A stretch of 64,000 nt of DNA. It comes from Pempheris klunzingeri. Lineage: Eukaryota; Chordata; Actinopteri; Acropomatiformes; Pempheridae. The notes beneath the pieces are model-generated. The model worked only from the letters and a program-made list of their open reading frames with translations. It had not been told where the DNA came from and made no database searches. Shown in pieces: positions 1 to 64,000 of the stretch; position 1 is the first letter of the stretch; every line of letters begins with the position of its first letter. Both the position numbers and the translations under genes were made by a program. The DNA is taken from the NCBI RefSeq assembly GCF_042242105.1, contig NC_092032.1, positions 7,483,415 to 7,547,414 of the forward strand, in the 5' to 3' direction.

Positions 1-2
1 AG

Positions 3-3000
3 CAAGAGAGGTCGAAGCCTCTCCTATCTCCATCTTTCATTTCATACAGGACAACTGAAACTGGGCCTATCATTTCCCCGTCATGCTCCAATCACAGAGA
101 AAGGAACATGTTTGAAACACGCTTCTGCTCAGCCTCACCCACAAACAAAGATACAGACAACACACCCTTTACCCAACAATCTCAAACAATAAACAGGACC
201 TATTCCAATCTGCCATCCTCCAAACGGGTATTTCTGAGTGGAGAGCAATCAGAGAGTCAACAAAACTCCAGGAGTTCAGACAAAAGCACAAACCAATTCT
301 CTTCACCCAGGCAGTCCCCATATGACCACTCTGCCGTACCAAAAACCCACTCCATCCCCAGAAGGACCATCCTGACATCCACTAGCTGGTGGAAACAAGT
401 TACCCAGGAAGGCAGTTCCCCTTTAAAGCTCAATGATATAACGAACATCAAAAACAACCCAAACACAACCTTAGTTCCACCCTGTAATGATAATAGTGAC
501 TTGGCCTCTCCAAGTCAGACTGACAACAAACGATTTAGTGGTCAAATCCCCAATAATACAGACAACAATAACACAGCAGAGCCTGTTCACAAAGGTAACT
601 TGAATCATGTTTTGAACACACAGGGAGGAACTCACAACCTCCAACAAAGAAATGCTGAGGATTCACCTGACCGTGAATCAGACAGGTTTGTCAAACAGCA
701 ATATGGCTCCAATTTAAACAACAGAGAACCACAAAAGCTTCATAGTTTGCCCAGTGTTATGTCTAGTTCTAAAATTAGCATAGCTACAGTGCAAACCACA
801 TTGATTCACCCTAAAAATCTCATCAAGCATGATGTAAGTAATAGTTCATTTATAGCAAATGCAACTGAATTACCACCTCCTTTGCAAAATCTCAAGAGCT
901 CAAATACACCCACTGAGAGCAGCAGCAAATACAATATTAACCATTGTACATCCAAAACCAACAACACCCCCGCATCTTCTCACAACAGGGACTCACAAAA
1001 GTTTACCAAACCATCTCTTTCCCTTGCTACCACCAACACTCTCCATAATCAAACTTTTACCTCTAAAACTGCCTCTGGTTTCCCCATAACACCAAACACT
1101 AAAACTTGTTCCCCCCTTCCTTCTTATCCAGTTGCTTCACAGAGCAGTATTTATGCTTCATCAAGCACTGTCTCTTCTTCCCAAACACCTAAATTCACCA
1201 CACCTCTTGGAAGAAGCCATACTTCCATTCCCAAGTCTCTCCACCCTAAAACTGTGTCAAGTCCGATTCCCACAGTCAGTGCTTTCTCAAAAGCACACTA
1301 CAGCTCTGTATCCACTGCTCCCACCACCTCCTCCTCTAGCACTGGCAGCCATCCTGCAGCCATAACTGCCCCTAGCTCATCCCTGCTTACCCCTTCAGTC
1401 ACTCCTGCCCTGGCATCCTCTCCCTCCATCACCATTTCTTCTCTTTTAACCCCCCCTGCCACACCTATTATTACCAGCCCCAACTACTCTGACACATCCA
1501 GCCCTAAAGAAGGGAAGACATTCTCAAGCAGCCAAGAAAGTGACTCAAAGCCCCGTGAGGGAAAGAGAGTAAGACGGGTAACATGGGAGGACTCGTTAGA
1601 TCTGCTGTGCTCTGAGCCCATCACAGTTGAGAAGCCAGAGTCATCTCAAGTCCCAACAAACTCTCTATCTCCCTCCATTTCCCCACGAAGCATTAAAGCT
1701 CCATCTATCTTTAACTTTCTGAGATCCAGCAATCCAACCTCAAACACCACTCTCTTCCCCCCTACTGCTAAGACCTCCAGCATACAAGTCGTAAAAGGAG
1801 GAAAGTATCGATCTTTATCATCTGACTCAGCTGATTTAGCATCCAGAGAGCGAGAGAGATCTAAGCAAAGACCGAGTGACACTATGACCTCTGATGATGG
1901 CAAACGGGACTTATCCACACCCAGACAGGAGAGGACACTATCAGTGGAGTCTGGCACAGTTCAGTGCCATTCATCTGCTCCTCTCTCCCTCCCCCCTGAC
2001 TTCTCAGGTGGTTATAAGCTTCGATATAGTTCTCCACCTTACTCCACTCTCATGTCTAGCAGGTCAACACAGGCCGAAACTAAGATGATAACACCCAGGT
2101 CACCCCTCTTTAAACAACACTCACAGTCAAATTATACCCCACATCTTTCCATACGTACTGACCCCGTTGCAGCTATAACCATACCCACATCCAAACCCCC
2201 TCTGTCGCCTATCCGGCTAGCACAGCCTCTATGTTTGCCTTTCCAAAACAAAACCACCAGCTCAAAACATGGGGTTTCAGATACTGAAGTCAACAATAAT
2301 CACTGCAAGAACAACAGCGAAGATCGACAGAATGGAAAGATATTACTTGTTGACAACAGAATTCATATCAGCTCACAGTCTCTGCAGGGTGATAAAGCAC
2401 ACAACCCCTCCTCAACATGCGTAACTGAGACACTGGTTTACAGTGTAAAATCTAAAGGAGATACAGCTAGAGCTGCCCCAAAGAACACCACACCTAAGCC
2501 TTTACAACATACCGCAAACAAATCAGTTTCTGTGGAAACCAAGTTAGGTCGACAGTCACACATGGTGCAGAGCAAGGAAGCCGTAGGTCAGCCACATAGT
2601 ATTTCAGATCAAAGCTCCAGCGGTAGCAGCTCAACAGAGAGTCAGCCGCCTGATGATGACAGCTCTAGCAGAAGAAGACTGAAGGAGAGTGTACTGGGAA
2701 AAAGCAGATTTTTTTCAGTGGAGAGCAACAGCGAGCAAAGCCCAAAGAGGAGCCGGTTTGCTCTGAAGAAAAGTGTCAGCACACCAAACTCAAGTTTATC
2801 AAGGTCAGAGTCCGGCAGGGCCAACAAGACTAATAACAAAATGGACCAAGTTCTCAACAGACTGAGACAAACATTCAGCACTAGACGGTCAGATGATGAT
2901 GCAGCATTTCCATGGAAATGGAAGAAAGCCTCCCAAACACCTTCTGTCAGTGGATCGAGTGACATCAGCAATGTCAGTACTAAAACGCTAGAGGAGCAAG

Positions 3001-4304
3001 AGCAGGAGAAAGGGGTGGTGCTGAAGGACAGTGAGAAAGGAACAGAGAGTACAGATAGATGGGTACAGAACAGATACACTCTCATACCACCCTCAGCTTC
3101 AGGGGGCACAATGGCACCAGATAAGTTTTACACTTGGTCAGACAAATCTACTCTCAAAACTGATCAAGACGAAAATGCTTGTGCCAAACACATTTCTGAA
3201 AGTACAAACCACCCTCATTTGATGATCCACAGCCCAAGTATGCACCAATTTGACTTTTACAAAGACAACAGGACAGATTATACACCAACAAACCAGTTCC
3301 ATTCTCGTAGAGATCACAGTCCTGGAAAGAGCCCTAACCCCTCTACTGCTTATTCTACTCAATTCAGGAAGTCCACTTCCAGTCCCAGGAGCCCCTTCTC
3401 CCCCTTCTCCTCTCTCTCCCCTCTCTCCCCATTTTCCTCACCTGATGTTACAGATGACAGCGTCTTTTACAGCCCAAAGCTACAGCGCCACAGAGAATCC
3501 TCTTCACCATGTGAGCCAGGAGAGGGAATCAGCCTGGGGAGTTCAAGAAGAAGCCGGGCATCCACGGGTCCTCCAAGTGTAGGGCCGGCGCAGGACAAAG
3601 AATGCTTGGCATCCTCTTATGCAGACTTAAAGTATGGCATTGAGCCTGGGAGGTCTTTTTCTGTGAGTTCAGTAATGTCCAGTCGACCCTCAGGCCCTGG
3701 TCGCATCTCTACAGGTTCCAGGTTCATGAGTGTGGGCAACCTCTCTGAATCTGTCTGGTCTTGTGGAGGTACTGGTAAGGACTTGGATCAGTGGTCTGTT
3801 ACTCCGAATTGGACCACAGAATATGATTGCCATTCCAGTAAGGACTGTCGAATGTCATATTTCCCCAGTGATCCTGGTAAAATGAGATCAAGATCTCTAC
3901 CTCGGTCACTGACCAGGCGCTTGGCAAATTGGAGCTCAGGAGCTTCTCCATCTGTAACTACCCCACCCTCAAAGCCAGCCCGCGTTTGGAGCCCCAACAT
4001 GAACATTTGTCACTTTGCATGGGATACAGAAGGTCCACCAACCCCACCTCCAACACCTCCCCTGTCACCAGTGTCCAGGCGCATGTCCAAACCTCCCAGC
4101 CTTTCCTCCCCTACCTTTCCCAGCTCACCAGGAGCACCACAGCAAATGGACAGCCAGTCCTCCAGAGGGCATCTGCCCTCCCGAGGATATGTATCCAGCC
4201 TTAGCACCTTTGAGGAGTCCTCAGACAGCAGCTCAGACACAACAACAGATGATGAATATTACTTAGAAACAGGTGAAGATGAAGAAAAAGAGACAGAACT
4301 TTGA
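3..4304 (+). CDS. Uncharacterised Ser/Pro/Thr-rich protein, 3' part of gene (partial at left edge)
   Basis: A single open frame runs from the left edge to the TGA at 4302-4304. The first in-frame Met is at 108 (1398 codons from there), but the frame is already open at base 3 and an AG at 48-49 after a pyrimidine-rich stretch could be an acceptor, so this is probably the large last exon of a longer gene. I do not recognise the family. The protein is dominated by Ser, Thr, Pro and Asn and looks disordered, with no membrane segment or folded domain visible. Short features stand out: a basic patch followed by RRVTW (about residues 498-502 from Met108), which fits the PP1-docking RVxF/W pattern; a proline run TPPPTPPLSP near the C-terminus; an Arg/Ser stretch RSRSLPRSLTRR; and a very acidic end finishing in ETEL, which fits a class I PDZ ligand. 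It converges on the minus-strand myosin gene. Coding status is likely from length and compositional coherence; the function is unknown. Confidence 0.8.
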   Translation, partial: QERSKPLLSPSFISYRTTETGPIISPSCSNHRERNMFETRFCSASPTNKDTDNTPFTQQSQTINRTYSNLPSSKRVFLSGEQSESQQNSRSSDKSTNQFSSPRQSPYDHSAVPKTHSIPRRTILTSTSWWKQVTQEGSSPLKLNDITNIKNNPNTTLVPPCNDNSDLASPSQTDNKRFSGQIPNNTDNNNTAEPVHKGNLNHVLNTQGGTHNLQQRNAEDSPDRESDRFVKQQYGSNLNNREPQKLHSLPSVMSSSKISIATVQTTLIHPKNLIKHDVSNSSFIANATELPPPLQNLKSSNTPTESSSKYNINHCTSKTNNTPASSHNRDSQKFTKPSLSLATTNTLHNQTFTSKTASGFPITPNTKTCSPLPSYPVASQSSIYASSSTVSSSQTPKFTTPLGRSHTSIPKSLHPKTVSSPIPTVSAFSKAHYSSVSTAPTTSSSSTGSHPAAITAPSSSLLTPSVTPALASSPSITISSLLTPPATPIITSPNYSDTSSPKEGKTFSSSQESDSKPREGKRVRRVTWEDSLDLLCSEPITVEKPESSQVPTNSLSPSISPRSIKAPSIFNFLRSSNPTSNTTLFPPTAKTSSIQVVKGGKYRSLSSDSADLASRERERSKQRPSDTMTSDDGKRDLSTPRQERTLSVESGTVQCHSSAPLSLPPDFSGGYKLRYSSPPYSTLMSSRSTQAETKMITPRSPLFKQHSQSNYTPHLSIRTDPVAAITIPTSKPPLSPIRLAQPLCLPFQNKTTSSKHGVSDTEVNNNHCKNNSEDRQNGKILLVDNRIHISSQSLQGDKAHNPSSTCVTETLVYSVKSKGDTARAAPKNTTPKPLQHTANKSVSVETKLGRQSHMVQSKEAVGQPHSISDQSSSGSSSTESQPPDDDSSSRRRLKESVLGKSRFFSVESNSEQSPKRSRFALKKSVSTPNSSLSRSESGRANKTNNKMDQVLNRLRQTFSTRRSDDDAAFPWKWKKASQTPSVSGSSDISNVSTKTLEEQEQEKGVVLKDSEKGTESTDRWVQNRYTLIPPSASGGTMAPDKFYTWSDKSTLKTDQDENACAKHISESTNHPHLMIHSPSMHQFDFYKDNRTDYTPTNQFHSRRDHSPGKSPNPSTAYSTQFRKSTSSPRSPFSPFSSLSPLSPFSSPDVTDDSVFYSPKLQRHRESSSPCEPGEGISLGSSRRSRASTGPPSVGPAQDKECLASSYADLKYGIEPGRSFSVSSVMSSRPSGPGRISTGSRFMSVGNLSESVWSCGGTGKDLDQWSVTPNWTTEYDCHSSKDCRMSYFPSDPGKMRSRSLPRSLTRRLANWSSGASPSVTTPPSKPARVWSPNMNICHFAWDTEGPPTPPPTPPLSPVSRRMSKPPSLSSPTFPSSPGAPQQMDSQSSRGHLPSRGYVSSLSTFEESSDSSSDTTTDDEYYLETGEDEEKETEL

Positions 4305-5120
4305 AAGCAGTGTCAAGTCTCTGTGATTCTGAACTGTCTAGAAAAGGAAGAGGGACCTGAGAAAGAAACATCCACAAAAAGAAAGATGGGCTAAAGTCTG
4401 TTATGTAAAGTGACCTCATCTGCTTGTCTCCTATTTTTTGTCATTGTCACAAAAGAGACATGAGGTCAATAGGGACGGTCAGGTGCCTGCATGATTTTCT
4501 TTTCTAAAGTGATTGCTGTCATGTCAAAAAGGCGTTAAATAAGCAAGCATGATATTATCAGCATAGGTTTAAAGACAATGTGTGTATATGCAGTGTACTG
4601 TATGTGACTGCAGATCTGCAATCTTGCTTAACATTTATAGTCAGGACAGTTGCATGGCATGAGTAAGGGATGCACATCTGTATAGTTTTTTTAATGATCA
4701 AACTACTGTGTAAGGCGAGGTTTTTGGCATAAGGCTTATCTTTAGGTTTGCATTTCATCCTGCTACTTAACAAAAATTGTTGAGGTAATGTGGATAAATT
4801 TGCTATCATATGATGTTTCATTATTGTTTTCTTCTGTGTTTGAAGATTGAAATGAATTGTGGTAGATGTTATACGTATAAAGTGAATGCAAGTTATGTTT
4901 TCTTTCCATACAACTAGAGCATTGCTTTGAAAAATTTAAAAAGTTTTGTTTAAGTTGTTTTTTGAATGGGATAAAATATAATCATGTATGCTACAATTAG
5001 CATTTGTTATCACATATACTTATAAAGTACTCTGTACATTGCTAACTGTTATTTGCACACTGACAATCTGAAGTCCTAATATATCTATTTTATAAATAAA
5101 TGGAATATTTCCAACAAGAG
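4305..5120 (+). other. 3'UTR of the Ser-rich gene
   Basis: AT-rich, stop-dense sequence follows the TGA at 4304. It has no coding signal and ends near an AATAAA. The cleavage site is inferred at about 15-20 bases after that signal. Confidence 0.6.
5095..5100 (+). terminator. Polyadenylation signal AATAAA of the Ser-rich gene
   Basis: AATAAA lies 790 bases after the stop codon, inside an AT-rich stretch, and is the first good signal on this strand. Confidence 0.55.
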
Positions 5121-6390
5121 CTTTTGGAGTTATGGTTGTGCTGAATTAGTATTTCTGCTTAACAAGTTAGGTACCCTCTTGCTGCTGCTTGATGTCAAGT
5201 TATCCAGCTTCAACCAGCATGATTATTCACATGCCATGATAAGTGAAAAGGTATGCTGAGTACACTTCAAACAGAAGATCGATGCCCGAGGCTACATTCC
5301 AGTCTGCAGGGAACTTTTCACTGACTATGAATCACAGTGCTGCGCTGGATGCTATCTACTTTAAATAGTGCCTGATATAGGTGGGGCTGTTCAGCAGTTT
5401 CACGTTATTCAAGTGGGTGTTGCCATTTTTTCTCAGCTGTGGCAACACATAAACTGTTATGGTGATGATGAGATAAAACATCCATTAGGCCGTGTGGATT
5501 GAGCTGTAAAATCGTTGCTACATGTGTATGTTTGCTGGCAACTCACTTTGTGTCCATGGCTTTCTCTTCTCTGTATGACTTGTAGCAGTGAGACATTCAC
5601 ACTGAGACAACACAATCTGCTTCATATTATTAGCTGTGACATCATCAGGGAAAGGCCCGGCTACTTCACATTGTGTGTCATAGCTGTGTACTTCCTCCAG
5701 CCTCATGTATAGCTCTGGGGTCTGAGTGAAGAGAGCCCACAAGTGACAACATTGAAAGGCTGCAATATGTGTTTGAAACATACTTTCCATTAGGAAAAGT
5801 GTGCATCTCACTACTTAATGGTGTTACCCTGCAGGGGTACTGTACAGTAAAATGACATGACACACATGACAGCAGTATCAACTTTCTCCTGACAACAAAC
5901 CGCCTTTTTTCTCATGGGGTGTTGCAGCACTGGGCATGGTCATGGTGGCACCAAACAGCCTGGGGAGGTGATTGTTTTCTGTCTGTACATGCATGTAAGT
6001 CACACAAAAAGAGGCTACCAAACAGGAGGAACTGCTCTCCACAGTGAATTAAAGCAAAAATAATGGCATCATGCATATTCCTTAGAAATAATAGTAATAA
6101 TACTCTGTGACATAAACTGACATAGACCTACACATATTGAATTTGTAAATAAGAAATCTGTTTTAAATTAAATCATTCAATTTACTTTATTAACAAAGGT
6201 TCCTCTGAATTATGTTTTTAAGTTGATGCAAATTAAAGACTACACTGGACAGATGTGCTACCCCTTCAAAAAATAAAAAATAAAAAAATCGAGAAAGGCC
6301 AATACTGCATAGGACATGAGTGTCTTACGAAGCTACCATGATTCCCATGTCATATATTTCGCAAGGGAAATAGAAAGTAGTCCTTTCAAT
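5121..6390. other. Intergenic DNA without recognised feature
   Basis: Only short frames without family resemblance occur here. No RNA gene, long repeat or splice-consistent exon was seen. Confidence 0.5.
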
Positions 6391-7483
6391 TTTTAGGGCC
6401 CAAGCACCAAGCGGTGCGAGGACCCTATTGAAATGTAAGGAAATGAAAAAAGTGAGGAGGATTTGGACGAACCTGAAGACTCTTCCTCGGCTCCTCAGCA
6501 GTGAACATCAGCCCACCTGAAGCATGAAAGGAAAAAGAATCAATCAATGAGTGATCAGAAGTTAGAGCTGTATTACCTTCATGTTGAACAAGGCTGCACA
6601 CATTTGATGTATGAAATAAAAATGTGGATATTTGCACTGATGACTTTTTTCTCATTTAATTCCCTTTACATTTACATTGTTGAGATACATTTTTAAACTT
6701 GCTGTTAAACTTCAGTAACTATTTGTGACGACAAATAAAATATTTTGACATTAATGGTGATTACTGACATTTCAATAAAATTACATTTCAAGGATTCAAG
6801 GAACTTTGTCATACCAACACACGTTTACACATGGGGAGGTACAAAATTACGTTCTCAGGTCCCGTTTTAAGCCAAGATAAATATCAAATAACAAATAAAA
6901 TATAGAAAATAGAGGTCCTATATAAAATAAAATAGAAGTACTTGGTGCAGGTAGTGGAGGCCCTTTTCTTGCATCTGCTAGTGTAACTGTCCGTGGTGGG
7001 TAGGCCGCTGAAGACTGTGTTCCCCTCCCCATCGACACCTCTACCTTCCCCCCTCAGGGGGGAAGGTAACTCAGCCTCACCTTCACCACCAGCCAGGTTC
7101 AGCAGGAGCTCTTCAGGCTTAAGAGGAGCAAAGCTAGCGGACCTGACAACATCAACCCCAGGATGCTGAAAGTGTGCACTGGGCAGCTGGCAGCTCCTCT
7201 TCAGCACCTCTTCAATCTCTCTCTGAGGCTGAAGAGAGTGCCGGAACTGTGGAAGACCTCCTGCGTTGTCCCGGTGCCGAAGAATAGCCGTCCCGGTGGT
7301 CGACTGGTGATGCCAACAAGGTGAACGAGCTGATGAGGAAGGCCAGCTCAGTGGTTGGACTGGAGCTGGACAACCTGGAGACAGTGGCAGAGAGGAGGAC
7401 AAAGGACAAGATCAAGGTCATCCTGAAAACCCCCTCCATGATGAACTGTGGCAGCTGGGCAGCTCATTCAGTCATCGGCTCAT

Positions 7484-9388
7484 CAATCAATCAATCAATC
7501 TTTATTTATAGAGCGCCAGTTCATAACAGCGTTATCTCAAGACGCTTTACATAAAGCGCAGGTCCAGACCAAACTCTTTAATAAGAGAGAGAGAGAGAGA
7601 GACCCAACGATTCAGGAATTCAACATTAAGGATTCAAGAATCCTCACATGAGCAGCATCAGATATTATATTAGGAAAGAGTGGCAGGAAGAGAGAGAGAG
7701 AGAGAGAGAGAGAGACAACACAAACAGCAACCAACATACTAACAGAGACTTTAGCACTGACAATAGGAGTGTGACTAAAAAATTAGCGATATGGTAATAT
7801 TGAAAAACTGAGTGGCCGACAATCTGCAGCAGTGATTCATGAAGCCAGAGAACCACAGCAGCAGGACCAGGACCAGGATCCACAGAACCACAGCAGCAGG
7901 ACCAGGATCCACAAGAACCACTGGCTGAAATACTGAAGGAATCACCTCCTTAAATTTGACCTCTCTGTCATATAGTGCATAGTCCAGTAACAAGAGATCA
8001 GCAGTTAAAAGGTAATGATCCAATAGAATAGAGTTATGTGGAAAGACTGTTAACTGTTCAAGTTCAACACCATAAGCCAAAACAAGGTCAAGAGTGTGGT
8101 TAACCCTGGAGAACCCAAGAACCCTTTTCTTCTTTGGAAAATTATGAACTATGCATTAAATGACTGCTATAAGTTCACTGAACACCAACATATCCACTTT
8201 TTCAATTTTAACCCTTTATTCCCTAATTTAGGATTAGGGCCAAATTTGACCCATTGGGCTTTAGGTGTATCATTTCAAAGAATCACAATAACAAACACTG
8301 TCAATGCAAACTATTTTAAACTTAGGAAAATAATCAGTTAACCACACAGCTACATTTAACAATGTTTTTTTGCATGTTAGAACTGGATTTCAAATGTACA
8401 AACACACTTTGGCCAATGGAAACAAGAACACAAGGCCAAAAAACTAACACCATGGGTCTTTGCTTATCAAAACATCTGTTCTGCTAGAGAGAGGAACTCA
8501 CACTAGACATTGTGGTAGTCTTAGAAACAATTTCTTTTTTTGTTGATGCAGAGAGGAACTGCACATTTTTCACAGTGCATTTCAGTTTTGAGGTCCTTGC
8601 ACACAGCACATCGACGGCAATTTACTTATTATATATATTTATATATAAAATACGTAATAAGTTATTATATTATTATAGTTATTATAAGTATTAGTCTCTG
8701 GCCTTGTACTACCGAGGTAACTTAGTAAAATATATTATACAAATGAATTTATTTCAAGGCTTTAGCCAAATACAGGACTGTCACCATTCTCCATCTACAA
8801 AGTCACTCAAAGAACCAAAGGGTCATTTTTGACCCGACATTTTTTAACCCATACACCCAGAGGGTCATTTTTGGCCCATCGTTTTTTGAACTAGCTCAGA
8901 GTTGCTAATTTATCCAAAAAGAATATAAAACGTACTTCTAGGCATTCTGCAAGCTAATACTAAATAGATTAACAAAAAATACACAATTTTACCAACCACT
9001 GGTTTGCTGAGAAGACGATTTTGTTTGGGTAGGTTTCCAGCTCAACAAAACAGCATGTGGTCAGTCATCTTGTCACTACCACTCTGACTCATGTCAGTTC
9101 AATATTCATCCACTAAGTGTCTCTATGCAGAGGTCAGAAGTGGCACTCTGGGTTTTTGAAGTTAAATTTGACAATTTTTTTTATGTTTGTTCATTTTGGG
9201 TGGCAGCAATTAACAGCGGCCAAATTTGACCCCGTGGGTTCTCCAGGGTTAAAACAGTGAGTGGGTTCATTTACACTCTGGGAGAAGCCACTTGAGTCCA
9301 ACAGTGAGACAAAAGCAGTGCTGAGATCATCATTATCATCATCCACATGAATATTAAAGTCACCTACTATAATCACTTTGTGGCTCAT
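7484..9388 (-). mobile_element. Antisense L2-type LINE fragment inserted in another LINE
   Basis: On the minus strand, 9357-9255 encodes an AP-endonuclease piece containing VGDFNIHVDDDND, and 8075-7950 continues it with [11 protein letters not shown]. The 3' tail at 7484-7600 has the repeated atcaatcaat and a tttatttatagagcgcc motif typical of these elements. GGCTCAT occurs directly on both sides (7477-7483 and 9382-9388), as expected for a target-site duplication, and joining the flanks restores the outer LINE reading. The reverse-transcriptase part is missing. GA microsatellites at 7587-7605 and 7690-7714 lie inside. Confidence 0.65.
8104..9248. mobile_element. piggyBac-like non-autonomous element (TTAA target)
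   Basis: The 1145-bp element is bounded by TTAA on both sides (8100-8103 and 9249-9252). It has matching termini: CCCTGGAGAACCCA at the left and its reverse complement at the right. No transposase frame is visible. The interior carries several GGGTCA..TGACCC palindromes. A related LINE copy at 39.2 kb has a single TTAA at the same place, which acts as an empty site. Confidence 0.8.
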
Positions 9389-9663
9389 CCCACCCAGGAC
9401 CAAGACGGAGCTCATTTGTGCCCACTGCCATCAGACTGTTTAACAGCAGTGGAGAACTCAGTCTGCCACCAAGCTGACCCCCCCATCCAACAAACAACAC
9501 TCACTGATCCCCCACCTCTTGCACTGGACTGACTGAATATGCACATAACATTCTACCTATCAACCATATTATTATATTTTAGTATTATCATCATTGTTGT
9601 AAACTTTATTATTATGTCATATTGAACTATCATTAATATGGTTGTTATTGGAACTGCCAATAT

Positions 9664-9880
9664 CATTATTAGATAGACTTTATTGATCCCCCATAGGGGC
9701 AAATTTACATATTACAGCAGCAACAGCGCCAGGGCAAGATAAGCAGTAAAATAAGCAATAGTAGATAAATATAATTTGCAATGAGAATAAATAAATATTT
9801 ACACTATAAACATAAATGTACAGTACGGAGAGGTATCTGAAATGAGTGGGAAAAAAATATTGTCATATAGTATATAATTA
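9664..9880 (-). mobile_element. Short antisense LINE tail
   Basis: The sequence begins with gactttattgatccccc and continues into an ATT-rich stretch with TACAGCAGC. This is the reversed 3' tail of a common fish LINE, and it lies within the 3' region of the plus-strand LINE. No coding part remains. Confidence 0.4.
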
Positions 9881-10159
9881 TTATTACTATACCAGTAGTT
9901 ATGGTTGATGGTAGTACTGTACTTGCACATATTTATCCATTCCATATTATACTATTATACCATACAGCAACACATCATGCCTTCACATTTGCACTATTCT
10001 CACACCTGCTGCTAATTATATATGATGTCACTGTCATAAATTGACACTTTCTTTGCGCTTTTTAATTTTGTACTTTAATGTTGTACATTGGGCTGTTGCA
10101 ACACTTGAATTTCCCCCATGGGGATCAATAAAGGATTAGTATTATCATCATTAAAATGT

Positions 10160-10215
10160 AGCAGCTAGCACATTAGCTAATTAGCTAATTAGCTAGCGTT
10201 AGCTAATTAGCTAAC
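10160..10215. repeat. Overlapping TTAGCTAA palindrome array
   Basis: Repeated TTAGCTAA and GCTAATTAGC units form overlapping perfect palindromes that could extrude as a cruciform. No gene context is evident. Confidence 0.6.
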
Positions 10216-10390
10216 CACCATATATTTGTTCGGTGATTCAGCCTCAGACTGACCTCATTAACCAAAGCTAACTCCGTGTCTTCATGATGTTTTCCTCCTG
10301 TAGTTTTCCAGTTTTCTTCTGGTCCTCCTAACATCTTTTTGAAGCAGAAAAACGAGCTGCAAAAAACGCGCCAACAATCCGCTCAGGTTC

Positions 10391-10429
10391 CGACGTCATC
10401 TGCTGCGGGGAGTGAGTGTCCTGACGTCA
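10391..10429. promoter_or_regulatory. Two CRE-like sites in a CpG-richer patch
   Basis: TGACGTCA at 10422-10429 is a perfect CRE palindrome, and CGACGTCA at 10391-10398 has one mismatch. They sit in a locally CpG-richer stretch (about 10360-10470) inside the repeat nest. No transcript start or open frame follows, so function is doubtful. Confidence 0.3.
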
Positions 10430-12054
10430 TTTCCTCCACCCGAGAAACGTCGCGCTGTAGTGACACAAGCAACCAGGAAAGTTTAGCAATAACTCTGTAG
10501 ATCTGGTAACTGCAGGTGTTAATCGTTCACAAAAAATGTAATAAATTTTTTCAGGGAGTTCATTCCACAGTGCAGGTAGAAGTTTGGGTTCAGGTGTTTT
10601 GCATTTTTGAGGACACAGCGCCCCCTTGTGTCCTGTAGGAGTAACTATTTATCAATGTTCCTCCACTTGTTTTCTCTTTTTCCCCTTTTTTTTCTTTTCA
10701 TTTATTATATTTTTATATATCTTTACTTTTCATGAGTCATTAAATGACTCAGTGTTAGCACTGTTCATTTGGGATAAATAAAAACAACAGTGTGAAGTGT
10801 GTGTACCTGCCCGTTGTGCTCTTTTATATCCAGGGAGCCACATCTGGCCATTTTTGCAGCAAGCACATGAGCCAGAGCCCGTCTACCCTGAGCCACGGCT
10901 CTGTGGAGAAATCTGGCAGTTTGAAAACAAATGACACAGTTGAACAATTTTGAACTCCACTCATTGCGCCACAGGAAGTGATAGGTTCTCTTCTCTGGGT
11001 GTCCATCCCAGCAGGTTAGTTACAGCCACTTCAAATTCAGTCCAAACATTCCCAGGATATGGATGATGCTCACTTATGAAGCTCTTGAGGTTTCGCCACA
11101 CTTTGTCACCGTGGCAACGCCGTGTTTGCCATGAAACAGGGTGTACATTATCCAATCTGTTCCAAACTTGTCATGATTAATAAGACTCCCGGCCTGAAGA
11201 CATCTACATGACAATTAGCGACCACAGTCATTGCGCCACCTAGTGACAACAGGAAGTAAGACTTTTGTGCCCAATCATTATTTGATTTTTTGAAATTTTC
11301 ACGGTGTAGTCAACACTTCATATGCTGAAATTTAGGACGTGATTAGTGGCTGTTCTCTAGCGCCACATAGGGGACACAGGAAGTGACGTGTAACTCCTTG
11401 ATGCACCGTCCGAAATACACGAAAATTCTGTGCTTGGCATGGAAGGGTCGGGGTCCGGCAACAGGACGGAGCCGCCGCCCAACTCGACATGCACGAAGGT
11501 GCGAGGGCCCTGCAATGCTGCTTGCAGCTTTAATTTTTCTTTTATCTTTATAACAGTGAAATAAATTCTTGTGAGTGAAGCTCTTTGACCATCTAGTGGT
11601 GGCTGAATGTAGTTCACCTGACCTACACAACTCCCTCTGGTCAGTTACTGACTAAAAACCTTCATCTATTGTTTACCAAGTCCTGCTGCCTAATAAGTGT
11701 CATCAGTGGTCTCCACCACTTGCAGCTGCTCTGACAGTAAGCTTGCTTTGTTGGTGCTCATTCTCAGCTGTGCAGTCAGCTGCTCAAGCAGCCCGCCCAG
11801 CAGTGCAGCGGATAGTCTTACAGAAACAAGAAGCAAAGGTTCCGCTCTTCTCATGTCAAAACATGAAAAGCATCTCAGTTTTCATTTTGTGGTTTGGATG
11901 ATGTTGAGGGGAGGTGCTGTGGGAGTTTTTATTACTGCCTCAGAGCATGTGTACTCTCCTTTTGTCTTTTGAAATGTAGTGATTCACTTCTTTAAAAAAA
12001 AAAAAAGAAGAAGAAATACAGGAAACATGAACAAAGTGGTGCATTCAAAACACT

Positions 12055-12067
12055 TTTATTCTTTATT
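12055..12067 (-). terminator. Polyadenylation signals of the myosin gene
   Basis: Two AATAAA hexamers on the minus strand (tttatt at 12062-12067 and 12055-12060) lie 70-80 bases after the stop codon, giving a short 3'UTR. Confidence 0.75.
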
Positions 12068-12136
12068 CCACTCATGTTGCATGGAGAATAAAGAAACTAA
12101 ATTACTACTATTAAACTATTTCCTTGAAGATGCTGT

Positions 12137-23302
<11,166 letters not shown>

Positions 23303-23654
23303 CCTGAAAGCTGTGAACCAAAAATATAGTTTGAAAGTGTTCTTATTACATAGTCACTGGAGCAGCACCTTTATAACTTGTAAGGTTACTTGTTGTAGGT
23401 TTATGACTTAATGAATTTATATACATAACAAGAACATTGCAGGTGTTAAGAAAAAACAATAATTGTAGCTACCAATGAACTATGATAACCAACATTTATA
23501 ACTGTATCAGCTGTAAGCCAGCTTAAAGAAAGGTATTTGCACATTCACAGAGGCTTCAGAAACAAAAGCAGACAAATTAATGCTGTTTTGAGTCTATTTG
23601 AGTTTTCATATATCAAATTCATTTTGAAAAACAAAACAGCATTGGGCTTTTTAC

Positions 23655-23692
23655 CTGTTTCCTCTTCCTCTACGATTTGCTGTGGTGGGTCT
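23655..23692 (-). other. Noncoding leader exon of the myosin gene
   Basis: On the minus strand, TTTCTAG precedes and GTAAAA follows a 38-base segment without a start codon. It lies between the TATA box and the Met exon, matching the usual noncoding second leader exon of sarcomeric myosins. Confidence 0.6.
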
Positions 23693-23772
23693 CTAGAAAG
23701 AAAGTACAAAAAAAATAACATTGTATTTTTAACATGTGATAGTTCAGTCATATAAAATGTATGTATAATTAC

Positions 23773-23830
23773 CTGCAGGTGCTGTGTTCCTGTCCTTACT
23801 CCCCCCCCCGAACTCCTTTTTATACCCATC
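23773..23830 (-). promoter_or_regulatory. Myosin gene promoter: TATA box and first noncoding exon
   Basis: TATAAAAA (minus strand, 23824-23817) is followed about 25-30 bases on by the inferred start near 23790. A CTGCAG|GTAATT donor ends the exon at 23773. A C9 run separates TATA and start. A CArG-like CCTTATACGG lies upstream at about 23862-23871 with one mismatch. Confidence 0.6.
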
Positions 23831-23879
23831 CAGGAGGCAGAGCTCTGACACCCGGCCACCGTATAAGGGACGAGTAAGA

Positions 23880-25110
23880 AAACAAAGGACACTGATCAAA
23901 AAAAGGAAGATCTGTATTTGGAGATAAAGGAGTGGACAACAATAACCCTCATGTAACCACTGGCCAGTGAAATTGAAACTTGGTCTCAGATCAGTATCTA
24001 TTTTTGTTTTGTCCTTGAAGTGACTAAAAAGCTGGTAAATCATAAACAATGTGGTAATATTTTAGCTGATATATGAAGATGTTATTTTCATTCAATTAAA
24101 CCATGTTTAACACATTTCCTCACTGAAAATCTGTATGTGGATCTATTATTATTATTATTATTATTATCATTATTATTCAAGTCAAACACTTTTTTGTGGT
24201 AATATTAATTATGTAAAAGTCTGAGCTTCATTAGACATTTTAAATACTATAGTTTATTAATCAATCATTGATTTTAACAAAAGATCACTGCACCTGTTGT
24301 TCTTTCACTACTACAATAAGCATTGTCATTGTGTCTACAGACTATTGTATTTGTATTGTATTGTCTGTCTTCTATTATACTGGAGGACAAAGATAAACTT
24401 GTGAATTTTTGACTTGGATTCCTTCTCCTGGTTCTTGGTTGCCTCCCAGTAGACCTCAGCTAACCCTCCTCCATCTATAATTACAGATCGGGTATGACAG
24501 CTGCCTGCTCTCAAAGGTTTCAGTGCCCATACTGTATACATATGGGTCATACAGAACACTTATCACCTCCCCATGTACACGTTATTAATGACAGCAGGTC
24601 AGCACTTGCAATAACTGTCGCGTTAACAGAGGAGATCCTTAAATCAGGTGTTTATTGCGCGGAACACCTGAAGACCTCCTTAAGAAGCCCTTTTGACTTT
24701 AACAACTTCACACATCAGGCCTCACCATGACCTTGCAGGTCTTGACAGTTGGTTGTCTGCACCCAGCGTACCATTCCTTAGCACATCAAGGGCAACACCG
24801 AGGCTTTCAGTCCCAGCTGTCTTCTGTCCTTCTGCAGTCAACACTTAGGGTGAAGCGTCACGATCCTTCCTATATGCAGCAGGGCCCTGGTCTGTTGTCA
24901 AAATTAGTATGCAGACAGAAATAGCCGTCATTAACTATATTAGATTAGAGGTCAATATTATTTTCAGGAATAATTAAGAATCTGGTTGTATACTATCTTT
25001 TATAGGCTTTAAATGAGCTGTCTGATGTGTTGTGTAATAATAGTAATTCAAATGCTTACAAAACTCCTGTGTTTAGAGGGTGTGAAGTATACTACTTAGA
25101 GAAATTTGCT
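23880..25110. other. Intergenic DNA upstream of myosin
   Basis: Contains an ATT microsatellite at about 24145-24178 and a less AT-rich stretch at 24480-24920 with two short unrecognised frames. No supported gene was found. It could hold muscle regulatory elements, but nothing decisive is visible. Confidence 0.35.
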
Positions 25111-25119
25111 TATTTGCTT

Positions 25120-26000
25120 TCTTGCTGCGAGTAAATAGAAGAGGTGCTCAGGTAGTGCTACCTTTGGACAGAGCCAGGCTACCTGTTTCCTTGTTTCTAG
25201 TCGTCATGCTAAGCTTAGCATGTGAGCTAATGGTAGTTATAACGCTAGTTAGGCTGGGCTCCAGTCGGTGCTCTCCATCACTTCTTCTCCATTCTCCAGG
25301 ATTGTGACGATTAACCTCTCTTCATTCATGATGGATCTTGACTTTGACAAACTTTTATTGTTTTATTTCTGTTCTAATTTTACATCTGTTCTTTTTAAGT
25401 TTACAAATCATGATTTGGAAATGTAAATTGGGTGCTTTTTCTAGAACAATTACATTACAGACTCTACCATGGCCAGACATTCACAGTTTTACCTGTATTT
25501 TGTCTGTAAAACTGACAGAGAGACAACTTCAGTGGATTTACTTTAAATATACTGAAAGTTCCTCTGTGGAGACAGTAAAGATTTAACAATTAACTGGGCA
25601 TTTCATTGTGTATTGCTTGTAGTGCAATATGCTAGGAGCTGTGACTTCCTGGTATCATCACAGGATGACGACGTGTGATGACAGGACTCCAGGAAGTTAC
25701 AGCACATATCCCCCATAACACTACAACATGTCGGACACTACAGATTTTGCATGGATTTAACTCAGATGTAACATGTTAATTAGTGAGCTTCAGAGATGTT
25801 GGCAGGTGGACTTTGTTACTTGTAGACAGAGCCAAGCTAGCTTTTTCCCCCTGTTTCCAGTCATTATGCAAAGCTAATTTGCTTCTGGCTGTAGCTTCGT
25901 ATTTAACGACATGAGAGCGGTACAGATCCTTTCATCTACCTCTCTGGAAGAAAGCGAATAAGCGCATTTCCCAAAATGTCAGACAATTCCTTTTACGAAA
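25120..26000 (+). repeat. Two copies of a dispersed perciform-type repeat around a palindrome
   Basis: 25150-25270 and 25800-26000 share GACAGAGCCA..GCTA, GTTTC..TAGTC/CAGTC, ATGCTAAGC/ATGCAAAGC and, in the second copy, CATGAGAGCGGTA, AAGAAAGCGAATAAGCG and TTTCCCAAAATGTC. A 15-base inverted repeat (25638-25652 and 25689-25703, one mismatch) sits between them. Confidence 0.55.
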
Positions 26001-29000
26001 AGACACCATTGAGCAACACTGCAGGAATTATAGGAGCTTGATCCACATTAAGCACAACAAGTACACAATACAACCATATATTTAAACTACAGAAAATTCA
26101 TATCTACTAATATCTTAAGCCCCGGTATCACCTCAGACCTTATTCTCATGTAGCTACTAACTAATATAACAATGCTGCAATGCATTAAATCTTCTACCTA
26201 CAGTCACAGTTCTGCAACAGACTCCCGAGTCAGTTAATAAAAGTCAGCCAAAAGGTTTCCAGCTCAACGTCTTGAAAACAAACCAGAGAGGTGGATTGAA
26301 AGGTGTTTATGGCACATTGTTTCGTTCCTTCTGCCCTTGAGCCCAGAGAAAACCACATGACATTCATAGAGCCACTACAAATGCCTTTTGGCACCCTGAG
26401 GCACATTGCAAAGGCACAGTGACACATTATATCAAACCTCGACGCACACCCTCACACTTACTGGCTCTGCCTCACACTCACACACCCCCGAGTGTACCAA
26501 ATATGAAGCTGCTATTATAAACCAGTGGCGCATCTTCAGCAGATACATCCTACACGGGGACATCAGTTTCCTCTCAGGAGAAGCTTTGGTGGTGGGCAGT
26601 ACTGTCCGTTTTAAAAACCGTTTCACTAAAAGCAAAGAGGTGCACAGTCCGTCTGATCCCACCCTGAACTGACTGCACTCTGCAACATGACCAAATTATT
26701 TGCAAATGTGGAGTCGATAAATCAATAAAATGTTATTTTGAGGACATCTAACTTTCTTATTTCAACAATACCTGAATTGAAGGATGTGCTTCATTGAATG
26801 GACTAGCTCCTTTTCACTATTCTAATATGTCTTTTGTTTTATTTGCCTGTGTCATTCAAACATTATACCAACGAGTGTGAACATCATCACAGTTGCAGCT
26901 GTTGCTCTGCAAGGCCGGGTCACCACCCTATATATTGGCACTAACTGCTACTTCATACTGTAACTCCACACTCCTTCTTGTTGGCCTGGCATTGTTTCCT
27001 TCTATTTACCCTTGAGGACAAAGATAAACCTGTGAAATTGTTTTGGAAGTCCTTCTGCCGAGCTTAAGTCAAAGCTCTGTCACATGTCCCCCTCAGCAGT
27101 GACTTTATCACTGGGATTGTGTGTGTTTGCTCTTAAGTTCAGTTTTTCCAGTGTCAAGTTGCACGACATTCGTCATTATGCAGTATTTGTGGGCTAAGAT
27201 CAAGATGAAACAAACTGATCCCTGTCAATAACCCATAAGTCAGATGAGATATTACTGCTGCAGTTAACTTGAGTTTGAACCAAGATACTCGTCTAAATTT
27301 AATCTACTGCCCTCTTTTGACAGTGAAAACTAACATCATGTTTCCCCCAGAACGCAGTAAGTGAATTTAATCTGCAGCAATTAGAGAGCAGAAACTTTTA
27401 TAGCATAGTGTTTAGATCAGCTTGTGGGTCACTTCTAACTTGAACCAATATTGGACTAAAATTATATTCAAAATATTTGGGATTTTCTTGGAATGTGTTT
27501 TTTTTCTTGGAAAGTCAATTCTTTGAATTTATGAGTTACAGTCAACACCGGGGTCAACCCAGCTATTTCCACACTGTGCAAAGTGTAAAGCTGTCTAGTA
27601 AGTGATAATTTGTCTCAGACATAGCTGGAGGTGACATCTACTCCTCCAAGACCTCTGCATTGCATAACAAGACCTTTTCAGCACTTGATGCTCCACACTT
27701 GAGGTCCGAGCCTTGAGCAATCTAACTAGACCGCACATAGCTTTCACTGTCTGCAGGCCCATTCCCAGCTGTCAGCAGAGTGAAAAGTTGGCCTTTGACA
27801 CTTTGTCTTGTTCGCCTGTCGTTCTTTGTGTCGGCTACTTGTTATGTCTGTTAGCAACCTCACATTTTTAGACTTCGAGCACAGCAGAAACAAAAGTCAG
27901 AATCCTCATCTGATTGATTAAATAACTTATTAGACAATCTGAATGACGGAAGTAGCAGAGAGGGGGGTGATTTTGGAGCAGGAGCTGTCTCTGGAGAAGG
28001 CCTTTATTGCTCCTTCTTGTCTCCCATGGGCTCCTAAAAAAGATGGAAGAACAGAGTTGATGGGATGGAGATTGCAGGAACAAAATGAGAACAGGTAAAA
28101 TGGAATTGTCAGGTGTGTGAGGAGGGACGAAGATGCCTCCTTTAAGAACCATGAAAATGTGCAAATGTTTGAATGTGATTTGTGTCTGTGGAGCCCAACC
28201 AGAACCCACCCACGCTAACAGCACAGCTAACAAAAACACCCACATTATTAGTATGGCTTCTTTGTTTGTGGTTTTGCACAAATTCAAATCACACAAGATA
28301 TTTCAAGCTGGCTTCTGAAATATAGCAGCCAGTCATGATGTAAATAACAAGGTGCTGAGCTCAGCGCTGCAGGTCTTGAATTGATTACTTAAACAAATAA
28401 AGGTCAAGACAGCTGCCATTGCCATGCTTCAGGGAAAGCTTGCGGTCTCTCTACAAGGTGATAATGTGTTCCTATACGGCTGGAGAAAGTATGATGACCT
28501 ATGTACTATCTTACCCTGCACTCCTCATAACTCATCTGTCACAGCTCCGCACCGTATGTTCAGGGGGCCGCTCTAACCTTGAGGGCATTGTTTTGCTACC
28601 AGGGTGGGACATACCAATCTGTGCTGAGAGTCTCATTCTCAGCTGTCTTACACTCATCACAGCGTCTCTCCCACTGCGGTCCTCTGTCTGCAGACAAAGA
28701 CAGACAGACTGGGCCAGGTGACACCAACAGCAGCTCCTGTCTGACTGTCGCTGCTCCGAGATGTCCGGGAGCTGAAAATGTGAGGTGGGTAGAGGAGAGA
28801 ATAAATCTTCTGTGTGACTCAGTAGTAGTTTTGTAAAGAATGGTGATCATTTGGCCCTCAAACTGCATGTTTATAAGGGAAATAGTGCAGGAGTAAATAA
28901 ATAAAATAAAAACATACTCCCTTTATGTTACAGCGTTCATATGCTTCAGTTACATTATAATTACAGTGAAGGGGATCACTTTATATTTATTCACATTACC

Positions 29001-29320
29001 TCAGATGGAATTTCATGCAAGTATGCATGAGTTGGTAAAGTGAAACTTTACACGTCATTTCTTGAATTTTTGAATCCCTCGCCCATGAGTGACCCCGCAG
29101 GTTTCTTTCTCTTCTGTCGGTTACTATCCCTTCTGTCTGTGGGTTCCTTCAATGAAGGATGAGAGTCGGAATAAGGCTTCAGTTCAATTTACAACCACGA
29201 AAAGCAAGCAGGCTAAGAAAACAGACTAAATGACGTGTGCGTTATGTGTTTGTGTATTGATCTGTTCTGCTCCATTTCAGTACCACGGACAGCACCGCAC
29301 CCACAGGCTTCACTGCTTGA
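26000..29320. other. Intergenic DNA without recognised gene
   Basis: Short frames only, with no family resemblance and no splice-consistent set. A roughly 60-base segment around 27010-27060 (GAGGACAAAGATAAAC core) resembles one around 24380-24430. Confidence 0.4.
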
Positions 29321-29325
29321 CCTGA

Positions 29326-29373
29326 CACCCCCCCCCCAACCCCCCCCCCCCCCCACACACACACACACACACT
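29326..29373. repeat. Poly-C and CA microsatellite
   Basis: Two C runs are separated by AA and followed directly by (AC)n and CT repeats. Confidence 0.9.
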
Positions 29374-30052
29374 CTCTCTGTCTCTTTTTTATTTATAGCA
29401 GTGTATACCACTGTGTCTATTTTATGTTTATGTTCCCGTGTAACAAAGACTGAGACCGACTGTGTGACCGACAGGCACCTGTTGTGACCTGTGACCTGGC
29501 ACACTGTCACTTTTTCCTCTGTGGTGTGCTGGATGACTGGTGGATGGAGAGATCTTTGATCTTGTGTTTTAGGTTCTTCACAATACACATAACAGAAGTA
29601 TGTTTTAGCAAAGAAAGTGTCACTTATAGTCAGACATATTTGGAGGCCTGACCTGTAGCTATGGGGTTTTATGCACAACGTTAACGTCACAGTGGCTAAA
29701 TTTAACATTTCAGCTCTTCACCTACACATGCAAACGTGATCTTATTATTACATGCACATTGCACCACATCTTCATACTGACTTTTTAGGACTGTACTCAA
29801 GTGATGCCCTGGTAAAACAACAGCAGGTGGTGAAATTTCTGCCGTTGCAGTGAGAGATGAATGAGGTGCCATGGTGGGGGGCTTCTGTCCATCGCTGGAC
29901 TGCAGGATAGTGCCTACGTCACCCCTCGTTCCCTGTGTGATTGGTTCTGGTGATGTAAATAATGTGCTCACAGTCAGTAGGTGACATTACCTTCAGCTGG
30001 CACGCCGCTTAGTTGATGACACTGACATTCACTCAGCATGCCGCTTGGCTGG

Positions 30053-32430
30053 CTACTGTTGAGCTGATGTTCCCTCCTCGGTTGCCTTCTTGATTCTTTT
30101 TCTGGCCTTCGCTAATTGGCTCAGGAGGTGTACAAGGTCCCCAAAGTCTTCATATTGCCCAGGAACCTTCTTACACTGGCTGGCATGCACCCAGGTAGCC
30201 CTCTCTGAAATCCTTGTTTTCATGGTCAGCATTTGGTTGGGCCCAAACAATCTCCTCTGCTTCCACTGCTTTCTTTTAATATTCTTCATTAGCACCAGGT
30301 CACCAGGTTTGAGTTTGCATAGCACTGCTGCAGCTGGGCTGGGGAGTATGTTTTTCTCCTGTGAATGCAGTGCTGACAAGGAAGCACCATATCTCAGCTT
30401 TAAATCTTCACTTTGACCACTCCAGCGTTAGGTGGCCGTCCAAACAGTATTTCAAAATGATTCAACCCATGATTAGGTCTGTTTCCTCTTCTCATGTGAA
30501 ACAGCACCAGTGGAACTTTTGCTTTAATGTCCCATCTTCCACTGCTCCTGCACTCAGTGGATGGTAAGAGCAGTGATGGCAGATGTTAAAGCTCAAATAG
30601 GTGGAAACTTCAGTTAGAGCCCTACCTACAAATGTCAATTTGTCCAATGATTCCTGTTAGCAAACCTTTAGCAACAGCATTAGCATGCTTGCGTAGAGAA
30701 TGGAAAAAACCTCAACCCATTTGCTAAACATGTCAACAATGATCAAATGATCCATCGTCAAATATTCAAATGGTTTGTCAAGTTGAGGATGTCCAGCAGG
30801 GGCCATTGTTAGCTGCACAGTACATCTTGTGCAAAAATGTTCTTTTGTGTACCAAACAGAGTTAACAGCACTGCAAATTCCCCCTTTACCCATGAGTTAA
30901 TTTAACATATTAGGGAAAGAGAACACGTGACAAACTAGTCTTACCATCAGGTCCAGTCCGTTCTCTCTCTCTCCTGTGAATTCAGCACCTGCTTTCTGCC
31001 ATTTCAGGCATTCCCAGTTTGCTAAATACTGTAAAGTGATGACATCATGATCGGGATTGACGGAGGATAAAACAGAAATCATTGTGAGTGTGAAAAAGGA
31101 ACCTGAAACTGCAGCAGTCTGGCATTTCCTCCTGAAATGGGGTCAGAGTTGTTAGTGTGAGAAGTGTATTTCATCACAGAGATGGAAGCCAGCAGGAGGA
31201 TAGCCTCCAGCAGTGCAGCCACCAGGTGTGAGTGGGCGATGTGAGGAAATCTCTGTGTTTCCACAGAGCACCAAAATCATGTACTATGCCGAATGAATAT
31301 CTGGAATCAGTGTAGATGTTGACAGAATTTACAGGCTTCTGTAAGTGCAATCAATTCAGTAGCCTGTGCTGAGACATGTGATGGCAGTCTATCCGTCACG
31401 TGATAGTAGAAGAGCGTGAGGCCGAACCATCTGCAAACAGCTCCATGTCTGGACGAAGAGGTGCGTCACCCAAATCCACTCCAGGAGAACAACTTTCGTG
31501 GGCAACAGCAACACAGTCATGTGGTCCTCCATCTGCAGGAGTTTGGAAACAAAGTAGCAGGATTTAGCATTTCTGACAGTGATGTCTGGAATATCAAGTA
31601 TAGTGGTGTGGCATCGCGGCAAACCCTGAGCTGAGCAGTGTGATGCTTTCTGTGTGTGCAGGATGTGAGAAAATGCATCCGTTTAGATGAAACATATGCA
31701 GCGGCTCTTGTGTCAGTACAGAAGTCATGTAGATGTCATTTTGGTCAACAAATTGAGTAGATGATTAAGTTCAGACAGGCCCAGTGTAGGTGCTTGCAAC
31801 AGAGCACTCGTTAAGTCAATGAAAGCTTTGTCAGTGTCTAGAGTTCCGCTAATTTGGTCATATGCTCTTAGATTTTTACCATAGACCACGGACAAGAGAG
31901 CTGCTTCTCACTCAATAGTTTGGAATCCACTGTCTACACGGTCATATCTAGGAAATCTCATCAATTGCTTCTTAATGGCAGGTTATGAAACTGCTTGTGT
32001 TGCTTCAGTGCATTTGGGGGAGAGGGATTTGCCCTCAGCTGTGTTCACATGTACCAGATAGATATATTTTAGGTAATGCAGACTGTGAGATGGACAGTGA
32101 AATCTTGTATCCTGCCTCAGCCATGTTGTGCTTGAGTAGAGCGACAGTGTCTGACTGACTGACAGGCGGCTTCAGATGGGCTGTAAATTAAGGTGATCAA
32201 CATAACTAAGTAAGGTGGGAGCACCAGGTAGCTGTAAACTTATGACAGCTCTGTGTAAGCTTTGATGGCAAATACCTGAACTTTCAGCGCACCCTTGTGG
32301 TCATCTTGGGAAAGTGTGGCCTCGTCCATTGAATGAAAATGCAAACCAGAACCTGCTGTTTGAGGCAGAGGCAGCAGCAACCCTGTCTGTCCTGAAAGCT
32401 TTTCTTCTGGCATTAGCCTTCTTTAAACCA
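30053..32430 (-). pseudogene. Decayed endogenous retrovirus pol (RT, RNase H, integrase remnants)
   Basis: On the minus strand the pieces occur in pol order. About 32430-31700 resembles the RT thumb/connection region. About 31420-31100 resembles RNase H, with a TDSRY motif. About 30890-30690 resembles the integrase core, with VDMFSKWVE. 30350-30150 resembles the integrase C-terminal domain (KPGDLVL and a later WVHASQCKK). The frame is broken by stops and shifts in several places, so no functional product is expected. Long terminal repeats and a clear env were not recognised. The pattern suits a gamma/epsilon-like (class I) fish ERV; a Gypsy-type LTR element is less likely because of the RNase H and integrase C-terminal motifs. 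Confidence 0.7.
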
Positions 32431-33165
32431 ATGCAGTTAAGATAAATGTATAACAGAGGATATGGACTGTACTTCACCTTCTGTGTAACACCATCAGTTA
32501 ATCGGTCTCCTTAACCAAACCGAGTCATGGAATCTCTGACAGAGAGCTTAATGGGACAGGATGGTGACAGGAAAAATGAATGCTTTACCTCAGTACTGAC
32601 TCACGAGAGGCTCCATATTAGGGACTCCACCTGCTCCACAGTTCTTACAGTATTTACCACTTTTCTTTGGTAAGATCAAATTCTCCAAAAACAGAGAGGC
32701 ACTGGAGTCACCACCAGATTTTACTTAACTCAGACTCTGTGCTTATTCTCTCTCAACAAGACAGCTGGTTTTCATGACATGAGTACATGATGAACTGGCA
32801 CAGGACACAGGGAGACGCAGACTATATATACACAAGGTCATGGGGAACAGGTGAAAACAATCAGGGAGGGGCGGGACAATCACAGATGGACACACGTGGA
32901 CAGGAAGTAAAAAGATTTTGAAACAAGAGGTAGACAGGGTTACTTCAAAATAAAACTGGAAATGACAGGACAACATGAGACGAGACAAAACAAAGCTGAA
33001 CACACACAACACTGAATTCAGTGTCATCAGCTTTATGTGACAAACTATTTCCTGTTTACACATCACACACACAGCAGATACAGAACAACAGCATCATTCA
33101 TTTGGACTTGTGTTTCTGACCACCTGAGCTATCTGATCATTTTCAACATACTACACAAACCACCC
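32430..33165. other. Intergenic DNA, no supported gene
   Basis: No recognisable coding or RNA feature. It may include further ERV-derived sequence toward its left end. Confidence 0.35.
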
Positions 33166-33640
33166 ACAGGTTGTCAGACAGGCCCCAACCTCTCCTCACC
33201 CCTCTCCCTCTCCCCACACACAAGACACATCCCACCATCTGTTTGACCTGTTGCCCTCTGGCAGGCACTACAGGTCCCTCAAAACAAGGACTAACAGATT
33301 CAGGGACAGTTTCTTCCCAAGAGCCGTCACCAAACTAAACCGCAAAAAGAAATAACAATGTTTTCTTCCATGTGCAATAACCTCTGTCTCATCCAGTGCA
33401 ATATAAATGTGAAATGAAATGTGAAATACTGACAACATGCAAAGACTACCTCTACAGACATGTAGAATTTCATACATATACATTCACATATACTGTGTAT
33501 ATTTTTATATTCCTTTTATTATTCTTTATTCCTATTCTATTCTTATTTTGTTTTTGTTACTATTCTGAACCAATTGGAGCAGCACTCCTAATTTCATTGT
33601 GCCACAATGACAATAAAGGCTACTCTATTCTAAATGTCAT
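33165..33640 (+). mobile_element. LINE 3' end
   Basis: The translation of 33240-33350 contains LLPSGRHYRSL and NRFRDSFFPRAV, a C-terminal motif of fish LINEs. An AT-rich tail follows and ends in CAATGACAATAAAGGCTACT. The copy is strongly 5'-truncated. Confidence 0.6.
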
Positions 33641-33777
33641 GGTGATGCTAGGTGAAGAGTCAGGGAGTCACCATAGCCAGTGGGATCCAGGCATCCAGAA
33701 CACTTGAGGGAAACTGCAGACAGTCTTAATACGTTTATATATCCATAAGTTTGTCAAGACAAGTGACTGTTTTCACA

Positions 33778-34080
33778 TATGGGTCAAAATCACCATAAAG
33801 TGCCTTTGAGGCTTCACAACTTCCAAAAAAAGCAAAGATTTTCCATCCAACTTCATATTTATTGTATAAAGAATACGTCAGACTGTTGGTCAAGCTCCAG
33901 CACTTTTTATAAATTAAATGCAAGCAGACAAAATACAAGTAAATCGGACAAATTCAAAGTACAGTAAATAATGGCATTGTGATTTTAAAATATAAATCTT
34001 CAGAAAAAAAACTTTGTTTAATTTTAGAAAACATGAAGGGTGGCATGTGAATTATTCTTTGTCATGTTAACACTTCAGAA
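33778..34080. mobile_element. Truncated copy of a TIR element (same family as 40332-41472)
   Basis: It begins GGGTCAAAATCACCATAAAGTGCCTTTG and continues in parallel with the left 280 bases of the element at 40332. The right terminus is missing here. Confidence 0.5.
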
Positions 34081-34339
34081 TAAGTTAGCACATTTTTTTT
34101 TATGTGTTTAATGTTGTTTTGATGCTATGAAACTTCATCTGTCCGCGGCTGATAAACCACAGAAAGAAGTGATGGGATGTAAACTGATGGAGTCATAACC
34201 AGAGTGCTGAAAAAAAACTGAGCACAGTGAATAAATAGAGGAAGTTGGTGAGCTGCTACTGTCCACACGTTCCTCATAGTGACTGCTATTACACAGTTCT
34301 CTGCAACAAAACCAAAAATAATCTGAGAATAAAGAAGTT

Positions 34340-34347
34340 ATTTGCAT
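34340..34347 (+). promoter_or_regulatory. Octamer motif in the promoter of receptor gene A
   Basis: ATTTGCAT is a perfect Oct-1/Oct-2 octamer. It lies 138 bases before the first leader ATG and is followed by an Ets/PU.1-type TTCCTC at about 34380. Such sites are common in B-cell and myeloid promoters. In copy B the octamer reads GTTTGCAT. Confidence 0.45.
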
Positions 34348-34477
34348 TCTGGTGAGCTCAGGATGCAACAGAATCTGACTTCCTCATTGCCGTGGTGTGA
34401 ATAGGAAGGATGAAGACTTCTTGTACTTCTGCAGTATTTTAATCGACTGTTATCTTATGTGAAACAGATTATTTCAT

Positions 34478-34562
34478 ATGAAAATAATCTCAGCAGTGAA
34501 GTCACTTTCTGGGTTTGTCACACTTCTGCTGAGTTTCTCCGTTTTAGCTGCAGGCTCGTTTG
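34478..34562 (+). other. Alternative leader exon of receptor gene A
   Basis: An ATG opens 28 codons with a hydrophobic signal-peptide profile (FVTLLLSFSVLAAGSF), then a G and a GTAAGG donor. The exon ends in phase 1, the phase in which the V exon begins, so direct splicing to 35113 gives an in-frame secreted N-terminus. If spliced to the 34769 exon instead, its frame ends at the TGA at 34798-34800. It is conserved in copy B. Confidence 0.55.
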
Positions 34563-34781
34563 GTAAGGACAACTGTTACTGCTCTTTATGTTTCAACTTT
34601 TTACTCCACAGAGTTTATTAATCACTACTTATAACACTGTAACATGTGGTTGTACATGGCATCTTCCTTCCATGAGTGAACTTTGAAATCTAAAAGAACA
34701 TGGATACTTTGTTTAAAGTATGCTTTGATTAAAATGTTGAAACATTACTTTTGTTTCTTCAAATCCAGGTGATCCAGTGTC

Positions 34782-37700
34782 ATGGCAGCCCAGCGTGTGA
34801 ATGTGGTGACAGCCAGCGTGTTACTGAGCGTCCTCTTTGTTTCAGGTGAGCTGTTTGTTCAGTCACCTTTATGTGGAGACCTTAGTCATTTAGTTTGGAG
34901 TTTGGACATTTAGAAACAAAGCAGAAAGAGCGGTGCAGGCAGAGTCACTGTTTCCTACTGTCCTGACAGGAAAGTAAAATGTTTGAAATAGAAATTGTTA
35001 ACAGGACAGCAAAAAAGACCAGCATGCAACACGATGCTGCTTTGTTCCTCATGAACGTTCTCTTGGTGTAGATTTTATCCTCATTTTGTTCATCATGAGT
35101 CTGGTTTTACAGGAGCTTTGGCTGCTTGTCTTCATAATTCAGCCTTCTCCATTACTGCACCAAAGAAGATGGAAGCGCTGAGTGGATCTTGTTTGCGAAT
35201 CCCCTGTAACTTTAGAGCTGAACCACTCAAAGGTTTTGACAGCAGAAGAGAAATCTTTGGAGTGTGGATTAAAAGTCACCCATATTTTGGAAGCAATCCA
35301 AGCAATGTGATTTTCAACAGCAGCAGGACAGTTAAGATCTATCCAATGAAAATTACTGGAAACCTGAATCAGAATAACTGCACCACTTTATTTTCTAATT
35401 TAATCATAAATTACACAAACACATACTTCTTCAGAATTGAGAACCAAGGGTTCAAGGCAACAGCTGTTTGTGATTCTCTTCAAATACGAGTTACAGGTGA
35501 GTTTCTTTTGTTTTCATCAGTCAGATTTTAATGTATAAAATTAGATAAAAAGTGAACTCAGCGACAGGTTTGGTTTAAACAGTGCACTTTTTCATTTTGT
35601 AGGTTTTCACTTTGCCATGAATTTGAATTCAGATTCAACACAAACTGTCTTGTTACAGTTTGTCATCACATTTGCCTTTTGGCATTTAAAAACCCAAAGC
35701 GTTTAGTAATTCCTAACTTATTTTCCAGTGTAAAGTGTGTGTTTAATTTGAAACCACAGATTCTCCTCCGAGGCCCAGTATTGACATCTTGAGCATCTCA
35801 AGTGATCTGAAGGAGCATCAGTCTGTCACTGTAACCTGCTCAGCTTCCACTCCCTGTCCACACTCTCCTCCTAATCTCACCTGGAGTCTCCAACAAGACG
35901 CTCACAGTGAAATAAAGGAAAACCCCGATGGCACCTTAACAACTAAAATCCAGAGGAACATCACTCTGTCAGACCAGCATGATGGACTCAACATCACCTG
36001 TTCTGCCAGATATCCTGTGAATGAAGGAAGAGACGTCAAGACAGCAGAGGAGAGGAAGACTCTCAATGTTTCATGTAAGACGTCCACAGTTTGTTACTGG
36101 ATCCTGTCAGAACATCATGATTTATGGGATGTCACAAGATTTTAATGAGTAAAGTTGATCTCACATTTTCCTCAGATGCTCCTAAAAACACCTCAGCGTC
36201 CATCAGTCCTCCAGGTTTGGTGTCAGCAGGTAGCTGGGTGAACCTGACCTGCTCCAGCAGAGCCAAGCCTCCCGTCAGCCGCTTCACCTGGTTCAAGAAC
36301 AGCACAGATAGACCCATCAATGTGTCTGATGGAGCTATTTACAGCTTCATTGTGACAGATGGAGGAGTTTATTACTGTGTGGCCACAAATGATCTTGGTA
36401 ATCAGACGTCATTGGAATCGATTTATTTGAATGTCGCAGGTAAGTGAAGAACTGAGTGACTGAATCTGATTACTTTAACTTGCTGCTGTGTGGCTATGAA
36501 ATGATGCTATTCAAATAATGGCTACATCAGTTTTGTTTAAAGGTCTGCATTCAACCGTCGTTTTCCTTCAATCACTTTGCTCACAGAGACCTCTGATAGC
36601 TCTCTGCTCTGGGCTTCAGCTCTCGGAGGGACGGCTCTCATCATACTCATCTGCCTTGGGATCTGTGTTTGGTAAGTATCACAAACCTACGTTCACAGTG
36701 AGGACCTGAGCGAGTGTGTGATCTGTTAGCTTTGTTCACAGCTACACCAACAGATTCCTCATATTTACTGTACTAATTAAAAGTATGATTGTTCAGACCA
36801 CCTATTCTGTAACTTAACATCCTCCTTTGGTTTCATCACCAATGAAATTCAGAACATTGGATTTTTAATATAATATTTATCAATATTTTATGTTATTTTA
36901 CTGCTGCACATCCAATAATGTGTGCCCCCCCCAACAGTAATTTCTCTGTAATGGCTGTAACTGTCTACTTAACCTGAAACACAGCATAACTGCTCTGACA
37001 GCTCTCTAATGTCTTCCAGGTGGATTAAATCAAAACATCAAACGCATCAAAAGACTCAGGTGAGAAAATATTAACTTTGCTGAACTGAACTGTTTTACTG
37101 AACTGTGTGCTGTAAAAAGTTCACATCTGTTCACATAAGGTCCTTTTTTTTAAGTTTGGATCTGAAAGTGACAAAAGTTGAAGCACATTTCATATTATCA
37201 CTAAGATGGTTTAATCTGTTCACAGCACAGTAGCTAAAAGCAGCTTTGCAGAGTTTCCTTCTGACTTTGAGGAACTGACTATTTTCTAAAAGTCAAAGGG
37301 ACTTATTCATAGATATCACAAACATTTATTGACCAGTGTAAAGAACAGCAGGAATGTGTTCAAAGTCTTGTTACACCATTGTTAAAGGGACACTTTATTA
37401 CGATTTTTTATACACAATTTTTAACTGGCTTTCAGTCATTACAGAGTTGGTAGATGCAAATAAATGTTGTTTAATTTTCTTCTGTGTTGCCTGCACCCAA
37501 AGATCTCCAGAACTCTCTCGATGTCCGCCGGGTGACAAGAAACAAGTCATCCAGTGGATATTTACCAGCTGTATGGCTGTTGTTTAGTGGAATAACTGAC
37601 TTAACAACAGAATTATTACAGTTAATTCACTGATAAGTCAGTGCAGACAACACAGAGGAATGTCAGTCAGCATTCATTTGCATAAACCACCAACATTATA

Positions 37701-39658
37701 ATGATACAAAGCCGGTTGAAAATCAGCTTGCACCACAATTTCAGTTTCTTTAGGTGGTGTGACTATGAGTGGGTGAACCTGTTGACAAAGCTAAGCTGAC
37801 CCCTTTAGAGATAGAACTAGCTAGTCCACACATCAGACCTAAATGTCTGCTTAATTAGCATAACGCTAATTTCCCACTTTAAACCGTATGAATGTTAAAT
37901 AAAACACATATTCTTCCTGTATGCTAAAGTCATACATACATGTAGAAAAGATTCCTAGTTAGTAAATCTGTTTGATACTAGTGAATGTTACTAAGAACTT
38001 AGGAAGGACTTACACATAGTAAGTCTTTCTTTTTTGTTTTGTGAAATCGCAGCAATTTATTTACTGACAAAGATCTGAGAAATAGGACCTAAACCAGCTT
38101 AATGCAGCTCCTTTTATGCCCATGAAGTGTTCCAGTCTCTGTAATAGGATGTGATGGTCAATGGTATCAAACGCAGCACTCAGATCTAACAAGACAAGTA
38201 CAGAGAGAAGTCTGATGCCATAAGGAGGTCGTGTGTAACCTTCACCAGTGCTTCTCTGTGCTATGGGTCGCTCTGAAACCTGACTGAAAATCCTCAAATA
38301 GACTTTTGGAATTAAGAAAACAGCTGATTGGCTGCTACTTTCTCAAGGATCTTTGAGAGAAAGGGAAGGTTGGATAAAGGTCTATAGTTGGCTAATACAC
38401 CTAAATCAAGAGTGGACCTTTTCAGAAGAGGTTTAATTAGCGGTACTTTAAAGGACTGTGGTACGTAGCCTGTTATTAAAGACTGATTGATCACATCCAG
38501 TAAGGACGTGTTAATTAAGGGTAGGTCTTCCTTAAGTAGCCCAGTAGGAATGGGGTCTAGGGGACAAGTTCACAGTTTAGATGAGGAAATCATTGAAGCC
38601 AATGCACAATAAGCCCAACAACTATTTCCATGATTCCTAAGTTTGAAGTTGAATTAGAGCCTGTTGAGGGCAGGAGGTGATGAATTTTATCTCTATGCTG
38701 TGCCACTCTGAATGAATACAAGGATCAATGGAGTTCTGGCTCTTTGTCAGCCTGGTTAATGTGCTGAACAGGAATCTAGGGCTGTTTTTATTTTCTTCTA
38801 TTAATGAGGAATAATAGGTGGCTCTGGCATTACAGAGGGTCTTGCCAGATTAAGCGTGATTCTTCTAATGTGGTGGCACGCCATATCCCTTTAAGTTTTG
38901 CAGGTCTGGGAATTATACCATGGAGCTTGTGTCTTTTTTTTAATTATCTTCTTTTTTAGAGGGGCAATGGAGTCGAGTGTCATTCGCAGGGAGCCTGAAG
39001 CACTATCGACCAGATAATCAATTTGGGATAAGATTCACATAGGGGTCTTCTATTGTATGGAAACATGGCATTGGCATGGCGCATAGTCCAGTAACAAGAA
39101 ATCAAATGTCATCAGATAATGGTCCGATAGAATAGTTTTGTGGGAAGACTGTTAACTGTTCAAGTTCAATACCATATGACAGAACAAGGTCAAGGGTGGG
39201 GTTAAAGGAGTGCGTGGGTTCATTTACACTCTGAGAGAAGCCAACTGAGTCCGATAGTGAGATGAAAGCAGTGCTCAGACCATCATTATCATCGTCCACA
39301 TGAACATTAAAGTCACCGACTCTAATTACTTTATCTGCACTGAGGACTAAATTATTGACTATGGAAGGATCCTCACAGCATTTCTCGTCTGCTATATCCT
39401 TCACAGAGTCAAGGGGATGATGATCTGGCTCTGCAAACACCAGCCGCCAAGGCAGAAGAAGAAATCCACTATGGGGAGATTGACTTCTCAGGGCGGAGAT
39501 CTGAACCATCGTCGGCCTCAGCCTCAGCCTCAGTGCAGGACTGTGGGCAGCAGCAGGATGTGCTGTACGCACAGGTCAACGTGTCCAAGGCAGCAAAGAG
39601 ATTGAGACAGACCACTGATGGCCCAGAGGACCTCTATGCTCAAGTGAAGATAAAATAA
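34782..39658 (+). CDS. Siglec-like (CD22/MAG-type) inhibitory receptor, copy A
   Basis: Cell-surface sialic-acid-binding Ig-superfamily receptor, predicted to inhibit through ITIMs. Exons: 34782-34845, 35113-35496, 35760-36074, 36176-36439, 36587-36671, 37020-37059, 39407-39658, all with canonical splice sites; 467 aa. Residues 1-22 form a signal peptide. The V-set domain (about 23-149) has the Siglec-type B-strand Cys53 and E-strand Cys111, and the F-strand motif YFFRIE with Arg129, which contacts sialic acid in known Siglecs. Two C2-set domains follow (150-254, 255-342), then a membrane segment (about 349-372). The tail has ITIMs IHYGEI (Tyr406) and VLYAQV (Tyr438) and an ITIM-like DLYAQV (Tyr461), expected to recruit SHP phosphatases. 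The intron before the tail exon is enlarged by a LINE. Start chosen because it keeps the leader in frame with the V exon. An AATAAA lies at 39843-39848. The family is clear; orthology to one mammalian Siglec is not. Confidence 0.9.
37560..39345 (-). mobile_element. Antisense LINE in the last intron of receptor gene A
   Basis: On the minus strand, 39340-39100 encodes an endonuclease piece ([14 protein letters not shown]). 38494-38312 encodes the start of a reverse transcriptase ([17 protein letters not shown]), and 38240-38090 contains [15 protein letters not shown]. The frame is broken and incomplete. Left boundary uncertain. Copy B has different sequence at this point (45300-45935), so most of this DNA is specific to copy A. 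Confidence 0.7.
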
Positions 39659-39983
39659 TACACCTTTATGCACAGGCCTGTTAATGTACACAGACGGGCT
39701 TGGACAGCAAAATGTCATCTTTACTGGCTGCAAGTGAAAAACAAGAGAAAAGGTCCTTATTCTGCAGCTCAGATATTATCACATTATAACTGCTCATATC
39801 TGTGTGCTGACTTGCTGCGGCTCTAAATGTCAGATCAATGCAAATAAAACCCACACAGCTGTAAATATGGAAATATTCTAAATGATCTGAGAGGAGATAA
39901 AAGTGAACTTGACATCACCAGCGATGTAAAAGGATTCATTTAATTTTGAAAAATGTCTTATCTTTAATTTTGTTATCTTACTC

Positions 39984-40131
39984 GTACGATGAGTCCGTCA
40001 CCTTGAGGGAGAAGAAACTATCTACCACCCTGACCAAACAAGCTAAACCTTTCAGTGAGCAATAACCATGAAGTGCTACGTCACTCTTTATTAGAGTATA
40101 CTGTGTGATGTGCTGCGTTGTTAAGTACAAC
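39984..40131 (-). pseudogene. pck2 exon/intron fragment at the duplication junction
   Basis: About 148 bases match 50519-50665 of pck2: the 5' end of one coding exon (around CGTACG..GAGTCCGTCACCTTGAGGGAGAA) and the adjacent intron (AAGCTAAACCTTTCAGTGAGC, AACCATGAAGTGCTACG). It carries small indels and cannot code. It directly follows the end of unit 1. Confidence 0.85.
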
Positions 40132-40331
40132 AAATCTATGTTAATACATTTCACTATGACAGGGCGGACATGTTAAGCTTGACATCCAACTACAGACACA
40201 ATATGATGAAAATAAGGAACTATAAGTGTAGATACTTTTTACAGTTATCACAGTTGTTTCAACCTCCATTACAAAAAAAAAGTGGTGGAGATGTCACTAA
40301 TTATGGCAGCTGGCTTTTTTATTCTTTTTCA

Positions 40332-41472
40332 TGGGTCAATATCACCATAAGGTGCCTTTCAGACTTCCCAATTTCCCCCAAAAAAGCTGAGATTTTCCAT
40401 TTAACTTCACATTTATTGTATTAAGTAGATGTTATGCTGTTAGAAATGCATGTTGGTCAAGCTCCCACACTTTTTTATAAATTAACTGCAAGCAGACAAA
40501 GTACACACAAACAGCAAAATATGTCAGCCCTGTCAGGGACAATTTCAAAGTAGAATAAATATATTGTAATTACATAGTGATTATAAAATGTATATTTTCA
40601 GAAAGCTATTTAGTCCCTTTCTCAACACTATGTTTTAGTAAATGGGAAAAGTATTTGGATAGTAATGAAATTAGGACAACCATGTCCACATGGAAGGCTT
40701 GCTGACAGGGTGGACAATGACAGGGTGGACATTTTTGAATGTTAGCATTTAATGAGCACATGGTGGACCTTCACTTAGCAACATGATTCAGTTAGCAAGC
40801 GGACTGTGTACTGTTTAACACATATATTTAGAATTTCTGAAAGGTTTTTATATTAATTGATATTTCACTATGACAGAGTGGACATGTTAAGCTTGACAAC
40901 ATCTAAACTAAACACCTAATATGATGAAAATTACGAAACATAAGTGTAAATATCTACTCTGCAACTAGCCACTGTTTCAGTCTCCACTGAAGAAACACAA
41001 AATGCTGGTTGTGATCTCACTGAAAACATCAGCGGGTTTCTTAAAGGGGCATTTAGCCCAAAATGACAGGGTGGACAGCAATCTCAGGGACACATGCAAA
41101 ATGTTCAATACTATTATGAAAATAGAATATACATGATCAAAATGACTTGTTTTATCAAATAACTTGTTGTGACAATAAAACCATGTAAAAAAAAATGTTT
41201 GATTTAGTATCATTTAACCACTTATTACACACACTGAAGTTAGCAGAACAGTGTGTGGGACATGCCAAAATCATGTACATCCAAAGAAAAAAAATGGTAT
41301 AAAATGAAGGAAACACATTTTAAGAGACATATTATTGTACTGATATGTGTGCAAATCTTTGGTCACTTATAATAAGACCTCAGAGTTTAATTATTCTGCT
41401 ACATTTTCATGATGACTGAGTGATTCTCATGGGGACACCAAAGGCACTTTATAGTGATATTGACCCTCATAC
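40332..41472. mobile_element. TIR element upstream of receptor gene B
   Basis: Left end ATGGGTCAATATCACCATAA and right end the near reverse complement (TATAGTGATATTGACCCTCAT). There is no clear transposase frame. Inside, GACAGGGTGGAC-type units recur around 40708, 40720 and 41062. A related segment at 40145-40290 resembles 40850-41000 as a direct repeat. Confidence 0.5.
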
Positions 41473-42376
41473 TTTATTTTTCAAAATGAATGGCAAACTT
41501 TTTTCTAGTGAGTGTGCATTAAGTATCTTTGTCTACATTCAATAAACAAGGTTTGATTCCTGGATATAATCCAGCTATTAAATTATCTCGACATGTAGCG
41601 TCAGCGGCAGACATTGCAATTTTTCACAGCAAATTTTTTGTATGTGTTTGATGTTGTTTTGATGCTATAAAAGTGTTTAAATAGAACTTCATTAAGAGAT
41701 TGAAAAGTGATGGGATGTAAAGTGATGGAGTCATGACCAGAGCACTGAGAAAAAGCTGAAAACAATGAATAAATAGAGGAAGTTGGTGAGCTGCTACTGT
41801 CCACAAGTTCTTCATAGTGACTGCTATTACACAGTTCTCTGCAACAAAACCATCAGACTGACTGTTTCATGTGTGGCAAGAATCACATCGTCTGAAAAGA
41901 GCAGAAAGCCGTCTGTCTGTTACCACAGTCCTTCCTGCTCAACATGATCTGTATCTCCTGTGACTCTGTGCTACTTTAAATATTATGATCACAATAAAAC
42001 ACTGGCTCTCTACACTGATGGTTTTGTAATAAACAAAAAAGTACTCAAAATAAAACAGCCTCAATATTCCGTGTCTAAATTTTACATTGCTTCATACATT
42101 TTCTGAAATTTGTCACTATTATGATTAATGATAAATCACTAATGATTACTGCACTAATATGTACTAAAAACGAAGATAAAAAATTATGCAGGTGTGCAGT
42201 AAGGTGTGTGATAAAAATAATCTGAGAATAAAGAGGGCGTTTGCATTCTGGTGAGCTCAGGATGCAACAGAATCTGACTTCCTCATTGCCGTGGTGTGAA
42301 TAGGAAGGATGAAGACTTCTTGTACTTCTGCAGTATTTTAATCGACTGTTATCTTATGTGAAACAGATTATTTCAT

Positions 42377-42461
42377 ATGAAAACAATCTCAGCAGTGAAG
42401 TCACTTTCTGGGTTTGTCACACTTCTGCTGAGTTTCTCCGTTTTAGCTGCAGGCTCCTTTG
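42377..42461 (+). other. Alternative leader exon of receptor gene B
   Basis: Counterpart of 34478-34562: same length, same phase-1 donor, with one Ile-to-Thr and one silent change. The ATG and hydrophobic core are retained. Confidence 0.55.
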
Positions 42462-42680
42462 GTAAGGACAACTGTTACTGCTCTTTATGTTTCAACTTTT
42501 TACTCCACAGAGTTTATTAATCACTACTTATAACACTGTAACATGTGGTTGTACATGGCATCTTCCTTCCATGAGTGAACTTTGAAATTTAAAAGAACAT
42601 GAATACTTTGTTTAAAATGTGCTTTGATTAAAATGTTGAAACATTACTTTTGTTTCTTCAAATCCAGGTGATCCAGTGTC

Positions 42681-45600
42681 ATGGCAGCCCAGCGTGTGAA
42701 TGTGGTGACAGCCAGCGTGTTACTGAGCGTCCTCTTTGTTTCAGGTGAGCTGTTTGTTCAGTCACCTTTATGTGGAGACCTTAGTCATTTAGTTTGGAGT
42801 TTGGACATTTAGAAACAAAGCAGAAAGAGCGGTGCAGGCAGAGTCACTGTTTCCTACTGTCCTGACAGGAAAGTAAAATGTTTGAAATAGAAATTGTTAA
42901 CAGGACAGCAAAAAAGACCAGCATGCAACACGATGCTGCTTTGTTCCTCATGAACGTTCTCTTGGTGTAGATTTTATCCTCATTTTGTTCATCATGAGTC
43001 TGGTTTTACAGGAGCTTTGGCTTCTTGTCTTCATAAGTCAGCCTTCTCCATTACTGCACCAAAGAAGATGGAAATGCTGAGTGGATCTTGTTTGCGAATC
43101 CCCTGTAACTTTAGAGTTGAACCACTCAAAGGTTTTGACAGCAGAAGACAAATCTTTGGAGTGTGGATTAAAAGTGACCCAAATTTTGGAAGCAATCCAA
43201 GCAATGTGATTTTCAACAGCAGCAGGACAGTTAACACATATCCAATGAAAATTACTGGAAACCTGAATCAGAATAACTGCACCACTTTATTTTCTAATTT
43301 AATCATAAATTACACAAACACATACTTCTTCAGAATTGAGAACAAAGGGTTCATGGCAACAGCTGTTTGTGAACCTCTTCAAATACGAGTTACAGGTGAG
43401 TTTCTTTTGTTTTCATCAGTCAGATTTTAATGTATAAAATTAGATAAAAAGTGAACTCAGCGACAGGTTTGGTTTAAACAGTGCACTTTTTCATTTTGGA
43501 GTTTTTCACTTTTTCATGAATTTAAATTCAGATTCAACACAAACTGTCTTGTTACAGTTTGTCATCACATTTGCCTTTTGGCATTTAAAAACCCAAAGCG
43601 TTTAGTAATTCCTAACTTATTTTCCAGTGTAAAGTGTGTGTTTGATTTGAAACCACAGATTCTCCTCCGAGGCCCAGTATTGACATCTCAGGTGATCTGA
43701 AGGAGCATCAGTCTGTCACTGTAACCTGCTCAGCTTCCACTCCCTGTCCACACTCTCCTCCTAATCTCACCTGGAGTCTCCAACAAGACGCTCACAGTGA
43801 AATAAAGGAAAACCCCGATGGCACCTTAACAACTAAAATCCAGAGGAACATCACTCTGTCAGACCAGCATGATGGACTCAACATCACCTGTTCTGCCAGA
43901 TATCCTGTGAATGAAGGAAGAGACGTCAAGACAGCAGAGGAGAGGAAGACTCTCAATGTTTCATGTAAGACGTCCACAGTTTGTTACTGGATCCTGTCAG
44001 AACATCATGATTCATGGGATGTCACAAGATTTTAATGAGTAAAGTTGATCTCACATTTTCCTCAGATGCTCCTAAAAACACCTCAGCGTCCATCAGTCCT
44101 CCAGGTTTGGTGTCAGCAGGTAGCTGGGTGAACCTGACCTGCTCCAGCAGAGCCAAGCCTCCCGTCAGCCGCTTCACCTGGTTCAAGAAGAAGAGCAGCA
44201 CAGATAGACCCATCAATGTGTCTGATGGAGCTATTTACAGCTTCAATGTGACAGATGGAGGAGTTTATTACTGTGTGGCCACAAATGATCTTGGTAATCA
44301 GACGTCATTGGAATCGATTTATTTGAATGTCGCAGGTAAGTGAAGAACTGAGTGACTGAATCTGATTACTTTAACTTGCTGCTGTGCGGCTATGAAATGA
44401 TGCTATTCAAATAATGGCTACATCAGTATTGTATAAAGGTCTGCATTCAACCGTCGTTTTCCTTCAATCACTTTGCTCACAGAGACCTCTGATAGCTCTC
44501 TGCTCTGGGCTTCAGCTCTCAGATGGACGGCTCTCATCATACTCATCTGCCTTGGGATCTGTGTTTGGTAAGTATCACAAACCTACGTTCACAGTGAGGA
44601 CCTGAGCGAGTGTGTGATCTGTTAGCTTTGTTCACAGCTACACCAACAGATTCCTCATATTTACATGATTGTATGATTAACGTGGTTGCTTGATTAAAAG
44701 TATTGTTGTTCAGTCCACCTATTCTGTAACTTAACCCTCTGGAACAGCAGCACACTGTCTACTTAACCTGAAACACAGCATAACTGCTCTGACAGCTCTC
44801 TAATGTCTTCCAGGCGGATTAAATCAAAACATCAAACGCATCAAAAGACTCAGGTGAGAAAATATTAACCTTTGCTGAACTGAACTGTTTTACTGAACTG
44901 TGTGCTGTAAAAAGTTCACATCTGTTCACATAAGGTCTCTATTTTTAAGTTTGGATCTGAAAGTGACAAAAGTTGAAGCACATTTCATATTATCACTAAG
45001 ATGGTTTAATCTGTTCACAGCACAGTAGCTAAAAGCAGCTTTGCAGAGTTTCCTTCTGACTTTGAGGAACTGACTATTTTCTAAAAGTCAAAGGGACTTA
45101 TTCATAGATATCACAAACATTTATTGACCAGTGTAAAGAACAGCAGGAATGTGTTCAAAGTCTTGTTACACCATTGTTAAAGGGACACTTTATTACGATT
45201 TTTTATACACAATTTTTAACTGGCTTTCAGTCATTACAGAGTTGGTAGATGCAAATAAATGTTGTTTAATTTTCTTCTGTGTTGCCTGCACCCAAAGATC
45301 CCCAAGAAAGCCCAACCCTTGAGTTTGTCCTTTTTACTGAGCAATAACTCTGTGTCTTACTGACACAGTGAGTGTATGGGACCATAGTCGTTTGGATCTG
45401 CATAGCTATGATCAGCAATTTTAATTTGATTTTTGCCTAATGGGAGCTTATATAAGTTGAGTAATACAGACCTGAGAATCGAACCCTGGGGAAAGAATAA
45501 AAACTTGTTCAGCTTGAACTGTCCTTACTTGAATATTAAGTTTGTTACAACACGGATCTGATGCCAGAGAAAGTCTCCTATAGCATCACTACATTCGCTC

Positions 45601-46078
45601 AACTTTACACAGTCAGTCAGAATCACATATAATCAGGCCACCAGAGGAGGCGGACTGTGAGTGTTACTATAGGTCGAGACCCTTCCATTATTATTAGGGC
45701 AGTCAGGAACATCAACAGGGCTGTCATCTAATCGTGACCTCTGGACACCCAGAATCTGCTCAGCTATGCCAAGTGTGAAGGACTGTGAGGCACATTAAGG
45801 CCAACTAACCATGTCAGTGCACATTTAACTTTTCTTTATACCCAGATTTTTTCCCCACAACACCTTCATCGGTGCTGTGGTGTGGTCAGAAACCAGGTTT
45901 AAGTTTGTGCACAAGGCCATTTAATGAGCATTGGTTCATGTGGAATTATTGACTGTGGAAGGATCCTTCACAGAGTCAAGGGGATGATGATCTGGCTCTG
46001 CAAACACCAGCCGCCAAGGCAGAAGAAGAAATCCACTATGGGGGGAATGACTTCTCAGGGCGGAGATCTGAACCGTAG
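42681..46078 (+). CDS. Siglec-like receptor, copy B, ITIM-less with membrane Arg
   Basis: Exons: 42681-42744, 43012-43395, 43659-43964, 44066-44335, 44483-44567, 44814-44853, 45974-46078; 417 aa. The architecture of copy A is kept: signal peptide, V-set with Cys53, Cys111 and Arg129, two C2 domains, one membrane segment. C2-1 is three codons shorter and C2-2 two codons longer. In the membrane segment Gly-Gly of copy A has become Arg355-Trp356. In the tail the first ITIM is changed to IHYGGN, and a TAG at 46076-46078 ends the protein before the other two Tyr motifs. All upstream exons are open, so a truncated but surface-capable receptor is expected. Such a receptor could be activating through a DAP12-like adaptor or a decoy; this is inference. 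A recent pseudogene is the alternative. Confidence 0.8.
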
Positions 46079-46260
46079 TCAGCTTCTGCCTGAGTGCAGG
46101 ACTGTGGGCAGCAGCAGGATGCGCTGTACGCACAGGTCAACGTGTCCAAGGCAGCAAACAGCTTAAGACAGACCGCTGATGGCCCAGAGGACCTCTATGC
46201 TCAAGTGAAGATAAAACAACACACCTTTGTGCTTCTACAGTATGCTTTACAGGCCTGTTA
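46079..46260 (+). pseudogene. Decayed ITIM region of receptor copy B
   Basis: The sequence after the TAG still aligns with copy A's tail and, in frame, still reads LYAQV twice. A second stop (TGA) follows within a few codons, the Val before the first of these is now Ala, and copy A's terminal TAA has become CAA. It is not translated in the predicted product. Confidence 0.75.
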
Positions 46261-46636
46261 ATGTACACAGACCAGCAAAATGTCATCTTTACTGGCTGCA
46301 AATGAAAGACAAGCGAAAAGCTCCTTATTCTGCAGCTCAGATATTATCACATTATAACAGCTCATATCTGTGTGCTGACTTGCTGCGGCTCTAAATGTCA
46401 GATCAAATGCTGTAAATAGCAAAATATTCTAAATGATGTGAGAGGATAAAAGTGAACTTGACACCACCAGTGTTGTAAAAGAATTCATTTAATTTTGAAA
46501 AGTTTCTTATTTTTAATTTTGTTATCTTACTCTCTTGTATATTTTGTATCCAACACTTTCATTTGTACGTTAATTCCTTCAAAAATGAACATGAGATGCA
46601 GCTTCTGCATTTGAAGAAATGTATTCATTGCACTGT

Positions 46637-46642
46637 AATAAA
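46637..46642 (+). terminator. Candidate polyadenylation signal of receptor copy B
   Basis: AATAAA lies 559 bases after the stop. The signal used by copy A (39843-39848) is deleted at the matching place in copy B. Confidence 0.4.
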
Positions 46643-46644
46643 AA

Positions 46645-47186
46645 CCTTGGCATACAACTTCTAAAAATGCCTAATAATCTCAGTCGCATTTATTGGTCCA
46701 ACATTTCACATAGTGTGTAAACATCACCTGGAATCATACAGTTTAATCACAAACATTACATAGGTGGCCAGATGAATTATGCATAGTAATCCTCCTAATC
46801 TGCTACAATGTTTGAGTTGTTGATGGACTTCTGATAGATCATTTTTAGAATATCAAGCTAAATTCATAATAAAGGGCATTTCATGAGACTCACAGTGTAT
46901 TTATTAAAAGAGCTGGTCTCTAAAAAGCTTTTTATGAGTAAAAATGTTAAAACTTTCTCTGTCAAAATTTTGCTTAAAAAAAAAAAACATCTTTGGGCTT
47001 TAGCCTGTAAACATCAGAAGCCTGGACACTGTATTCTGTATCTCAAAGGCACTACTAGGCCATGTGGATTGTGCTTCAGCACCATGCGACACCGTGTGGA
47101 TGAGGGGAGGTTGTGACTTTAGCTTCTCTACACCACTGGTATGACAGCTTCACAGGAATCTAACCTCTGTGTTGCCAGTCAAAACT

Positions 47187-47218
<32 letters not shown>

Positions 47219-47790
47219 CCAGCCCCACTCCCTCAGTGTTGCAGCATTAACGTGAAGTAGTGTCCAAACTGTATTGCATTGTAGATTATTAGCGTTTCCC
47301 CCAATTCCATCTCTGCCATTTAATTCCTGACTGATCTCTCTTCATAAAAGAGAAAGGCAGGAGTCACCGACTGTGTTTGCATGCACACAGTGAAAGTTAA
47401 TTACAGGCTGTTAGTTATTAAAGGGTGGCTTTCTGTTCAACCAACAATTGAATCAAAACAGGTCCAGCTCCTCTGTAGTCTCCACGTACAGTAGAACATA
47501 CCAGCAAATGGATATCAATATGTGGCTGAGCAGCACTAGAAACCTGTCCTATTAGCCACCGCTGTGATTCTTTGGCATCTAACTACACATCCTGTTTTGT
47601 TGTGGGATGTTTCTGTGCTGGTTATCACATCTCCAGTTTTTACATTTACATGAATACGACCACAAGTGGATTTTAGCTAAATTATGTGTGTATGGAAACC
47701 CAGCCAGTGACTCTGATTGCACCATAATGATCTGAATCCTGTGTCATCAGTGGCTGCCTCCCTGTTTCTGGAGGAACTTCCTGTCAGTAG
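46645..47790. other. Intergenic DNA between receptor B and pck2
   Basis: No gene recognised. It presumably contains the 3'UTR of pck2 at its right end; an ATTAAA on the minus strand near 47321 is a possible signal. Confidence 0.4.
47188..47217. repeat. 30-base poly-C run
   Basis: Uninterrupted C30 on the plus strand (G30 on the pck2 strand), about 580 bases beyond the pck2 stop. It is G-quadruplex-prone. Confidence 0.9.
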
Positions 47791-47794
47791 GGTT

Positions 47795-50700
47795 TTAATT
47801 GTGCACTCTGTCCTCCAGCGCCTTCAGCTCAGCCTCCACCTGAGCCGGTAGATCAGCTCCAACCTGCTGAGTGAAGTAAGCTCTCAGCTCTTTGGTCTCC
47901 TTCTGCCAGAAAGCCTTGGGCACGTCGAACAGGGCGCCCATATCCACCTTACTGCCCAGACCTTTAGTGTCGATGGCGCCATCTACTGGCAACCAGCCGA
48001 TAACGCTCTTCTTGGACGCCTCGTCCTCTCTCTCCCGGCTGCAGCGCTTGAAGATCCACTCCAGTACGCGGGCATTCTCGCCGAAGCCGGGCCAGAGGAA
48101 GGCACCGCTCGCCGGGTCCTTTCTGAACCAGTTGACGTGGAAGATCTTGGGCAGATGAGTGGGCGCCTTTCGGCTCTCCATGCTCAGCCAGTGAGCGAGG
48201 TAGTCGCCAAAGTTGTAGCCGAAGAACGGCCGCATGGCGAAGGGGTCATGCATGATAACCTTGCCTGGAGGAAAACATGAAACACTTTGTAATTCTGATG
48301 GAAAACAGCTTTAGTGCTGTTGAGAGTAACTCCCTCATCATCCTGTTATCATAAAACATCTCATCACTCACATTAGTGTCTAGCAGTACTACCGGTGATG
48401 ACACAATATCTAAGAACTAGTCCGTACAAAAATATAATCCTTCTTTCTTTTAGAGCTGTAAAACAGCACAAATGTATTTACATGAGTTTAGATCACAGGA
48501 ATCTCAGGTGTGTGAGTTTGTACCTTGATGCTCAGCAGCTGCAGTGGCCTCGGACCTCATGGCTGCTCCAACAAACACTCCGTGTTGCCAGTTGAAGGAC
48601 TCGTAGACCAGAGGGACTCCTGACAACATCATTTCATCATGTTTACTGCACAGCTGCTTGTGTGCTGTAAATGTTTCCTCACTTCTCATGTTGGTATGTA
48701 ATACAAACTGCGTACTTATTACTGAGTAATAATAATGGTTAACATGTTCAACCTTTTGCTATATTAGTTTGTTATTGTGACAAAGATGATCAGGACTGTA
48801 ATATTGACCCTGAAATTACAGATATACAAATTTTAGCCTATTAATTTAACCTACCTTTTTAAAATTATTTCTTAATTAACTTCAGCTTGCATCCCTCTGT
48901 CAGTCACAACACAGAAGACTACAAACCACAGCTTAAGATGTGAAATAAAGCTCATCAAATAATGTCTGTGTCTGTTTAGAGAAAAACTTGATGTGTATTC
49001 AATGCGAGCAGCGCCAACCTTCGGGCCTCCTGCCTCCAAAGATAATGGCATCGATGGGGACGCCCTCCTCACTCTCCCACTGGGGGTCAATGATGGGACA
49101 CTGAGCTGCCGGGGCGCAGAAGCGGGAATTGGGGTGGGCACATGGAGAGGCGCCTCCTTTACACAGACAGGAAACAACAGTTAAACTAAAAAATACCACT
49201 AGATGGCACTGTATACACTGTGGCTGTTCACTCCTAATTTCAGATTCAGATGTCTTTATTGGCAAACACATCATTCAAGCTAAAATTAAATCAGTAAAAC
49301 TGCTGAATATTCATTAGAAACAAACAATCATCTTCCATAGAAATGCTAAACTTCAAGAGGGACACTTTAGATTGGGGTCTTTATAAAGGCTGGGGGTTCC
49401 AGTCAGATGCTACCTTGCTTCCAGGTTTTGCCGTGCCAGTCTGTGAGTGTGACCCCGGCTGCAGGGGGGTCAAGGCCCTCCCACCACACTCCTCCATCAC
49501 TGGTCTCTCCAACGTTGGTGAACATGGTGTTTCTGGCGATGGTGGCCATGGCGTAGGGGTTGGTCTTGTCTGAGGTGCCAGGAGCCACTCCGAAAAAGCC
49601 GTTCTCTGGGTTGATGGCTCTCAGCTTACCTGCAGAATCAGATGAGTCAGTAACACGAGGATTTACTACACTACCTGTGGACCATCAAAGGGATTGTTTG
49701 ACCGCGAGCCGATCTCCTCCGTCTCACCTTGGCTGTCAAACTTCATCCACGCAATGTCGTCGCCCACGCACTCGACCTTCCAGCCTGGCAGAGATGGTTT
49801 CATCATGGCCAAGTTGGTTTTACCACAGGCACTGGGGAAGGCTGCCGCTATGTAACGCTTCACCCCCTGAGGGTTGGTGATACCCAGGATCTGAGGAGAG
49901 GTGAAGAAAATGTTAAAAAGACAAGTGACCCTGTAATTATTACTCATCCTTTCATGAATAGTCATTACTCAAAACTGCTGAAAGAGCACCGTGGCCATGC
50001 ATCATTGACAGAAGAGATACTACAGTTTTGTAGACTACTACAGTAGTCTTCCTGCACTCTCTACCATGGAGAGTTACACACTCACCAGCATGTGTTCAGC
50101 CAGCCAACCTTCATCTTTGGCGATGCGGGAGGCAATACGAAGGGCGAAACACTTCTTCCCCAGGAGAGAATTTCCTCCATAGCCGCTGCCGAAGGACATG
50201 ATCTGCCTGATGTCTGGCAGGTGAGATATCAGCACCTTGTCGGGGTTACAGGGCCACGAGTTCATCAGAGGAGCTGGAGAGGAGACAGGCAGAGAGATTA
50301 GAGGGACAGCTGTGGAACAGGTACAGGTATGGTGAACAGGGGAGATGAGGATAGAGCCAGAGACGGCAGGAGAGGGGATGGATGGGGGGGGGGGGTTGCA
50401 CCTTTGAGTGGTAAAGGTCGTCCCACTGAGTGCTGACAGCGGACAAACTCGGCTCCTTCAGCCAGTTTGTTCAGGACGGGAGTGCCCATGCGCGTCATGA
50501 TCCCCATACTGGCCACAACGTACGGCGAGTCCGTCACCTTGAGGGAGAACAAAATGTTTACCCTGATCAACAAGCTAAACCTTTCAGTGAGCAATAACCA
50601 TGAAGTGCTACGACTCTTTATTAGAGCATACTGTGTGATGTGTTGTGTTATTAAGTACAACACAGCAGGCCTGTTGCTTTAATGCATGCTTTTTTCTGAG

Positions 50701-53700
50701 CATCAAGTGTTGAGAGGAGCACAGTCAGTACCTGGACACCATATTTAGTCAGACTTGAGCCTACAGGACCCATACTGAAGGGAATCACATACATGGTCCG
50801 ACCTACAGTGAGACAGAGAAGAATGACCAGCATATTAATGCAGTTATTTTTCCAATACAGATAACATTGTTTCGTTATTGACGCACGTTGAAAATGAGGT
50901 TATATTTGGCTGCAGATATTAATGCCTTTTCTTAAAGGTACACTGGGAAGTGTTTGACCACTAGTAGCGCTATGGAGAAATGTTTTTACAAGCTGGGCCC
51001 CGTTCTGTTTGTCACACACATGAAGACATGGGCGACAAACACACATCTCCGGAGACAAACTATTTATTTTTTTCCTAGAACAGACCTGCCATGCAGCCGG
51101 GGAAACGCTCCTCTCTGGCTTTCTGCCAGTCAGACTCGCTCATCCAGCTGCCCAACTGGCTCTTCGCCCCTCCAGCTGGGATGGGGATGGTGTCCCTCTG
51201 GTTCTTGGTCACAATCACAGTCTTGCTTTCCACCCGAGCCACATCCTTCGGGTCTGTCCGTGCCAACCAACTGAAAAACAGAGAAGGAATCAGAGCGTGG
51301 CGGTGAAAAACTGGGACGAGAATTTCAGACGAGCACTCTGAGGCCCAAAAGCATGTATAGTAATGTAAAGCCCTTACCAGTTCTGAAATTTGGGAAGTTT
51401 CTTGACCATCCCCTCCTTTTCCAGACCAGCCAAGATGTTGGCTGTTTCGTCTGGCGTCCCCGTCACCACATGCACGTTGGCAGGCTTACACTCATCCACC
51501 GCTCCCTTCACAAACTCAGCCACTGCCGGAGGCAGTGAGGGGATGGAGGCCAGGGACCGAACCCCAACACTCGCCCCAACACCACCATGTCTGAGAGAGA
51601 ACAGGCATTCAAGTAATTAATTACTTATTTTAACCCTTTACTTGAAGCCATATCAAATTACAGCTATGAATTACACTGAATCAGTGACTGATATCAAAGC
51701 AGACGTCACTAGAGAGAGAACTTGATTTTGTTTTGTGGGCCAATGAGTTGGGTGCAAGTCACACAACACTATTTAACTCAAAACTCTCCTGCCCATTGTG
51801 TGGAGAGCTTTCCTGTGCAACAGGTATTTGCCTGCACAACCTGCCACGCGAGGTTCTTCCCACATGAGGCTGTGAGCTGTCATCCTTGTTATGCTACACT
51901 GGCCTACTTGGACATTTCTAATTTATACATATTACATTTTGGTCTGCATTATCTTGGAGGTTTTTCTGGTCTTTCCTCTTTGCTGTTTACATGGGTGTTC
52001 CATTATCACAAACACATCACAGACAAAAACCTGAGCAACAAAGCTACAGAAGTTGCCTTTGATACTAGTTCAGTGTATGCCAGTGGATGCTGGAGGAGTT
52101 TTAAAAACCCTGGAAGAGCATTTAAAGAGCACAAACTTTTAACACAAGTTTAAAAGAAGGCACCCAATTGGAGTAGTGTGCTTTTCACGTGACAGCAGCA
52201 ATAATGAGATGACTGGGGCCGTTATGAGTGCAACCTGAGAGCCTCAAACACACTTCTCCACATAAAGAGAGGCATGCGGGGGGGGCAGCCTATTGTTTGT
52301 TAGCAGCAGCATGATATTCACAAACACACGCCACTGAGAGGGCTGTCGCTATGCAAGCTGTTAAAACACAAGCCTGTGCGTGTACGTGTGTGTATATGTA
52401 TGTGTCTCCTGTCTGTCCCTAGCAATGGTCTGACAATAGAACAGACAATGTTTGTATGTGCTTTGTTTTCTGTCAGTTTGTATGACCCCAGGTGACCTCT
52501 TTAAAAATTACATGATTCATAATTCTGAATCCTCCAATGAGAAGAACTGCAAATAAACGTTTAAGCCTAAGTGCTCTAAAATTGCTTTAACCATAAACTG
52601 GCCCACATTCTCATCTGATTCCTTTCAAAAGTCAGGAGCTAATTTGACTGGAAATAGAAATCACGCTCTTCTATTTTGTTTCAAAGACAGGGACACAGTC
52701 GTCCCGTGCAGTGCAGGCACGCAGCTCCAAATTGGCGGCACCAAGTGTGTCATTAAATACACGCACACACTCTTGTGCAGACACGCACGTGAATCAGCTC
52801 GGATATACAAAGGCCACGAGCAGCAGGCATGCCGAGAGGTTCACAGTGGGAGAGAAGATAACAAGTAACATGACAGTGAGAGGGCAAAGAGCTGAGAACA
52901 GTCTAATGCCAGCATCAGGGTTCAAACTCCCTCTGAACAGGTGACCTGTACCCTGTCCATTGTTTAACCATTCATGTGGGAGCCATTAATCATGAACAGA
53001 CTTTGTGCTCAAAATGTAGGCTCAGTATACAGACACTGAATGGAAGCTAAACTCAGGATTTTTTAATGTTAACCCTAACCCTAACCCTATCTCTCAGGCT
53101 ATCCTACCTTATTGATGGAGGGTGCTGAAGTCTAAAAGCAAAACCTGCAGACAAAACTCAGAGCTGGGGAAAAAAAGATGCCTGCTCAAAAGATAAAGCT
53201 GAGCACAGTGCCCTTTGTAGTAAAGACTGTACTACAACATCATCTACCCAAAAGTATCAGGTGTCTGTAAAGGAAAGTAAAAATGAATGTATGTGGCTTT
53301 AGAGCATAAACAGCGTGACACTGAACCCTAAAATGCTCAGAAAACTGGCTTTTAGTGGGTAACAGGAACGAGAGCCTACAGCCATGCTAGCTGCTCTGTG
53401 GGGCTGTTGTGCTAAATGCTAATATCAGCACTATAGGACGTTATAAGAACTGGATACCCAACCCAAAATGGCCCCTATTCAGTCCAACAAGAGTTGCTCA
53501 CTGGCACATACGCTAAAAAGGTTTTTAGCTTCTGGGTTAGACTCCAGGGTATGCTGCCCACTGAATATGAACAGTGGTGTTAATCCCATCCTGCCTCTGG
53601 CTGACGAATGGCTCGTATCACAGCGGTGACATGATTAAAAAAGGCTTTGGAGAGGAGAAAAGATTAAAGCCTTGTGGCTTAAAAATATACAAATCAAACA

Positions 53701-55946
53701 GTAATATCTGGCTATGTTCATAGCTGGAGGTGTGCTATCAACTGCTTTACAGACATCTCTTTTATAATAGTGGTATAATAGATTTTTTTTGTTGTAATAC
53801 TACAAGTGGCCACTTGGGAGCAAGGCTGATGGTCTGGTCTTATAATGCATCCATGATCAGCATGCTAGCATGCTGATGTTTAGCTGGTTTAGCTGTTCAT
53901 CGGTATGATGTTACATCTTAGTGTAGCGTATTAGCATGCAAACATTTGCTGATTAGCACTAAACACTACAGAAGTACAAAAACAGACAAAGAAAGAAATT
54001 TGGCCTGATGACCAGAAATGTTTGAATGGGCTTGTTAAATCTCTGCACCATCACTCTTTACATTCTCTTTCTTGTAAAGAAACACGTGGCAGAAAGTGTC
54101 AGTTTTCAGTGGATCTTTAGATTTTTTTAGATCTGAGTAGATTAATGAATGATTATCAGCAGCCTATGTTGACCTTTAGCCACAGAAGACAAAAACATAA
54201 AGGCACTTTGCCAGTTTTATCTGTGATATTAGATGAACTACAGAACTTTAGTCCCCCCTCCCGCACCCAGTAAATCAATTACCTACACTTCCAATCATCC
54301 AGCCTGTCACGCCTCTAATTACTGTGACCATTCCAGTGGTGCCGCATATTAAGTCCAGTGTGATCAGGATGGAAAGGAAAGGAGCTGGACTGAATTTGGA
54401 ACTAATGGACAGAAAATAATTATTAATTTTGTTAATGAAGCACAGAGGTGGCCGACTTGCAACAAGACATAAAGGCAGGGCAGAATTAACTTTGTTCCTC
54501 CTTCTTTTGCATCAAAGAAAAACTAAGCAGCTTCGATGACCTTTGATCCCAACTTCCCCTGCAGCCAATCATCCTCTCATGCCCTTTGTCTCTCCATTCC
54601 TCACCCCATCCCCCATACCTGATGAGGACACACATAACTCCACCTAACAAATTCAACATTTATCCCAATATCAGCTGCCAAGAAAACCTTACAAATGTGA
54701 CTATTGTGCAACATAGAAACAGACAACATCATTCTCTATTTTTAAGGGTGTTAATTTAGGAAAATAAGTGATTATCCAGAGTGCTATCCAGAGACAAAAT
54801 GAGGAATGTCAAGGAGCAGATAACCCTGATGTGGTAACCATTGCCCTGACAGTATCTGACGTCTAGCTGAGCAACTTTTACTCACAGCACACCCTCCAAA
54901 TCAGGAGGCCAATCCTCACACACCAGACACACACGCCTACACTCCCCCTTCACTTGGATCCTGGTCAATAGCCCCCTCAGGGCAGAGTCTACGCAGAGCG
55001 TAGCGGAGCCGGAGGATCACTTAGAACATGCACACGTGCTGCATACATTATCCTCACACTCGGTACAGCGGGTACACGGAGGGGGGAGCACACGGAACAT
55101 GCTCCAGGACATTCAGGCAAATAGAGGAGCGATGACTCCAGCCATTAACGATCCCTCAAGCAGTAACACAAACAAAATGCAGAGGAACATGTCCCTCCCT
55201 GTCACTCACTCGCATGCATCCTTACTGACGAAATAAAAGCAAACACACATCGCCACGGAGGGCTCACTTTGACTGCAGGGTCCCTGTGTGATGTGGGGTC
55301 ATCACAGAGCCTGGAGGGGGAAATTGTGAAGAGAAGAAAAGCAAGAAGAACCATTTTTGAGAAAAAAAAAGAAGAAGAAAAGAAAAAAAAACTACACACT
55401 GCTGTGACTGTGTTTAACCTACAATCTAAGGAGCCCAGCCTTTGCTCAGTGTCATCTGATATGAGGCCTGTTTCTGAGATCAAGTCTGACAAGTTTCTGG
55501 CAGCACAGCAACTTGCAAACAATGAAACAACTTTTTAAGATAACCACTGAACAAGACCCATAACATGTGTACTGGATGAATGCTGAAACAGTGCAACAGG
55601 TCTTATCTCACTGTAGAGGTATCTAAAACATGGATTCCTGATCAGTTTAACAAATGGTCAAAGTGTGTGTTTCAGTCTCAGGAAAAGAGGTGGACACCAT
55701 CACAGAGGAACTACGACAGGAACACATTTGCTGTGTGTAAAAAAAATTAAAGGCTAAATTAGTTGGCATTCATAATTTTAAAAGAAAAGTAACTTAAGCA
55801 GGCAAACAGAGTTCAATAGCCATTTTGTGTACTTAAAGCAGACATATTCTCTGAACATTAGCTGAAACACCATGAAAACACGACTTAAACCGCAAAAAAA
55901 TCCCAGGTACCCACCTCCGTATGACTCCCAGCAACAGGCACGACAT
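47795..55946 (-). CDS. pck2: Phosphoenolpyruvate carboxykinase (GTP), mitochondrial, complete
   Basis: Converts oxaloacetate and GTP to phosphoenolpyruvate, GDP and CO2 for gluconeogenesis. I could join 11 exons in frame: 55946-55915, 51590-51378, 51270-51086, 50802-50732, 50537-50402, 50273-50086, 49890-49728, 49629-49414, 49156-49019, 48619-48524, 48264-47795; 1908 nt, 635 aa, close to the usual 640. The first exon codes only 10 residues plus two bases ([10 protein letters not shown]). With exon 2 it makes an Arg-containing, acid-free N-terminus (..[16 protein letters not shown]) suited to mitochondrial import, which favours pck2 over cytosolic pck1. Visible motifs are the GTP-binding P-loop with active-site Cys (FPSACGKTN, exon 49890-49728), [16 protein letters not shown], and [11 protein letters not shown] near the start of exon 3. 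Introns are short except the 4.3-kb first one. psme1 nearby supports orthology with human PCK2. Confidence 0.95.
51591..55914 (-). other. First intron of pck2
   Basis: A 4.3-kb intron without a convincing internal gene. A 143-codon plus-strand frame at 51722-52153 has no recognised family. Contains a short telomere-like array at 53071-53088. Confidence 0.6.
53071..53088. repeat. Interstitial telomere-like repeat
   Basis: Three perfect AACCCT units are preceded by TT and followed by AT. Confidence 0.85.
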
Positions 55947-56420
55947 CTTCGGTGCAAAATCAAACTGCGTTAGCTTATGACAAGTAAAAGTGTGAGAAGG
56001 CACATTAGTAAGCTGAGGAGGAGAGGAGAGGAGAGGAGCAGAGATGGCCGCAGCTCATATCAGAGCTCTGTGAGGGGACCTTGCACTTTGCTCAACGTGT
56101 ACATTCACACAGATGCACCTGGATGTGACCGCTGATGCTGTCACGTCCGCGAACTGGCTCCCCGCGTCGTCTTCCTGCTTTACAAAGTCAACTTTAACCA
56201 AAGGAGGAGGCGCTTCGGGGTTTAAATGTCACGTATTACTTCGCGGCTTGTGTCCATACTGTTGTGTTTTGTCCCGCCCGGTTGACGCAAACTTCCGCAG
56301 CCCCTGCACGAGCCAGCACCCTGACACAAACACACAAACCGGCGCGAACACACAACCCGGAAGTAGCGGGGCGGAAACAGTTTTCACCCGGGACACGGGC
56401 ACTGCGCGTGCACGTGGCAC
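55947..56420 (-). promoter_or_regulatory. CpG-rich promoter region of pck2
   Basis: CpG density rises at about 56130-56420, with several CGCG/CCGG sites. A GAGGA microsatellite lies at 56016-56037, followed by GAGATGGCCGCAG at 56041-56053, close to a YY1 site. No TATA box was seen. The transcription start is not resolved. Confidence 0.45.
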
Positions 56421-56479
56421 TCCACCTTAATTTAATGAGAAGAAGAAAAGGTGTCAGGTTACAGCAAAGTTTTGTTTAG

Positions 56480-56985
56480 TTGTATTTTACATTTCTCTGC
56501 AAAAGTACTGCAGTTTATAAATATATAGTAGTACTCAGATCTAGTCCTCTAGTACCAATAGTGTAGAAATAGGCCTATTATGTTATAAGTATACAGAAAC
56601 CTATAAGTATTGGATTCATTTTGCTTAAGTATTAAAGTCAAAATATACTTAAAGTGCAAACTGTGCACTTGAGAATGCTGCATATTGTGTATGAGTGTTG
56701 GTGCATTGATGTGTGTATCAATCAGGATGGTGGATCAGTAAAGTCTTGACTAAATCTACAATAAAACAGCATTATTTATTTGTTTGTTGTGCTTTCTACT
56801 GCTAGTCTGAATCCACAGAGTAACTGAAGATATCAAATAACTGTATGTCAGTAAAAAGTACAGTATTTCTCTCTGAATTGTGATAGAGTGGAAGTATAAT
56901 GCAGCATGAAATGGAAATACTCCAGTGAAGTACTTGAAAATTGTTCTTAGTACTTGAGTAAGTTACTTTCCACCTCTGGTTATAT
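56480..56985. repeat. Dispersed MITE-like repeat (AAAGTAC/ACTTGAGTAA family)
   Basis: Its terminal parts contain GCAAAAGTACTGCAG and AGTACTTGAGTAAGTTACTTTCCACCTCTG, a pattern I know from many fish genomes. Noncoding. Confidence 0.45.
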
Positions 56986-57388
56986 TCAGCTACCCTAAAC
57001 AAAGTCTGCTTTCAGTGGATATTTTGACTTGGGGTGTTTCAAGCCGTTTTCTGATCAAATGCAGCTCTCACATGACTAAGTGTGGCTTTAGGGCTGTAGT
57101 AACAAATATTTCCACATCATGTTTCATACCTTTTCAGCTCAAGTTTCAAATCTTGCTGCGATCAGAGGCTGTGAAATTACCCAGTGAGGCTTTATAGTAA
57201 ATATTGTTGTGATTATCATTTTTATAGCATCGACATTGTTTTATTAGCTTTGGGACATGAGCCAGAGAGAGTCTTTCACTTTATTCTAACGGTAAGGGCA
57301 ATCAACTGTATCTGCACAGGCTTTTTAAATAGCAGGTTTCCTGTTAATGCTTCTCTCTCTGGGAAATGGGGGAGGGAGTCATGCATGA

Positions 57389-57606
57389 ACACACACACAC
57401 ACACACACACACGTGAGCTGTGTGAGAGAGGGGAAGTAAAGGGGTGGGGACCAGACTGAAGAATATACTGTAGAGACCAGATAAAGAGTGATCCAACAGT
57501 ACAACATGTCTGGTTAAACTTCAGCCGTCCTGTCTCATGTTCTCTGATAGGGCCTGCAGAGTCAGCAGCACAGGGACGACACACACACACACACACACAC
57601 ACACAC
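57389..57606. repeat. Two CA microsatellites 165 bases apart
   Basis: (AC)n at 57389-57412 and 57579-57606. Confidence 0.9.
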
Positions 57607-57609
57607 TAT

Positions 57610-58160
57610 GAATTAATGTATACACGCTATACACCCACATCTGCAGTCCATGCTTATGAAAGGGAACATTCAGAAATGCAGCAACTGGCAAAAAGTACAG
57701 CACGCTATAAAAAGCTGCCACATCTTCAAACATTTGTGGCCTTAATGAGACCTTTGAGTTGCTGTGCCGTGTTTTCATTTGAATGTATAAGTGTGTGACT
57801 TATTAAATTAAAATGGAAATAAAGAAAAAACAAATAAAAAATGTACTAGGCTAATAATATGATCAGCAGTTTTAGCTACCGTCTAGTGTATCAATGCTCT
57901 CTAAGTTGGAGCCTGGTATTAAACTTGCACATGTCAGAGAAAAAAATTATATATTTCAAGAAGATGCGTGAACTGAACTGAATTCAGAATTGTTATTTCA
58001 CTGTCAATGATCCTCTGATGAGTCAAGTCACTGTTGAAGTCTCATTGAAGAGGCGATGATTTGGACTTCTCCTTTTTCTGCTGGAAAAGTGAAAGGGGAA
58101 CACTGGACGAGTTCCATTAGAAAGATGTTGGACATATAGCATAAGATACCATTAACAATA
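57610..58160. other. Intergenic DNA, nothing recognised
   Basis: AT-rich, without supported frames. Confidence 0.4.
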
Positions 58161-58164
58161 GTGT

Positions 58165-58995
58165 GGGAAAGTAGAAATAGGAAGTAGTATGTAATTTTAT
58201 GTACTTTCTACTTTGTTTGAGTATTTTCTGTTCATGCCACTTTTTACTTCTACTTCTCTACATCTCAGAGGGAGATATTACACTTAACTTACTGCAATTA
58301 TCTGACAGCTTTAGTTACCACTTTGCTTTACAAATGACGAGTGTTGCATAGTAAACCTATGACGGGCTTATAACACAGTTTATATCAAAGCAGCTGAAAT
58401 AAGTCATTGCTTAGTCGATCGATTGATTGGCTGATGGGTGGAAAATGAATTGGCAATTATTTTGATAATCGTTTTTTTCATGCAAAAACATCTCATGGCT
58501 CTGTAAATGTGAAGATTTGCTGTTTTTCCCTTAAATCATTTTTTTAAATTATAGTGCTATCAATAATGATCAATTTATTTCTAATCATTTGTAGGTTTGG
58601 AGTGTTGTTAGGACAACACAAGCCTTGTGGAGGAGTCACGTTGGACTCTGGGTCACTGTGACAGCATTTCTCACTATTTTCTGAATGTTTACAAACCAAA
58701 CAATGAGGAAAATAATCAGCTTGTCAACTGATAATGAAGCAAGCAGCTCTAACAGTAAAATCCTGCTTCTACAAAAATGCATGAGTAATAATAATCTGTG
58801 ATGTCATAAATAATAGTACAACAGTCACATGACATTTTTCTGCATTGAATACTTTTACTTTTAATACTTTGAGTACATTTGATTATACTTATGTAGCCTA
58901 TACTTTTACTTAGGTAACATTTTATTTCAGTGTTTTTACTGCACTGTATTAGTACTTTTACTTAGGTGAAGAATGTGAATACATCCTCCACCGTT
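58165..58995. repeat. Second MITE-like repeat of the ACTTTTACTT family
   Basis: It runs from GTAGAAATAGGAAGTAG.. through TTTTTACTTCTACTTCTCTAC to ACTTTTACTTAGGTGAAGAATGTGAATAC..CCTCCACCGTTGTG, the same general family as 56480-56985. Confidence 0.5.
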
Positions 58996-58999
58996 GTGT

Positions 59000-60266
59000 T
59001 TCTATCAGCATGAGGTTATTCTGCTCAGGCTAAAAAAACAGATTCCATAGTGTGACAATAAGTACACCGCTGATATCATGAAACCATACATACTCTATCA
59101 CTCATTCATACTATATGTCCTCTCTGACACAGTGCAGTGGGTTAATATGGTCAGTGTGTAACTGTGAGGATGGAAACATATGAAGACCGTACGGAGAGAT
59201 GATTTACTGACATGGTCACACATCCTGAAGCTGTCTGCCTCCTTCCATGTGTCCCCGCCCTGCCCGTGTTCAGATACACGACCTTTGTCCTCAGTATTTC
59301 TCAACAACCTTAACAACACTCTGCACAGAGAACTTCTAATCACCCACGCGATCAAATCAAATAATCGATCATTAATGGTGCTAGCATTGTCAACAAGTGC
59401 ACCCTTTGCCCTTTGGGTCCAACTTCAAACAATATCTGATGGCTGATGTGTTAAGACACCACCTGATGTATTGGATTCATAACTTAATGGCATCGTATCA
59501 CCTATGTATCAGCCAGGTAATTAAATCTACATGGGGTCTGTTTATCTCTGGGTGTGATTAAACATGGTGTGTTTGCCTGCTCAGGTCTTAACCTGGTGTA
59601 ACACAGAGCATGTTGGCGTAATGATAGCATGCAGCAGTGCAGATGACCAGGCTTGTGTTTACAATGGGAGGCTCTGACGTCTTTTCTGTCCACTCAGGAT
59701 CCTGTATTTGTTTTAGGCTTTAACCTGACTGGCTCGACCTCGGCTCTGTCCACACAGCTCCTGATGAAAGAGCCCACGTGACAGCAGCACCCACAGGATC
59801 CCTGCCACAGTGGTGGCAGGAGCAGACACACTCTGGCTTCAGGTTGATCTATCAGTGCTGAGCTTAAGTGGCTCCGCTCACACTGCTGGGATTGTGCGGT
59901 TGGAGAGATGGCTGGGGATTTGTCTTTATGTGACTTTCAGCAGGTTGTTTATGCCACATGTTTTTGTTGTATTAACTCATGATGTACTTCATTTATGTTA
60001 ATACAGAGAAAAACTCCATTTCCTTTTACAGTTTACTCATTTAAAATATATCTCACATTTGCGTCATTGAGGTTTATGTATTGAGGTTTAACATGGGCAT
60101 GATTTAGGTTGTGAAAAGCTTGCATAACAAATGACATGTACGTTCACAAGTTTACTCTGGTGCTGTTAATCGTTATGTGTTTGTTGTAGTTTGGCACTAA
60201 GCACTTTGATTTATTCCACTTAGACCAGCAGCGCCATCTAGTGGACACAATGAGAACTCACAGGAG

Positions 60267-60308
<42 letters not shown>

Positions 60309-61130
60309 CCTACAGTTATGTCAGTGTGTGTTACAGCAGGTTTTACTTGGTGCTACACAGCTGGTGATGATCAGCTTATCATTCCTGAGAGAAAACATTT
60401 TTCCACATGCTTGCGTTTTTTTCCTGTCTTAGATTGTTCATTTTATTTATTTGTCTATGTATTTATTTTTACAGAACCTTATATTATATATATATATATA
60501 TATTATATATAAACCTTATATTTTTGTGCCACACCAACATAATAAAAGAAAGAGAACAGTGGCAATTTAATTGAAATTCTTAGTTAATTCTTAGTTAAAT
60601 TCCCAAATCTATAAATAATTTTTAGATTAATCCGAGCACTAATGATCAGACTTTATTCTTGGTACAACTTAGTACAATTTCTTTGTAACACAGTGTCTTC
60701 ACTTCTCGACCATACATGACGGACATGCTAAATAAGCTGATTTCATTATTATGCCCAAGGAACAACTTATTTTATTTCACTTTATTTCATTTCATGTCAC
60801 TTCACTTCACTTCACTTCATTTCATTTTATTTTGTTTCATTTTATTTTATTTTGTTTTAATCAGGTTTGTGAGCCCCAAGGAGTTTTTTTAAGATGTTAA
60901 ACTTTAGAGAGCAAAAATAATACGTGTGAATATGAAACAATGTTTATGGAATATGATAGAAAGAATACAGAATTATTATGCATGAATACAAATCTAAAGA
61001 AAAAACAACTTTATTTTCACTTCCTGGGAGCAGGTTTGTGTTTGCCTGCACTGTTTCTGATCAGTGGCTCCGGTTATAGGAAATGAAACGCCTAAGCTTC
61101 CTAAACACTGCAAGTCCCACAATGCATCAG
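59000..61130. other. Intergenic DNA with microsatellites
   Basis: (CA)n at 60268-60305, (TA)n at 60481-60510 and a TTCAC/TTCAT/TTTTAT pentamer array at about 60775-60860. No gene supported. Confidence 0.6.
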
Positions 61131-61178
61131 TCGCTATTAAACTGGGAAAGTACGGAACCGTCAGAAAATGCGTCTTAC

Positions 61179-61188
61179 TTTCGATTTC
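61179..61188. promoter_or_regulatory. ISRE/IRF-like element upstream of psme1
   Basis: TTTCGATTTC (GAAATCGAAA on the other strand) fits the IRF core GAAANNGAAA. It lies 144 bases before the ATG. A possible 5'UTR intron (GTGAGT at 61209, acceptor CAG ending 61324) would place it at or just before the transcription start. Confidence 0.5.
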
Positions 61189-61331
61189 ACTCTTTGTGCT
61201 GAGTAACTGTGAGTATGTGCACGGCATTGAATTGCAGCGATAAACAGTTTATTGTTCTTTTCTCGAGGTTTCGTTGAAGTTGAAACGCTTCTATAAACTT
61301 AATTGAATACGTTTTTGCCCACAGAGACGAC

Positions 61332-63515
61332 ATGGCCACTGTGGGTATTCGCCTCGAGTCGAAGAAACAGGTGAGCGCGTGCTTGATTTACGTGTCTCAT
61401 ATTTGATCATTTTAGAGCCACTCTGCCGTCAAACCGTCAGTGAGGCTGACAGGTGAGCTGAGGTCAGTGTCTGACAGCAGGAGGTTATCAGGCAGATTGG
61501 AGCTGTTCTTACTAAGTGAAGGAATATAAGTAAATAAACTAACTACATCATGTGATTTCTTCTTTTCAGGTGGATGCCTTCTGCCAGAAAGTCACCAAGG
61601 AGGTAATTTATCCAGCATTTCCAAACCGTCACCATGAATTTAAGCTCGTCATACTGATGTGAACAGTGTTGGCTGATTATTTTCTATATATATTTTAATA
61701 CCAGGCAGAAGAGCTGGTGTCAGAATTCTTCCCTCAGAAGATCGAGGAGCTGCAGATGCTGCTGAAGGTATCATTGTGACTTCATCGGCCATACTGTGTT
61801 CCCTCAGGTGTCTTTTATATGGTGTTTCTTTCTCCAGCCGAACACGGAGGCCTCCCCTGCGCTCCACGCTGTACACTTCTTCCTTTTACTACAGCACATA
61901 CTGCAGCTGCCCTCACAAAGCACATTCATACCATGCTGTATGCAGACAATTGGGACATACCTCTCCATCTTAATATCGCACCTTGAACTTTGACTCCCTT
62001 CCTCATTCATAGTTTATCGTGCAAAGTTTGAATATTGATGAATAAGTGGTTGCCTTGGAGATACCAAACACCATTGGCTGTTTTTTCATCAATAGTCCAA
62101 CTTTGCGCTATGGACTGCAGCACAAGCTTTCCGGGTGATTTCGTTATCGTGTGTTGTATTGATGTCCGAGTGTTTTCTTTACCAATTTACTGCAAAGATT
62201 AGAGAGGCTGCTCTCGTCTGTCTCTGCTCTCTCTGCGGCTCAGCCAGTTTGTCCTCTGCTGTGCAGACAATTGCCAGAACAGCCAAAAGAGTGTGATGGA
62301 TTCCACACTGCTACGGATGTAGCAGGACATCCTGCTGTTTTTGGCATACTGCATTTAACATTCATGTATTTGGGTATACTAAACAGTGTGGAAGTATGGG
62401 TATTGCATCCATACCTGTGCTTTACAACAAAACTCTTCCTTGTGACAAAGCTTAACCCCACTGTGGTCTGGACATGCGAAGGTGTGTGTCTGTCCCTGAA
62501 AAGTGACGTTTGTGACTTGTGTGATCTGTCAGACATCTTTCAGCTGTGATGACCTGGCTTCTTTGAAGGCTCCTCTGGACATTCCCATCCCAGACCCGGC
62601 TAAAGAGGAGGCCAAACGCAAGAGGAAGGAGGAGGTAGGTCCCACACTCGGAAGGTTTGCTTCGTCTTATGAAAATGTGATACGAGGGAGCATGCTGGTT
62701 TGAAGAGGCATTCAAAGGTATTTATATTTCTTTGTTTGAGTACAGTCACTGATTCTTGCCTGTAATTTATTGAGAGGCAATTGCCAAATTAAGAAAACGC
62801 TCCAGAGGGTTTAAGAGGGTAAATGGAAATTAAGCAGCGGTGCCATATTTTATAAATGGAATAGACTCCACAGCGAGGAGTCTTTTAGTTAAGTATTTTG
62901 TTTTCCCAACCATTGAATTTCTTGAGGAGCGCAGCATAAAGCCTCTCAACTGAAATCCTCCGCCAAGTGTTTATATTTAGCCTTAAATAAAATATCAAGA
63001 CACAACCCTGAAACTGAGTCCTTTGTTACCATGGCAACCAATCGCTGTGCAATTTCCAAGAGCTGCTTTACAAATTGGCAGTGAGTGGGCCTTTTATTTT
63101 AGGTGATCTTTCCCCTCACACGCTGCCACATTGCACACACCGATTTAGAGGAGGAAAGAGTGTAACACTGCCAGTGTCACTAGTTTTATGTGGGGGGGGG
63201 GGGTTGGTTGAAAGAATCATGCAGAAACTCTCGGAAACAAAGTGACGGCTGCTGGAGTGCATTCAGAGGCTGTGTGCAAGGAGCAGGAGCTGCTGGAACT
63301 AGGTTACATTTCTTATGCAAAGAAAAAAAAAAAATCCAACGTTTGACATCTTCATTTAGCCAGCCATGAAAAAAAAAGCATGTGGGTAAAGCTGTCTGAG
63401 AGATTAATAGGCACTGAAAACTCTTTGACCCTCTGCCTTCTGTTCTTGATGATGCAGAAGGAGGCGAAGGAGGAGAAGAAAGACAAGGACAGCGATAAAG
63501 AGGACGAAGATTCAG
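61332..63515 (+). CDS. psme1: Proteasome activator PA28 alpha subunit, first five coding exons (partial at right edge)
   Basis: Subunit of the 11S ring that caps the 20S proteasome and favours peptide production for MHC class I. Exons: 61332-61370, 61570-61602, 61705-61767, 62533-62634, 63458-63515, in phases 0,0,0,0,1; the gene continues past the window. The encoded start (MATVGIRLESKKQVDAF..) leads into FFPQKIEELQMLLK, then LKAPLDIPIPDP, the conserved PA28 block, and then a Lys/Glu-rich stretch (KRKRKEEKEAKEEKK) marking the alpha-type KEKE linker; the beta subunit has a much shorter linker. The start ATG is preceded by GACGAC and sits 8 bases after a likely acceptor. The remaining exons, which form most of the helical bundle and the activation loop, are not in view. 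Confidence 0.92.
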
Positions 63516-64000
63516 GTATATGAGAAGAAATGATGAAGACAAGTGCTAAAGCAACACACTGGCTGAATGTACTTTCTGGACAAGAACATGCTTGTTATGA
63601 GGTGGGAGCGGTAAATTGAAGAAAATATGAATGAGGGCTGATGTTACATCCCAGGAGTTTAATTTGACAAATCTCATTGCAAGAGCTAAACTACTGTAAT
63701 GGTTTTTCTCAAACACTGAATATTTATTAGAACCATTATAGCTACAAACCAGTCCCTCTAGGGCCTGTTATTGCCTCTCCACCTGTCCCCTAACTAATAA
63801 TACTGACATGGAGTCAAACTGTAGCTAATGAGAAAACAAAGCCAGTTCGGGCATGGTTTCCCAAATGATTCGCCAGGACTGAATAGTAGTAACTGGGGAG
63901 CATTTTTATGCGCATGTTCTAAATTAAAACCAAAATCCTCTCAGAAAGCAGCCAGACTCAACCAGAATTTTATGATTTTGTGATCAAGTGATGCAATATT

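Follow-up and report, generated by a model that had tools for sequence, protein, structure and literature searches.

Copies A and B, two neighbouring Siglec-type receptor genes located 7.9 kb apart in Pempheris klunzingeri, show an excess of amino acid replacements in the exon encoding the V-set domain. Divergence between them amounts to 4.7% for V replacements, 1.2% for non-coding and V silent sites and 0.5% for C2 replacements, placing the V replacements about fourfold above the neutral rate of the duplicate. The probable explanation for this pattern is diversifying selection acting on the V domain while conversion keeps the backbone alike; we put the probability of this reading at roughly 60%.

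The window analysed, the whole stretch of DNA, comprises 64,000 nucleotides. High identity between the two copies is found in two neighbouring stretches, about 3 kb in total. The encoded receptors have a leader, a single V-set Ig domain, two C2-set Ig domains and a membrane segment; in copy A, three ITIM-like motifs follow in the tail. The public gene model joins A and B by splicing into one gene. The following exons are predicted, their boundaries having been read from splice signals:

34478..34562, + strand: possible alternative leader exon for copy A, with a start codon, a hydrophobic stretch and a phase-1 splice donor
34782..34845, + strand: leader exon of copy A, opening a 467-residue frame (open frame)
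34846..35112, + strand: intron 1 of copy A, the same in every base as intron 1 of copy B (42745-43011)
35113..35496, + strand: V-set exon of copy A, Siglec-type, with Arg129 within YFFRIE
35760..36074, + strand: C2-1 exon of copy A
36176..36439, + strand: C2-2 exon of copy A
36587..36671, + strand: transmembrane exon of copy A, encoding a membrane stretch without charge
37020..37059, + strand: first cytoplasmic exon of copy A
39407..39658, + strand: tail exon of copy A, open to the stop, with ITIM-like IHYGEI, VLYAQV and DLYAQV
42681..42744, + strand: leader exon of copy B, identical to that of copy A
43012..43395, + strand: V-set exon of copy B, with 15 substitutions relative to A (14 replacement, 1 silent)
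43659..43964, + strand: C2-1 exon of copy B, in which one residue is replaced and a 9-base gap is present relative to A
44066..44335, + strand: C2-2 exon of copy B, with one replacement and 6 extra bases relative to A
44483..44567, + strand: transmembrane exon of copy B, in which GG of copy A is RW
44814..44853, + strand: first cytoplasmic exon of copy B
45974..46078, + strand: tail exon of copy B, ending at a premature stop, with IHYGGN as first ITIM-like motif

V residue numbers are valid if M1 lies at 34782. In the sea bass relative P0028 the junction ...AGSFG-ALADC is the same as with the possible alternative leader.

Judged from their sequences, the neighbouring copies A and B belong to a CD22-like Siglec family of percomorph fishes and are predicted sialic-acid binders. 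Their N-terminal V-set domain is of Siglec type, and Arg129 in YFFRIE, which A, B and two further copies, C and D, all keep, lines up with FRFE in sialoadhesin and with FRGD in MAG. According to exon order and the membrane exon, the V domain is followed by the C2-set domains and a single membrane span. A Pfam search gave Ig matches over both C2 regions and no match inside the V exon; a V-set match of 22.2 bits (cut-off 26) fell at residues 166-198, i.e. in C2-1. Among solved structures, the V domain most resembles MAG (Siglec-4) and sialoadhesin (Siglec-1), both of them longer receptors, in sequence as well as in fold, with about 23-28% identity over aligned residues; by the Z of the V-domain model, PILR-alpha was tied (10.7). 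Teleost proteins named CD22-like, "sialoadhesin-like", "Siglec-12-like" or "VCAM1-like", all of them automatic names, belong to the same family by sequence. Among 8000 scored candidates 1124 proteins had E <= 0.001, and the 120 relatives listed have teleost names wherever the species is indicated, two of them with an additional label taken from a ferret record.

Recounting the V exons (35113-35496 and 43012-43395) confirmed that 15 of 384 bases differ, in 13 codons, and that each of these codons encodes another amino acid in copy B than in copy A (A26S, N30K, A43M, A57V, E68Q, H77D, Y79N, K96N, I97T, Q133K, K136M, D142E and S143P). The earlier note had counted no silent change, which is not quite exact: codon 97 is ATC in copy A and ACA in copy B, and both paths between them include one silent step, giving 14 replacements and one silent change. 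With the third copy as reference, the silent change is C/A at 35339. Intron 1 contains 0 differences in 267 bases, as had been claimed, and the C2-1 exons differ by one replacement and the 9-base indel. The identity extends over a run of 403 bases (34721-35123), unremarkable by itself since a run of such length arises somewhere in the block with P 0.06 in shuffles. From the leader at 34782 to the first cytoplasmic exon we counted 19 replacements and one silent change, instead of about 20 and none; the alternative leader at 34478-34562, if coding, would add a replacement at 34485 and a silent change at 34558.

The V replacements were compared with other sites of the same duplicate. Replacements were found at 14 of 298 V replacement sites compared to 16 differences at 1316 non-coding sites (p = 0.0003; two of the 16 fall in the possible alternative leader of copy A), 10 at 778 sites of introns 1-4 only (p = 0.002) and 2 at 436 C2 replacement sites (p = 0.0001), and 15 of the 35 substitutions of the A/B block lie within 352 bases (P 0.003), all values being somewhat optimistic, since both the V exon and the test were picked after the pattern had been seen. 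V silent sites (1 of 83) match the neutral rate. These data bear on a reading in which copy B is a decaying pseudogene with a drifting V exon. The premature stop in the tail exon of B would fit such a relaxed constraint, which has been reported for converted exons of primate SIGLEC11/16 (PMC5701461). Drift cannot, however, push replacements above the neutral rate, here exceeded fourfold (p = 0.0003), and the V frame is open with its cysteines and arginine kept, making this reading very improbable.

Even less credible, to the point of being nearly negligible, is an assembly or allelic artefact, that is, a false duplication. The two highly identical neighbouring stretches could suggest one, but A and B lie on one 22.5-Mb sequence, their tail exon regions are 13% and their upstream pieces 16-29% apart, and the published assembly is described as haplotype-phased, based on HiFi (104x) and Hi-C data (PMC12488967).

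Ratios of replacement to silent changes gave less clear results. The 14:1 ratio of the V exon alone is not significant (binomial P 0.13 with kappa 1, 0.08 with kappa 2), one silent change in 20 over the coding exons has P 0.013-0.034 (kappa 3 to 1), these P values, too, being somewhat optimistic, and none of the six pairwise V comparisons among the four copies is significant (P 0.08-0.42). The dN/dS check proposed for the V exon, carried out with a codon model with omega free or fixed at 1, returned values above 1 that did not reach significance: 3.9 with two copies (p = 0.13), 2.0 with three (p = 0.15) and 1.6 with four (p = 0.11). The case for selection is therefore not rested on dN/dS alone. 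Between clusters, replacements also outnumber silent changes in the C2 exons (C2-1 A/C 5.5:0.5; C2-2 A/C 11.5:1.5 and A/D 12.5:2.5), so that the replacement excess is specific to the V exon only within the A/B pair. The changed V sites are variable sites of the family, with a mean entropy of 2.10 versus 1.25 bits (p = 0.002 by permutation; 131 V rows).

Two further close V exons, those of copies C and D, are located 110-125 kb from A/B, making four in all. The V exons of A and C are 6% apart while the adjoining introns are 32-41% apart, and the C2 block shows 0-6% divergence across all four copies. The 9-base C2-1 gap of copy B is also present in C and not in D, and its 6 extra C2-2 bases are common to C and D. 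This mosaic shows block-wise conversion to be a real process in this receptor family. Copy C contains a decayed second V-exon relic adjoining an A-type V exon, and a 4-base frame-shifting gap in C2-1; together with the premature stop in the tail of B, this gap leaves the function of some copies in doubt.

Conversion from a related V exon, now lost or unassembled, may have replaced all or parts of the V exon of B (or A). The replacement excess would then be inherited from the donor, as exons of this family generally differ more by replacements than by silent changes. Exchange of V and C2 blocks is observed in the family, and the relic in copy C lies beside an A-type V exon. At 35087-35112 and 35497-35501, the intron edges flanking the V exon are nearly alike in all three of A, B and C, so that ends of conversion tracts would be invisible, and given the silent share between paralogues (17-20%), one silent change or none among 15 has P 0.17-0.26. 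Conversion from a third paralogue had been offered earlier as the alternative to selection; conversion itself is real in the family, but a genome search found no other B-type V exon among the best candidates scored (B itself, A with 96%, C with 92%, D with 75% and a 68-base relic with 81%). Copy C is rejected as whole-exon donor, since it differs from A by 24 and from B by 30 bases while A and B differ by only 15, and the sites at which A or B matches C are interspersed without forming a single tract. The interspersion of A-specific and B-specific sites argues against a lost donor as well. Met43 of B is present in 0 and Glu142 in 4 of 131 rows, and at most 7 of the 13 B states are shared by any of 130 relatives (mean 3.2; for the A states the best relative also shares 7, mean 4.1). 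In addition, the single silent V change corresponds to the flanking non-coding rate, so that the V exon seems no older than its surroundings. We therefore regard a lost donor as possible but doubtful.

Diversifying selection is better supported, since the V replacements are about four times the neutral level, V silent changes are at that level and the changed sites vary in the family; the word "strong" used in the earlier note overstates the case, as the omega test is not significant. We propose that the 5' part of A and B, from the leader to the first cytoplasmic exon, was recently made near-identical by duplication or conversion; its neutral divergence is about 1.2%, whereas the tail exon regions go back further. 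From that point on, the V exon would have gained replacements at about four times the neutral rate and silent changes at the neutral rate. Selection would act on the predicted ligand-binding domain, probably shifting which sialylated ligand is bound by the two copies. Exchange of blocks over more than 100 kb, one comprising C2-1, intron 3 and C2-2 and another carrying the V exon between the A/B and C loci, would keep the backbone uniform and move V exons around.

Fast V change together with conversion is ordinary in kind for Siglecs, and well documented in A/B. The first Ig domain of mammalian CD33-related Siglecs changes fast and neighbouring genes are repeatedly converted (PMC6288428, PMC5701461), and in paired Siglecs conversion covers the binding-domain exon and keeps the ligand preference of the pair alike (PMC5701461). 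CD33-related Siglecs such as SIGLEC11/SIGLEC16 and SIGLEC5/SIGLEC14 likewise combine a V-set domain carrying the binding arginine with C2 domains and an ITIM tail; the fish genes differ from them in having two C2 domains. In A and B, unlike in the mammalian pairs, it is the V exon that differs, within a 5' part otherwise alike. Four Siglecs are described as regularly present in fish (PMC7226832); the term "positive selection" is absent from the text of that paper, and no report on V-exon selection in the teleost CD22-like family was found in the literature searched. A mode known from mammalian CD33-related Siglecs would now appear in a fish CD22-like family. The clear contrast within one recent duplicate provides a small system for separating V-exon evolution from backbone conversion, and the 13 defined V residues are candidates for a ligand change.

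The copies also differ in tail and membrane segment. Three ITIM-like motifs (IHYGEI, VLYAQV and DLYAQV) lie in the tail of copy A. In copy B the first reads IHYGGN, and the premature stop precedes the other two, leaving a tail without ITIM. Two replacements turn the GG of the family into RW in copy B, which puts an Arg into the membrane segment, within its first third and, judged by eye, about eight residues in. Scanning the window and three stretches of 8-10 kb for the motif detected no Lys-type membrane segment; activating-type relatives in other fishes carry a membrane Lys near the position of this Arg, in another sequence. Copy B might thus be a new activating (or non-inhibitory) partner of an inhibitory A, the V domains being pushed apart so that one of the partners tracks a changing ligand, but we consider this unlikely. 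If true, the V domains of A and B diverge, unlike those of primate paired Siglecs, which are kept alike.

Two neighbouring Siglec-type receptor genes, copies A and B, were predicted from splice signals and relatives. The exons of copy A, each placed on this basis, are:

34782-34845, plus strand: leader exon
35113-35496, plus strand: V exon
35760-36074, plus strand: C2-1 exon
36176-36439, plus strand: C2-2 exon
36587-36671, plus strand: membrane exon
37020-37059 and 39407-39658, plus strand: cytoplasmic exons

Together they would encode an uninterrupted 467-residue frame that includes three ITIM-like motifs. The exon set recurs in copy B from 42681 onward, where the tail frame (45974-46078) ends early at a premature stop. 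A second possible leader exon lies 5' of each copy (34478-34562 in A, 42377-42461 in B) and would join the V exon in phase.

Fifteen of the 384 V-exon positions differ between A and B; they fall in 13 codons, and the residue is changed in all 13, as the earlier note had reported. Its count was nearly exact; its claim that no change is silent fails, because codon 97 (ATC/ACA) requires one silent step, resulting in a single-step count of 14 replacement and 1 silent rather than 15:0. The 267-base intron 1 is indeed identical between the copies (0/267), and introns 2, 3 and 4 differ at 6/263, 1/102 and 3/147 positions, with five of the six differences in intron 2 packed into a small cluster of 26 bases (35600-35625 vs 43499-43524). 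Introns 1-4 alone differ by 1.3% (10/778), and the non-coding positions of the block 34341-36768 by 1.2% (16/1316, two of the 16 falling inside the possible alternative leader exon). With the non-coding positions of this block taken as neutral, replacement sites of the V exon (14/298) carry an excess of changes (p = 0.0003), also when introns 1-4 only are used (p = 0.002), and dropping the intron 2 cluster enlarges the contrast (p = 2.5e-5). Silent V sites (1/83) showed no excess over the non-coding rate of the block (p = 1), and C2 replacement sites between A and B (2/436) did not differ from non-coding sites (p = 0.27). In addition, the changed V sites are more variable across the family, with an entropy of 2.10 bits compared to 1.25 bits at the remaining sites (p = 0.002; 131 distinct V rows from 145 proteins, including P0026, the public model of this locus).

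A genome search (645.9 Mb) detected four close V exons, those of A, B and two further copies, C and D, all on the contig of the window (C21), and four distant ones on contig C8. The window covers C21 7483415-7547414. The V exons of the further copies are:

C21 7643002-7643385, minus strand: copy C V exon (genome search)
C21 7636594-7636920, minus strand: copy D V exon (genome search)

The copy C V exon differs from A at 24 positions and from B at 30. Divergence between A and C is 6.2% in the V exon, compared to 31.6% in intron 1, 40.7% in intron 2 and 32.9% in the membrane exon; judged by eye, the like stretch spans approximately 35087 to 35535. In every pair among A-D, divergence is 0-6% in C2-1, intron 3 and C2-2; introns 2 and 4 diverge by about 40% or more when A or B is compared with C or D; and C and D share an identical intron 4 and membrane exon with V exons 25% apart. 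We interpret this mosaic as the trace left by block-wise conversion or exchange of exons. Within intron 2 of copy C there is also a decayed 68-base relic of another V exon (G000:C21:7642805-7642872, minus strand; 81% like B; in one frame ...SYTDTYSFRIEN...), adjoining the A-type V exon; we infer that copy C acquired its present V exon next to an older one. The C2-1 frame of copy C is shifted by a 4-base gap, and that of copy D is open. Conversion is real as a process in this family; from a third paralogue, as proposed earlier for the A/B differences, it would be a possible but less likely source of the B V exon.

Compared with the neutral expectation alone, the replacement-to-silent ratio of 14:1 gave P = 0.13 (kappa 1) and 0.08 (kappa 2), and the codon model gave omega values of 3.9 (A, B), 2.0 (with C) and 1.6 (with C and D), none differing from 1 at the 5% level (p = 0.13, 0.15 and 0.11). 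The C2 exons, when the A/B cluster is compared with the C/D cluster, also show more replacement than silent changes (e.g., C2-2 A/C 11.5 to 1.5), which counts against a story confined to the V exon. Selection on the V exon is likely but moderate in strength: the contrast with non-coding sites supports the selection proposed earlier, but the omega tests do not bear out its description as strong.

Taking copy C as reference, B alone departs from it at 10 of the 15 V sites and A alone at 4, and the last one is different in each of the three copies; these sites are interspersed. Among the 131 family rows, B carries the rare states Met43 (0/131) and Glu142 (4/131), and A carries the rare Lys96 (6/131) and, in common with C, the uncommon Ser143 (11/131). 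Changes thus lie in both copies, with B probably having more than A. A structural model of the V domain (mean pLDDT 77.5) resembles Siglecs best, with MAG first by Z at 11.6 and PILR-alpha tied at 10.7. In strand positions taken from this model (residue = V position + 22), the loop that follows strand 48-52 holds residues 77 and 79, residue 133 comes directly past the Arg129 strand, and the short strand after that one holds residue 136. Going by their strands, the 77/79 loop and the 133/136 area would correspond to regions of ligand contact in mammalian Siglecs.

The membrane exon of copy B encodes Arg-Trp in place of the Gly-Gly of A (44521 and 44524), and its ITIM motifs are lost through the premature stop. 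Some relatives from other fishes form a class that lacks an ITIM and carries Lys in the membrane segment. In a crude scan of 119 relatives of at least 350 residues (from 145, P0026 omitted), in which some segments are misplaced, 76 had an uncharged membrane segment with an ITIM-like motif, 20 a basic residue without motif, 6 were uncharged without motif, 4 basic with motif, and 13 yielded no segment. These classes suggest that both inhibitory and Lys-bearing forms occur in the family. The Arg-Trp segment and missing ITIM would suit copy B as an activating (or non-inhibitory) partner of an inhibitory copy A, a role that we consider unlikely.

In mammals, CD33-related Siglecs have a rapidly evolving first Ig domain, and paired Siglecs undergo repeated conversion (PMC6288428; PMC5701461). 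Other related literature includes a paper on tilapia CD22 (PMC12837193) and one on the Pempheris klunzingeri genome (PMC12488967). Judged by title or abstract start, none of the papers listed by searches of a mostly open-access literature reported V-exon selection in this fish family. The A/B pattern is a new instance of a mode already known.

In P0026 (570 residues, annotated as 'cell adhesion molecule 3-like', Pempheris klunzingeri; 99% identity over 65% of the query), the V exon of A (Met41 onward) and its C2 exons are fused to the C2, membrane and tail exons of copy B, while the membrane and tail exons of A and the V exon of B are skipped (window 34782-46078). This fused annotation may be wrong; P0028, a sea bass relative, likewise has four C2 domains. 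Directly behind the tail region of copy A, 39983-40132 is an 89% copy of 50519-50662, which sits within a minus-strand gene at approximately 47.8-51.5 kb, by reading a putative phosphoenolpyruvate carboxykinase gene; the likeness points to an old duplication carrying an internal deletion.
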